From contig JAVGWX010000007.1 in assembly GCA_036924085.1 (NCBI GenBank), positions 101,822,236-101,886,235 of the forward strand: a stretch of DNA of 64,000 nucleotides. Direction: 5' to 3'. Below the pieces are notes generated by a model. It was given only the letters and a program-made list of their open reading frames with translations. It had not been told where the DNA came from and ran no database searches. A program made the position numbers and the translations under genes. The DNA is from Ariolimax columbianus. Its lineage: Eukaryota > Mollusca > Gastropoda > Stylommatophora > Arionidae. This document shows, piece after piece, positions 1 through 64,000 of this stretch (position 1 is its first letter; each line of letters opens with the position of its first letter).

Positions 1-706
1 ATTTAGAACACAAGGTTTGGGCTAGCTGGACTCAACATTCTAGAGACAGCAAGAGAATTTAGAACACAAGGTTTGGGCTAGCTGGACTCAACATTCTAGA
101 GACAGCAAGAGAATTTAGAACACAAGGTTTGGGCTAGCTGGACTCAACATTCTAGAGACAGCAAGAGAATTTAGAACACAAGGTTTGGGCTAGCTGGACT
201 CAACATTCTAGAGACAGGAAGAGAATTTAGAACACAAGGTTTGGGCTAGCTGGACTCAACATTCTAGAGACAGCAAGAGAATTTGGAACACAAGGTTTGG
301 GTTAGCTGGACTCAACATTCTAGAGACAGCAAGAGAATTTAGAACACAAGGTTTGGGCTAGCTGGACTCAACATTCTAGAGACAGCAAGAGAATTTAGAA
401 CACAAGGTTTGGGCTAGCTGGACTCAACATTCTAGAGACAGCAAGAGAATTTAGAACACAAGGTTTGGGCTAGCTGGACTCAACATTCTAGAGACAGCAA
501 GAGAATTTGGAACACAAGGTTTGGGCTAGCTGGACTCAACATTCTAGAGACAGCAAGAGAATTTGGAACACAAGGTTTGGGCTAGCTGGACTCAACATTC
601 TAGAGACAGCAAGAGAATTTAGAACACAAGGTTTGGGCTAGCTGGACTCAACATTCTAGAGACAGCAAGAGAATTTGGAACACAAGGTTTGGGCTAGCTG
701 GACTCA
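1..706. repeat. 56-bp minisatellite, about 12.6 copies
   Basis: A head-to-tail unit of 56 bp containing GGTTTGGGCTAGCTGGACTC and TCTAGAGACAGCAAGAGAAT repeats from the first base, so the array starts outside the window. Copies differ at only a few positions (for example TTTAG/TTTGG), which points to recent expansion or homogenisation. It ends abruptly inside GCTGGACTCA, where unrelated sequence begins. No coding potential. Confidence 0.97.
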
Positions 707-921
707 TGTTGTTGGTTTCAGTCGCATTAATCCGATGTGCCCGGCCTCCATAAGAATAACACAATGAAGAAGATATATTTGAATGTGAGATATGGAACTG
801 TGTAAACTGGTGATCAACAGTCACGCGTGGCAACACATAATGAATATTATTGTGAGGTGTGATGGCTAGTTGCCCTATTGAATAGAAGAATACGTAGGCT
901 ATAACCGCATCTAGGCACTTA

Positions 922-1425
922 TTACACACTTAGGGCATCATCGAGGCTTCCTGTGAGGAAGCAAAAGTCGCACCTATGCTTTGTAAGGAACGAAAATGAG
1001 AAACTGAGATGAAGAAAAATAAAAGACGAAAAAGAAGAAAAAGAAATAGTTGAAGTAAACGAAAAAGAAGAAAACGTCAAGATGAAGAAAACTAAGTAAG
1101 AAAAGAGTGGAAAAGAAAAAAAAGATGAAGAAAAAGAAAAAGAAGAATAGCAGTAAAAGAAAAGATTCGAAGAGAAAAAATGAATTAAAACAAAGAAAAA
1201 GAAGAGGAAGAAGAAGAAGAGAAAGAAGAAAATGAAGAACAAGAAAAAGAAGACAAAGAAGAAGAAGCAAAAATAATAAGAAGAAGCACAAGAAGAAAAG
1301 CAAGAAGAAGTGAAGAAGAAGCAGAGGAAAAAAAAGAACCAGAAGAAGAAATATAAGAAGACAGAGGAGAAAAAAAAGCAGAATAAGAAAAAGAAGAAAT
1401 GAAGATTAAGAAGGAGCAGCAGAGA
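922..1425. repeat. degenerate GAA-rich purine tract
   Basis: About 500 bp in which the plus strand is almost all A and G, mainly variants of GAA, AAGAAG and GAAAAA. The polyphenylalanine and polyleucine frames on the other strand are by-products. The I-like LINEs in this window end in GAA-type tails (6283-6351, 34548-34566), so an overgrown LINE tail is a plausible origin, but this is inference. Confidence 0.8.
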
Positions 1426-1489
1426 AACATCTGCCTACTGGGAACACAGAATGCAGACATCACTAAACACAATGGGCAAATGGCCATCT

Positions 1490-1618
1490 GATTGGGTAGT
1501 TCAATCAATCCATCAAAGACAATGGGTAGTTCAGATCAATCCATCAAAGACAATGGGTAGTTCAGATCAATCCATCAAAGACAATGGGTAGTTCAGATCA
1601 ATCCTTCAAAGACAATAG
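1490..1618. repeat. 31-bp tandem repeat, 4 copies
   Basis: Unit contains GGGTAGTTCAGATCAATCC followed by ATCAAAGACAAT. It lies just 5' of the first I-like LINE remnant. Confidence 0.9.
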
Positions 1619-1671
1619 CAACCCGCTTCTCTCTTTTAAACTTTTAAAACTACAATCACAAGAACGCGTGC

Positions 1672-2460
1672 TTGTGTCTGAGGATACATGGGGCGAAGTT
1701 AGACAAGCAACTTCCATGGAAAAGTCACCAGGAAACTCTCCCTGGTGACCTCGCTGGCTGGTACAAGCTGGAAGCTAACAGCAGTATTCTACAAAAATGT
1801 CTATGCAGGCACAGTCAGGCCGGTATTGGAATATGGCATGTCAGTCTGGGCGACCGCGCCCAAAACAAACACAGAACGCTTAACAAGAGTCCAAAATACA
1901 GGCCTCAGATTAATCATGGGCGGAAGGGGGGTGTAGAGAGAGGGGGGATGAGGACCGATCCAGGCAATGCAGAAGCATACTAAACTAGGCTCCCTCGGCA
2001 GCGGGTGGGACGAGAATGTATTTGTACACAGCAAGATGCTAAAAGGCATGCCAAATCATCCTATGCAAGCCTAACTTCAAAATTTGACCAAAAAAAAACA
2101 CCAAAAACAAACACAAAACAACTAAAGAGAACCAGCTTTCTACACAAGGCAAAACACCTGCAGGGTCAGCATGAAAACCTTCTCCCAAATGGACACGCTG
2201 ACTGACTCTGATGAGTCTATTGTCTTGACAAAACTCTTAAAAACCATGGAAATCCCGGGGAAAAAGGAACATTTCCAGGCTATCCACCTAAAATCCCTAG
2301 CTCAGATGATGATTGAAGAAAAATACAATCATAAAAACTTGACACCTGCACACAATCAGCAGAGAGCGCAGTTAAGGATGGTGGAAAGGGGGGGGGGGTT
2401 TAAGATACAACAATACCACTTTGCTCGAAAAGAAAACGAGGTCTACCACCAACTCTCCAC
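1672..2460 (+). pseudogene. I/Jockey-like LINE copy A, ORF2 reverse-transcriptase C-terminus (broken)
   Basis: Decayed ORF2 of a non-LTR retrotransposon. The frame near 1745-1936 reads TVRPVLEYGMSVWATAP followed by RVQNTGLRLIMGG, the thumb/connection segment seen after the RT palm in I/Jockey-type elements (VRPvLEYg..vWa, VQN.alRlI). Downstream pieces in other frames (1985-2205, 2171-2464) continue with the linker that precedes RNase H, ending in VYHQLST. At least two frameshifts separate these pieces, and most of the 5' element, including the RT catalytic box, is absent. The YHQL motif matches YHQLSRPDQ in copy C (34258 on). The coding region is then interrupted by the minisatellite at 2461-3246 and resumes at 3247. 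Family assignment (RNase H-bearing I-like) rests on copies B and C, which carry the RNase H motif. Confidence 0.75.
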
Positions 2461-3246
2461 ATGAGACCAGGTGACAGATGAGATCAAGTGACAGGTGAGA
2501 CCAGGTGACAGGGAAACCACGTGACAGATGAGATCAAGTGACAGGTGAGACCAGGTGACAGGGAAACCACGTGACAGATGAGATCAAGTGACAGGTGAGA
2601 CCAGGTGACAGGGGAGACCAGGTGACAGATGAGATCAAGTGACAGGTGAGACCAGGTGACAGGGGAAACCAGGTGACAGATGAGATCAAGTGACAGGTGA
2701 GACCAGGTGACAGGGGAGACCAGGTGACAGGTGAGATCAGGTGACAGGTGAGATCAGGTGACAGGCGAGACTAGGTGACAAGAGGAACCAGGAGGCAGAT
2801 GAGATCAGGTGACAGGTGAGATCAGGTGACAGGTGAAACAAAGTGACAGGTAAGACCAGGTGACAGGTGAGATCAGGTGACAGGTGAGACCAACTCTCCA
2901 GCTGAGACCAGGTGACAGGTGAGACCAACTCTTTAGCTGAGACCAGGTGACAGGTGAGACCAACTCTCTAGCTGAGACCAGGTGAGAGGTGAGACCACGT
3001 GACAGGTGACAGGCGAGACTACGTGACAGGTGAGACCAGGAGACAAGTGAGACCAGGTGACAGGCGAGATCAGATGACAGACGAGACCCGGTGACAGGCG
3101 AGACCAGGTGACAGTCGAGACCAGGTGACAAGCGAGACCAGGTGACAGTCGAGACCAGGTGACAAGCGAGACAAGATGACAGGCGAGACCAGGTGACAGG
3201 CGAGACCAGATGACAGGCGAGACCAGGTGATAGGCGAGACCAGATG
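2461..3246. repeat. GACCAGGTGACAG minisatellite inside LINE copy A
   Basis: Roughly 16-34 bp interleaved units built on GACCAGGTGACAGGTGAGA, with variant blocks (AGATCAAGTG, GAAACCACGTG, GTCGAGACC). Around 2890-2990 units include CAACTCTCCAGCTGAGACC. That string resembles the LINE segment at the left junction (CAACTCTCCACATGAGACC, 2451) and the unexpanded segment in copy C (CAACTCTCCAGGCCAGACC, 34260). To the right, LINE coding sequence resumes (ATGATCATTCTCCAGCTATG). The array is therefore an expansion of LINE ORF2 sequence in place. Confidence 0.9.
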
Positions 3247-3411
3247 ATCATTCTCCAGCTATGCACAAGTCAAGACAGACTGAGATGTCATATGTACAAG
3301 TTCAAGATTGCCAATATAGACATTTGTGCCTGCGGCACAGCCCTCATGACATCAGAATACAATCTGGCAGTTCTGTGGGAAGAGCTGTCCGGAAGAGCTG
3401 TCCGGAAGAGC
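3247..3411 (+). pseudogene. LINE copy A, ORF2 C-terminal segment after the array
   Basis: The sequence after the minisatellite aligns with 34284-34460 in copy C. Both carry ATTCTCC, GCACA, a CATNTGTACAA core and CCTGCGGCACAG. Translated, this is the I-like C-terminus: an RLRTGH-like segment, then a CACGT zinc-knuckle-like segment. The last 30 bp hold 2.6 copies of GGAAGAGCTGTCC, next to which the CR1-like element inserted. Confidence 0.75.
3391..3411 (+). repeat. target-site duplication, left copy
   Basis: GGAAGAGCTGTCCGGAAGAG at the left edge of the CR1-like insertion corresponds, with one mismatch, to GGAAGAGCTGTCCGAAAGAG at 5251-5270 on the right edge. About 20 bp. The exact left limit is blurred because GGAAGAGCTGTCC is itself repeated. 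Confidence 0.8.
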
Positions 3412-3412
3412 T

Positions 3413-5152
3413 GCTCAGAGGATCAAGACTGACAGTAAAAGCTTCTTTTCTTATGTTAGAAATAAACAAAGAACGAAAGACAAAGTAGGCCCTCTCATAG
3501 ACAGTACAGAGAAAATAATAAGTGAGAATAGGGAGGCTGCTAATCTGCTCAATCAGTACTTTGGCACAGTCTTCACAAAGGAGGACTGCTCCGAGATCCC
3601 AGAGCCTATAGATATTTTTCAAAGAGACATGGATACAGCGGGATTAAGATCAATCTGTATTACAGAGGAAATGGTTTTTAAAAAATTGGAGGGGTTGAAA
3701 GTAAATAAATGTCCAGGTCAAGATGGTATTCACCCAAAATTGCTGTATGAAATTAGAAACCAACTAGCAAAACCATTGGCTATATTATGTTCTCAATCAC
3801 TTACAAAAGGGATTGTTCCACGGGATTGGAAAGATGCAGGAGTGATCCCCTTATTCAAAAAAGGCAAAAAATCAGATCCGGCAAATTATAGACCGGTGAG
3901 TTTAACGAGCATAGTCTGTAAATTGTTAGAGTCCCTAATCAAAGAAAACATTGTAATGCATTTAGAAAAATTGAATCTAATTAGAAATAGTCAGCTTGGG
4001 TTTACTAGAGGGAGATCATGCTTAACAAATCTATTAGAATTCATGGAGGAGGTTACTAAAATCATAGATAAAGGGGAGCCAGTGGATGTTATTTATCTAG
4101 ACTTTGCAAAGGCCTTTGATAGAGTACCTCATCAAAGATTATTTCGAAAGTTAAAATCACATGGAATAGGTGGCGAAGTTGCCAAATGGATTGAAAATTG
4201 GTTAACGGGAAGAAGGCAGAGGGTGGGCATAAATAAGGAGTACTCTGAGTGGAGTGAAGTGAAAAGTGGTGTGCCACAGGGCTCGGTTTTGGGACCAATT
4301 TTGTTCTTGATATATATAAATGATTTGGACATTGATATGAGATCTATGATTGCAAAATTTGCTGATGACACAAAACTATGCAGTAGTGTCTCATCTAAAG
4401 CGGAAGTGGATATATTGATGTCGGATTTAGATAAAATTCGAGAATGGTCTGTAAGCTGGCAAATGGAGTTTAATGTAGATAAATGTACAGTCATCCACAT
4501 GGGTAGATCCAATATGGAACATAATTACAGAATGGGAGAAAACAATATTAGAAAGATAGATAAGGAAAGGGACCTAGGGGTTATAATAGATCATACAGGA
4601 AAGGTGAGTGAGCAAGTTAAGGTAGCAGTGAAAAAGGCAAATGCAATGTTAGGTATGATAAAAAGAAATATTAAACATAAGAGCAAGGAAGTGATCGTCA
4701 AACTGTATAAAGCTTTAGTTAGACCTAGATTGGAGTACTGTGTACAGGTGTGGAGTCCTTATCATAGAGGGGACATAAACATGCTAGAAAGAATACAAAA
4801 AAGAGCGACAAAGATGATAGTGGGATTCCAGAATTACAGTTATGAGGAACGACTCAGAAAAACCGGCCTACAGTGTCTCGAAGAGAGAAGAATTCGCGGT
4901 GACTTAATACAGGTTTATAAGATGATCAGAGGAATCGATAAATTAGACTATAACAAGTTTTTTAAAATACAGCCACCTACAATAACATGAGGGCACAGCT
5001 ACAAGCTGATTAAAGAGAGGTCCAGATTAGATATTAGGAAATATTTTTTTAGTCAGAGAGTGGTGTCTGCTTGGAATGCATTGCCAGGGGAGGTAGTGGA
5101 GGCAGGGACAGTTAATGCATTTAAGAATAAACTGGATGCGCATAGATTTTAG
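3413..5152 (+). pseudogene. CR1-like ORF2: reverse transcriptase, near-intact with one late stop
   Basis: Reads the RNA template into cDNA in target-primed reverse transcription. The frame is open before the first ATG at 3629: upstream it reads FFSYVRNKQRTKDKVGPL, the usual CR1 linker, so that ATG is not the true start. The RT domain runs from about 3690 to 4420. It shows KCPGQDGIHPKLL, NYRPVSLTS, LGFTRGRSC, VIYLDFAKAFDRVPH (motif A), SGVPQGSVLGPILFLIYIND (motif B region) and AKFADDTKLC (motif C, FADD in place of YADD). Downstream come VRPRLEYCVQVWSP and, after a TGA at 4988-4990, the CR1 C-terminal signature [20 protein letters not shown], ending with TAG at 5150-5152. The minus-strand copy has AAA-type sequence at the TGA position, so the stop is a private mutation. 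The palm residues look intact, but there is no EN domain or ORF1. Confidence 0.93.
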
Positions 5153-5218
5153 AGCAAGGTGATGTAAATGTAACTGGTTGTATACAAACTCTGCAGGGTC
5201 TTCTAAACCAGTATAAAG

Positions 5219-5250
5219 ATGTTAAGTTAAGTTAAGTTAAGTTAAGTTAA
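5219..5250 (+). repeat. GTTAA microsatellite 3' tail of the CR1-like LINE
   Basis: Six or so GTTAA units close the element. Copy 2 has a shorter version (7638-7653) and the minus-strand copy has its reverse complement (19052-19066). Short 3' microsatellite tails instead of poly(A) are typical of CR1/L2-group elements. Confidence 0.9.
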
Positions 5251-5350
5251 GGAAGAGCTGTCCGAAAGAGCATCAGCCTTAAGTCAACTGATACCCTCGA
5301 CGTGATAATTGAAGGCGAGGAATGAAGACGAGCGAGGAAGAAGAAGATAC
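5251..5350 (+). pseudogene. I-like LINE copy A, 3' terminal segment and right target-site duplication
   Basis: After the CR1-like insertion the older host element continues. GAAGAGCTGTCCGAAAGAGC ... ATTGAAGGCGAGGAATGAAG ... CGAGGAAGAAGAAGATA aligns with the end of copy C (34470-34566: GAGAAGCTGTACGGAAGCG ... ATTGAAGTTGAGTTCTGAAG ... CGAGGAAGAAGAAGAAGAT). The aligned TGAAG marks the ORF2 stop, and the GAAGAAGAA run is the 3' tail. Confidence 0.8.
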
Positions 5351-5403
5351 AAAAATGGGAAAATAACCTATAGGTCTTTTTTTACTGGGAAGATTTTTCT
5401 CCG

Positions 5404-5751
5404 GTGTTAGAGTCTATGGCGCTTCTACAGGCACTAAGAATGTTCTCCAGATCAGACTACCAACTCAGATTGCAGATCACTACTAGAAGCAATACACAAC
5501 ACCAGAGAGGAACAAATGCTGAGGGAAATAAGATCCGAGCACAACTTAATCCAAAAAACATCAATAGTTGCTCTTCATTGGCTGTTTTCCCATTGTGGAA
5601 TCACAGGGAATGAGAGAGCTGATGCCCAAAGCAGGTGACAAGATGGAGCAGCCTATTCACGCAGTGTCTTACCAAGAAGGAAAAACTATCATCCAAAATC
5701 AGTACCTCAAAATGAAAGCAAGGCATGAAAGTGAGCAATAGACCTGACCCA
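5404..5751 (+). pseudogene. I-like LINE copy B, RNase H segment (frameshifted)
   Basis: The frame at 5404 reads ESMALLQAL, the helix of LINE RNase H domains around the second catalytic acidic residue (DSlSLLqAL). The E in place of D-S, or a lost D, suggests decay. A second frame near 5570-5640 reads LHWLFSHCGITGNERADAQ, the RNase H HxxxxGxxGNExAD block with the catalytic aspartate. Frameshifts and stops lie between them, so the product is dead. It runs straight into the 26-bp array at the position where copy C encodes the HQLSRPDQ segment. Confidence 0.75.
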
Positions 5752-6064
5752 ATCCATCAGCTCTACAGATACCAACAAACCATCAGCGCTACAGACACCA
5801 ACAAACCAGCAGCTCTACAGATACCAACAAACCATCAGCTCTACAGACACCAACAAACCATCAGCTCTACAGACACCAACAAACCATCAGCTCTACAGAC
5901 ACCAACAAACCATCAGCTCTACAGACACCAACAAACCATCAGCTCTACAGACACCAACAAACCATCAGCTCTACAGACACCAACAAACCATCAGCTCTAC
6001 TGATACCAACAAACCATCAGCTCTACAGACACCAACAAACCATCAGCTCTACAGACACCAACAA
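5752..6064. repeat. 26-bp minisatellite inside LINE copy B
   Basis: About 12 near-identical units of 26 bp containing CATCAGCTCTACAGACACCA then ACAAAC. In the LINE frame the unit reads HQLYRHQQT, equivalent to the HQLSRPDQ segment of copy C. To the right, LINE sequence resumes as TTTCTCGCCTGAAAAAGGCC, i.e. SRLKTGH for the family's RLRTGH. The array thus grew in place from ORF2 codons. The first units are more diverged (GATACC, CAGCGCTACAG), as expected for array edges. Confidence 0.93.
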
Positions 6065-6351
6065 ACTTCCATTTCTCGCCTGAAAAAGGCCACTGTAGAC
6101 CATTGGGTCACTTACATCGGTTCAAGATATCACACACAAGTGAGTGCCCATGTGGAGCCGGAGTCAGACCCCTGAATACATCCTATAGGGCTTCCAAATT
6201 TACTCAAGATATCACACACAAGTGAGTGCCCATGTGGAGCCTACTTACCCTTTCAGGGTTTGGTAGTGCGAGATTGAGAATGAACGAAGAAGAAGAAGAA
6301 GAAGAAGAAGAAGAAGAAGAAGAAGAAGAAGAAGAAGAAGAAGAAGAAGAA
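6065..6351 (+). mobile_element. LINE copy B, 3' end with GAA tail
   Basis: Contains the end of the RLRTGH segment and a CPCGAG zinc-knuckle-like segment (GAGTGCCCATGTGGAGCC). A short internal duplication places ATATCACACACAAGTGAGTG at 6128 and again at 6209. The 3' terminus reads CCTTTCAGGGTTTGGTAGTG then GAGATTGAGAATGAACGAAG, followed by about 22 perfect GAA triplets. This terminus is the likely ancestor of the 31-bp array unit at 20024-23628. Confidence 0.8.
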
Positions 6352-6609
6352 TAACATTATTAAACTCCAAGATTTTAATAAAACTGGTGTACATCATGTT
6401 TTGAACAAAACTACTAAACACCAAGATTTGAAAAAGGAATTATTATACACCAAGACTTTAATTAATAAACTAATAAAATCCAAAATTTTAATGAAACTAT
6501 TAAACACAAAGATTTGAGTAAAACTATTACATACTCATAGTTGAATAAAGATATTTAATATGTGACGATTTATTTAGAAAACTCACCGGTCACAGAAAAA
6601 GTAGGTGAA
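6352..6609. other. AT-rich degenerate repeat, no gene
   Basis: Loose repeats of a motif like TTAAACACCAAGATTTTAAT every 35-45 bp, strongly diverged. No coding or RNA feature seen. Confidence 0.6.
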
Positions 6610-7655
6610 AATCACATGAATAGGTGGGGAAGTTGCCGAATGGATTGAAAATTAGTAACGGGAAGAAGGCAGAGAGTGGGCATAAATAAGGAGTACTCTG
6701 AGTGGTGTGAAGTGAAAAGTGGAGGGCCAAAGGGTTCTATAATGGGACTAATTTTGTTCTTGATATATATAAACGATTTGGACATTGATATGGGATCCAT
6801 GATTTGCTGACCACACAAAACTATGCAGTAGTGTCTCATCTAAAGCAAAAGTAGACATATTGAGGTCGGATTTAGATAAAATTCGAGAATGGTCTGTGAA
6901 ATGGCAAATGTAGTTTAATATAGATAAATGTACAGTCATCCACATGCGTAGATCCAATATGGATATAATTACAGAATGGGCGGGAACAATATTAAAATGA
7001 TAGAAAGGGAAATGGACCTAGGGGTTATAATAGATCATACAGGTAAAGTCAGTGAGCAAGTTCAGGTAGCAGTGAATAAGGCAAAGGCAATGTTAGGTAT
7101 GATTAATAGACATATTAAACATATCAGTAAGGAAGTGATTGTCAAACTGTATAAAGCATTGGTTAGACATAGATTGGAGTACTGTGTACAGGTGTGGAGT
7201 CCTTATCATAGAGGGGATATAATCATGCTGGAAAGGATACAAAAAGAGCGACAAAGATGATAGTGGGATTCCAGAATTACAATTATGAGGGAAGACTCAG
7301 AAAAACCAGCCTACAGTCTCTAGAAAAGAGAAGAATTCGAGGCGACAATACAGGTTTATAAGATGATCAGAGGAACGGATACATTAGATTGTAATAAGTT
7401 TGTTATAATACAGCCACATAAAAGAACAAATCGGCACAGTCACAAATTATCAGAAAATAATTTTGTTAGAGAGTGGTAAATGCTTGGAATGCATTACCCC
7501 AGGAGGTAGTGGAGGCAGGGACAATTAATGCATTCAAGAATAGATAGAATGCGTGTAGGTATTTTTTAGATTAAGGAAATGAAATAGAAGCTGGCTGCAT
7601 ACATACTCTTCAGCGGCTTCTAAACCTGTATACAGATGTTAAGTTAAGTTAAGCG
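6610..7655 (+). mobile_element. CR1-like LINE copy 2, truncated and decayed
   Basis: Same family as 3412-5250, starting inside the RT domain at AAAATCACATGAATAGGTGG (compare 4154). The FADD region is damaged: the segment equivalent to the FADD codons is shortened (CATGATTTGCTGACCACACA). There is a TAG in the palm/thumb (AAATGTAGTTTAAT) and a lost base before the VQNYSYEERL-like segment. Recognisable pieces are VIIDHTGKVSEQVQVAVNKA and VRHRLEYCVQVWSPYHRGDI. It ends in GATGTTAAGTTAAGTTAAG, the family 3' end. Fully non-functional. Confidence 0.92.
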
Positions 7656-7780
7656 AGATTTAGACCAGCAGTAACAACAAAAATGATCCACCAGACCACC
7701 TCCCTTTCGCACCCCCACCAGCCAAAACAGAACACCAAAAACCTGACTAATGCTAGAATCCCAACTACTACAAGCTAAGA

Positions 7781-8208
7781 TCGTCTTTAAAACCCACATC
7801 AATCGTACTTTAAAACCCACATCAATCGTACTTTAAAACCCACATCAATCGTACTTTAAAACCCACATCAATCGTACTTTAAAACCCACATCAATCGTAC
7901 TTTAAAACCCACATCAATTGTACTTTAAAACCCACATCAATCGTACTTTAAAACCCACATCAATTGTACTTTAAAACCCACATCAATCGTACTTTAAAAC
8001 CCACATCAATTGTACTTTAAAACCCACATCAATTGTACTTTAAAACCACAACAATCGTACTTTAAAACCCACATCAATCGTACTTTAAAACCCACATCAA
8101 TCGTACTTTAAAACCCACATCAATCGTACTTTAAAACCCACATCAATCGTACTTTAAAACCCACATCAATCGTACTTTAAAACCCACACCAATCGTACTG
8201 TAATAAAC
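7781..8208. repeat. 23-bp minisatellite, about 18 copies
   Basis: Unit contains CGTACTTTAAAACCCACATC then AAT, with C/T variation in the spacer (ATCG/ATTG). It starts 130 bp after the CR1-like copy. Confidence 0.96.
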
Positions 8209-8754
8209 CAGAAATGACGACGCATATATACGAATATTAAAACCAAAAACCCGAAAGAATTTGCAGATTTGCAGATTTGCAGATTTACAGATGCTTATTC
8301 TAGTCAAGATTTACATCAAACTAAACTAAGTCAAGTGTTATTGTACAAAATGTACCAGGCAATAATTGACACTAAAGAATTAGAAAATTTGAAGAACAAA
8401 AAATAATTCGAAACGAATCTTCAAATAAAGCCATTCTAAGACATGTATATTATCAACATCCAGAACCCCCCCCCCCCCCCCCCCTTCATCCCCCTCCCCT
8501 CCCCCTTCCCCAAATTTCGTACAAAGCTAATGTTTCTGAAAAATCGATGCAGGTCAATATTTTCAATACATCCAGTCAATATTTTCAAAAAATTCTTGCA
8601 CAGTCAATATTAAAATACAAACATCAAAGATTTCAGATTCAAAATGCAAACATCCAAAATCAAGACTTAAAACCAAATTCAAGCCCATAGTCAAGACTAA
8701 AACAAATTAGAACAAAATTGAGATTTAAAATAAAATTTGTTCCAGATCAAGACT
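8209..8754. other. AT-rich unique sequence with a poly(C) run
   Basis: No coding signal. A pure C run of about 20 bases (about 8465-8484) is followed by a CCCTCCCC tract. The 3' part (8600-8754) contains scattered diverged pieces resembling the next array. Confidence 0.7.
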
Positions 8755-9850
8755 TGAAACAAATAACATTTCAAAGTTAAAACTTCAAACAAATAACAAA
8801 GTTAAAACTTCCAACAAATAACAAAGTTAAAACTTCAAACAAATAACAAAGTTAAAACTTCAAACAAATAACAAAGTTAAAACTTCAAACAAATAACAAA
8901 GTTAAAACTTCAAACAAATAACAAAGTTAAAACTTCAAACAAATAACAAAGTTAAAACTTCAAACAAATAACAAAGTTAAAACTTCAAACAAATAACAAA
9001 GTTAAAACTTCCAACAAATAACAAAGTTAAAACTTCAAACAAATAACAAAGTTAAAACTTCAAACAAATAACAAAGTTAAAACTTCAAACAAATAACAAA
9101 GTTAAAACTTCAAACAAATAACAAAGTTAAAACTTCAAACAAATAACAAAGTTAAAACTTCAAACAAATAACAAAGTTAAAACTTCAAACAAATAACAAA
9201 GTTAAAACTTCAAACAAATAACAAAGTTAAAACTTCAAACAAATAACAAAGTTAAAACTTCAACAAACAAATAACAAAGTTAAAACTTCCAACAAATAAC
9301 AAAGTTAAAACTTCAAACAAATAACAAAGTTAAAGCTTCCAACAAATAACAAAGTTAAAACTTCAAACAAATAACAAAGTTAAAACTTCCAACAAATAAC
9401 AAAGTTAAAACTTCAAACAAATAACAAAGTTAAAGCTTCCAACAAATAACAAAGTTAAAACTTCCAACAAATAACAAAGTTAAAACTTCAAACAAATAAC
9501 AAAGTTAAAACTTCCAACAAATAACAAAGTTAAAACTTCAAACAAATAACAAAGTTAAAACTTCCAACAAATAACAAAGTTAAAACTTCAAACAAATAAC
9601 AAAGTTAAAACTTCAAACAAATAACAAAGTTAAAACTTCCAACAAATAACAAAGTTAAAACTTCAAACAAATAACAAAGTTAAAACTTCAAACAAATAAC
9701 AAAGTTAAAACTTCAAACAAATAACAAAGTTAAAACTTCAAACAAATAACAAAGTTAAAACTTCAAACAAATAATAAAGTAAAAGCTTCAAACAAATAAC
9801 AAAGTTAAAACTTCAAACAAATAACAAAGTTAAAACTTCAAACATTAACA
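8755..9850. repeat. 25-bp AT-rich minisatellite, about 43 copies
   Basis: Unit contains AACAAAGTTAAAACTTCAAA then CAAAT. Copies are almost identical except CTTCAAA/CTTCCAA alternation and rare AAAGCTT. Flanking diverged units (to about 9950: AACATTCCAAAATTAAGACT) suggest an older array whose centre was re-homogenised. Confidence 0.97.
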
Positions 9851-10009
9851 TTCCAAAATTAAGACTTCAAAGAAATAACATTCCAAGATTAAGATTTCAA
9901 ACAAATAACATTCCAAAGTTAAGACTTGAAGAAAATAACATTTCAAAGGCAATTTCAAGGTCAACCTAGTCGCATAGCAGACATTGCTATAGGGGATGAA
10001 GTGTTGCAT

Positions 10010-11526
10010 GTTCTATTGGACAGCAGTTTATTGATAAGGTTAGTTAAACAGTTTATTGATGAGGTAAGATGGACATCAGTTTATTGATGAGTAGAGTTGG
10101 CCAGCAGTTTATTGCTGAGGTTAGTTTGGACAGCAGTTTATTGATGAGGTAAGTTGGACAGCAGTTTTTTGATGAGATGCGTTCGCCATAAGTTTATGGA
10201 TGAGATGAATTAGCCTTAGTTTATTAATGAGTTAACCATCAGTTTAATAATGAGTTGAATTGGACTTAGTTTATTGATGTGGTGCGTTGGACATAAGTTT
10301 ATTGATGTGGTGAGTTGAACTACAGTTTATGGATGAAATGAGTTGGCCATCTATTAATGGGATGAGTTGACCAGCAGTTTATTGGTGAAGTGAGTTAACC
10401 AGTTAATTGATGAAGTGAGTTGGTCATTTTAATGAGCAGGTGAGTATGCCAGCAGCTTATTGATCAGGTGAGTTGTCCAGTTTATTGGTGAAGTGAGTTG
10501 GCCAGTTTATTGATGAGGTGAGTTGGCCAGTATATTGATTAGGTGAGTTTGACAGTAGTTATCTATGAAGTGAGAGCCAGTTTATTAATCATGGGAGTTG
10601 TACATCAGTTTATTGAAGAAGTAAGTTAGCCAGCAGTTTATTGAAGAGGAGAGTTGGTCAGCAATTTATTGATGAGGTGAATTGGGCATAAATTTATTGA
10701 TGAGTTGAGTTGACCAGTAGTTTATTGATGAGATGAGTTGAACATCAATTTACTGATGAGATGAGTTGGCCATCAGTATATTGATTAAGTGAATTAGCCA
10801 GTAGTTTAATGATGAGGTAAGTTGGACATCAGTTTATTGATGAATTGTGTTGGCCATCAGTTAACTGATGAGATGAGATCGCCTTCAGTATATTGATGAG
10901 TTGTTGGTCAACAGTTTATTGATGGGGTGAGTTGAACAAAAAGGTTATTGATCAGGAGCATTGGCCAGCAGTTCTGTTGATGAAATGAGTTGGCCATTAG
11001 TTTACTAGTGAGATGAGTTGGCCATCAGTATATTGGTGAAATGAATTGACCAGCAGTTAGTTGATGAAGTGAATTGGACATCCGTTTATTGATGAGTTGA
11101 GTTGACATAAGTTTATTGATGAGAACTGGCCTGCAGTTTATTAATCAGGTGAGTTTATCATACGTTTATTTATGAAGTGAATTGACCAGCAGTTTGTTGA
11201 TGAAATGTTAGTAAGCAATTTATTGATGATTTGAGATGTCCAGTTTATTGATGTGTTGAGATGGCAAGCAAATTATTGATGAGGTGAGTTGGCCAATAAT
11301 TTATTGATGAGGTGAGTTGGATAGTTTATTGATGAAGTGAGATTGCCAGTTTATTGATGATTGGAGTTAGCCGGGAGTTTATTAATGTGCGTTGGCCAGA
11401 TTACTGATGAGATCAGTTGGCTAGAAATTTATTGATGATGTGAGTTGGCCAGTTTATTGATGAGGTCAGTTGGCTAGAAGTTTATTGATGATGTGAGTTG
11501 GCCAGTTTATTAATGTAGTGAGTTGG
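10010..11526. repeat. old, highly diverged 25-27-bp array (left part)
   Basis: Unit is roughly GTTTATTGATGAGGTGAGTT followed by GGCCA. Nearly every copy carries substitutions or indels, in contrast to the clean arrays on both sides, so this array is old. It is split by the SINE at 11527-11786. Confidence 0.93.
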
Positions 11527-11786
11527 TAATTTTTTAATTTTTTTTGCGTTCGCTTTATTTCTATAATCCCGAAGGCGGTGTGAGTTGCATTGTGGTTTTT
11601 ATGTTGCTCATTTTGGCACATTGCATCAAACTTCAGCATGTATTTTATGTAAGGGTCTGCTTCCTCCTGCATTTTCTAAGGGTTTGCTTCCCCGGGGTAA
11701 CGGCCGGTGCTGTGGTGGGGATCGAACCCAGCACTTTTGGATTGTGAGCCGTGCCACTTATCTACTAGGCCACGCCGTGCCCGGTT
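11527..11786 (-). mobile_element. tRNA-derived SINE inserted in the old array
   Basis: On the minus strand it begins CGGGCACGGCGTGGCCTAGT (A-box region GTGGCCTAGTAGATAAGTGG), followed about 45 bp later by the B-box GGTTCGATCCC. A roughly 170-bp unrelated body follows and ends in an A-rich tail (11527-11548: TTTTTTAATTTTTTTTG on plus). Array monomers flank it on both sides, and GTTGGT is present at both junctions, so a short target-site duplication is possible but cannot be separated from the array sequence. Short frames inside it are not genes. Confidence 0.88.
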
Positions 11787-12035
11787 GGTCAGTTTATTGA
11801 TGAAGTGAGTTGGACAGTTTATCGATGAAAGTCAGTTGACCTGCAGTTTATTCATGAGGTGAGTTGGCCTGTTAATTGATGAGGTGAGTTGGACAGCATT
11901 TTTTTTTAAGAGGTGAGTTGGCCAGTTCTTTGATGATGTGATTAGGCCAGTATATTGATGAAGTCAGTTAGCTAGAAGTTTTTTGGTGAGGTATGTTGGC
12001 TAGTTTATTGATCAGGTGAGTTCAACACAAACAGC
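11787..12035. repeat. old 25-27-bp array (right part)
   Basis: Continuation of the array interrupted by the SINE, with the same GTTTATTGATGAAGTGAGTT motif. It fades out near 12035. Confidence 0.9.
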
Positions 12036-12194
12036 ACATACAATGCTGTATAAACCGTTCTCGTTGTGTGTAGCTTGTCTACCGACTCTTTAGTAGAAGA
12101 CTGTACAACACTTGATAATGCACACTCATTCAAAGCTGCCGAGTGCAGGTAAGTGTTTTAGGTTCGACAGGATGCTTCAGGAACAATGAGAGGG

Positions 12195-12812
12195 ACTAAA
12201 TCGTCCATATGTGAACCAGAAACACAAGAGGGAATCCTCTACCATATGTGAACCAGAAACACAAGAGGGAATCCTCTACCATATGTGAACCACAAGATGG
12301 AATACTCTACCATATGTGAACCAGAAACACAAGAGGGAATCCTCTACCATATGTGAACCACAAGATGGAATACTCTACCATATGTGAACCAGAAACACAA
12401 GAGGGAATCCTCTACCATATGTGAACCACAAGATGGAATACTCTACTATATGTGAACCAGAAACACAAGAGGGAATCCTCTACCATATGTGAACCAGAAA
12501 CACAAGAGGGAATCCTCTACCATATGTGAACCAGAAACACAAGAGGGAATCCTCTACCATATGTGAACCACAAGATGGAATACTCTACCATATGTGAACC
12601 AGAAACACAAGAGGGAATCCTCTATCATATGTGAAACACAAGATGGAATCCTCTACCATATGTGAACCAGAAACACAAGAGGGAATCCTCTACCATATGT
12701 GAACCACAAGATGGAATACTCTACCATATGTGAACCAGAAACACAAGAGGGAATCCTCTACCATTTGTGAACCACAAGATGGAATACTCTACCATATGTG
12801 AACCATAAATCA
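12195..12812. repeat. two-unit array, 37-bp and 31-bp monomers alternating
   Basis: The long monomer is CCATATGTGAACCAGAAACA + CAAGAGGGAATCCTCTA. The short one is CCATATGTGAACCACAAGAT + GGAATACTCTA and lacks the AGAAACA segment. They occur mostly as long-short pairs with a few long-long runs, a higher-order structure. Confidence 0.95.
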
Positions 12813-13980
12813 CGAGTGTCATATATGAAACAGACACATTTTGCTGTGATGCTCCGAATGCAATGTTTGTGTTCGGAGAAGCGGGAAAACCTAAATGAGA
12901 AGTCATTTGGGAAAGTTGAGCACTGTCCATTTCTATTCAATTTATTATTTCCCTATCGTTTGTCTGTCCGCCATGTGAGCTGGGAGATTTGAGTAGCTGA
13001 TCGAATCACGTGATCTATTTGAAGATTGGCTGATTGAATACCCATATGTTTTTATGACGTCATCACAAGTGGTTGTGTGTTGTCAAAACAAAATGACCCT
13101 CTACATTACGTACAAGACGCTCTCATGGATACTATGATACGAGGTGCTGCGAATGATAATTGATGTACGTCGTTAATTAAAAAGAAAATGTTCTGGCATT
13201 CCTCACGTGCCTACCTTCCTACTTGCACTCGTTGACAGGTTGACAGAATGATGTCACTGCTAAAATGAAACACTTCGGAATCTGAAACACGCAAGGACGA
13301 GTTGAGCTTAAGAGATGAGACTGACATATTAGTGTGTGTGTGTTGAAAAGGGAATGACACGAACATAATTGTGGGCCAGTTGAGGAAGAAAAAGACGGAC
13401 GGTTTGAGAGGGATGGAGACTGTTACGGGAAGAAGGGGGAGTTGAATGGCAGGAAAAGCCAGCAATGGGAATGTGAGGCAGGGGTTGAGTGTGGGAAGTT
13501 AAAATAAATTGACACCATTCATAATTAGCCCGGGTTAGGGGCTAGTACACACTTGTTTTATGTTATGAAATGTTCTCGGAGATACCGAAAGAAGGCTGGC
13601 TCGTTGCAGTAGCAGTGCGCATCTCTGATGTGGCTAATACGATTGTCACCTCTTGCTGGTCAGAATTCCGCACAGATCAAATATCATGGAATTCCCTCTG
13701 TCTTGAGAACGCGTGACAGCTCCTTCATTGAAAGTAGAAGAGGTCTGTGAAATCACGCCACTTCATGAAGACCTGGCCACGATCTTTGTTCCATCCTGCC
13801 AGTGGAGGACGATTGCGAGCCAGTCAGAGAAATACTCCAGAATTAGGTGAAGAAACTAGGAGGAATATTCTATGTTTTATGTGACTGCCTTCCCGCCATT
13901 AACAGAGACCCTACGCATATAACAGAGGCCCATTGTTCTGTTGTCAGCCTGGAGTGAGCGCTAGTTTTTAAATACTTACA
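12813..13980. other. unique sequence, no gene seen
   Basis: About 1.2 kb of non-repetitive DNA. Short frames (for example 13211-13465 minus) show no recognisable domain, splice-flanked exon or codon bias. Confidence 0.6.
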
Positions 13981-14230
13981 AAAGGGTTCATTAACTGGCA
14001 ACTAAATGCATTAGAATGTCGTTGTGTAGAAGACAGTACAACAGTTGAGGAATATTACACGAGAAATCAGACTGTCCAGAAGCCGGATCAACTGTACACG
14101 GATATCACATGTACACCTCGTTGTGTAGAAGACAGTACAACTGATGACGAGTTGTTAAAGAGAAATCTGGTTGCGTAGAAGTCAGTACAACTGTTGAATA
14201 GTTGTAACAGAGAAATGTTGTTAGGGAAAA
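13981..14230. repeat. three spaced copies of a GTAGAAGACAGTACAACTG motif
   Basis: TTGTGTAGAAGACAGTACAA occurs near 14021 and 14119, and a variant (TTGCGTAGAAGTCAGTACAA) near 14171, separated by about 50-100 bp of less similar sequence. A related short form (AGTAGAAGACTGTACAACAC) is at 12091. An old dispersed or decayed tandem motif. Confidence 0.6.
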
Positions 14231-14419
14231 GTTGGCATAAACGGATTGACAGAAAAGAGTAGGAACAAACGAATAACTCAAGGCTGAACCTATCAAATGC
14301 AAATACAACTTTTAAAGTGCACACAAAGCTACGGGTAACGGTAATCTGTAACGAGATGCTCAAATAAAACAATTGCGCCATGCTTGACCTCTGGGAGGTA
14401 TTTGAGAGTCAAGTTCCAA

Positions 14420-15055
14420 TTACTAGGATGACCGACCGGGTGTTAGGAGGCGCAAACGGAGAGCTAGGAAGGTTAACCCTGTAACCTGCCATGCTTGTCG
14501 TAAGAGGATACTAAGGTGTGTTTGCAGTTGAAACATCTACCGCATCATGTGGTGGAGGAAGACTAACGTTTAGTCATGCAAGATATACTGGTCAGACATG
14601 TTAGTCAGGGTCAGGCAAAATATACTGGTCAGACATGTTAGTCAGGGTCAGGACAAATATACTGGTCAGACATGTTAGTCAGGGTCAGGCAAAATATACT
14701 GGTCAGACATCTTAGTCAGGATCAGGCTAAATATACTGGTCAGACATGTTAGTCAGGGTCAGGCTAAATATACTGATCAGACATGTTAGTCAGGGTCAGG
14801 CAAAACAAACTGGCCAAGACCCTTACCTCGGCTTCCTGGTAGCCCTCCCTGGAAACGGGCTGTTTTCATGGCAGCCTTACTAACGAGGTGAGGGATCACG
14901 TTGATGAAGTCAAGCATAGCACAACCGCCTGGTTGACCCAGGTCCACTTTCATCAGCACGCTCGGGATGTAAAGAAAGCTACTGTAACCAGTCACTTGAC
15001 GCCTTTTTCAGGGCGCTAAAATAGTAACCTACTCATTGTGGGCATTCGCAAACAA
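14420..15055 (+). mobile_element. SINE-like dispersed repeat R, copy 1, with an internal array
   Basis: The head contains CCCTGTAACCTGCCATGCTT + GTCGTAAGAGGATACTAAGG, a motif I associate with molluscan SINE-like repeats (from memory, unverified). The body includes GAGGAAGACTAACGT, a 38-bp array (14580-14805), TTCCTGGTAGCCCTCCCTGG, AAACGGGCTGTTTTC and CGCTCGGGATGTAAAGAAAG. It ends near CTACTCATTGTGGGCATTCG. The same order of blocks is present in reverse complement at 17826-18177, which lacks the expanded array. This shows a dispersed element, class uncertain. Confidence 0.78.
14580..14805. repeat. 38-bp tandem repeat inside repeat R copy 1
   Basis: About six units of ATACTGGTCAGACATGTTAG + TCAGGGTCAGGCAAAAT. 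Copy 2 of the same element carries a single equivalent (on its strand, AATATACTGATTAGACGAGT then TAATCAGGTTCAGGC), so the array was built from the element's own sequence after insertion. Confidence 0.88.
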
Positions 15056-15329
15056 GAACAACCACATCATGATGACACTAAACTACAACAACAGGAAAGA
15101 AAAGCGCCACACATTTGTAGAATATGCGCCACTGAGTCACTGCACCGAGTCACCACACAGAGTCGTGGCACTGCGTCACAACACTGAGTGACTCCACTGA
15201 GTCACTGCACTAAGACACAGACATATCCAGTAGACAAGAGCTATTGAAGTTTTGTTTAGCTTTTGTATTACAAATTCCAGAATTTCTTATGTTTATGGCC
15301 AAGGTCAACGGAAATAAAACCAACCACTA

Positions 15330-15690
15330 ACGATGGAAGAATTTGTGGTAAAATCAGCCACTAACCATGGAAGAATTTGTGGTAGAACCAGCCACTAACC
15401 ATGGAAGAATTTGTGGTAGAACCAGCCACTAACCATGGAAGAATTTGTGGTAGAACCAGCCACTAACCATGGAAGCATTTGTGGTAGAACCAGCCCCTAA
15501 CCATGGAAGAATTTGTGGTAGAACCAGCCACTAACCATGGAAGCATTTGTGGTAGAACCAGCCACTAACCATGGAATAATTTGTGGTAGAACCAGCCACT
15601 AACCATGGAACCATTTGTGATAGAACCAGCCACTAACCATGGAACCATTTGGGGTAGAACCAGCCACTAACCATGGAAGCATTTGTGGAT
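15330..15690. repeat. 34-bp minisatellite, about 10.5 copies
   Basis: Unit is CCACTAACCATGGAAGAATT + TGTGGTAGAACCAG, with GAAGAA/GAAGCA/GAACCA variation. Upstream (15120-15215) are loose GAGTCACTGCACT-like repeats. Confidence 0.96.
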
Positions 15691-17140
15691 TCTCTTGAAT
15701 GCCTCAACCTTATTGCCCGACTACAATTAGTAACCCACTTTAGGCAGACGTAGAATGTAGTTTCCTGGACGACCATCTTTGTCACCAAGCTGGGCTGGAT
15801 CGCTGGACACTTTATCGGAATGTGCCACGTGAACCTGGACACGCCGGCATTAAAAGCTGGCAATAAGTAGAACAGTAAAACAGACAACTTAATCAAGTCG
15901 TGTTCTAAGGTTTCCAGCGCCCGCCTCGTCACCGCAACACGAGAGAATAATGGAGGCATGTTAACCTCTGTGAACCCCGGCGACTAGGACAGTTAAAAAC
16001 CGTCTGACGCGGTTACGATCCACACCTCAGCACACAGAAGCCATTATTTACTCGTATTTGTCTCTATCGAAGCTCGTTTAGTCTGAAGGAGGCGGGGTCG
16101 CCGACAACCAATCAAAGACAGAATTAATGCCCGAGGGACGACCTATAACGTGATTGACAAACGGGTGTCTCTTGCCTGCAATAGATCTGCAGCAGACTCT
16201 GATCAGTATTGCACCATATGGGTCTTCTCCTTTAGATTTCAATATTTGTCGCAAATGGCGTTCTTGATGAGAATGCTCTGCCGTCCCGGGGAACAAGTTC
16301 TACCCAATCAGTAAACTCATAGGTCAGCTATTCAGACCATTCTCGGTTTGAGAACCCCACTAGTAGAACGAGTATCCCTTTATATCGTCCCCGACAAAAA
16401 CAGCACAGCAACCACTAATAACGTCAACTGTAGTACATGTAAGTAACGTTTCCTCTACAGAACGTCGCTTCTTACAACTGCCAACGATGACTGTCACTTC
16501 AGCACGACTGCAAAGTTCTACCTCAATGTACCTTCACAAGGATCGTTGCCGAGAGGAGAGCTGTTTACATGAGAATAAGCTGCACTATGAGAATGCGACT
16601 TTATCTCTGATGTGACTATCTCATACCTCTTTAATGAGGGCCGTGTCTTTGACCCTAAACCCTTGCTTGGGGTGGAGCAGAAGCGATGGCCACGACATGA
16701 GTGGGTAGCAGAAATGGAAGTCACTAAGCTTTTGGATCTTGAGTGAATCTACTTCCCTGGCCAATGACATCGACAATGGATAGAGGTGACATTTTGATGT
16801 TAATCAACTGCTTCTTGGACGAAGACGTTGCAATCGATGGCTCAGCACTGCACAGATTGCACACCTTTGATATCATAAGCTGAGAGGGACAAGCACCTGA
16901 GAGGACGAAGCAGGAGTGTCTACAACCAGCGGCCCACATCAACATCAATATCTACATTACTCGTCAATTACTTAGAGGTACTGTGCACCTATGAGTCTGC
17001 CCAGAGCGCAATAACGTCAACTCTTAACAGAATATTCAACAGTGAAATGTCAAAGGGTACTGTCACGCACTAAAGCCACAAGGCACTATCAGAAAGTACT
17101 GAAACAAGACACTGGTACCAAGTACCCAAGCAAAGTAGGG
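15691..17140. other. unique sequence, no confident gene
   Basis: About 1.4 kb without tandem structure. Several short minus-strand frames (15633-15959, 16078-16296, 16518-16724, 16724-16948) are open. One reads ERHLRQILKSKGEDPYGAIL, faintly like the pre-GIY-YIG linker of Penelope-like elements, but no further motif supports it. I see no splice-consistent exon. Confidence 0.5.
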
Positions 17141-17194
17141 TAACAAATTGTTGTGACAAAGAACTACTACAAAGTAGGTGAACAAAGTACTGCT

Positions 17195-17520
17195 ATAGAG
17201 TGTTGTGATCAGACAAGAGAACAAAGTACTGCTATAAAGTGTTGGGATCAGACAACAGAACAGCTATAGAAGGTTGTGATAAGACAACAGAACAGCTATA
17301 GAGTGTTGGGATCAGACAACAGAACAGCTATAGAGTGTTTGGATCAGACAACAGAACAGCTATAGAGTGTTGTCATCATACAACAGAACAGCTATAGAGT
17401 GTTGGGATCAGAAAACAGAACAGCTATAGAGTGTTTGGATCAGACAACAGAACAGCTATAGAGTGTTGTCATCATACAACAGAACAGCTATAGAGTGTTG
17501 TGATCATACAACAGAACATC
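17195..17520. repeat. 32-bp minisatellite, about 10 copies
   Basis: Unit is ACAACAGAACAGCTATAGAG + TGTTGGGATCAG. Early units are longer (AACAAAGTACTGCTATAGAG), marking the diverged edge. Confidence 0.93.
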
Positions 17521-17599
17521 GTAGAATGAGAAAGTTGTTTAACACGTACTGACACCAATATCTTGGTACGACTTATTTCAGACTCCAACTCTAAAGGAG

Positions 17600-17825
17600 A
17601 ACCTGTCTTTGACTCTAAACCTCGAAGTAGCACGTCTCTATGACTGAACCTCTAGATAGACCGTCTTTGTGCCTCTAATCCTTAGTGAGAACGTCTTTGT
17701 GCCTCTAATCTTTAGTGAGAACGTCTTTGTGCCTCTAATCCTCAGTGAGAACGTCTTTGTGCCTCTAATGCTCAGTGAGAACATCTCTATAACTCGTACG
17801 TCTAAGTAGGACGTCTCTGTGACTC
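17600..17825. repeat. 30-bp GAACGTCTTTGTG array, left part
   Basis: Units GTGAGAACGTCTTTGTGCCT + CTAATCCTCA, with diverged edge units. The related 23-bp array on the other side of repeat R copy 2 (18178-18330) suggests one ancestral array split by that insertion. Confidence 0.88.
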
Positions 17826-18177
17826 TAGATTGTTGTTTCGAATGCTCACAATGAGTAGGTCTACTCTGTTGAACGCCCTTAAAAGGACGTTTAGTGGCGG
17901 ATTGCAGTAACTTTCCTAACATCCCGAGCGTGCAGATGCAAGTGGACTGGGGTCCCCCATGCGGTTATGCTATGCTTAGCTTCATCTGTGTTACACTCAC
18001 TACTACGGGATTACGTCGATCCATCACCTTGTTAGCCAGAATACCACGAGAATAGCCCGTTTCCAAGGAGGGCTACGAGGAAGTCGAAGTGTGGGTCTTA
18101 GCCAGTAAATATTGCCTGAACCTGATTAACTCGTCTAATCAGTATATTTTGCAATACCAGACGTTAGTCTTCCTCCC
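17826..18177 (-). mobile_element. SINE-like dispersed repeat R, copy 2, inside a tandem array
   Basis: Reverse complement of the blocks in 14420-15055. CGCTCGGGATGTTAGGAAAG, TTCCTCGTAGCCCTCCTTGG and GGAGGAAGACTAACGTCTGG are all present on the minus strand, in the same order and spacing apart from the 38-bp array. GACTCTA-type array sequence lies at both ends (GTGACTCTAG at 17819, ATGACTCTAT at 18179), consistent with insertion into an existing array. A target-site duplication cannot be told from the array motif. Confidence 0.78.
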
Positions 18178-18335
18178 CATGACTCTATGCAGAACGTCTT
18201 TGTGACTCTAGGCAGAACGTCTTTGTGACTCTAGGCAGAACGTCTTTGTGACTCTAGGTAGAACGTCTTTTGTGACTCTAGGCAGAACACGCCTTTGACT
18301 TTAACGTCTAGGTAGAACGTCTCTGTGACGTAGGT
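18178..18335. repeat. 23-bp GAACGTCTTTGTG array, right part
   Basis: Units GACTCTAGGCAGAACGTCTT + TGT, about 6 copies. Shares the GAACGTCTTTGTG core with 17600-17825. Confidence 0.9.
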
Positions 18336-18515
18336 AAAACGTCGTGGCTCTATCCCCAAGAAAAATATCACGACTCTATCTCCAAGCAGACAGCGGTGAA
18401 TCTATCCCAAAGCAAAATGTCATGACTCTATTTCCAAGCAGACAGCGGTGAATCTATCCCTAAGCAAAATATCACGACTCTATCTCCAAGCAGACAGCGG
18501 TGAATCTATCACCGA
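18336..18515. repeat. 52-bp tandem repeat, about 3 copies
   Basis: Unit contains CACGACTCTATCTCCAAGCA + GACAGCGGTGAATCTATCCC. It shares the GACTCTA word with the preceding array. Confidence 0.88.
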
Positions 18516-19050
18516 GCACAACATCTGTATGTATAGAGCTGTTTCAAAATGGAAACAGTGATGAATGGACTGAAGTGAGCACAGAACGGAACCGAATGCC
18601 CGAGCATGTAGATCAAGTTTAACGACAGGGGTAAAGTTGTCTTTGTTGAGTCGCTGTCTCGTTCCAAGAACACCTGGATAGGTCTCTTAATGGGATCACA
18701 TTTAGGGTAACTACACTCGGCCTGGATCTGGTGGCTGACAGCTTCAATGACTTACGTCGACCTGGAGACCTGACGCACGTGGTACGCCTGATATACATTG
18801 TGCTGGTAGCGACTAACCTTTTCCACACTTGAACAAGTCTGCATCGGAACAACAAGAACAATGAGTCAAGTGTATGGTGCTCAGCTGTGGACACTGCACT
18901 ACCAGAGGGTCCTAAGGTACATTACCAGGCACTTAGGGTCGTTACGGGAGCAGTGAAAGCAACACCTATAGTGGGGACATAGAAAATGGTGGAGGATGCC
19001 CTGTCGAAATCGGATGTGTCGGACCGAGAGGTGCAAATATAGAAGTCAAG
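18516..19050. other. unique sequence, no confident gene
   Basis: One minus-strand frame (18619-18894, 91 codons) is rich in Arg, Ser and Thr and matches nothing I recognise. No other feature seen. Confidence 0.5.
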
Positions 19051-19978
19051 CTGTAACTTAACTTAACTTAACGTCTTTATACTGGTTTAGAAGACCCTGC
19101 AGAGTTTGTATACAACCAGTTACATTTACATCACCTTGCTCTAAAATCTATGCGCATCCAGTTTATTCTTAAATACATTAACTGTCCCCGCCTCCACTAC
19201 CTCCCCTGGCAATGCATTCCAAGCAGACACCACTCTCTGACTAAAAAAATATTTTCTAATATCTAATCTGGACCTCTCTTTAGTCAGCTTGTAGCTATGC
19301 CCTTTTGTTATTGTAGGTGGTTGTTTTAAAAAAAAAACTTGTTATAGTCTAATTTATCCATTCCTCTGATCATCTTATAAACCTGTATTAAGTCACGTCG
19401 AATTCTTCTCGAGACACTGTAGGCCGGTTTTTCTGAGTCGTTCCTCATAACTGTAATTCTTTGTCGCTCTTTTTTGTATTCTTTCCAGCATGTTTATATC
19501 CCCTCTATGATAAGGACTCCACACCTGTACACAGTACTCCAATCTAGGTCTAACTAAAGCTTTATACAGTTTGACGATCACTTCCTTGCTCCTATGTTTA
19601 ATATTTCTTTTTATCATACCTAACATTGCATTTGCCTTTTTCACTGCTACCTTAACTTGCTAACTCACCTTTCTTGTATGATCTATTATAACCCCTAGGC
19701 CCCTTTCCTTATCTATCATTCTAATATTGTTCTCGTCCATTCTGTAATTATGTTCCATATTGGATCTACCCATGTGAATGACTGTACATTTATCTACATT
19801 AAATTCCATTTGCCAGCTTACAGACCATTCTCTAATTTGATCTAAATCCGACCTCAATATATCCACTTCTGCTTTAGATGACACACTACTGCATAGATTT
19901 GTGTCATCAGCAAATTTGCAATCATGGATCCGATATCAATGTCCAAATCATTTATATATATCAAGAACAAACTAGCAA
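19051..19978 (-). mobile_element. CR1-like LINE copy 3, 5'-truncated
   Basis: Minus-strand copy of the family at 3412-5250. Its 3' end is the AACTTAACTTAACTTAACG block at 19052, and it is truncated at GTTCTTGATATATATAAATG, just before the FADD motif. Segments read VRPRLEYCVQVWSPYHRGDI, KEVIVKLYKALVRPRLEY and WSVSWQMEFNVDKCTVIHMG. A base loss after FADD and a stop at VS* (19660) break the frame. At the position of the private TGA in the 3412 copy it has ACAAAAGGGCATAG (sense), so it preserves the ancestral reading there. Confidence 0.93.
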
Positions 19979-19984
19979 CCCAAC

Positions 19985-20023
19985 GCACACCGTTCTCCGG
20001 ACTACATCCTGCTACTTGCAAAG
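19985..20023 (+). other. LINE/SINE-type 3' tail that seeds the 31-bp array
   Basis: CCTGCTACTTGCAAAGCCCT leads straight into GTTCAGGGCTTGGTAGCGGG. The same arrangement appears at 43007 (CTGCTACTTGAGCCCTTTTC, then AGGATATGAAAGCCGG and ATTGAGAACGAGCC) and at 6249 (CCTACTTACCCTTTCAGGGT, then TTGGTAGTG). It marks a conserved 3' end of a dispersed element. Confidence 0.7.
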
Positions 20024-23000
20024 CCCTGTTCAGGGCTTGGTAGCGGGAGATTGAGAACGTTCAGGGCTTGGTAGCGGGAGATTGAGAACGTTCAGGGCTT
20101 GGTAGCGGGAGATTGAGAACGTTCAGGGCTTGGTAGCGGGAGATTGAGAACGTTCAGGGCTTGGTAGCGATAGATTGAGAACGTTCAGGGCTTTGTAGCG
20201 GGAGATTGAGAACGTTCAGGGCTTGGTAGCGGGAGATTGAGAACGTTCAGGGCTTGGTAGCGGGAGATTGAGAACGTTCAGGGCTTGGTAGCGGGAGATT
20301 GAGAACGTTCAGGGCTTGGTAGCGGGAGATTGAGAATGTTCAGGGCTTGGTAGCGGAAGATGGAGAACGTTCAGGGCTTGGTAGCGAGAGAGATTGAGAA
20401 CGTTCAGGGCTTGGTAGCGAGAGATTGAGAACGTTCAGGGCTTGGTAGCGGGAGATTGAGAACGTTCAGGACTTGGTAGCGGGAGATCGAGAACGTTCAG
20501 GGCTTGGTAGCGGGAGATTGAGAATGTTCAGGGCTTGGTAGCGGAAGATTGAGAACGTTCAGGGCTTGGTAGCGAGAGAGATTGAGAACGTTCAGGGCTT
20601 GGTAGCGAGAGATTGAGAACGTTCAGGGCTTGGTAGCGGGAGATTGAGAGCGTTTAGGGCTTGGTAGCTGGAAATTGAGAACGTTCAGCGCTTGGTAGCG
20701 GGAGATTGAGAACGTTCAAGGCTTGGTAGCGGAGGATTGAGGACGTTCAGGGCTTGGTAGCGAGAGATTGAGAACGTTCAGGGCTTGGTAGTGGGAGATT
20801 GAGAACGTTCAGGGCTTGGTAGCGGAAGATTGAGAACGTTCAGGGCTTGGTAGCGGGAGATTGAGAACGTTTAGGGCTTGGTAGCGGGAGATTGAGAACG
20901 TTCAGGGCTTGGTAGCGGGAGATTGAGAACGTTCAGGGCTTGGTAGCGGGAGATTGAGAACGTTCAGGGCTTGGTAGCGGGAGATTGAGAACGTTCAGGG
21001 CTTGGTAGAGGGAGATTGAGAACGTTAAGGGCTTGGTAGCGGGAGATTGAGAACGTTCAGGGCTTGGTAGCGGGAGATTGAGAACGTTTAGGGCTTGGTA
21101 GCGGGAGATTGAGAACGTTCAGGGCTTGGTAGCGGGAGATTGAGAACGTTCAGGGCTTGGTAGTGGGAGATTGAGAACGTTTAGGGCTTGGTAGCGGGAG
21201 ATTGAGAACGTTTAGGGCTTGGTAGCGGGAGATTGAGAACGTTCAAGGCTTGGTAGCGGGAGATTGAGAACGTTCAGGGCTTGGTAGCGGGAGATTGAGA
21301 ACGTTCAGGGCTTGGTAGCGGGAGATTGAGAACGTTCAGGGCTTGGTAGCGGGAGATTGAGAATGTTCAGGGCTTGGTAGCGGGAGATTGAGAACGTTCA
21401 GGGCTTGGTAGCGGGAGATTAAGAACGTTTAGGGCTTGGTAGCGGGAGATTGAGAACGTTCAGGGCTTGGTAGCGGGAGAATGAGAACGTTCATGGCTTG
21501 GTAGCGGGAGATTGAGAACGTTCAGGGCTTGGTAGCGAGAGAGATTGAGAACGTTCAGGGCTTGGTAGCGGGAGATTGAGAACGTTCAGGGCTTGGTAGC
21601 GGGAGATTGAGAACGTTCAGGGCTTGGTAGCGGGAGATTCAGAACGTTCAGGGCTTTGTAGCGGGAGATTGAGAACGTTCAGGTCTTGGTAGCGGGAGAT
21701 TGAGAACGTTCAGGGCTTGGTAGCGGGAGATTGAGAACGTTCAGGGCTTGGTAGCGGGAGATTGAAAACGTTCAGCGCTTGGTAGTGGAAGATTGAAAAC
21801 GTTCAGCGCTTGGTAGGGGGAGATTGAGAACGTTCAGGGCTTGGTAGCGGGAGATTGAGAACGTTCAGGGCTTGGTAGCGGGAGATTGAAAACGTGCAGC
21901 GCTTGGTAGCGGGAGATTGAAAACGTTCAAGGCTTGGTAGCGGGAGATTGAAAACGTTCAGGGCTTGGTAGCGGGAGATTAAGGACGTTCAGGGCTTGGT
22001 AGCGGGAGATTGAGAACGTTCAAGGCTTGGTAGCGGGAGATTGAAAACGTTCAGGGCTTGGTAGTGGGAGATTGAGAACGTTCAGGGCTTGGTAGCAGGA
22101 GATTGAGAACGTTCAGGGCTTGGTAGCGGGAGATTGAGAACGTTCAGGGCTTGGTAGCGGGAGAATGAGAACGTTCAGGGCTTGGTAGCGAGAGAGATTG
22201 AGAACGTTCAGGGCTTGGTAGCGGGAGATTGAGAACGTTCAGGGCTTGGTAGCGGGAGATTCAGAACGTTCAGGGCTTTGTAGCGGGAGATTGAGAACGT
22301 TCAGGTCTTGGTAGCGGGAGATTGAGAACGTTCAGGGCTTGGTAGCGAGAGATTGAGAACGTTCAGGGCTTGGTAGCGGGAGATTGAAAACGTTCAGCGC
22401 TTGGTAGTGGGAGATTGAAAACGTTCAGCGCTTGGTAGTGGGAGATTGAGAACGTTCAGGGCTTGGTAGCGGGAGATTGAGAACGTTCAGGGCTTGGTAG
22501 CGGGAGATTGAGAACGTTCAGGGCTTTGTAGCGGGAGATTGAAAACGTTCAGCGCTTGGTAGCGGGAGATTGAAAACGTTCAAGGCTTGGTAGCGGGAGA
22601 TTGAGGACGTTCAGGGCTTGGTAGCGGGAGATTAAGGACGTTCAGGGCATGGTAGCGGGAGATTGAGAACGTTTAGGGCTTGGTAGTGGGAGATTGAGAA
22701 CGTTCAGGGCTTGGTAGCGGGAGATTGAGAACGTTCAGGGCTTGGTAGCGGGAGATTGAGAACGTTAAGGGCTTGGTAGCGGGAGATTGAGAACGTTCAG
22801 GGCTTGGTAGCGGGAGATTGAGAACGTTCAGGGCTTGGTAGCGGGAGAATGAGAACGTTCAGGGCTTGGTAGCGGGAGATTGAGAACGTTCAGGGCTTGG
22901 TAGCGAGAGAGATTGAGAACGTTCAGGGCTTGGTAGCGGGAGATTGTGAACGTTCAGGGCTTGGTAGCGGGAGATTGAGAACGTTCAGGGCTTGGTAGCG

Positions 23001-23628
23001 GGAGATTCAGAACGTTCAGGGCTTTGTAGCGGGAGATTGAGAACGTTCAGGTCTTGGTAGCGTGAGATTGAGAACGTTCAGGGCTTGGTAGTGGGAGATT
23101 GAAAACGTTCAGCGCTTGGTAGTGGGAGATTGAGAACGTTCAGGGCTTGGTAGCGGGAGATTGAGAACGTTCAGGGCTTGGTAGCGGGAGATTGAGAACG
23201 TTCAGGGCTTGGTAGCGGGAGATTGAGAACGTTCTGGGCTTGGTAGCGGGAGATTGAGAACGTTCAGGGCTTGGTAGTGGGAGATTGAGAACGTTCAGGG
23301 CTTGGTAGCGGGAGATTGAGAACGTTCAGGGCTTGGTAGCGGGAGATTGAAAACGTTCAGCGCTTGGTAGCGGGAGATTGAAAACGTTCAAGGCTTGGTA
23401 GCGGGAGATTGATGACGTTCAGGGCTTGGTAGCGGGAGATTAAGGACGTTCAGGGCTTGGTAGCGGGAGATTGAGAACGTTCAAGGCTTGGTAGCGGGAG
23501 ATTGAAAACGTTCAGGGCTTGGTAGTGGGAGATTGAGAACGTTCAGGGCTTGGTAGAGGGAGATTGAGAACGTTCAGGGCTTGGTAGAGGGAGATTGAGA
23601 ACGTTCAGGGCTTGGTAGCGAGAGTGAG
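20024..23628. repeat. 31-bp minisatellite, about 116 copies (3.6 kb)
   Basis: Unit is GTTCAGGGCTTGGTAGCGGG + AGATTGAGAAC. Frequent variants: AGCGCTTGG, GAAAACG, AAGGACG, TTTAGGG, and a 33-bp form with GAGAGAGATTG. Blocks of variants recur (for example the order GAGAGAGATTG, CAGAACG, GGCTTTGTAGC, GGTCTTGG near 21530-21700, 22190-22320 and 22900-23060), which shows segmental duplication of multi-unit blocks. It ends in GAGAGTGAGAGAACGAACGC, close to the LINE tail form GAACGAAG. Confidence 0.98.
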
Positions 23629-24405
23629 AGAACGAACGCAGATGAAGGAAGGAAAGGATACAAGTACTAAGAAGATTGAGAGACACGAAGGTTCTAACAC
23701 AGGAAGACACGTTCCATGCCGAGCTATCTAATAGCAACGGGAATACTGAAAAGAAGTTTCTTCATTCACCAGGTCAAACAACTTACAGGCAAATTATAGA
23801 TCTACCTGTAGTTGACATCTCTTAAACATGGCTTTAGTATTGTAGCTGATAGATCACTTGATTCCTTATGTTACTAACATGTAATGCTACTTATTGAACA
23901 GTCTGCATGAATGAGCCAAGGACACGTTTGATCTACTGAGCGGTGTTCATGAATGAAATAGGGGCGCAAATACCAAATACCATAAACTGTTTGATCACTC
24001 AAAAAAGACATTGCATCTTGCTGAGAATATTACTGGAAGAAAAGGTAGATGACTAACCTGCCAGAGGAAGACAGTTGTTTAATGGGAGGATAACGCACTC
24101 GATGGACAAGAACACGTCTTGCAGATTGTACCACAAAGGCAGGTGGCATAGAGCGCTGGAGAGCATCCACTTCCGTCGACAGTCGATGCAACTATGACAT
24201 CTAGACTGAGCTGTACTAGTGGCCACCTTGCCTGTGATACCTTAAGACACAGGTATCAGCTGATATGAGCTCAGCTGCTGGGACTCTCTGTTGCTGCTTA
24301 TCCAAGAATAGTGAGCCCATGTAAGGATACACACAACACGGGCAGACTGCATGCGCATTCAGATACCGCAAGGAGCATGAGACATTACTCTAGTGCCAAC
24401 AGCAC
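23629..24405. other. unique sequence, no gene seen
   Basis: About 780 bp without tandem repeats. No recognisable coding or RNA gene. Confidence 0.6.
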
Positions 24406-24409
24406 TATC

Positions 24410-24815
24410 CCTGACACCAGTAGTATCCATGGCAACCAGTACTATCCCTGGCAACCAGCACTATCTCTGACAACCAGTCCTATCCTTGATAACCAGTCCT
24501 ATCCCTGACAACCATCCCCTGACAACCAGCCCCTGACGACCAACACTATCTCTGGCAACCAGCCCCTGACAACCAGCCCCTGACGACCAACACTATCTCT
24601 GGCAACCAGCCCCTGACAACCAGCCCCTGACGACCAACACTATCTCTGGCAACCAGCCCCTGACAACCAGCCCCTGACGACCAACACTATCTCTGGCAAC
24701 CATCCCCTGACAACCAGCCCCTGACAACCAACACTATCTCTGGCAACCATCCCCTGACAACCAGCCCCTGACAACCAGCCCCTGACGACCAACACTATCT
24801 CTGGCAACCAGCACA
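24410..24815. repeat. 47-bp minisatellite with CAACCAGCCCCTGAC sub-units
   Basis: Unit is CAACCAGCCCCTGACAACCA + GCCCCTGACGACCAACACTA + TCTCTGG, about 6-7 copies, itself built from a 16-bp CAACCAGCCCCTGACA sub-repeat. The left edge has diverged relatives (GGCAACCAGTACTATCCCTG). Confidence 0.93.
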
Positions 24816-24884
24816 TTAAAGAAGAACCAAATAAGACGTCTATAGACCAAACATCCCAGCTTGACCTGTTCCAGAGCTGAAAGC

Positions 24885-27800
24885 ACCTATCTCTCATCTA
24901 GCAGCAGACAATCAGCTCTCATAGTGAGGCAATCATCACCTAGCAGCAGACAATCAGCTCTCATAGTGAGGAAATCATCATCTAGCAGCCGACAATCAGC
25001 TCTCATAGTGAGGCAATCATCACCTAGCAGCCGACAATCAGCTCTCATAGTGAGGCAATCATCACCTAGCAGGCGACAATCAGCTCTCATAGTGAGGCAA
25101 TCATCACCTAGCAGGCGACAATCAGCTCTCATAGTGAGGAAATCATCACCTAGCAGGCGACAATCAGCTCTCATAGTGAGGAAATCATCACCTAGCAGCC
25201 GACAATCAGCTCTCATAGTGAGGAAATCATCACCTAGCAGCCGACAATCAGCTCTCATAGTGAGGAAATCATCACCTAGCAGCCGACAATCAGCTCTCAT
25301 AGTGAGGAAATCATCACCTAGCAGCCGACAATCAGCTCTCATAGTGAGGAAATCATCACCTAGCAGCCGACAATCAGCTCTCATAGTGAGGAAATCATCA
25401 CCTAGCAGCCGACAATCAGCTCTCATAGTGAGGAAATCATCACCTACCAGGCGACAATCAGCTCTCATAGTGAGGAAATCATCACCTAGCAGCCGACAAT
25501 CAGCTCTCATAGTGAGGAAATCATCACCTAGCAGGCGACAATCAGCTCTCATAGTGAGGAAATCATCACCTAGCAGCCGACAATCAGCTCTCATAGTGAG
25601 GAAATCATCACCTAGCAGCCGACAATCAGCTCTCATAGTGAGGAAATCATCATCTAGCAGGCGACAATCAGCTCTCATAGTGAGGCAATCATCATCTAGC
25701 AGGCGACAATCAGCTCTCATAGTGAGGCAATCATCATCTAGCAGGCGACAATCAGCTCTCATAGTGAGGCAATCATCACCTAGCAGCCGACAATCAGCTC
25801 TCATAGTGAGGCAATCATCACCTAGCAGCCGACAATCAGCTCTCATAGTGAGGCAATCATCACCTAGCAGGCGACAATCAGCTCTCATAATGAGGCAATC
25901 ATCACCTAGCAGCCGACAATCAGCTCTCATAGTGAGGAAATCATCACCTAGCAGCCGACAATCAGCTCTCATAGTGAGGAAATCATCATCTAGCAGGCGA
26001 CAATCAGCTCTCATAGTGAGGCAATCATCATCTAGCAGGCGACAATAAGCTCTCATAGTGAGGCAATCATCATCTAGCAGGCGACAATCAGCTCTCATAG
26101 TGAGGCAATCATCACCTAGCAGCCGACAATCAGCTCTCATAGTGAGGCAATCATCATCTAGCAGGCGACAATCAGCTCTCATAGTGAGGCAATCATCATC
26201 TAGCAGGCGACAATCAGCTCTCATAGTGAGGCAATCATCACCTAGCAGCCGACAATCAGCTCTCATAGTGAGGCAATCATCACCTAGCAGCCGACAATCA
26301 GCTCTCATAGTGAGGAAATCATCACCTAGCAGCCGACAATCAGCTCTCATAGTGAGGCAATCATCACCTAGCAGGCGACAATCAGCTCTCATAGTGAGGC
26401 AATCATCACCTAGCAGCCGACAATCAGCTCTCATAGTGAGGAAATCATCACCTAGCAGCCGACAATCAGCTCTCATAGTGAAGCAATCATCATCTAGCAG
26501 GCGACAATCAGCTCTCATAGTGAGGCAATCATCACCTAGCAGCCGACAATCAGCTCTCATAGTGAGGCAATCATCATCTAGCAGGCGACAATCAGCTCTC
26601 ATAGTGAGGCAATCATCACCTAGCAGCCGACAATCAGCTCTCATAGTGAGGCAATCCTCATCTAGCAGGCGACAATCAGCTCTCATAGTGAGGCAATCAT
26701 CACCTAGCAGCCGACAATCAGCTCTATTAGTGAGGAAATCATCACCTAGCAGCCGACAATCAGCTCTCATAGTGAGGAAATCATCACCTAGCAGCCGACA
26801 ATCAGCTCTATTAGTGAGGAAATCATCACCTAGCAGCCGACAATCAGCTCTCATAGTGAGGAAATCATCACCTAGCAGCCGACAATCAGCTCTCATAGTG
26901 AGGCAATCATCACCTAGCAGCCGACAATCAGCTCTCATAGTGAGGAAATCATCACCTAGCAGCCGACAATCAGCTCTCATAGTGAGGCAATCATCATCTA
27001 GCAGGCGACAATCAGCTCTCATAGTGAGGCAATCATCACCTAGCAGCCGACAATCAGCTCTCATAGTGAGGCAATCATCATCTAGCAGGCGACAATCAGC
27101 TCTCATAGTGAGGCAATCATCACCTAGCAGCCGACCATCAGCTCTCATAGTGAGGCAATCATCATCTAGCAGGCGACAATCAGCTCTCATAGTGAGGCAA
27201 TCATCACCTAGCAGCCGACAATCAGCTCTATTAGTGAGGAAATCATCACCTAGCAGCCGACAATCAGCTCTCATAGTGAGGAAATCATCACCTAGCAGCC
27301 GACAATCAGCTCTATTAGTGAGGAAATCATCACCTAGCAGCCGACAATCAGCTCTCATAGTGAGGAAATCATCACCTAGCAGCCGACAATCAGCTCTCAT
27401 AGTGAGGCAATCATCACCTAGCAGCCGACAATCAGCTCTCATAGTGAGGAAATCATCACCTAGCAGCCGACAATCAGCTCTCATAGTGAGGAAATCATCA
27501 CCTAGCAGCCGACAATCAGCTCTATTAGTGAGGAAATCATCACCTAGCAGCCGACAATCAGCTCTATTAGTGAGGCAATCATCACCTAGCAGCAGACAAT
27601 CAGCTCTATTAGTGAGGCAATCATCACCTAGCAGCCGACAATCAGCTCTCATAGTGAGGAAATCATCACCTAGCAGCCGACAATCAGCTCTATTAGTGAG
27701 GAAATCATCACCTAGCAGCCGACAATCAGCTCTATTAGTGAGGCAATCATCATCTAGCAGGCGACAATCAGCTCTATTAGTGAGGAAATCATCACCTAGC

Positions 27801-27905
27801 AGCCGACAATCAGCTCTCAAAGTGAGGAAATCATCACCTAGCAGCAGACAATCAGCTCTATTAGTGAGGCAATCATCATCTAGCAGGCGACAATCAGCTC
27901 GCATG
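24885..27905. repeat. 42-bp minisatellite, about 72 copies (3 kb)
   Basis: Unit is CAGCTCTCATAGTGAGGAAA + TCATCACCTAGCAGCCGACA + AT. Variants: AGGCAATC/AGGAAATC, CACC/CATC, AGCCGA/AGGCGA, CTCATAG/CTATTAG. Because 42 is divisible by three and the unit has stop-free frames on both strands, it gives very long frames: plus, RQSALIVRKSSPSS repeated; minus, CRLLGDDFLTMRAD repeated over about 1,000 codons. Both strands open at once, exact nucleotide-level repetition and no initiation or splice context argue for satellite DNA and not a protein gene. Variants occur in runs, suggesting block duplication. Confidence 0.95.
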
Positions 27906-27995
27906 CAGATCCGTCTCAGGCAGCCGTCACAAAATCCCAGCATGCAGATTCGCCTTATACAGCTGTTACAACAGTATCATCTTGTGATTATCTTC

Positions 27996-30955
27996 ATTGC
28001 CTTCACACTCATCCCACTCTCCTTCACCTCCTCATCCCTCTCTCCTTCACCTCCTCATCCCACTCTCCCTCAATTCCTCATCCCACTCTCTCACCTCCTC
28101 ATCCCTCTCTCCTTCTCCTCCTCATCCCTCTCTCCTTCACCTCCTCATCCCTCTCCTTCACCTCCTCATCCCTCTCTCCTTCACCTCATCCCTCTCTCCT
28201 TCACCTCCTCATACCTCTCTCCTTCCCCTCCTCATTCCTCTCTCCTTCACCTCCTCATTCCTCTCTCCTTCACCTCCTCATCCCTCTCTCCTTCACCTCC
28301 TCATCCCTCTCTCCTTCACCTGCTCATCCCACTCTCCCTCACCTCCTCATCCCACTCTCCTTCACCTCCTCATCCTACTCTCCACCTCCTCATCCCACTC
28401 TCCTTCACCTCCTCATCCCACTGTCCGTCACCTCCCTCTCCCTTACCTCACTCTCCCTCACCTCCTCATCCCACTCTCCCTCATCTCACTCTCCCACACC
28501 TCACTCTCCCTCACATCACTCTCCCTCACATCACTCTCCCTCACATCACTCTCCCTCACCTCACTCTCCCTCACCTCACTCTCCCTCACCTCACTCTCCC
28601 TCACCTCACTCTCACTCACCTCAATCTCCCTCACCTCACTCTCCCTCACCTCACTCTGCCTCACCTCACTCACCCTCACCTCAGTCTCCCTCACCTCACT
28701 CTCCACCTCACTCTCCCTCATCCCACTCTCCCTCACCTCACTCTTCTTCACCTCACTCTCCCTCACCTCACTCTCCCTCATCCCACTCTCGCTCATCTCA
28801 CTCTCCATCACCTCACTCTCTCTCACCTCACTCTCCCCCACCTCACTCTCCCTCACCTCACTCTCCCTCACCTAACTCTCCCTCACCTCCTCATCCCACT
28901 CTCCCTCACCTCTCCCTCACCTCACTCTCCCTCACCTCACTCTCCCTCATCCCACTCTCCCTCACCTCAGTCTCCCTCACCTCCTCATCCAATTCTCCCT
29001 CACCTCACTCTCCTTCACCTCACTCTCCTTCACCTCACTCTCCCTCAGCTCACTCTCCCTCACCTCACTCTCCCTCGTCCCACTCTCCCTCACCTCATTC
29101 TCCCTCACCTCCTCACCTCACTCTCCCTTACCTCACTCTCCCTCACCTCACTCTCCCTCACCTCACTCTCCCTCACCTCACTCTCCCTCACCTCACTCTC
29201 CCTCACCTCCTCATCCTATTCTCACTCACCTCTCCCTCACCTCACTCTCCCTCACTCTCCCTCATCCCACTCTACCTCACCTCAATCTCCCTCATCTCCT
29301 CATCCCACTCTCCTTCACCTCACTCTCCCTCACCTCACTCTCCCTCACCTCACTCTCCTTCACCTCTCTCCCTCACCTCCTCATCCCACTCTCCCTCACC
29401 TGACTCTCCCTCACCTCACTCTCCCCCACCTCACTGTCCCTCACCTCACTCTCCCTCACCTAACTTTCCCTCACCCCACTCTCTCTCACCTCACTCTCCC
29501 TCACCTCCTCATCCCACTCTCCCTCACCTCACTCTCCCTCCCTCATACCACTCTCCCTCACCTCACTCTCCCTAACCTCACTCTCCCTCACCTTTTTGTC
29601 CCTCACCTCACTCTCTCTCACCTCACTCTCCCTCACCTCACTCTCCCTCACCTCCTCATCCCACTCTCCCTCACCTCACTCTCCCTCACCTCACTCTCCC
29701 TCATCCCACTCTCCCTCAACTCACTCTCCGTCACCTCCTCATCCGACTCTCCCTCCCCTCAATGTCCCTCACCTCACTCTCCCTCACCTCACTTTCCCCC
29801 ACATCAATCTCCCTCACCTCACTCTCGCTCACCTCACTCTCCCTCATCTCACTCTCCCTCACCTCCATCTCCCTCACCTCCTCACCTCATCTCACTCTCC
29901 CTCACTTCACTCTCCCTCACCTCACTCTCCTTCACCCACTCTCCCTCACCTCACTCTCCCTCACCTCACTCTCCCTCACCTCCTCATTCCACGCTCCATC
30001 ATCTCACTCTACCTCACCTCCTCATCCCACTCTCCCTCTTCTCCTCATCCCACTCTCCCTCACCTCCTCATCCCACTCTCCCTCTTCTCCTTATCCCACT
30101 CTCCCTCACCTCCTCATCCCACTCTCATTCACCTCACTCTCCCTCTCTCCTCATCCCACTCTCTCTCACCTCTTCATCCCATTCTCCCTCACCTCCTCAT
30201 CCCACTCACCCTCCCCTCCTCATCCCACTCTCCCTCACCTCCTCATCCCCCACCTCCTCACCCCCCTCTCCCTCACCTCGTCATCCCACTCTCCCTCACC
30301 TCGTCATCCCACTCTCCCTCACCTCCTCATCCCACTCTCCCTCACCTCCTCATCCCACTCTCCACCACCTCTTCATCCCACTCTCCCTCACCTCGTGATC
30401 CCACTCTCCCTCACCTCCTCATCCCACCCTCCTCACTCACCCCACTCTCCCTCAACTCACTCTCCCTAACCTCACTCTCCCTCACCTCTCCCTCATCCCA
30501 CTCTCCCTCACCTCAATCTCCCTCACCTCACTCTCCCTCACCTCACTCTCCCTCACCTCACTCTCCCTAACCTCACTCTCCCTCACCTCACTCTCCCTCA
30601 TCCCACTTTCCCTCACCTCACTCTCCCTCACCTCCTCACCTCACTCTCCCTCACCTCACTCTCCCTCACCACACTCTCCCTCACCTCAATCTCCCTCACC
30701 TCACTCTCCCTCACCTAACTCTCCCTCACCTCACTCTCCCTCACCTCACTCTCCCTCATCCTACTCTCCCTCACCTCACTCTCCCTCAACTCACTCTCCC
30801 TCATCCCACTCTCCCTAACCTCGCTCTCCCTCACCTTCATCCCACTCTCCCTCAACTTACTCTCCCTCACCTCACTCTCCCTCACCTCACTCTCCCTCAC
30901 CTCACTCTCCCTCACCTCACTCTCCCTCACCTCATCTCCCTCACCTCCTCACCCC
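27996..30955. repeat. 15-bp CTCCCTCACCTCACT satellite (3 kb)
   Basis: The first 450 bp use longer CTCCTTCACCTCCTCATCCC units. The rest is dominated by the 15-bp word CTCCCTCACCTCACT with interspersed CTCATCCCACT forms. The plus strand is almost purine-free apart from A. Open frames of over 1,400 codons joining this array to the 42-bp array are by-products of stop-free units. The right edge abuts the broken end of the CR1-like fragment. Confidence 0.97.
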
Positions 30956-30957
30956 AT

Positions 30958-32090
30958 CTACTACTTTGTCTTTCGTTCTTTGTTTATTTCTAACAAAAGA
31001 GAAGAAGTTTTTACTGTCAGTCTTGATCCTCTGAGCAAGTTTTTTTTCGAAGTCAATTTTTGCTGTTTTATTCGCTTTCTGAGATATGTTTTGCTTGTCC
31101 AAATATTTTACATGTTTCTTTTGATTTACCTGCCTCTATATATTTTTTCCATGCTTTACTTTTCGCTCTTCTACATTTCACTACAAATCTAGTTATCCAC
31201 TTTTTACGCTTGGGGTATACCTCCCTACATGGACCACATTCCTCTTTTAGCGTTTCTAGAACTGTTTTAAAACTCTCCCACTCCTGTTCAACATCTGTTT
31301 ATACGACAATATCTTTCCAGATTATATGGTTCGCTGCCTTTTTCATCCTCTTAACATCTGCCTTAGAGTAGTCGTATGTTCGTGTGTTTATGTTTACTTC
31401 TTTCCCTGCAATAAGATCCCAACGGATGATTTGATGGTCACTTGAGCCAAACAATTCCCCAACGGTAACGTTTTCAATCATATTTTCCTCCGTAGTAAAA
31501 ACTAGGCCGAGTATGTTTTTGCCACTGGTGGCTGCTTCTACATGTTGAATTAACAAATTGTCAGTTTTGCACTTAACAAAAGGTTTTGACTCTACTTCCC
31601 TTGTTTCCCTTTACTTGTCTTTGCTATGCTACTAATAAGCTCCTCATCTTCCACTTTTTGACTTGATGGACACTCCAATCACTGTTTTTTCACCCCCACT
31701 TTTTATTTCTCCCCATACACTTTCATTTTTGTTACCACATGATAAATAATCTTTGATCGTTATATTAACATAATTTATACAGTATAATAAAACGCCACCT
31801 CCCTTAGTCTTGTCTCCAACTATCCTATCTTTCCTTAACATTGTATATCCCTCTATTTCAAGTTCATTATCTGCAATCTCCTCATATGCCCATGATTCTG
31901 TTAACCCTATTATATCTGGTTTTTCTTCTTCTACATACAGTTCCAATTCTTCTCTTTTATTTACTATGCTTCTCATATTTGCATAAAAACATTTTAGTTT
32001 GTAATGTTGTTTGTTTTCCTCTTTTTGCTTCTGCTTTATCATTTTAGTGTTTGCTTTTCCACTATTTATTTCACACTTCCCTGACACCAA
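30958..32090 (-). pseudogene. CR1-like ORF2 N-terminus: AP-type endonuclease with internal deletion
   Basis: Nicks target DNA for reverse transcription. The N-terminal part (32090-31644) reads KCFYANMRSIVNKREELELY, KPDIIGLTESW (catalytic E), GYTMLRKDR and GGGVLLYC, the order of APE-type LINE endonucleases. After TVIGV the frame shifts. The expected MGDFN active-site block is missing, and sequence resumes at LLIQHVEAATSGKNILGLVF, followed by GELFGSSDHQIIRWDL (catalytic SDH, 31420-31460). An in-frame stop follows KDIVV, then linker pieces (TDVEQEWESFK, CGPCREVYPKRKKWI). With the GDFN block gone plus frameshifts and stops, it is dead. It ends at the satellite before the RT domain. Confidence 0.85.
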
Positions 32091-32160
32091 CTCTCGCTTT
32101 GACTACATCCTCTATAGCACCCTATTGTAGGCCTATCTTTAGTCTCTTACTTCATAGGCC

Positions 32161-32560
32161 TTACTGTTTTAAATTTCTAACACAATGATTAAACATATAC
32201 TTATCTACAACATGCTGTCCTATCTCATTTAGATGTAAACCTGTCTTATCTAACATTTTACTTTTGTCTACTTTAACATCAATAAATTACATTCCCATGT
32301 CCGCACACATCACCTGTAACCTAAGGTTGATACCTATTATTTTGCTATCTAGATAGTCTGACCCATCTGCTCTATCTAAAATGCCCATCATTGTGACCTT
32401 TCTAAACTTTTTTTCCTTAAGTGTTCCCATAAGACTTTTATATTTATCCATAATTATTTCTGTACCATCTCTCTTTACATTATTTGTTCCTACCAATACT
32501 ACCACATGACTGTTTCCTTTGTCATCTAACCTCTTTATTCTCCCCTCTATATTTTTGCTC
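32161..32560 (-). pseudogene. CR1-like ORF1 C-terminus: SGNH/GDSL-type esterase domain
   Basis: CR1-group elements of several animals encode an esterase-like ORF1. Here the minus strand reads HVVVLVGTNNVKRDGTE (SGNH block III, GxN) and TMMGILDRADGSDYLDSKI. After a stop at 32287-32289 it continues DKTGLHLNEIGQHVVDKYMF (block V, GLHLNxxG with the catalytic His), ending with TAA at 32161. The TAA between the two halves makes it a pseudogene. The N-terminal block with the nucleophile Ser is not visible upstream of about 32560. The ORF1-ORF2 gap would be about 70 bp. Confidence 0.75.
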
Positions 32561-32590
32561 GCCCAATATCCATTCTTTCAAACATGTTGT

Positions 32591-33515
32591 GTTGTTTAGA
32601 AAAAACAGTTTTGTGGCCACATGTAACCAACTCGGCCCACCTCCATGACCTCGCTTCCTTGGGACCTATCTGCAACACACTTTTCTATAACGGAGATCAT
32701 CACGGACATTTTTGTGCGCAGTGCCGAGACACGTGTTTAAATCTACTGGTATTTAATAAACAGTGACTTGTTTGTTGCCACGGACTAGCTAGTTGATCTG
32801 CTAGTTCACTATGCCAGTTGCCACGTTTGCTGGTCTCCGACTCTGCGGTTCATCAATGACGTTTTGTTTTCCGTTTTGAAATCGTTCCCCCATTCAAACT
32901 ATCTCCACTGAGTTAAACAACTGTCTCCATACTAAACGCACATTCTCCTGTAGATTCCAGAAGGTTTCACACATCCTGACACCAACAAAAAACTGATAAC
33001 CGTTCTCCCACGGTGCATGCAGACAGTGACAAGGCTATGTTGTTCGCTATATTGCACATGTGCTTACTGCCCTATCGCCACAATCCCTACATGGAGTGAT
33101 GCTGAAGAGGCATTTTGCATCCCGAAATATGATTTTCCGTTGTACATGCTCTCCCATGCTGTTACTTAATGACAATACCTCGCATTAAAGAAAGCCTATG
33201 CCATTTACTGGTGATTATACTCTTGTCTTTAAGTTAACTGATGATAAAAAATCTGTTTCTTGTGACTTTAGCTGCGCGCATACACTCATCTTCGTCTACA
33301 AGGAAACACGACACAGCTCCGTTTGCCGCAAGCTATCATAGTGAATGGGCGTGTCTAACAACCGGAAGTCTTATCACTGTACCGCTACCATGTGCTATAC
33401 AACAATATTGTGCACCATGTGAAAGGTCAATGTGTTCACTAGCCGCATGATCAGGCATTCCATGACAGCGAGGCAGCCAAGATGTTTGAGACATTTCCTC
33501 AGTGATTTGAAGAAG
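32591..33515. other. unique sequence, no gene seen
   Basis: About 900 bp without repeats. No recognisable domain in any frame; it could hold LINE 5' remnants or host intergenic DNA. Confidence 0.55.
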
Positions 33516-33519
33516 TAGG

Positions 33520-33822
33520 AGGTAAGAGTCGAACCCCAGACATATTAGTAGCATTTCGTAGGAGACAAGAGTCGAACCCCAGACATACTTGTAGCATTTC
33601 GTAGGAGGCAAGAGTCGAACCCCAGACATATTAGTAGCATTTCGTAGGAGACAAGAGTCGAACCCCAGACATATTAGTAGCATTTCGTAGGAGGCAACAG
33701 TCGAACCCCAGACATACTTGTAGCATTTCGTAGGAGACAAGAGTCGAACCCCAGACATATTAGTAGCATTTCGTAGGAGGCAACAGTCGAACCCCAGACA
33801 TATTAGTAGCATTTCGTAGGAT
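33520..33822. repeat. 43-bp minisatellite, 7 copies
   Basis: Unit is AGTCGAACCCCAGACATATT + AGTAGCATTTCGTAGGAGAC + AAG, with GACAAG/GGCAAG/GGCAACA variants. The TCGAACCCC word is the complement of a tRNA B-box-like GGGGTTCGA, so a SINE-derived seed is possible. Confidence 0.95.
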
Positions 33823-33935
33823 GCGTCTAGCATCACATCTAGCGTCACATCTAGCGTCACATCTAGCATCACATCTAGCGTCACATCTAGCGTCACATCT
33901 AGCGTCACATCTAGCGTCACATCTAGCGTCACACA
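33823..33935. repeat. 12-bp ATCTAGCGTCAC array, about 9 copies
   Basis: Perfect or near-perfect 12-mers (ATCTAGCGTCAC, two with ATCTAGCATCAC) directly follow the 43-bp array. Confidence 0.96.
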
Positions 33936-33954
33936 TCTTAGGTAGAAAAATCTC

Positions 33955-34566
33955 AAATTCATGTCATTCATACTCTGTCAATCACCCAAGAACCAGCACA
34001 AAAATGAACTCTGTGCTCTGGCAGACTCGCTCGAACGCCTGTCCCAGTGCTTCCAAAAAAAAGCACAGTCCAGTGGATACCAGCCCACTGTAGCATTCCA
34101 GGCAACGAGGAGGCACACAGACTCGCCAGAGAGGGAGGAATGCTGCAGCAGAGTGATACAGAAATCACATACAATGAGACAAAAGCATTCATCAGGGCAA
34201 CGTACAGTGTAAAATGGAAAAATGACCACCCTGGCCACATGGAAAACGATGCCTACCATCAACTCTCCAGGCCAGACCAGGTGATAATTCTCCGGCTACG
34301 CACAGGTCACAACAGACTTAGATGCCATCTGTACAACAAGTTAAAGATTGGCCCTACAGACCTTTGTGCCTGCGGCACAGTCCCCATGAAGGCAGAATAT
34401 ATTTTGCAGTCCTGTCCACTGTATACCGACAAAAGAAGTAGCATTTGGCAACAGCCAGTGTCCTTCCACGAGAAGCTGTACGGAAGCGTACATACAATTG
34501 AGTCGACCTCTGCCTTCGTTAGAGTCATTGAAGTTGAGTTCTGAAGATGAACGAGGAAGAAGAAGA
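33955..34566 (+). pseudogene. I-like LINE copy C: RNase H end and ORF2 C-terminus, array-free
   Basis: The frame at 34047-34544 reads VQWIPAHCSIPGNEEAHRLA, the RNase H HCxIPGNExA(D/H) block; the usual catalytic D is H here. A linker with YHQLSRPDQVIILRLRTGHN follows, then CACGTVPMKAEYILQSCPLY (zinc-knuckle-like) and the terminus VIEVEF with TGA at 34542-34544. The RNase H start at 33955-34046 is in another frame. The 3' tail is GAGGAAGAAGAAGAAGAT. Its YHQLSRPDQ segment is single-copy, which makes this the reference for the arrays in copies A and B. Confidence 0.85.
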
Positions 34567-34865
34567 AGATACCCTGTCAATCACATATTTTAAATATTTG
34601 ATAGAAAGCTCTAAAATCAGTACATATCTGACCAAGACTGAAAGAGTATTGTAGAAACACTTAGTCGACATCTGATGTCAAGACTGAAAGAGCGTTCTAG
34701 AAGCACTTCCTGCATGTCTGATATGAAAAGAAAGATGTAAACAACTATTTTCCCAAGTCTCAGAAAAGAATGAATAAGAAAAGGATGAAGAAGACCCTCT
34801 ATAGAAAATATCGTTTACATTAGATAACACTAAAGACACATTTTTACCCCCTTTTCCGGTTATTT

Positions 34866-35035
34866 CTGTGCGACAGCACCTCACGTATAAGTGATGTTTC
34901 TGAGCAATACCTCACGTATAAGTGAAGTTTCTGAGCGACAGCACCTCACGTGTAAGTGATGTTTCTGAGCGAAAACACCTCGCGTGGAAGTGATGTTTCT
35001 GAGCGACAACACCTCACGTGGAAGTGATGTTTCTG
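34866..35035. repeat. 33-bp tandem repeat, about 5 copies
   Basis: Unit is CACCTCACGTATAAGTGATG + TTTCTGAGCGACA, with CGTATAA/CGTGTAA/CGTGGAA variants. Confidence 0.9.
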
Positions 35036-35404
35036 TTATTTGGTAAATGTCATTGTAAAGTAAAATATTGAAGGTGATAAATGATGCAAGTTTACCAATC
35101 ATCTAATGATGAAGGTCTATTGATAACATGAGAGAATATGAGAAACTGTTACAAGTGAATGTTACCAACACAGGCCTTTGGTCTGGGGACGCTACTGCGT
35201 CGTAGTTTAATCAAGTCGAAAACCAAGAATCAATGAAATATATGAACAACAATCAAATTATTATACCTGGTATAACAACAATCAGATTATTATACCTGGT
35301 ATAACAAAGGCCAAGTATGGACATGCAACAAATGTGTACACAGTAACATGAACGTGTACAGTTGGTTGCAAGCACACACATTCACTTCACACACATTCAC
35401 TTCA

Positions 35405-35905
35405 CTGCAGACTGATTAGCATACATACAGACATACACACACACACAAAACAATACAGACCCACTCTAAGCAAAACACACATACACACACACAAAACAAT
35501 ACAGACCCCTCTCGAAGCGAAACACACACACACACAACAATACAGACCCCTCTCGAAGCCAAACGCACACACACACACACACACACAAAACAATACAGAC
35601 CCCTCTCGAAGCCAAACACACACACACACACCCACACACACACAAAGATACAGACCCCTCTCGAAGCCAAACACACACACACACACACACAAAGATACAG
35701 ACCCACTCGAAGCCAAATACACACACACACACACACAAAGATACATACCCACTCGAAGCCAAACACACACACACACACACACAAAACAATAGAGAGCCAC
35801 TCGAATCCAAACACTCATACACACACACACCCACCCACACGCGCACACACAATACAATACAGCCCCACTCGAAGACACCCGCCCACCCACACAGACAACA
35901 ACGAT
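35405..35905. repeat. compound CA microsatellite / 45-60-bp minisatellite
   Basis: Units combine a CA run of variable length with AATACAGACCCCTCTCGAAG + CCAAACAC. The Cys/Val-rich frames on the minus strand come from the GTGTGT complement and are not genes. Confidence 0.93.
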
Positions 35906-36545
35906 CTCCATCCAGACCAGATTTCGCTACAATTTTGACTTTTTAAAATGTCCACCAAATCTGGGAGACTTCTGTACAATTGATGGGTAGTTCAGCTCAG
36001 CTGACGTAGCCGTGTACAATTGTTTATTTGTCTAGTTCCGTTTGCAATGTGTACAGTAAACATCTATTGTGTCATGTACACGCCCTGTTAGTGTGTCTGG
36101 TGGGGGGACAGTTTACGTTTGTTGAAGTCGCTCCAAGGAACACATTGCGTCGAAAACCTTATGTTGAAGGCAACATTCATTGGACAAGCGAAGAAGACAC
36201 ATCTAGGGATTGACCGTCAGCTAGCAGCCATAAGCCTCAACATCCGTTTGATAATATCGTGCAACATTTCAGTTCCTGTACAGTCCTGTCAGCCATTTTT
36301 GTTCACACAAGCTATCAATTATCATTTGATAGATTTTGCTGACCAGGCCTCGTCCTGTTTGAAGGCTCCTATCAAATAATCGACAGTATTTTCCTATGGT
36401 CGCCTTGTCTTTATCGTATGGAATTCTTCATATAGCTAATATCAGGCAGACACAAGAAATCGACCAGTAAGACGTACCTGTGAGGAGGGAGGGGTGATAT
36501 CTAGCCTCTGCGGATGTTGGTAATAAATACTAGCTAAATAAGTGT
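35906..36545. other. unique sequence, no gene seen
   Basis: About 640 bp, non-repetitive. No domain recognised. Confidence 0.55.
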
Positions 36546-36547
36546 CG

Positions 36548-37185
36548 CGTGGAGTAGCGAAGTGCTTGCAGGAGGGGAGGAGGAGAGGTGCTTGCAGGAG
36601 AGGAGGGGAGAAGTGCATGTGGGAGGGGGAGAGGTGCTTGCAGGAGGGAAGGGGAGACGTGCATGCAGGAGGGGAGGGGAGAAGTGCATGCAGGAGGGGA
36701 GTGGAGACGTGCATGCAGGAGGGGAGGGGAGAAGTGCATGCAGGAGGGGAGGGGAGAAGTGCATGCAGGAGGGGAGGGGAGACGTGCTTGCAGGAGGGGA
36801 GGGGAGAAGTGCATGCAGGGGGGGAGTGGAGATGTGCATGCAGGAGGGAAGTGGAGACGTGCATGCAGGAGGGGAGGGGAGAAGTGCATGCAGGAGGGGA
36901 GGGGAGAAGTGCATGCAGTAGAGGAGTGGAGAGGAAGGGAGAAGTGCGTGACGTAGAGGAGTGGAGACGTGCATGTAGAAAGGGAGGGGAGAAGTGCATG
37001 CATACGAGGAGTGGAGAGGAAGGGAGAAGTGCATGCAGGACAAGAGTGGAGAAGTGCATGCAGGAGAGGAGTAGAGAGGAGTGGAGAAGTGCATGACGGA
37101 TGGGAGTGGAGAAGTGCATGTAGGAGGGGAGTGGAGAAGTGCATGACGGATGGGAGTGGAGAAGTGCATGCAGGAGGCCGCTGGC
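36548..37185. repeat. 25-bp G-rich minisatellite, about 25 copies
   Basis: Unit is GCATGCAGGAGGGGAGGGGA + GAAGT, with GACGT and GTGGAG variants and longer GAGGAGTGGAGAGGAAGGGA forms on the right. Strong purine bias with runs of four G. The overlapping frames on both strands are satellite by-products. Confidence 0.96.
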
Positions 37186-37499
37186 GTGAGTGTACTTTGT
37201 AGTTTTTTTTGCGCGTGAAAATGACAAGTGTAAACATTTCTATTATTTATGTTGTTTTCTGTCGCAAAATAATACATCAAGCATGTGTCTCAAAGATACG
37301 ACATGGGAGACCGATCCCAAAGACGAGGTAGATTCGACAACTGTTGGGTCTATGACCTCATATCTACGACTGAGGCGAGATATGAGGTTGCTGACCAATG
37401 GGCATGACATTTATTGTTAATGATCACCAATGACCACATGAAGTAATATTAGAATACGTGACTTATAGAATGTAAGGGACAGCGGACTACTACTTACAA

Positions 37500-37862
37500 A
37501 AACGAGATCTACATGACAGGACTCGGGATATAGTTCAAACATTCACAAACATGACAGGAGCCGGGATACGGTTAAAACATTCACAAACATGAAAGGACCC
37601 GGGATATAGTTCAAACATTCACAAACATGGCAGGAGCCGGGATACAGTTCAAACATTCACAAACATGACAGGACCCGGGATATAGGTCAAACATTCCCAA
37701 ACATGACAGGAGCCGGGATACGGTTAAAACATTCACAAACATGACATGACACGGGATATAGTTCAAACATTCACAAACATGACAGGAGCCGGGATACGGT
37801 TAAAATATTCACAAACATGACAGGACCCGGGATACGGTTCAAACATTCACAAACATCACATT
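37500..37862. repeat. 38-bp minisatellite in alternating pairs
   Basis: Unit is ACATGACAGGACCCGGGATA + TAGTTCAAACATTCACAA. It alternates with an AGCCGGGATACGGTTAAAAC form, giving a 76-bp higher-order pair. Confidence 0.93.
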
Positions 37863-37923
37863 CAAATAATGACTACATTGCGTAAAATTTATTGCATGCG
37901 TTGATGGTAAAATGTAGGGACGA

Positions 37924-38340
37924 GTGTGTGTGTGCGTGTGTGTGTGTGTGTGTGTGCACATATGTCGCGAATATGCAGCTATCATTGTGACACCCATATT
38001 CCCTCGAAGCTGTATGTTGGTGTGTTTTCCTCCTATTCAAAATTTATGTGTGCGGGCGTGTGTGTTTGCATGTGTGTGTGTGCGGGCGTGTGTGTTTGTT
38101 TGCACGTGTATGTGTGCGGGCGTGTGTGTTTGCATGTGTGTGTGTTTGCACGTGTGTGTTTGTTTGCACGTGAATGTGTGCGAGCGTGTGTGTGTGCGGG
38201 CTTGTGTGTTTGCACGTGTGTGTTTGTTTGCACGTGTATGTGTGCGGGCGTGTGTGTGTGTTTGCACGTGTGTGTTTGTTTGCACGTGTATGTGTGCGGG
38301 CGTGTGTGTTTGCACGTGTGTGTGAGTGTGCGCGTGCGTG
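37924..38340. repeat. GT-rich compound repeat with TGTGCGGGCGTGTGTG units
   Basis: Starts as a simple GT run (37925-37958). From 38045 it is a minisatellite of TGTGTGCGGGCGTGTGTGTT + TGCACGTG. A 60-bp unit GTTTGTTTGCACGTGTATGT... recurs about five times. Cys/Val frames are by-products. Confidence 0.9.
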
Positions 38341-38390
38341 TCAGTGTTTCTGTTTGTTTTGTTGTTATTTCTCCCAACATGTCAAAACCA

Positions 38391-38472
38391 CCCTCTCTGT
38401 TCTGTGCAGTCCTCTCTGTTCTGTGCAGTCCTCTCTGTTCTGTGCAGTCCTCTCTGTTCTGTGCAGTCCTCT
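38391..38472. repeat. 19-bp CTCTCTGTTCTGTGCAGTC array, about 4.3 copies
   Basis: Perfect units directly after the GT-rich block. Confidence 0.95.
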
Positions 38473-38799
38473 CAGCTAGAGCAATATTCATAGAATCGCC
38501 ATTATTTTTTATCCTTCACCTGCTGCTTGCCCCGTCACCTTCTTTTCGTTCCATAAGGAGCATAAGACTACCACTGCTGCTTGCCACCTTACAGTTAGCA
38601 TGAACTCACGTGCATTTTGTTGCTGTGGTGACAGTCTCATGTACAACGATCCGTATTCACCTATAACGACATGTCGTAAATGTTGATTCAGTCTCACCTA
38701 CACCGTGTGTGAACCAAACATCTACACAGGGGAGCCGTGCTGCACTTTCTTGGAGACGTAATCCAACATATGATGTGTCGTATGTGTTTCTTGAAGAGC

Positions 38800-38995
38800 T
38801 CCTAAATAACATCTGTTTGTTGGTGGTGTTTAGATAACATATGTTTGTTGGTGTTTAGATAACATCTGTTTGTTGGTGGTGTTTAGATAACATCTATTTG
38901 TTGGTGGTGTTTAGATAACATATGTTTGTTGGTGTTTAGATAACATATGTTTGTTGGTGTTTAGATAACATATTATTGTTGATGTTTAAACTACA
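38800..38995. repeat. 27-30-bp GTTTAGATAACATNTGTTTG array, about 7 copies
   Basis: Unit TGTTTGTTGGTGTTTAGATA + ACATATG, with GGTGGTG length variants. Confidence 0.92.
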
Positions 38996-39261
38996 TTTTT
39001 CATTTGTTCTGTTGTTGCCATAAGACGTGTAATGTGTAACAATCAATATTACACGCTACAGTGTTGAGCCACTAGTGGTATCCTGTGTTAAACTGTTCGC
39101 TCGTAACGATCTAGCCCACCCACACATTACATAAAGACAAGACTAAAAGACATGATGGAAACGAATTGAAGAAACACAGCTCAACAACTAACAGCCACCG
39201 CCACTAAATTGTTGTTGGCGATACGGAAAGTATAAATATGCAAGCTACGGTCACAATTGTT

Positions 39262-39425
39262 GAAATAGACTGTGGACCTGTCAGACAAGGGTTGAAATAG
39301 ACTGTTTGTGGACCTGGCAGACAAGGTTTGATATAGACTGTTTGTGGACCTGGTAGACAATGGTTGAAGTAGACTGGTTGTGGACCTGGTAGACAATGGT
39401 TGAAGTAGATTGGTTGTGGATCTGA
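39262..39425. repeat. 36-40-bp tandem repeat, about 4 copies
   Basis: Unit contains TAGACTGTTTGTGGACCTGG + TAGACAATGGTTGAAG. Copies diverge moderately. Confidence 0.9.
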
Positions 39426-39623
39426 TATCCTCTGAAGAAGACACGATCACGTGATGAATAATGAATCATCAGAAAGCCTTGAAGTTCAGGTAGGTCGATC
39501 TACTACAGACACCTGGTATTTACATGAATCCAAGGCCACGTAACTTTACCGTACGCAGTTCGCAGACACGCCTGTTGGAACCAATAATGAATTCCAGCTT
39601 GACTCGTTTAATTTATTTGGATA

Positions 39624-39705
39624 AATACGTCTGATATTGTATCTATTGGTCGTCTGAGATTGTATCTATTGGTCGTCTGAGATTGTATCTATTGGTCGTC
39701 TGAGC
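39624..39705. repeat. 23-bp tandem repeat, 3 copies
   Basis: GATTGTATCTATTGGTCGTC + TGA repeated. It lies downstream of the BMP-like exon on that gene's strand. Confidence 0.9.
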
Positions 39706-39959
39706 TGGACAACTGCCGCATCTAGAATCTTAGATGCTGGCTAGAGCGTTCTTTGGAGCGTTCAGTCTGTGACTGCTCCTTTGGAATAAAGACTGTTTGA
39801 TGGCATTGAAGAAAAGTTGAACGCGTCATGAGGTCTTGCGTATTTCGCTCATCAAAATCAAGCACACAAATTCAGCAGTATTACAGTATTATTTGTCATC
39901 GTGTAGCGTCTATTACCTAAACAAAATAATTAAAATATAATTTAAATTTCCAACCCGAT

Positions 39960-40350
39960 ATACAGCAATGCTCACGAGGAACATCCAACCCGATATGCAG
40001 CAATGCTCACGAGGAACATTCTGCATCATTCAAGGACGATGTAGTTGACCTGGTATATATAACGAGGATAAAAATTGTCGAGCAAGTCAAATTATTGCCC
40101 ATATATTCTGAGAACACACGATATCCCAATACCGCTGAGATAAATACATCAAGCTCGCCTCGTTGAGGATTTGCGTATTTTCAGCAAGAATGATCTCTTA
40201 TCGAGCACTAGTGCTCAAAGTGTGATGTCTCTGCTTCGATGACTGTACTTGAAAGCAAGCATGTCTATCTCAGTTGGACAGCGATGGAAGACTGCATTGG
40301 ATCATTAGTTCCACAGACTTTTGTCAGCAGAAAGAAAGCATGAAGGTTGG
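39960..40350 (-). other. probable 3' flank or 3' UTR of the BMP2/4-like gene
   Basis: Non-repetitive apart from a 34-bp duplication (AACCCGATATACAGCAATGC, 39952 and 39987). No close AATAAA on the minus strand is evident in the first 300 bp; the nearest clear one is near 39609. UTR extent is inference. Confidence 0.4.
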
Positions 40351-41348
40351 TCATTTACAACTGCATTCTTCGACAGCCATGTCTTGGTAGTTCTTGAGGA
40401 CCGTGCGTCCCTTCTCGTTCTTGTAGAGCATGGAGATTGGAGACATTTTTGTGGGAACACAGCAGACCATAGGCACAGCACTGGGGTCCACCTTGTACAC
40501 GCGAGCTTGCAGCATGGCGTGGTTAGAGGCTTTGGTGAAATGTGGCAACGGCGCCATACAGTCTCCGTGGCAATAGTAGGCACTGTACCCTGTCGGGGCA
40601 ACAATCCAGTCGTCCCAGCCTACATCGTTAAAGTCTACATAGAGAGCATGTCTTTGGCAGATGTTTTTGTTGCCTTTCTTCTTTCTTCTTCTCTTTTTCT
40701 TTTTATTTTTTCTGCGGTTTCTTTTGTTATTTTTGCTATCGTCCTCGGAAGTCTGGCGTCTTCTTCGCTTTAACCTTGTCAATCTTTTTGACCTGGACGA
40801 TGAAGATGTCGCTGACAAAGGCGATGATCCATCGTTCGTGTAAGTGACCAACAATGGTCTCTGGAGCGCCCACTCTCTGTCCGGTAAGTGGACCGCTCTG
40901 CGTAGGCGAATATGGTTATCTGTTGATAATGTTGGCTTCTTGCCTGTCAGCCGGACTTCCAGCCCGTGGTTGTGGCTGTCTCCACGCTTCCATCTTAATA
41001 CTGCTGGGCGGATGTCAAAACTGAGCCAGGTGGAGTTGCCGCGAGACACGATCCGAGTGTCCAGCAGCCTGGAGATGGTGTCACCGTCGCCAGAGTTAGG
41101 CCTCATTATTTCATGTACCTCAACACGAAGCGGTGGCCCGTCTCTTGAGGTCAAACTCTGTGCCTGCTCGACAGCGCCTTGGCTAGGCTCCGGAGACGTC
41201 GGACTGCTGCCCGAACTCCCCGTTTCTGTCGCAGTATCAACGAAGATTCGAAGTTCAGCTCCCGCTAGTGTCTCGTGGTCAGGGATGGTGCTGATGTCAA
41301 AGACAGCCCTGGAGCACAGTGGAGGCTGACAGGAACTACTTTCTGCAT
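40351..41348 (-). CDS. bmp2/4: BMP2/4 (Dpp)-type TGF-beta ligand, last coding exon
   Basis: Secreted dimeric morphogen that signals through type I/II Ser/Thr kinase receptors and Smads. The exon encodes the end of the prodomain (FDISTIPDHETLAGAELRIF, VEVHEIMRP, SRLLDTRIVSRGNSTWLSFD) and a cleavage region with RSKR and KRRRR sites. A 32-residue basic stretch follows (17 Lys/Arg), then a 102-residue cystine-knot domain starting CQRHALYVDFNDVGWDDWIV. All seven knot cysteines are present (C, YYCHGDC, VCC, EECSCK), including the one for the interchain bond. GYSAYYCHGDC and VLKNYQDM place it with BMP2/4 and not BMP5-8. Codons upstream of 41348 are intron read-through: the acceptor TTTATTTTTCAG lies there, in phase 1. 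The upstream coding exon(s), with signal peptide and first half of the prodomain, are not seen. Oddities: the usual NxT glycosylation site before NHA is lost (FTKASNHA) and the end is ECSCK. No stop or frameshift, so probably functional. Confidence 0.95.
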
Positions 41349-41360
41349 CTGAAAAATAAA
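41349..41360 (-). promoter_or_regulatory. splice acceptor of the BMP2/4-like exon
   Basis: On the minus strand TTTATTTTTCAG immediately precedes ATGCAGAAAG. The pyrimidine tract is short but clear. The intron interrupts a codon after its first base (phase 1). Confidence 0.75.
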
Positions 41361-41493
41361 GACATAGCGATGCGTTAGACATGTTGTGAGGGAGCAACAA
41401 ATACGACCTGCATACCGAGATATTTATGTCTGACAACAACCTTTTGTTAACGCTGAACGCTTGCCGTTCCTGTTTGTGGCCAGCAGCGCTACT

Positions 41494-41900
41494 AAAGGCG
41501 ATCTCATCCAGCCACTGCCATCAGAGATGAAGAGCCGTTGTCCCGCTTCAAATGGGATAAACGGTAACAAACGGTAAAGGCGATCTCATCCAGCCACTGC
41601 CATCAGAGATGAAGAGCCGTTGTCCCTCTTTAAATGGGATATACGGTAACAAACGGTAAAGGCGATCTCATCCAGCCACTGCCATCAGAGATGAAGAGCC
41701 GTTGTCCCGCTTCAAATGGGATATACGGTAACAAACGGTAAAGGCGATCTCATCCAGCCACTGCCATCAGAGATGAAGAGCCGTTGTCCCTCTTTAAATG
41801 GCATATACGGTAACAAACGGTAAAGGCGATCTCATCCAGCCACTGCCATCAGAGAGGAAGAGCCGTTGTCCCTCTTTAAATGGGATATACGGTAACAGCA
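41494..41900. repeat. 82-bp tandem repeat, 5 copies, in the BMP intron
   Basis: Unit contains GGCGATCTCATCCAGCCACT + GCCATCAGAGATGAAGAGCC + GTTGTCC and ends in ATACGGTAACAAACGGTAA. CGCTTCAAATGGG and CTCTTTAAATGGG forms alternate. It begins about 145 bp upstream (on the gene strand) of the acceptor. Confidence 0.95.
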
Positions 41901-42214
41901 CCAATTATTGTTGCCTTTTCCTTTCTTAACAGTAAGTCGGATTTCCGTTTACAGCTGAATGCACTGGAGCTTGCCAAGATGGGGGCTTGAATCGGGTATC
42001 GTTGTCGTGAGGAGACAGTGCTCTTGTCTCCATGTTGCGCTGCAGCAAAAACTGCTGGCTACATTAGCGAGTGTACCTCTAGGACAGCAATCAGTTACAT
42101 GGACAGTCCATTGGCTTGTTTGACAGGGAACACTTGTTGGTAAAGTGTGTCTGAGGGAAGCATAATCATTTATGAGATGTGATTCTTAGAGCGACACAGT
42201 AGCTTATGCCTTTG
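41901..42214. other. unique intronic sequence
   Basis: No repeat or coding feature recognised; it lies in the presumed BMP2/4-like intron. Confidence 0.5.
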
Positions 42215-42625
42215 TTGTTAGTGCGACACGCGACTTTAGAGGAAGAGCCATTTAGTGCGACATACGACTTTAGAGAAAGAGCCTTTTAGTGCGACATACG
42301 ACTTTAGAGAAAGAGCCTTTTAGTGCGACATATGACTTTAGAGAAAGAGCCTTTTAGTGCGACATACGACTTTAGAGAAAGAGCCTTTTAGTGCGACATA
42401 CGACTTTAGAGAAAGAGCCTTTTAGTGCGACATACGACTTTAGAGAAAGAGCCTTTTAGTGCGACATACGACTTTAGAGAAAGAGCCTTTTAGTGCGATA
42501 TACGACTTTAGAGAAAGAGCCTTTTAGTGCGACACACGACTTTAGAGGAAGAGCCTTTTAGTGCGACACACGACTTTAGAGGAAGAGCCTTTTAGTGCGA
42601 CATACGACTTTAGAGGAAGAGGGGG
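42215..42625. repeat. 34-bp minisatellite, about 12 copies
   Basis: Unit is TTTAGTGCGACATACGACTT + TAGAGAAAGAGCCT. Outer units carry CACACGAC and GAGGAAGAG forms. Confidence 0.96.
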
Positions 42626-42994
42626 TTAGTCCAGTACAACCGTGTGGACAGCTGACAGTTAAAAAAAATTAAGCACTGTAGCCTAGCAGACGTGTTGTAA
42701 GACGTTAGTAAGAGTTGGGAAGCCATTGCCAAAATAAAGATGAGATTAAAGGGTGTACAAGACAATACAACACCGGACAACAGTTTAATGTGGGGTTCAA
42801 CAGGAAAAAGCACATACAAGATGGAATTCATCAGGAACAAGGATATACAAGATAGGAATCATCAGGAACATGGATATACAAAAAAATTACAACATAGAAA
42901 GTCATTAAATGACTAGATGAAAAGAAATGATACTCATGAAGCGGTTCTGTAAAAAAGACAACACCTACACGACGACACAAGGCATTCCGTTCTC
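42626..42994. other. unique intronic sequence with a short duplication
   Basis: A 30-bp motif (CATCAGGAACAAGGATATAC) recurs at 42829 and 42857. Otherwise unremarkable. Confidence 0.5.
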
Positions 42995-43053
42995 TGGTCG
43001 AGATTCTGCTACTTGAGCCCTTTTCAGGATATGAAAGCCGGATATTGAGAACG
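42995..43053 (+). other. LINE/SINE-type 3' tail that seeds the CAAGC array
   Basis: CTGCTACTTGAGCCCTTTTC + AGGATATGAAAGCCGGATAT + TGAGAACGAG leads straight into GCCAAGCCAAGCC. It is homologous to 19985-20060 and 6249-6290; only the simple-sequence tail differs (CAAGC here, the 31-bp array there, GAA at 6283). Confidence 0.7.
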
Positions 43054-43955
43054 AGCCAAGCCAAGCCAAGCCAGGGCAGGCCAAGCCAAGCTCAGCCAAG
43101 CCAGGGCAAGCCAAGCCAGGGCAAGTCAAGTCAAGCCAAGCCAGGGCAAGTCAAGCCAAGCCAGGGCAAGCCAAGCCAGGGCAAGTCAAGCCAAGCCAAG
43201 CCAGGGCAAGTCAAGCCAAGCCAGGGCAAGTCAAGCCAGGGCAAGCCAAGCAAGGGCAAGTCAAGCCAGGGCAAGCCAAGCCAAGCCAGGGCAAGCCAAG
43301 CCAAGCCAGGCCAAGCCAAGCCAAGCCAGGGAAGCCAAGCCAAACCAAGCCAGGGCAAGCCAAGCCAAGCCAGGGCAAGCCAAGCCAAGCCAAGCCAGGG
43401 CAAGTCAAGATAGATCAAGTCAAGCCAAGCCAAGCCAGGGCAAGCCAAGCCAAGCCAAGCCAGGACAAGCCAAGCCAGGACAAGCCAAGCCAGGACAAGC
43501 CAAGCCAAGCAAAGCCAAGCCAAGCCAAGCCAGGACAAGCCAAGCCAAGCCAGGGCAAGTCAAGCCAAGCCAAGCCAAGCCAAGCCAAGCCAGGACAAGC
43601 CAAGCCAAGCCAAGCCAGGACAAGCCAAGCCAAGCCAGGACAAGCCAAGCCAAGCCAAGCCAAGCCAAGCCAAGCCAGGACAAGCCAAGCCAAGCCAAGC
43701 CAGGGCAAGCCAAGCCAAGCCAGGGCAAGTCAAGCCAAGCCAAGCCAAGCCAAGCCAAGCCAAGCCAAGCCAAGCCAAGCCAGGACAAGCCAAGCCAAGC
43801 CAAGCCAGGGCAAGCCAAGCCAAGCCAGGGCAAGTCAAGCCAAGCCAAGCCAAGCCAAGCCAAGCCAAGCCAGGGCAAGCCAAGCCAAGCCAAGCCAAGC
43901 CAAGCCAAGCCAGGACAAGTCAAGCCAAGCCAAGCCAGGGCAAGTCAAGCCAATG
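43054..43955. repeat. CAAGC pentanucleotide satellite (0.9 kb)
   Basis: Runs of CAAGC with regular CAGGGCAAG or CAGGACAAG interruptions, forming 10-25-bp higher-order units. Leu/Ala/Trp-rich frames on the minus strand (AWLGLAWLG) are by-products. Confidence 0.96.
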
Positions 43956-43974
43956 GATGGATAACAACATAAAC

Positions 43975-44654
43975 CATTGCACTAATTGAAGAGAAGCAAA
44001 TGAAGTTGGTTTTCATTAGAAGCAAAACCAGAAATACTTCAACGAAAGCTCAGCAAATATATCGAGAAGCCAAAAAAGAAAAGCATTACATGAGATAAAA
44101 GATAATATATTGATGAGTTGACAAGAGAGGCAGAAAAATCTGCAGCCAAAGAAATGCAGAACAGCACAAAAGAAAATAACAGATAATATAATCAAGTAAA
44201 TGTTTTACATTGATAAGATAGAAATAACAGATAAAATAATCAAGTAAATGTTTTACATTGATAAGATAGAAATGTTATTAGCAACTCGAATGAGCATACG
44301 AAGGTATAAGCCGAACGTACAGACTAGTTTCTAAAAAACCTGCTTAACAAACCCCTCCCAGCTATTCCGTCGGCAGGAACTCCAAGTTCTTTGCGATAAA
44401 ACAAACAGCAACAACAACAACAAACAAACAAAAACAAGAAAAAAGAAAGTCCTAAATTTTCAAAGAGAAGTTAAGGCACTGACCCAGATGGTCATCTAGC
44501 AGAAGTAATGAAAGCGGATGTTGACACAAGAACAGAGGTATTATTCAAACGAATTTGGTCTAGTTTGGCAAAGAGAATAAATACCAGCAGATTGGAAGGC
44601 AGGCTGTCTAGTCTTCTTGTCAAAATAAGAAGATCTGCAGCAGTGAACACATTC
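43975..44654 (+). pseudogene. RTE-type LINE copy 1, ORF2 EN-RT linker and RT start (broken)
   Basis: Fragments in shifting frames read RSKTRNTSTKAQQIYREAKK and IDELTREAEKSAAKE, then DGHLAEVMKADVDTRTEVLF and RIWSSLAKRI. These correspond to the basic helical linker and the PDGIxAExxKA block at the start of the RTE-clade RT domain. A 48-bp duplication (GAAATAACAGATAAAATAAT, 44220; GAAAATAACAGATAATATAA, 44172) sits between them. The element starts right after the CAAGC array and continues past the internal array at 44655. Confidence 0.75.
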
Positions 44655-45066
44655 GAAATATTAGTTCATAGAGGTAAACTAGAAGTATTAGTTCATGGAG
44701 GTAAACTAGAAGTATTAGTTCATGGAGGTAAACTAGAAGTATTAGTTCATGGAGGTAAACTAGAAATATTATTAGTACATGGAGGTAAACTAGAAATATT
44801 ATTAGTCCATGGAGATAAACTAGAAGTATTATTAGTTGATGGAGGAAAACTAGAAGTATTAGTTCATGGGTGTAAACTAGAAGTATTATTAGTTCATGAA
44901 GGTAAACTAGAAGTATTAGTTTATGAAGGTAAACTAGAAATATTATTAGTTCATGGAGGTAAACTAGAAATATTATTAGTTTATGGAGATAAACTATAAA
45001 TATCATTAGTTCATAGAGGTAAACTAGAATTAGTTCATGGAGGTAAACTAGAAGTATTAGTTCATG
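44655..45066. repeat. 27-bp minisatellite inside RTE copy 1
   Basis: Unit is GGTAAACTAGAAGTATTAGT + TCATGGA, with 30-bp forms adding ATT. About 14 copies. In frame it reads KLEVLVHGG. RTE coding sequence flanks it on both sides. The unit resembles the 27-bp unit at 50385-50600 (GTTAAACTGAAATATGTTCT + TCATAAA). Confidence 0.93.
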
Positions 45067-46115
45067 AAGGTCAATGATCCTGGAAGCCCACCTGACTGGC
45101 GCTCAATTCTGTTTCCGGCTGAGTAGAAGCTGCACAGACGCTTGATTTACCCTGAGAGAACTAACTGAAACAAACATCGAATACGATCGGATCCTCAACG
45201 TTGATTTCATAAATCAAGAATATGCGTTCGATAGAGTGGATAGAAATAAATATGGGCCATCCTAGAGGACTACGAAATACAGGACCAGCCATTAGAGAAT
45301 GTTAGAGTACTGTGCCAAAGGGTGTCAAGATATAGTTAGAACAGATGGTCTGACCAAAACAATGGAGATAACAACCGGGGCGAGGCAAGAGTGTGGGTTG
45401 TCGCCCCTACTCTTCAACACATATATGGACAGAATAACGCTGGAGGCTAAATTATAGCTCTGACAAGAAAGACCGTAGATGAAAGATAAGCGAACTTTAG
45501 CAAATGGATTAATGCCTGCTTTACGAGAGTGAAGACGATCTCCGGAAAACATCTGACTGCTCTCAACTCTGTGTGTGAAAGGTATAGTATGAGAATTAAC
45601 ACATCCAAAACAGAAACTATGCAGATAAGCAGATCGCCTGAAAACTTGAACATTACGGTAAAGTGGACAAAGATGAAACACGTGCAGGAGTTCAAGTACT
45701 TGGCCAGTGGTTTCTCACAGGATGGAGGTTTAGAAAGAGAAATTAAGATCAGGTGCCAAAGATCAAATTTAAATGCATACCAGCTGTCCCCATTATTGAA
45801 ACACCTTAACATAAACATGTCCACACAAAGAATGCTAATCAACAGTATATTCATGCCAACTCTCTGTTACCAGCGCCAAACATGGACTTTAACAAAAACT
45901 CTAGAGAGAAAGATCCCGACATGCGAGATGAGATGTCTCCGAAAAACAATCAACGTAACTAGGAGAGAGAGAATGTGCGATGGAGATGTGAGAAGAATAG
46001 TTGAAGCAAGAGCCTGCTCGGAATATATTGATGAGGGGAGGATCAAGTGGATCGGCCACCTAATGAGAATCCATCCTGGACAACTACCCCTGTGTGCCTA
46101 TAAGGCACGATAAAC
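45067..46115 (+). pseudogene. RTE-type LINE copy 1, RT palm to C-terminus (broken)
   Basis: Recognisable in shifting frames: RSCTDA-like and LRELTE near 45130; VDFINQEYAFDRVDR (motif A) at about 45203-45240; TTGARQECGLSPLLFNTYMD (motif B) at about 45375-45430; a degraded motif C near 45490-45510 (stops, no clear YADD). Then one long frame, 45529-46113, reads YSMRINTSKTETMQISRS, VQEFKYLASGFSQDGGLERE, YQLSPLLKHLNINMSTQRML, CEMRCLRKTINVTRRERM and RIKWIGHLMRIHPGQLPL. This is the conserved C-terminal region of this RTE lineage. Frameshifts and stops before 45529 kill the protein, although the C-terminal 190 codons are intact. Confidence 0.88.
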
Positions 46116-46479
46116 GGATTTTTGCAACATCGGCAGACGGAGAACTAGATGTTATTGAAATGTTTCGGTTATTCTAAAAGGTCATGAGAGAAAGACTACT
46201 TCAGGTAAACTGAAATATGTTCTTTACACAGGCAAACTAATATGTTCTTGTTTGGACAGATACATGTGAGGAGGCTTCCTGAAAACGGGAAGGGTTCAAA
46301 ATGTTGTTCAAGTTATCTACGACTAACAACAAAACGATATCCAACAATGAACAAACTAGACATTTTATGTAACTGTCTGCCCCCGGAAAACAATTTGAAC
46401 AAAAGACTGAAGGAGGACATAGACCATCTGCATGAGGATGAAAGTGCAGTCCTTTGACGAAAGGGGCCTTGTGTAGACC
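46116..46479. other. LINE 3' flank with two GGTAAACTGAAATATGTTCT-like units
   Basis: At 46200-46240, GGTAAACTGAAATATGTTCT and GGCAAACTAATATGTTCTTG repeat once. They match the 27-bp unit of 50385-50600 and resemble that of 44655-45066. The rest is unique. Confidence 0.6.
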
Positions 46480-46785
46480 AGATAGCTAAGATGCGGATAA
46501 TAGTCGCATTGCCTATTGAAGACCTTTTTGCAATGGTCAAAAGATGGAAACTTGGTACGGTCACATATCGAGATCAAACGGTCTTGGAAATACGACCCTG
46601 CACGGAAAGGTGGAAGGTGGAAAATGAAGAGGTCGTCCCAAAAAGAGGTGGGAGGACATGGTACAAGAATAGACCAATCTCCGGCCAGAGGAAGCACAGG
46701 CAATTTCCGCCGACAAAGAGGGGCGGCGTGGAGTTGTGTGGGTGTCTTCTTAGGTCACCAAATGATCTCATGAGTTACGGGATGA
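46480..46785 (+). pseudogene. non-LTR retrotransposon C-terminal remnant
   Basis: In mixed frames the sequence reads like the end of an RTE-related ORF2: a GHV-like segment, then the basic block (RGGRTWYKN; in another frame WEDMVQE), then EEAQAISADK and WRGVV, which is the usual K..W.D....E......A.DR..WR..V ending. Heavily frameshifted. It may belong to a different RTE copy than 43975-46115, because a C-terminus already precedes it. Confidence 0.55.
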
Positions 46786-47195
46786 CCTGAGTGTGGAGTG
46801 GCAATCACCGTATTTGTTCGGTTTCCTTGCAAAAACATTTGCCAGCTTGGACTAGAACAAAACTGGAAATTGATCAGACGCTTTGCCTTGCCAAGGTAGC
46901 TCATCGCCATAATTAGGAAGATGTATGAAGTGATGAAGTGTGCTTGGTGCTACATGGCGACCAACTCTCTGCTCCATTTGAGATGAGAACTGGTCATGGC
47001 GACTAACTCTCTTCTCCATTTGAGATCAGAACTGATGTCCGCCAAGGCTGCTTGTTTTCGCCGTTCCGTACCTTGATGGTATAACCCGGTTTTTTGAATA
47101 CATCATCAGCTAACACTGGAGTCAAATAGAATACGATCGGGCAATTAGAAGATCTGGACATTGATGTTGATCTGGCTTTTCCGTACTGTGGTCAC
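46786..47195. other. unique sequence with a 40-bp duplication
   Basis: CATGGCGACCAACTCTCTGC and CATGGCGACTAACTCTCTTC (46952 and 46995), each followed by TCCATTTGAGAT. No gene seen. Confidence 0.5.
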
Positions 47196-47197
47196 AG

Positions 47198-47600
47198 ACT
47201 CGCGCGCTGCGAGCTGGCGGGCTGGATATTGCGAGCTGGCGGTCGCGAGCTGGCGGGCTGGACGTCGCGAGCTGGCGGGCTGGACGTCGCGAGCTGGCGG
47301 GCTGGAAACGAGAGCTGGCGGGGGCTGGACGTCGCGAGCTGGCGGGGGCTGGACGTCGCGAGCTGGCGGAGGCTGGACGTCGCGAGCTGGCGGGGGTTGG
47401 ACGTCGCGAGCTGGCGGGCTGGACGTCGCGAGCTGGCGGGCTGGACGTCGCGAGCTGGCGGGGGCTGCACGTCGCGAACTGGCGGACTGGACATCGCGAG
47501 CTGGCGGACTGGACATCGCGAGCTGGCGGGCTGAACGTCGCGAGCTGGCGGGCTGGACATCGCGAGCTGGCGGGGGCTGGACGTCGCGAGCTGCACATCC
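47198..47600. repeat. 22-25-bp GC-rich minisatellite, about 18 copies
   Basis: Unit is GACGTCGCGAGCTGGCGGGC + TG, with GGGGGCTG and ACATCGCGAG variants. Each unit has two to three CpGs and the palindromes GACGTC and TCGCGA. Frames on both strands are open because the unit lacks stops. Confidence 0.96.
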
Positions 47601-47659
47601 AAAGTGAAGTAAACTAGAGCCTTGGTGGTAGCGGCGGCAGACGATGACGAAAATTTTCT

Positions 47660-47970
47660 GTGAATGGAAGAGATGAGAGGGGTGCGACAGAGATGAGAGG
47701 GGTGCGACAGAGATGAGAGGTGTGTGACGGAGACGAGAGGTGTGCGACGGAGACGAGAGGTGTGCGACGGAGACGAGAGGTGTGCGACGGAGACGAGAGG
47801 TGTGCGACGGAGACGAGAGGTATGCGACAGAGATGAGAGGGGTGCGACAGAGACGAGAGGTGTGCGACGGAGATTAGAGGGGTGCGACAGAGACGAGAGG
47901 GGTGCGACAGAGATGAGAGGGGTGCGACAGAGACGAGAGGGGTGCGACAGAGACGAGAGGGGTGCAGTGA
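47660..47970. repeat. 20-bp minisatellite, about 15 copies
   Basis: Unit is GAGATGAGAGGGGTGCGACA with a GAGACGAGAGGTGTGCGACG variant. The two forms occupy blocks, the second mainly 47720-47820. Confidence 0.97.
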
Positions 47971-48264
47971 AGAATTCTTGCAAAATGCAGCCTCGTTCAC
48001 ATCTTGGTAGCAATATTGAGAAGATAAGAGGCTCGCACGCCACCATGAGAACACAGGTGTCCGGAGGTTTGCTTATATCGCACGCCACTTGGAGGAGCTG
48101 TATAATGATTTATTCCTGCATAAACTTGGATATGTCCAATGTCCGGTCTGTATCCAAAACGTGACGTACAACAAATACCATGGCGACATTTCATTAACGG
48201 CGGTCTGTGCAGGTCAGAGAAGCTCAGGCAGTGTGATGAGATCAGGAATGCAGAATTGTTGCCC

Positions 48265-50035
48265 GCAACTGGACAACGACCAATGGAGAACTGGACAACG
48301 ACCAATGGAGAACTGGACAACGACCAATGGAGAACTGGACAACGATCAATGGAGAACTGGACAACGACCAATGGAGAACTGGACAACGACCAATGGAGAA
48401 CTGGACAACGACCAATGGAGAACTGGTCAACGACCAATGGAGAACTGGACAACGACCAATGGAGAACTGGTCAACGACCAATGGAGAACTGGACAACGAC
48501 CAATGGAGAACTGGTCAACGACCAATGGAGAACTGGACAACGACCAATGGAGAACTGGTCAACGACCAATGGAGAACTGGACAACGACCAACTGAGAACT
48601 GGACAACGACCAGTGGAGAACTGGACAACGATCAATGGAGAACTGGACAACGACCAGTGGAGAACTGGACAACGATCAATGGAGAACTGGTCAACGACCA
48701 ATGGAGAACTGGACAACGATCAATGGAGAACTGGACAACGACCAATGGAGAACTGGTCAACGACCAATGGAGAACTGGACAACGATCAATGGAGAACTGG
48801 ACAACGACCAATGGAGAACTGGACAACGGCCAATGGAGAACTGGACAACGATCAATGGAGAACTGGACAACGACCAATGGAGAACTGGACAACGATCAAT
48901 GGAGAACTGGACAACGACCAATGGAGAACTGGACAACGACCAATGGAGAACTGGACAACGATCAATGGAGAACTGGACAACGACCAATGGAGAACTGGAC
49001 AACGACCAATGGAGAACTGGACAACGATCAATGGAGAACTGGACAACGATCAATGGAGAACTGGACAACGACCAACGGAGAACTGGACAACGACCAGTGG
49101 AGAACTGGACAACGACCAGTGGAGAACTGGACAACAACCAGTGGAGAACTGGACAACGACCAGTGGAGAACTGGACAACGACCAATGGAGAACAACGACC
49201 AATGGAGAACAACGACCAATGGAGAACTGGACAACGACTAGTGGAGAACTGGACAACGACAAACGGAGAACTGGACAACGACCAGTGGAGAACTGGACAA
49301 AGACCAGTGGAGAACAGGACAACGACCAATGGAGAACTGGACAACGACCAATGGAGAACTGGACAACGACCAATGGAGAACTGGTCAACGACCAGTGGAG
49401 AACTGGACAACGACCAGTGGAGAACTGGACAACGACCAGTGGAGAACTGGACAACGACCAATGGAGAACAACGACCAATGGAGAACAACGACCAATGGAG
49501 AACTGGACAACGACTAGTGGAGAACTGGACAACGACCAACGGAGAACTGGACAACGACCAATGGAGAACTGGACAACGACCAATGGAGAACTGGACAACG
49601 ACCAATGGAGAACTGGACAACGACCAATGGAGAACTGGTCAACGACCAATGGAGAACTGGTCAACGACCAGTGGAGAACTGGACGACTAGTGGAGAACTG
49701 GACAACGACCAACGGAGAACTGGACAACGACCAATGGAGAACTGGACAACGACCAATGGAGAACTGGACAACGACCAATGGAGAACTGGACAACGACCAA
49801 TGGAGAACTGGTCAACGACCAATGGAGAACTGGTCAACGACCAGTGGAGAACTGGACAACGACCAGTGGAGAACTGGACAACGACCAGCGGAGAACTGGT
49901 CAACGACCAGTGGAGAACTGGACAACGACCAACGGAGAACTGGACAACGACCAGTGGAGAACTGGACAAAGACCAGTGGAGAACAGGACAACGACCAATG
50001 GAGAACAACGACCGATGGAGAACTGGACAACGAGA
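48265..50035. repeat. 22-bp minisatellite, about 80 copies (1.8 kb)
   Basis: Unit is ACTGGACAACGACCAATGGA + GA. Variants: GATCAATGG, GACCAGTGG, GACCAACGG, CTGGTCAAC, and a shortened GAACAACGACCAATGGA unit that occurs as a block twice (49188 and 49465). Frames open in all phases (MENWTTTNGELDNDQWRTGQ...) arise because no phase of the unit has a stop. Most units contain GACCAATGG, a perfect match to the NF-Y/CCAAT consensus. Confidence 0.97.
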
Positions 50036-50384
50036 AGTGGAGCTCGACCTACTAAGAAGACGCTAAATAGGGTACACATTAAGGGTGACTCTTAACATCA
50101 TTACACGGCAGTCTTTGCTCTGGGCACTCTACGGTAAGAGGACGAGAGGCAGACCTCTAAACACGCGAAGAAGGAATACTCCATTTTGACAATTTTGGGG
50201 CACATAAAGATCGTGGGATGTGTTTCTGAAAAGGTAGCTAATGACCGGAACATCTGTCGTGGGTTGATGATTTTAGGGGTTGGCGGAGTTATTCATTGAT
50301 TGATCGAAGATATGTTCTACAAGACGTTACACCAAGATAGAATCGCTCTGAAGATAAACAGAGACTTACTCGTTATAAAAGTAA
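50036..50384. other. unique sequence, no gene
   Basis: Diverged relatives of the next array begin near 50330. No coding feature. Confidence 0.5.
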
Positions 50385-51235
50385 ACTAAGAGTTGTTCTT
50401 TTTAACGGTATACTAAGATATGTTCTTCATAAAGTTAAACTGAGATACGTTCTTCATAAAGTTAAACTGAGATACGTTCTTCATAAAGTTAAACTGAGAC
50501 ATGTTCTTCATAAAGTTATACTGAGACATGTTCTTCATAAAGTTAAACTGAAATATGTTCTTCATAAAGTTAAACTGAAATATGTTCTTCATTTAGTTAA
50601 ACTGAAACCTTTATTTTACATGTAGGTAAACTGAAACCATATATTTTACATGTAGCTGAACTGAAACCTATATTTTACATGTAGCTGAACTGAAACCTAT
50701 ATTTTACATGTAGCTGAACTGAAACCTATATTTTACATTTAACTAAACTGAAACCTATATTTTACATGTAGGTAATCTGAAACCTATATTTTACATGTAG
50801 CTAAACTGAAACCTATATTTTACATGTAGCTAAACTGAAACCTATATTTTACATGTAGCTAAACTGAAACCTATATTTTACATGTAGCTAAACTGAAACC
50901 TATATTTTACATGTAGCTAAACTGAAACCTATATTTTACATGTAGCTAAACTGAAACCAATATTTTACATGTAGCTAAACTGAAACCTATATTTTACATG
51001 TAGCTGAACTGAAACCTATATTTTACATGTAGCTGAACAGAAACCTATATTTTACATGTAGCTGAACTGAAACCTATATTTTACATGTAGCTAAACTGAA
51101 ACCTATATTTTACATGTAGGTAAACTGAAACCTATATTTTACATGTAGGTACACTGAAACCTATATTTTACATGTAGCTAAACTAAAACCTATTTTATAC
51201 ATGTAGGTAAACTTAAACCTATTATTCATGAAAGT
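50385..51235. repeat. 27-bp then 29-bp GTAAACTGAAA satellite
   Basis: The first part (to about 50600) has GTTAAACTGAAATATGTTCT + TCATAAA (27 bp). The second part has AACTGAAACCTATATTTTAC + ATGTAGCTA (29 bp), with GGTAA, GCTGA and GCTAA variants. The two units are alignable, with the second carrying a 2-bp gain, so one unit type replaced the other within the array. Confidence 0.95.
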
Positions 51236-51734
51236 AAGTCTCATTTCACGGAGCTTAACTTCTAAAAAGTTTCCGCTCCTGAAAGTAAATGAACAAATAC
51301 TCATCTCACGAAGGGTAACTAACAAACATTATTTTCCTGGCGCAGAGAGATATAGCTGTCTTCCCAGCTAGGTAAACCAAGAATGTGAGTTGGCATGCCT
51401 GCCTGCTCCCTCAATATATATGTCAATGCTCCTAGAGTCTCCTTACCGGCTCCCTGTTTCACGTGCAAATGTTCTTAGGATCGGGCACACAAACTGACTG
51501 CTCCCTCCCGAGTATCAGGACAGGCATGTCAACCCTGCGATAATATACATAAACGCCGTAAAACTTGACAGCAATAGATGGAGAGAGGTCATACGTTATT
51601 TCTTCACCGAAAAAACTTAAAAATAACATCTCATTTTAACGAAACAATTGTGAATTTCAGTACTGGACAGAAATAAACAGCCCCATTTTTAGTTTAGACT
51701 TCTTTGCCCAAACCACTTTCAGGTACATAGACCA
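51236..51734. other. unique sequence, no gene
   Basis: No repeats beyond decayed array edge near 51236-51330. No coding feature. Confidence 0.5.
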
Positions 51735-51965
51735 TCAAACTAACTTTTCACTGACCACCAAACAAACTTTGCACTGCACCCTTATCACATTCAGGTACAT
51801 AGACCACCCAACAAACTTTGCACTGAACCCTTATCACATTCAGGTACATAGACCATCAAACAAACTTTTCACTGACCATCAAACAAACTTTTCACTGACC
51901 ATCAAACAAACCGTTCACTACACCCTTCCCACATTCAGGTACATAGACCATCAAACATCCCTCCC
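51735..51965. repeat. compound ACTGACCATCAAACAAACTT repeat
   Basis: Three to four copies of a roughly 64-bp unit (CACATTCAGGTACATAGACC + ...AAACTTTGCACTG...) with an inner 23-bp sub-repeat TCACTGACCATCAAACAAAC. Confidence 0.85.
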
Positions 51966-52264
51966 CAATCAGACCTGTCCAAACTTGATTTCTCACCGCG
52001 TCGCAACGATCCATCTGCAAAAATAAGGTTATTACTATCTTGAGTGATGTCTTCGCATATCAGTTGGTTAATCTCAGAGCTCTACTTTCCCGCTGTTCCA
52101 CCATCCGCATTCCCTGAGTAGGGTTATATTGACACCGTGGTAGCCTGTGATCCTCCAACCAGTGTAGACCTATTCTTTTCCCTGACTGTCGCATCAACCG
52201 TGGTCACTTGTTTATAAGTTTTCTCTGCCTGGACCACCCGCGAAATCCATCTGTTTCTGGTTTC

Positions 52265-52410
52265 CTTCCTGTCTGAGATGTTATCGCAGATTGAGTGAGC
52301 CCTGTCTAAGATGTTATCGCACATTGGGTGAGCCCTGTCTAAGATGTTATCGCACATTGAGTGAGCCCTGTCTAAGATGTTATCGCACATTGGGTGAGCC
52401 CTGTCTACAG
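52265..52410. repeat. 33-bp tandem repeat, about 4.5 copies
   Basis: Unit is GTTATCGCACATTGGGTGAG + CCCTGTCTAAGAT, with TTGAGTGAG/TTGGGTGAG alternating. Confidence 0.95.
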
Positions 52411-52539
52411 CAACTCGCACATAGGCATTGTCCTGCACCAATTCACATCTGGATATGGCAGACATAAGTTCCAGCATGCACCTCGTCTTCAAACTGGAGG
52501 TATCATAAGTGCACCCACAAACAAGTTGCATTCAATCAT

Positions 52540-52655
52540 GCATTGATTGATTGATTAATTCATTGACTGATTGATTCATTGATTGATTGATTAAATGATT
52601 GATTGATTGAATGATTCATGTATTGAATTGATTGATTAATTCATTCATTCTGGAT
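52540..52655. repeat. ATTG/ATTC tetranucleotide repeat
   Basis: Imperfect runs of GATTGATTGATT with ATTC interruptions. Confidence 0.9.
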
Positions 52656-52939
52656 GCGTTTCAATCTTTGCTACTCATCTTGATATTGTGAATTTGCACA
52701 ATCCGCAACCAACAGCAGACACTAGCAACTGAAGAGAGAGGATGTAGAGCAGTCGTTATTTATTGGTTGCAGTTGTCATTGTCTAGACCAGCTCCTCGCT
52801 TGTGTCCTTCAACGTTTTGGTCTCTGTGGTATCTGTATGATCGAATGTTGTCTCAAGTAATTACAACCTGTCGCACCTGATAACAGCTCCAGAGTCATGC
52901 CAAAGAGGTCGGTCAGCACTGTTCAGTTACTCAAGGACC
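52656..52939. other. unique sequence
   Basis: No recognised feature. Confidence 0.4.
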
Positions 52940-53710
52940 ACCTCCTCACATAACAGATACACAACACACATAACAGATACACGACACACATAACAGATAC
53001 ACAACACACAACAGATACACGACACACATAACAGATACACAACACACATAACAGATACACAACACACATAACAAATACACGACACACATAACAGATACAC
53101 GACACACATAACAGATACACGACACACATAACAAATACACGACACACATAACAGATACACGACACGCATAACAGATACACGACACAGATAACATATACAC
53201 GACACAGATAACATATACACAACACACATAACAGATACACAACACACATAACAGATACACAACACACATAAAAGATACACAACACACATAACAGATACAC
53301 GACACACATAACAGATAAACAATAGACATAACAGATACAAGACACACATAACAGATACACAACACACATAACAGATACACAACATACATAACAGATACAC
53401 AACACACATAACAGATACACAGCAAACATAACAGATACACAACACACAAAACAGATACACAACACACATAACAGATACACAACACACATAACATATACAC
53501 GAAACACATAACATATACACGAAACACATAACAGATACACAACACACACGACACACATAACTGATACACAACACACATAACAGATACACAACACACATAA
53601 CATATACACGAAACACATAACATATACACGAAACACATAACAGATACACAACACACATAACAGATACACAACACACATAACATACACGACACACATAACT
53701 GATACACACA
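52940..53710. repeat. 20-bp ACACATAACAGATACACAAC satellite, about 38 copies
   Basis: ACAC and CGAC endings alternate in runs. The Cys/Tyr/Val frames on the minus strand in all three phases are by-products. Confidence 0.96.
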
Positions 53711-53739
53711 CATTATGGATTTACCTTGCCATATAGCAA

Positions 53740-54144
53740 TAGAAGAGTAACAGAGAACTCCTTCCGGTCGACACCGCCAAATTCAGAAGACCACAACACA
53801 TAATACCAGCGGGCGCCTGCGGCAAAGCTATCAGTGATCATGAACAAGGAGAGCACACTTGCCAGGTATCATATCCACTGTCTGTCTCTGTCTCATTTGC
53901 CAGGTATCATACTCTGTCTGTCTGTCTCTGTCTCGCTCGGTCTGACGATTTGGATTTAAAACATCTGCAACATTTCTTATCCGCCTAGTTATCAGGTCGA
54001 GAATACCGGATCGTCGTGTGTTATAGACGCACAGGGGCAGCTGATCAGGTAGCATTCTCACTAGGTGGCCAAACCGTTTGATTCTCTCCTCATCTATATT
54101 TTGAGTGCAGGGTCGTCAACGATGTTTCCTCCTCTTCACTATAT
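53740..54144 (-). pseudogene. RTE-type LINE copy 2, C-terminal fragment
   Basis: On the minus strand the sequence reads DEERIKRFGHLVRM then LPDQLPLCVYNTRRSG, equivalent to DEGRIKWIGHLMRIHPGQLP in RTE copy 1 (46030-46090). Just upstream on that strand, GTGAAGAGGAGGAAACATCG aligns with GTGAGAAGAATAGTTGAAGC of copy 1. A CTGTCTCTGTCT duplication block (53878-53935) interrupts the 3' side. It is truncated at 54145 by the 34-bp array. Confidence 0.78.
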
Positions 54145-55060
54145 CCAGGTGTGCACTTCATTATCAGAGGCCATACATCCAGGTGTGCACTTCATTATCA
54201 GAGGCCATACATCCAGGTGTGCACTTCATTATCAGAGGCCATACATCCAGGTGTGCACTTCATTATCAGAGGCCATACATCCAGATGTACACTTCATTAT
54301 CAGAGGCCATACATCCAGGTGTGCACTTCATTATCAGAGGCCATACATCCAGGTGTACACTTCATTATCAGAGGCCATACATCCAGGTGTGCACTTCATT
54401 ATCAGAGGCTATACATCCAGGTGTGCACTTCATTATCAGAGGCCATACATCCAGGTGTGCACTTCATTATCAGAGGCCATACATCCAGATGTACACTTCA
54501 TTATCAGAGGCCATACATCCAGGTGTGCACTTCATTATCAGAGGCCATACATCCAGGTGTACACTTCATTATCAGAGGCCATACATCCAGGTGTGCACTT
54601 CATTATCAGAGGCCATACATCCAGATGTACACTTCATTATCAGAGGCCATACATCCAGGTGTACACTTCATTATCAGAGGCCATACATCCAGGTGTGCAC
54701 TTCATTATCAGAGGCCATACATCCAGGTGTACACTTCATTATCAGAGGCCAGACATCGAGGTGTGCACTTCATTATCAGAGGCCATACATCCAGGTGTAC
54801 ACTTCATTATCAGAGGCCAGACATCGAGGTGTGCACTTCATTATCAGGTCATACATCCAGGTGTGCACTTCATTATCAGAGGCCATACATCCAGGTGTAC
54901 ACTTCATTATCAGAGGCCATACATCCAGGTGTGCACTTCATTATCAGAGGCCATACATCCAGGTGTACACTTCATTATCAGAGGCCTGACATCCAGGTGT
55001 ACACTTCATTATCAGAGGCCATACATCCAGGTGTACACTTCATTATCAGAGCATATATAT
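54145..55060. repeat. 34-bp minisatellite, about 27 copies, at the edge of RTE copy 2
   Basis: Unit is ATCCAGGTGTGCACTTCATT + ATCAGAGGCCATAC, with GTGTGCAC/GTGTACAC/ATGTACAC variants. On the minus strand the unit portion AATGAAGTGCACACCTGGAT aligns with the RTE copy 1 segment GAGAATGTGCGATGGAGAT that precedes the C-terminal region, so the unit probably derives from the LINE. Confidence 0.95.
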
Positions 55061-55264
55061 TCTAGTATGAACTTAATTACCAGAGCCCATTTGTCAAGGT
55101 ATGAGATACTGTCTCGTCTTAATAGTATCTGCAAATGAATGAGACAACTCTGAGACTTTAATCAATGAGACAACTCTGAGACTTTAAAACGTTTTAAAAT
55201 TTCAGCAGCGGTCCCGAACCTTCAGAAATGGTGGACACACCTTCCTTCGTCCCCTCGGCAGCAC

Positions 55265-56420
55265 ACATATCTTTTGCTCCACAGTTGTACCCTCGACAAT
55301 AGCTGTACGGTCCACAGTTGTACCATCAACAATAGCTCTACGGTAAACAGTTGTACCCTCGACAATAACTCTATTGACTCCACAGTTGTACCCTCGACAA
55401 TAGCTCTACGGTCCACAGGTGTACCCTCGACAATAGCTCTACGGCCCACAGCTGTACCCTCGACAATAGCTCTACTGACTCCACCGTTGTACCCTCGACA
55501 ATAGCTCTACGGTCCACAGTTGTACCATCGACAATAGCCCTACAGTCCACAGTTGTACCCTCGACAATAACTCTACCGACTCCACAGTTGTACCCTCGAC
55601 AATAGCTCTACAGACTCCACAGTTGTACCCTCGACAATAGCTCTACGGTCCACAGGTGTACCCTCGACAATAGCTCTACAGACTCCACAGTTGTACCCTC
55701 GACAATAGCTCTACAGACTCCACAGTTGTACCCTCGACAATAGCTCTACAGACTCCACAGTTGTACCCTCGACAATAGCTCTACGGTCCACAGGTGTACC
55801 CTCGACAATAGCTCTACAGACTCCACAGTTGTACCCTCGACAATAGCTCTACAGACTCCACAGTTGTACCCTCGACAATAGCTCTACAGACTCCACAGTT
55901 GTACCCTCGACAATAGCTCTACAGACTCCACAGTTGTACCCTCGACAATAGCTCTACAGACTCCACAGTTGTACCCTCGACAATAGCTCTACAGACTCCA
56001 CAGTTGTACCCTCGACAATAGCTCTACGGTCCACATGTGTACCCTCGACAATAGCTCAACTGACTCCACAGTTGTACCCTCGACAATAGCTCTACAGACT
56101 CCACAGTTGTACCCTCGACAATAGCTCTACAGACTCCACAGTTGTACCCTCGACAATAGCTCTACGGTCCACAGGTGTACCCTCGACAATAGCTCTACAG
56201 ACTCCACAGTTGTACCCTCGACAATAGCTCTACAGACTCCACAGTTGTACCCTCGACAATAGCTCAACTGACTCCACAGTTGTGCCCTCGACAATAGCTC
56301 AACTGACTCCACAGTTGTACCCTCGACAATAGCTCAACTGACTCCACAGTTGTGCCCTCGACAGTAGCTCAACTGACTCCACAGTTGTACCCTCGACAAT
56401 AGCTCTACGGACTCCAGTTT
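55265..56420. repeat. 33/35-bp minisatellite, about 34 copies
   Basis: The shared core GTACCCTCGACAATAGCTCT is followed by either ACGGTCCACAG (33-bp unit) or ACAGACTCCACAG (35-bp unit). The 33-bp units cluster on the left and then recur every few 35-bp units. Right-hand units have CTCAACTGACTCC. Confidence 0.97.
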
Positions 56421-56734
56421 AAGCACCACTGACCTAGGAACACCTAGAACATGCGCATCCAGCACCCGCCCTACTTAGAATGAAAATTGCGTGTGCCCCC
56501 TGCTACTTCTCGCCTTGTCGCTCCAGACACGGCAAATTACAGGCATACATTCGTTCATTCCACACTCGTCTCTCTCTCTGTATACACCTTGATTTCTCTT
56601 CCTCCACTCTTCCTATAATTTCAGTTAAATACCTATTCTCACAGACGGTGTCACGGCACAAATATTCTCGAGCGTTCAAACGCATTCATACGACCAGTCA
56701 TTTAAACAAAGATAATACATGGCATACCACTACA
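56421..56734. other. unique sequence, no gene seen
   Basis: Short frames on both strands show no recognised domain. Confidence 0.5.
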
Positions 56735-57000
56735 CACACACACACACACACACACACACGAATACACACATTCAGACATGATTACCTACGCAGACACTGG
56801 TAACTTAACAAAACATGTCCAAACAACTACCAAAATGGTTGAAACATAATTGTGTAGGCGCATGCGTAGTGCCAGTATATGTACTAGTCGGGTATTCTCT
56901 ACAAGACGCGCACACATACCCATACACACACACGCTCGGGCGCGCGCACGCACGTACGCACGCCACGCACTCGCCCACACACCACACACACACATATATA
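56735..57000. repeat. CA microsatellites and CA/CG-rich stretch
   Basis: A perfect CA run at 56733-56758, and a mixed CACACA / GCGCGCACGCACGTACGC stretch at 56915-56990. The alternating purine-pyrimidine tract is of the kind that can adopt Z-DNA. Confidence 0.85.
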
Positions 57001-57285
57001 TTACATACAAAGATAGGCACAGAAAACCGACTCAAGTATGCATGCCGACGATGCAACTTCCAGAGAAGCACTGGGCCCACCAGAGGGGTAATAAACGAGC
57101 CTCCTCGCAGGAAGAAGCTTGTGTCAAAGTGAGATTTTGTTGTGGCGGTGGTCTTTGTGTTGGTGGTGGTCTCTGTGGTGGTGGTGGTTTACTTGATGAT
57201 GCTGCTAGCCCCAAAATAACATCACTAAATCGCTAATATGATATGTCTAGAAATATACACAGAGAGAGTCATTCTTTCAAAAAAT
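57001..57285. other. unique sequence with a GGTGGT run
   Basis: GTGGCGGTGGTCTTTGTGTT followed by GGTGGTGGT repeats near 57140-57190. No gene seen. Confidence 0.5.
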
Positions 57286-57289
57286 ATGC

Positions 57290-57745
57290 TACCTGAAACA
57301 CACTAGGACTCCAGAATTAGATACACAAACACTAGGACTCCAGAAGTAGATACACAAACACACTAGGACTCCATAATTAGACACACAAACACACTAGGAC
57401 TCCAGAATTAGATACACAAACACACTAGGACTCCAGAATTAGATACACAAACACACTAGGACTCCAGAATTAGACACACAAACACACTAGGACTCCAGAA
57501 TTAGACACACAAACCCACTAGGACTCCAGAATTAGACACACAAACCCACTAGGACTCCAGAATTAGACACACAAACCCACTAGGACTCCAGAATTAGATA
57601 CACAAACACACTAGGACTCCAGAATTAGACACGCAAACACACTAGGACTCCAGAATTAGATACATAAACACACTAGGACTCCAGAATTAGATACACAAAC
57701 ACACTAGGACTCCAGAATTAGATACACAAACACACAAGGGATGAC
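57290..57745. repeat. 31-bp minisatellite, about 14.5 copies
   Basis: Unit is CACACTAGGACTCCAGAATT + AGATACACAAA, with GACACAC and CCCACTAGG variants in blocks. Confidence 0.96.
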
Positions 57746-57773
57746 AGAAACCATGTGAGTAGCAAAGAGGTCA

Positions 57774-57892
57774 GAGCCGCTCACACGTTGCTTGGTGTGT
57801 TCACACGAGTATGGCACACTACTATCATGACAGAGTCGCTCACACGTTGCTTGGTGTGTTCACACGAGTATGGCACACTACTATCATCACGT
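57774..57892. repeat. 59-bp direct duplication
   Basis: GCCGCTCACACGTTGCTTGG... and GTCGCTCACACGTTGCTTGG..., each followed by TGTTCACACGAGTATGGCAC. Confidence 0.93.
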
Positions 57893-58234
57893 ACCTCAGT
57901 TATTCACATTACTGAGGTATGACAGGGCGAGTGGCTCATCGGGTTTACAGGTGTAGGCCTGAGGAATATAGACCGCTTGCCTTGACAGTCGCCATGCAGT
58001 CTGCAGAAAAGGTCTTTATGTCGCAAGGAAAAGGAAATGCTAGGTCTTACCGAAAGTTTGAATTCATCATTCCTTGGTCAAGAACCTAATATAATAACGG
58101 CCTTTATTCCTATTCCTAGAGTCGGAAGTGTATGTATATTCATTGATTACTAAAAGCCGCTTGCAGAGGCAGTCGTCACAGAACCTAAATTGTTTTTGTC
58201 CCCTCAATTAGAAGAACTTATGCCTGACCGAGTC
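57893..58234. other. mostly unique, with a SINE-like patch at 57925-58010
   Basis: GCGAGTGGCTCATCGGGTTT + ACAGG...GACCGCTTGCCTTGACAGTC resembles the tRNA-like units at 59600-59810 (AGTGGCTGA...ACAGGCCGCTCGCCACTG). Otherwise no feature. Confidence 0.45.
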
Positions 58235-58405
58235 TTTGACGTTATGCCCCCATGCTCAGTAGGCCGGTATCCTATCTAGTCGACCCGTTTTTGAAGCCAT
58301 GTCCCCAGGTTCCAGAGGCCGGTGTCCTATCCGCTAGACCAGTTTTTGACGCCATGTCCCCAGGTTCCAGAGGTCGGTGTCCTATCCGCTCGACCAGTCG
58401 CACCT
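58235..58405 (-). repeat. 57-bp tRNA-like SINE head in three tandem copies
   Basis: On the minus strand each unit holds ACTGGTCTAGCGGATAGGAC, close to a tRNA A-box (TGGTCTAGCGG), followed by ACCGGCCTCTGGAACCTGGG. A canonical B-box is not seen. The last copy is diverged (GGGTCGACTAGATAGGATAC). Confidence 0.65.
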
Positions 58406-58464
58406 TAATCCAGCATAACTAGAACCCATCTCTCCAGTTCTACTTTCCCTCAATAGTCTACCAC

Positions 58465-58745
58465 CGATTTCCTGTATCGTATGGCTGGTATCGATTTCCT
58501 GTATCGTATGGCTGGTATCGATTTCCTGTATCGTATGGCTGGTATCGATTTCCTGTATCGTATGGCTGGTACCGATTTCCTGTATCGTATGGCTGGTATC
58601 GATTTCCTGTATCGTATGGCTGGTATCGATTTCCTGTATCGTATGGCTGGTACCGATTTCCTGTATCGTATGGCTGGTATCGATTTCCTGTATCGTATGG
58701 CTGGTATCGATTTCCTGTATCGTATGGCTGGTATCGGTATACCGT
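58465..58745. repeat. 27-bp minisatellite, about 10.5 copies
   Basis: Unit is TATCGATTTCCTGTATCGTA + TGGCTGG, with TATCGA/TACCGA alternating. Frames on both strands are open because 27 is divisible by three. Confidence 0.97.
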
Positions 58746-59595
58746 CCACGTTATCTCCTCCAGGTGAAAGGACAACATGTTAATCTATGTACCTCATTAA
58801 AATTTTACAGCACAAAAAGAACATTATTTCATGATAGGAATCATAGACCATCCCCAGGTTTTATCTGCTTTAATATTTCCGTGTCTTTGGCACGTCTGAA
58901 AGCTGCATCTTTTCCCATCTACCTGTCCCTAATAATATCATGTCTATGCCATCTGTTTGGAAGAATTATTGCACGTGCACACGTTCTTCAGGTTGATGTT
59001 GTCAAATATCTCTCGTGTAGTCCATAACGTGTGCATGCCTGCGCTCTTGTCCATTTCCACTTTCTGATGTTGGGACTGACAGACTCCAACTGAATAGACC
59101 GACACATGTTGATTGTTGCCGCACAAATAATCCAGATGTTACGAGAATGTGTCCTAGAAAACTACTTTTGTGTGCATAATGACCGTTGATAATCTTATTA
59201 CAAGGCACGAGGAGAACCACCTGGCTGATGGACAGATGGCATTGCCAAATTCAAATAGCAGCACTGGCTTAGGATGACTGTGATCGATGAGGACCACTTT
59301 ATCAGCATTCACTGCAAGGATCAAGGACATAAACAACCCCTGTCACAGGGGTTGAAGAATGGTTGATGTGAAGTGACTCGTCTCTGTATAGTCTCTATAT
59401 AGTCTCTATAAAGTCTCTCAAACAGGATGGGCACACTCAGGAACTATGACTCTGACAACTGAGAAAATGATCAGTTGTCATAGAAACAACGAAACTGATG
59501 CCCAGCTCACAGAAGAGTGGCGCTCATGTTTTCTTGGAGACACAGACATAATGGATTGACAGATCACAGCATCAGACTGTCATACGGCTTGGTCC
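58746..59595. other. unique sequence, no gene seen
   Basis: About 850 bp. A TAGTCTCTATATAGTCTCTATA triplication lies at 59386-59415. Overlapping short frames show no known domain. Confidence 0.55.
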
Positions 59596-59599
59596 CATT

Positions 59600-59810
59600 G
59601 CTGGGCTAGTCGAGGGGTGGTTGACTACAGGCCGCTCGCCACTGCTGTCGCGACGTCCTGTGTTGGGCTAGTCGAGAAGTGGCTGAGATTGAGGATTACA
59701 GGCCGCTCGCCACTGCTGTCGTCACGTCGTGTGCTGGGCTAGTCTAGGAGTTTTAGGCTGAGGATTACAGGCCGCTCGCCACTGCTATCGCCACGTCGTG
59801 TGCTGGCTAT
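59600..59810 (+). repeat. tRNA-like SINE unit in three tandem copies, about 70-75 bp each
   Basis: Each copy has GCTGGGCTAGTCGAG + AAGTGGCTGA... then ACAGGCCGCTCGCCACTGCT + GTCGTCACGTCGTG. GGCTAGTCGAGAAGTGG is A-box-like. A SINE head amplified in tandem is the likeliest reading. Confidence 0.6.
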
Positions 59811-59811
59811 G

Positions 59812-59935
59812 TTTATTTATTTCACTCCTTAAAGTAAAACAACATATGCCATTCAGGAGATTCGAACCCCTGCCCTCGTTGTCGGCATGCAGGCATCGAA
59901 ACCATTCGGCTACGCGCTCCCAGAGGCACACTTGG
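59812..59935 (-). mobile_element. tRNA-derived SINE with A and B boxes
   Basis: The minus strand reads GGGAGCGCGTAGCCGAATGG (A-box GTAGCCGAATGG), then about 40 bp later GGGGTTCGAATCTCC (B-box GGTTCGAATCT), then a short tail with GTGAAATAAATAAACAT. Box spacing fits a tRNA-like pol III promoter. The acceptor ends do not pair, so it is not a functional tRNA gene. Confidence 0.75.
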
Positions 59936-60047
59936 CGCTCATAAAGAGGATGATTATTAGTCATAGAACTACTAGCGCAAGCTTTAGAACTAGAAACCAC
60001 AACAATAAATAAACAGAGCACTAAACAAAATGATAATTGCGTGAAGA

Positions 60048-62012
60048 AAGTTTCTACACAAGAAGATACATCAGGCCACGTGGAGATCTCCAGACATGTT
60101 CTCACACAAGAAGATACATCAGACCACGTGGAGATCTCCAGACATGTTCTCGCACAAGAAGATACATCAGGCCACGTGGAGATCTCCAGACATGTTCTCA
60201 CACAAGAAGATACATCAGGCCACGTGGAGATCTCCAGACATGTTCTCACACAAGAAGATACATCAGGCCACGTGGAGATCTCCAGACATGTTCTCACACA
60301 AGAAGATACATCAGGCCACGTGGAGATCTCCAGACATGTTCTCACACAAGAAGATACATCAGGCCACGTGGAGATCTCCAGACATGTTCTCACACAAGAA
60401 GATACATCAGGCCACGTGGAGATCTCCAGACATGTTCTCACACAAGAAGATACATCAGGCCACGTGGAGATCTCCAGACATGTTCTCACACAAGAAGATA
60501 CATCAGGCCACGTGGAGATCTCCAGACATGTTCTCACACAAGAAGATACATCAGGCCACGAGGAGATCTCCAGACATGTTCTCACACAAGAAGATACATC
60601 AGACCACGTGGAGATCTCCAGACATGTTCTCACACAAGAAGATACATCAGGCCACGAGGAGATCTCCAGACATGTTCTCACACAAAAAGATACATCAGAC
60701 CACGTGGAGATCTCCAGACATGTTCTCGCACAAGAAGATACATCAGGCCACGTGGAGATCTCCAGACATGTTCTCACACAAGAAGATACATCAGGCCACG
60801 TGGAGATCTCCAGACATGTTCTCACACAAGAAGATACATCAGGCCACGTGGAGATCTCCAGACATGTTCTCACACAAGAAGATACATCAGGCCACGAGGA
60901 GATCTCCAGACATGTTCTCACACAAGAAGATACATCAGATCACGTGGAGATCTCCAGACATGTTCTCGCACAAGAAGATACATCAGGCCACGTGGAGATC
61001 TCCAGACATGTTCTCACACAAGAAGATACATCAGGCCACGTGGAGATCTCCAGACATGTTCTCACACAAGAAGATACATCAGGCCACGTGGAGATCTCCA
61101 GACATGTTCTCGCACAAGAAGATACATCAGGCCACGTGGAGATCTCCAGACATGTTCTCACACAAGAAGATACATCAGGCCACGTGGAGATCTCCAGACA
61201 TGTTCTCACACAAGAAAATACATCAGGCCACGAGGAGATCTCCAGACATGTTCTCACACAAGAAGATACATCAGACCACGTGGAGATCTCCAGACATGTT
61301 CTCACACAAGAAGATACATCAGGCCACGTGGAGATCTCCAGACATGTTCTCACACAAGAAGATACATCAGGCCACGAGGAGATCTCCAGACATGTTCTCA
61401 CACAAGAAGATACATCAGACCACGTGGAGATCTCCAGACATGTTCTCGCACAAGAAGATACATCAGGCCACGTGGAGATCTCCAGACATGTTCTCACACA
61501 AGAAGATACATCAGGCCACGTGGAGATCTCCAGACATGTTCTCACACAAGAAGATACATCAGGCCACGTGGAGATCTCCAGACATGTTCTCAGACAAGAA
61601 GATACATCAGGCCACGTGGAGATCTCCAGACATGTTCTCACACAAGAAGATACACCAGGCCACGTGGAGATCTCCAGACATGTTCTCACACAAGAAGATA
61701 CATCAGGCCACGAGGAGATCTCCAGACATGTTCTCACACAAGAAGATACATCAGACCACGTGGAAATCTCCAGACATGTTCTCGCACAAGAAGATACATC
61801 AGGCCACGTGGAGATCTCCAGACATGTTCTCACACAAGAAGATACATCAGGCCACGTGGAGATCTCCAGACATGTTCTCACACAAGATGATACATCAGGC
61901 CACGTGGAGATCTCCAGACATGTTCTCACACAAGAAGATACATCAGGCCACGTGGAGATCTCCAGACATGTTCTCACATAAGAAGATACATCAGGCCACG
62001 TGGAGATCTCCA
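60048..62012. repeat. 48-bp minisatellite, about 41 copies, fused in frame to RTE copy 3
   Basis: Unit is CATGTTCTCACACAAGAAGA + TACATCAGGCCACGTGGAGA + TCTCCAGA. In the frame that continues into the LINE it reads HKKIHQATWRSPDMFS. The last unit passes directly into ATWRSPDHVMEKKIDHICV of the RTE endonuclease. Variants (CCACGAGG, CAGACCACG, CTCGCAC) recur at 336-bp intervals (7 units), a higher-order repeat. All three plus frames and one minus frame are open because 48 is divisible by three. Confidence 0.97.
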
Positions 62013-64000
62013 GACCATGTGATGGAAAAAAAGATTGATCACATTTGTGTCATTCATGTTTTCAGAAATAAACTACACGATTTAAGAGTCAAGCAAGGTG
62101 TTGACGCAGTCTCAGACCACCACATGTTGTTGGGGATCTTGCAGCTATAACTATAAAGACACACAGTACGAGCAAGGATAACCAGATATAACGTACACCT
62201 CTTACAAGACCATGGAAAGTAAAACATCATATAGCCCAGTACTGAACAATAGATACCAAGTACTACAGGAGCTAGATGAAAACGACTAGATGGAAATTAC
62301 TAGTATGTGGGACCAGGCTAACGAGATGTAAAATTAGACATGTGAAGAAACTATAAGATTCAAGAGTACCCAACACAAAGAATGGATCACAGCAGAAACA
62401 TTACATAAAATAGCAGAAAGAAAAAAGCTATGCTCAACAATTGTCGAACCCGAGACACAAAAGCAGAAGCACAGAGTAATGCTATTGTTAGAAACAAAGA
62501 AACCAAGATGTGTATAAAGAACAAGTTGGCACTGGAAGCAGAAGAGAGAGGAAATATAATAACATTTTACTCATTAACAAAGAAAATGACAAATAGATAT
62601 ATACAGATGACAAACCAATCAAAGATAGAGAAGGCAGGATAAAACGTCATCGGAGGAACAACAGATACGATGGGTTTAGTACTTCAAAGAACGTTTAAAT
62701 TGACCTTCACCAAGAGGAAACACCAAATATCCTACCAGCAGAGGAGACCCCGAACTTGGACTGCAACCCACCAAGAAGGATAGAAACCGAAACAGCCTTA
62801 TCTAAACTCAAGAAATGGATAGCCGATGGACCAGACGGAATAGCAGCAGAAGCCATAATGGCAGACATGGAATTATTGAAGACAATTTGGGAAGAGGAGA
62901 GGGTGTCCACATAATGGGAAGAAGGACATATGATTTAACTGCCTAAGAGGGGGGGACCTGATTGATTGCAGCAGTTCTTGGTAGATAACGGGGAACTGAG
63001 ACGCAGTCTAGTCTGTTAACTGGAAAACATCTCTTGACGCCAATTTGACAGTAACGGTCGAGGTACTCTATGACACCTGTTGAGACACTATGGGATACCT
63101 GAGAAGCTCACAACACTCATCAGGAAAATGTACAAAGATACAATAAGTAGAGTGGTACATAAGAGAGCACTGACTTACAGCTTCGGGGTGCAAACATGGG
63201 TGAGACAAAGATGGCTTCTCCTTCCTCTTCCTGTTGGTTATAGATCGGACAAGGAAGACTTCAAAGGATGGAAAGAGAACTGGTATTCAGGGACTGGACT
63301 AAGCAGATGATCTGGTACTACTGTCACACAGTCATAGCCAAATGCGAGAGAAACTTGATTGGGTGAAAGAGCAATCAGCTACATTAGGACTGAATATCAA
63401 CATGAAGAAAACCAAGCCCCGTAAAACAACTCAACACTTTCAACAAAGAACCAATCAAGCTGCAGCGAGAGCCGCTGGAATAAAATTGGAGACATGTACC
63501 TCGTATTTGGGCAGCACAATGGACACATCAGGAGGTACGGATGTAGATGTAAGGATCAGAATTGGAAAGGCAAGACGAACATGAGAAACAACATGAGAAC
63601 AAAGGGAAATAGAGATTCACACAGTCAGAATCTTAACGCAATGTGAAGTCAGTACAGCTGAATGGAGCGTTGACATGGAGAACCACCAAGGCCATATGAC
63701 AAAGACTCCAGTTCTTCGTTAACAGGTGCCTACACAGGATAATGGGTAGAAAGTGGCAATAAAATGGCGAGGAATGAAATGTTGTGATAAGGTGTCAACG
63801 GGAGCCAATGGAACAACAAATTTAGAGAAGAAAATGGAGCTGGATAGACATACGCTGCGGAAACCGCTCAACATAGCCAGACAGACTCTTACCTGGTATC
63901 CTCAAGGAATGTGAGAAGGAACTACGATTAAATGATTGTACCTGGAGAGAGGGAGAAAGAGCAGTCCAGGATCGTGTATGCTGGCAGGGTGTTGTCGATG
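62013..64000 (+). pseudogene. RTE-type LINE copy 3, endonuclease end to ORF2 C-terminus (broken, leaves window)
   Basis: Endonuclease end: KKIDHICVIHVFRNKLHDLR...SDHHMLLGILQL (62022-62153), with the terminal SDHH catalytic block. Linker: ALEAEERGNIITFYSLTKKM and NRYIQMTNQ (62540-62620). RT start: LSKLKKWIADGPDGIAAEAI (about 62795-62860). Motif C: the segment equivalent to DYADDL has TAA in place of the Tyr codon (63300-63302), then ADDLVLLSHSHSQMREKLDW. After it come LGLNINMKKTKPR and SYLGSTMDTSGGTDVDVRIR (to 63584). C-terminus: RRKWSWIDIRCG, PGILKECEKELRLNDCTW and AVQDRVCWQGVVD at the window end. Multiple stops and frameshifts. The part 5' of the endonuclease end is replaced by the 48-bp array. 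Confidence 0.88.

Follow-up and report, generated by a model that had tools for sequence, protein, structure and literature searches.

Tandem arrays recur at one ORF2 stretch of a LINE in Ariolimax columbianus, a real site but not a clearly special one

Two LINE copies in the window analysed here, a 64,000-nucleotide stretch of the genome of the mollusc Ariolimax columbianus, break into minisatellites at the same codons of ORF2, HQL-x-R-x-x-Q (the HQL site; Table 1). These arrays probably reflect ordinary minisatellite birth inside dead copies of the LINE, in a genome rich in repeats. The HQL codons would be one of several array-making stretches, mildly favoured at most: arrays do recur there, yet another stretch of the element makes them nearly as often. 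This reading rests on the element-born unit and in-register flanks of array A, on the several junctions found at the site and on the several positions of the element at which arrays start. The breaks at the HQL-x-R codons of copies A and B, with the element continuing beyond each array, had been proposed in the original prediction and are confirmed by TRF, by alignments of copy A to copy C and, for copy B, by protein reading by eye; the proposed single-copy state of copy C at the site is confirmed as well. 'I-like' was the label of that prediction, and membership of the I superfamily is putative.

Table 1. LINE copies and LINE-born arrays of the window, with positions counted from its first letter
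Feature	Position	Strand	Basis
Copy A, ORF2 upstream of the array (linker, RNase H start)	1740-2461	+	Last 43 bases align with copy C; remainder protein by eye
Array A, 17-bp unit, about 46 copies	2462-3247	+	TRF; unit listing; unit verbatim in family majority
Copy A, resumption past the array	3248-3413	+	3232-3376 aligned with 34269-34415
CR1-like LINE inside copy A	3414-5249 (approximate ends)	+	RVT_1, E 2.2e-35; flanking 13-bp word, by eye
Copy A, tail with GAA repeats at its end	5250-5335	+	By eye
Copy B, RNase H-like part preceding the array	5400-5749	+	Protein by eye, two frames
Array B, 26-bp unit, about 12 copies	5750-6066	+	TRF; unit listing
Copy B, resumption through to the GAA tail	6067-6351	+	GHCRPLGH...CPCG by eye; GAA run 6286-6351
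Third LINE-born array, 31-bp unit, 116 copies, 3.6 kb	20028-23624	+	Element 3′ end, score 43
Copy C, single-copy at the HQL site (YHQLSRPDQVIILRLRTGH)	33975-34580	+	150 relatives scored in the genome, identity from 100% down to 80%

Array A lies within ORF2 of its copy and is enclosed by the element. The left flank (2432-2474) aligns with copy C at 34242-34284 and the right flank (3232-3376) with 34269-34415 at about 80% identity, so copy A breaks and resumes at the same codons. The unit at the right end of the array, CAGGCGAGACCAGGTGA, is contained without a mismatch in the majority sequence of 30 genomic copies, which reads CCATCAACTCTCCAGGCGAGACCAGGTGATAATTCTCC at the HQL site; array A was therefore born from the element. 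Its inner units retain CCAACTCTCCAGCTGAGACCAGGTGA, close to the adjacent native stretch, and the score of its unit against the copy C segment was reached by none of 1,000 shuffles. That the arrays are instead unrelated satellites, joined by chance to pieces of LINE, is a thought invited by the window itself, more than half of which is tandem repeat (33,741 of 64,000 bases, in 73 merged arrays), but a unit made of element sequence and an element that resumes in register rule this out for practical purposes in the case of array A, and we hold it to be very improbable for the arrays in general. By eye, most of RNase H seems to be absent from copy A just upstream of the array, through a deletion before YHQLS. 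The CR1-like insertion in the same copy has the 13-bp word GGAAGAGCTGTCC on either side (3378-3413 and 5250-5262, by eye); on one side the word stands nearly three times, a small tandem doubling at the insertion site.

Copy B is of a diverged lineage relative to copy C, the two giving no blastn match at E 1e-3. Their homology is read from the array unit, the downstream pattern GHCRPLGH...CPCG and the RNase H-like stretch upstream, the protein patterns being recognized by eye. The unit of array B, CCATCAGCTCTACAGACACCAACAAA, resembles the HQL stretch of the element at its start, its score against the copy C segment was reached by 5 of 1,000 shuffles, and its frame (HQLYRHQQT) differs from the frame of copy B downstream. 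Among the 15 best-scoring array units against copy C, the rows of A (24) and B (22) lead, and the next unrelated array unit scores 20, little below B. Because the B lineage is without a close reference, the case for an element origin is weaker for array B than for array A, and the case against a chance-joined satellite is likewise the weaker one there.

The family to which copy C belongs was followed through a single assembly (2,294,143,704 bases, 401 contigs). Thirty genomic copies, C included, are about 90% alike, with variable 5′ truncation points and GAA repeats at the end. Copy C itself matches the RNase H domain PF00075 at E 0.0021, below the gathering score, and the domain is present in many relatives of the LINE protein. 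The few relatives with names come from the molluscs Gigantopelta, Littorina, Bradybaena and Mercenaria; the viral contigs searched contained no protein relative and the prokaryote contigs searched three weak ones. None of the 88 aligned protein relatives carries an insertion inside HQLxRxxQ (in one of them, P0070, 8 residues are added at some distance upstream), which says little about dead copies because these relatives are open frames.

Arrays at the HQL site recur across the genome. The original prediction held that arrays A and B were made separately from one stretch of ORF2, and this part of it is strengthened by further genomic loci with other junctions: all told, nine loci (A, B, L038 and L044-L049) with about seven junction types carry arrays or, in one case, a small doubling at the site, and the lineages of B, L047 and L048 differ from that of C. 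The element lies on both sides of the array in A, L044 and L048 by alignment, and in B by protein reading only. L044 repeats the anatomy of array A: about 250 bp of element lead into a 1-kb array built from 26-bp units, beyond which the element runs on for about 300 bp, starting at the site. L048 (G000:C17:2415600-2417000) holds two arrays in a single LINE copy, one of 43 bp at the HQL site and one of 40 bp at RNase H codons. L038, L045, L046 and L047 have the element on one side within the stretch examined, and L049, located by a word other than CAACTCTCCAG, is a doubling of 25 bp in a copy that is whole apart from it. Elsewhere in ORF2, a 41-bp array (L051) has the element on either side; three further loci (L050, L052, L053) gave no alignment to the element.

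Three of the site loci, L044, L045 and L046, lie on different contigs and share one 26-bp junction in which GGTGA stands next to CCAAC; they may go back to one common founder. Extended to all the arrays, the idea would be that a founder element with a short doubling at the site was spread by retrotransposition and that each copy later expanded independently. We think this improbable: the junctions of A, B, L038, L047, L048 and L049 differ, and the exact-word search gives only three loci with a common junction, whereas a spreading founder predicts many doubled copies.

How often the site makes arrays was counted by searching the whole genome for the word CAACTCTCCAG occurring twice within 14-44 bp. 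There were 81 matches against 88 for the reversed pattern, and the raw count thus holds no excess. Assigned to loci by eye, the 81 matches fall into 17 loci, five of which are element-derived by a unit test in which array units were compared with the 30 copies (60 shuffles per locus). L047 is a sixth element-derived site locus by its flank only; its unit failed the test, 1 of 60 shuffles reaching its score. A pair of AGACCAGGTGA, a word common to unrelated arrays, gave 416 matches against 166 for its reversal, and among the matches listed (100 of 416) three loci are element-derived by eye, array A being one.

Control words with conservation like that of the site word (22 to 28 of 30 copies) place these counts in context. 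The word TGGATACCAGC, about 195 bp upstream of the site, yielded 4 element-derived loci out of 15, TTTGGCAACAG 1 out of 2 and CCAGAGAGGGA 0 out of 15. The TGATACAGAAA pair had 321 matches against 28 reversed, with 0 of 20 loci element-derived among the matches listed (100 of 321); ACAAGTTCAAG stands outside the comparison. Over the four completely listed words, a set that leaves out TGATACAGAAA, five of the ten element-derived loci are at the site (binomial P 0.08, uncorrected for word copy number and for the site having been chosen as striking). The check proposed with the original prediction, a map of array starts over the genomic copies, was run on part of the copies, and in it the site leads. 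This lead, 5 or 6 loci against 4, 1 and 0 in raw locus counts rather than per word copy, is the counter-point to our preferred reading of ordinary minisatellite birth. The site word occurs 4,583 times in the genome against 742 for its reversal, and several array-bearing copies keep it intact where the control words are mutated (in part since the copies were found by the site word), so that its wider conservation may explain part of the lead.

The original prediction went further and suggested that HQL-x-R-x-x-Q is an intrinsic nucleation site, at which tandem doubling starts much more often than in the remainder of the element. The spread of the nine loci over about seven junction types and more than one lineage argues for this, as do the 5 of 17 loci of the site word (6 with flank evidence) against 1 of 2 and 0 of 15 for the controls TTTGGCAACAG and CCAGAGAGGGA. 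The rate at TGGATACCAGC, the uncorrected P value and the level raw pair count argue against it, as does the third LINE-born array of the window, which stems from the 3′ end of the element: it scores 43 against 6066-6285, the 3′ end of copy B, a score reached by 0 of 200 shuffles. Nucleation in this intrinsic sense is accordingly not established, and we regard it as doubtful. Were a coding stretch of about 30 bp repeatedly to start arrays in dead copies from more than one lineage, which strikes us as rather unlikely, the LINE would supply its host genome with minisatellites that always start at one codon position. In a random sample of the genome, made up of the first 14 of 175 10-kb stretches drawn from parts of 25 contigs, four old element matches were uninterrupted at the site where they covered it, too few for a distribution. 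The array at 20028-23624 abuts a minus-strand CR1-like copy, by eye.

A structural or repeat feature singling out the HQL site was looked for and not found. Folding of 50-nt windows in 8 copies gave a z of -0.55 for the site, an ordinary value; 20 bp upstream z was -1.57, and the strongest value, -3.83, fell about 200 bp upstream. Exact 6-bp direct repeats show no rise at the site. An imperfect 11-bp repeat pair does lie there in 16 of 28 copies, the pair whose TCTCC repeats, 25 bp apart, flank the 25-bp doubling of L049. Eight other such pairs in the element occur in as many copies or more; the site is thus not set apart by its direct repeats, a further point against nucleation there. Most other junctions have little or no direct repeat.

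Ordinary minisatellite birth, the reading we favour, would thus have run as follows. Arrays A and B would have arisen after insertion, in dead, 5′-truncated copies of an abundant RNase H-bearing LINE. We infer the first step, since most site junctions show no long direct repeat: slippage or misaligned repair would have doubled a stretch in place, sometimes between short imperfect direct repeats. The doubled stretch would then have lengthened by the usual growth of minisatellites, tandem arrays being frequent in this genome.

That transposable elements give birth to minisatellites is already well described. Kelly (1994) reportedly placed two mouse minisatellites within MaLR LTRs, a case in which copies of one element likewise gave rise to two minisatellites, there in an LTR and here in ORF2. 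For human minisatellites derived from transposable elements, the account in PMC3389668 reports tandem duplication hotspots inside AluS and LTR12. As in that account, the present arrays have units of 10-100 bp made of element sequence, mostly formed when single copies inserted or later, and certain stretches are affected more often than others; the human elements it treats are a SINE and an LTR, whereas ours is a coding stretch of an RNase H-bearing LINE in a mollusc, and where it reports a preference we have a hotspot candidate only. In the model of Haber and Louis 1998, as described in PMC6947457, minisatellites are born between short direct repeats; the L049 doubling bounded by TCTCC repeats resembles this, and most other junctions here, with little or no repeat, do not.

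Whether preferred parts of transposable elements make tandem repeats is called unsettled in a review, section 2.2 of which sees no conclusive evidence for it (PMC9659126), and the papers listed by the literature searches included none that treats such a site in a comparable LINE. The preference would become countable in a genome that holds the present LINE in thousands of copies and is very dense in arrays; in the count so far, the HQL site recurs and a second stretch recurs nearly as often.

In the 14 random stretches, tandem repeats take up 39,204 of 140,000 bases, and one stretch (L059, G000:C15:17630700-17640699) is tandem repeat from end to end. Among the TGATACAGAAA matches listed (100 of 321), many separate arrays have TGATACAGAAA followed by units like AGCTCTAGAA, as if another dispersed repeat seeded minisatellites in the same way. 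Amid the arrays of the window, an open frame on the minus strand (40351-41520) belongs to a gene for a ligand of the TGF-beta family (TGF_beta E 2.8e-35, propeptide E 1.9e-20), presumably of the BMP2/4 type.
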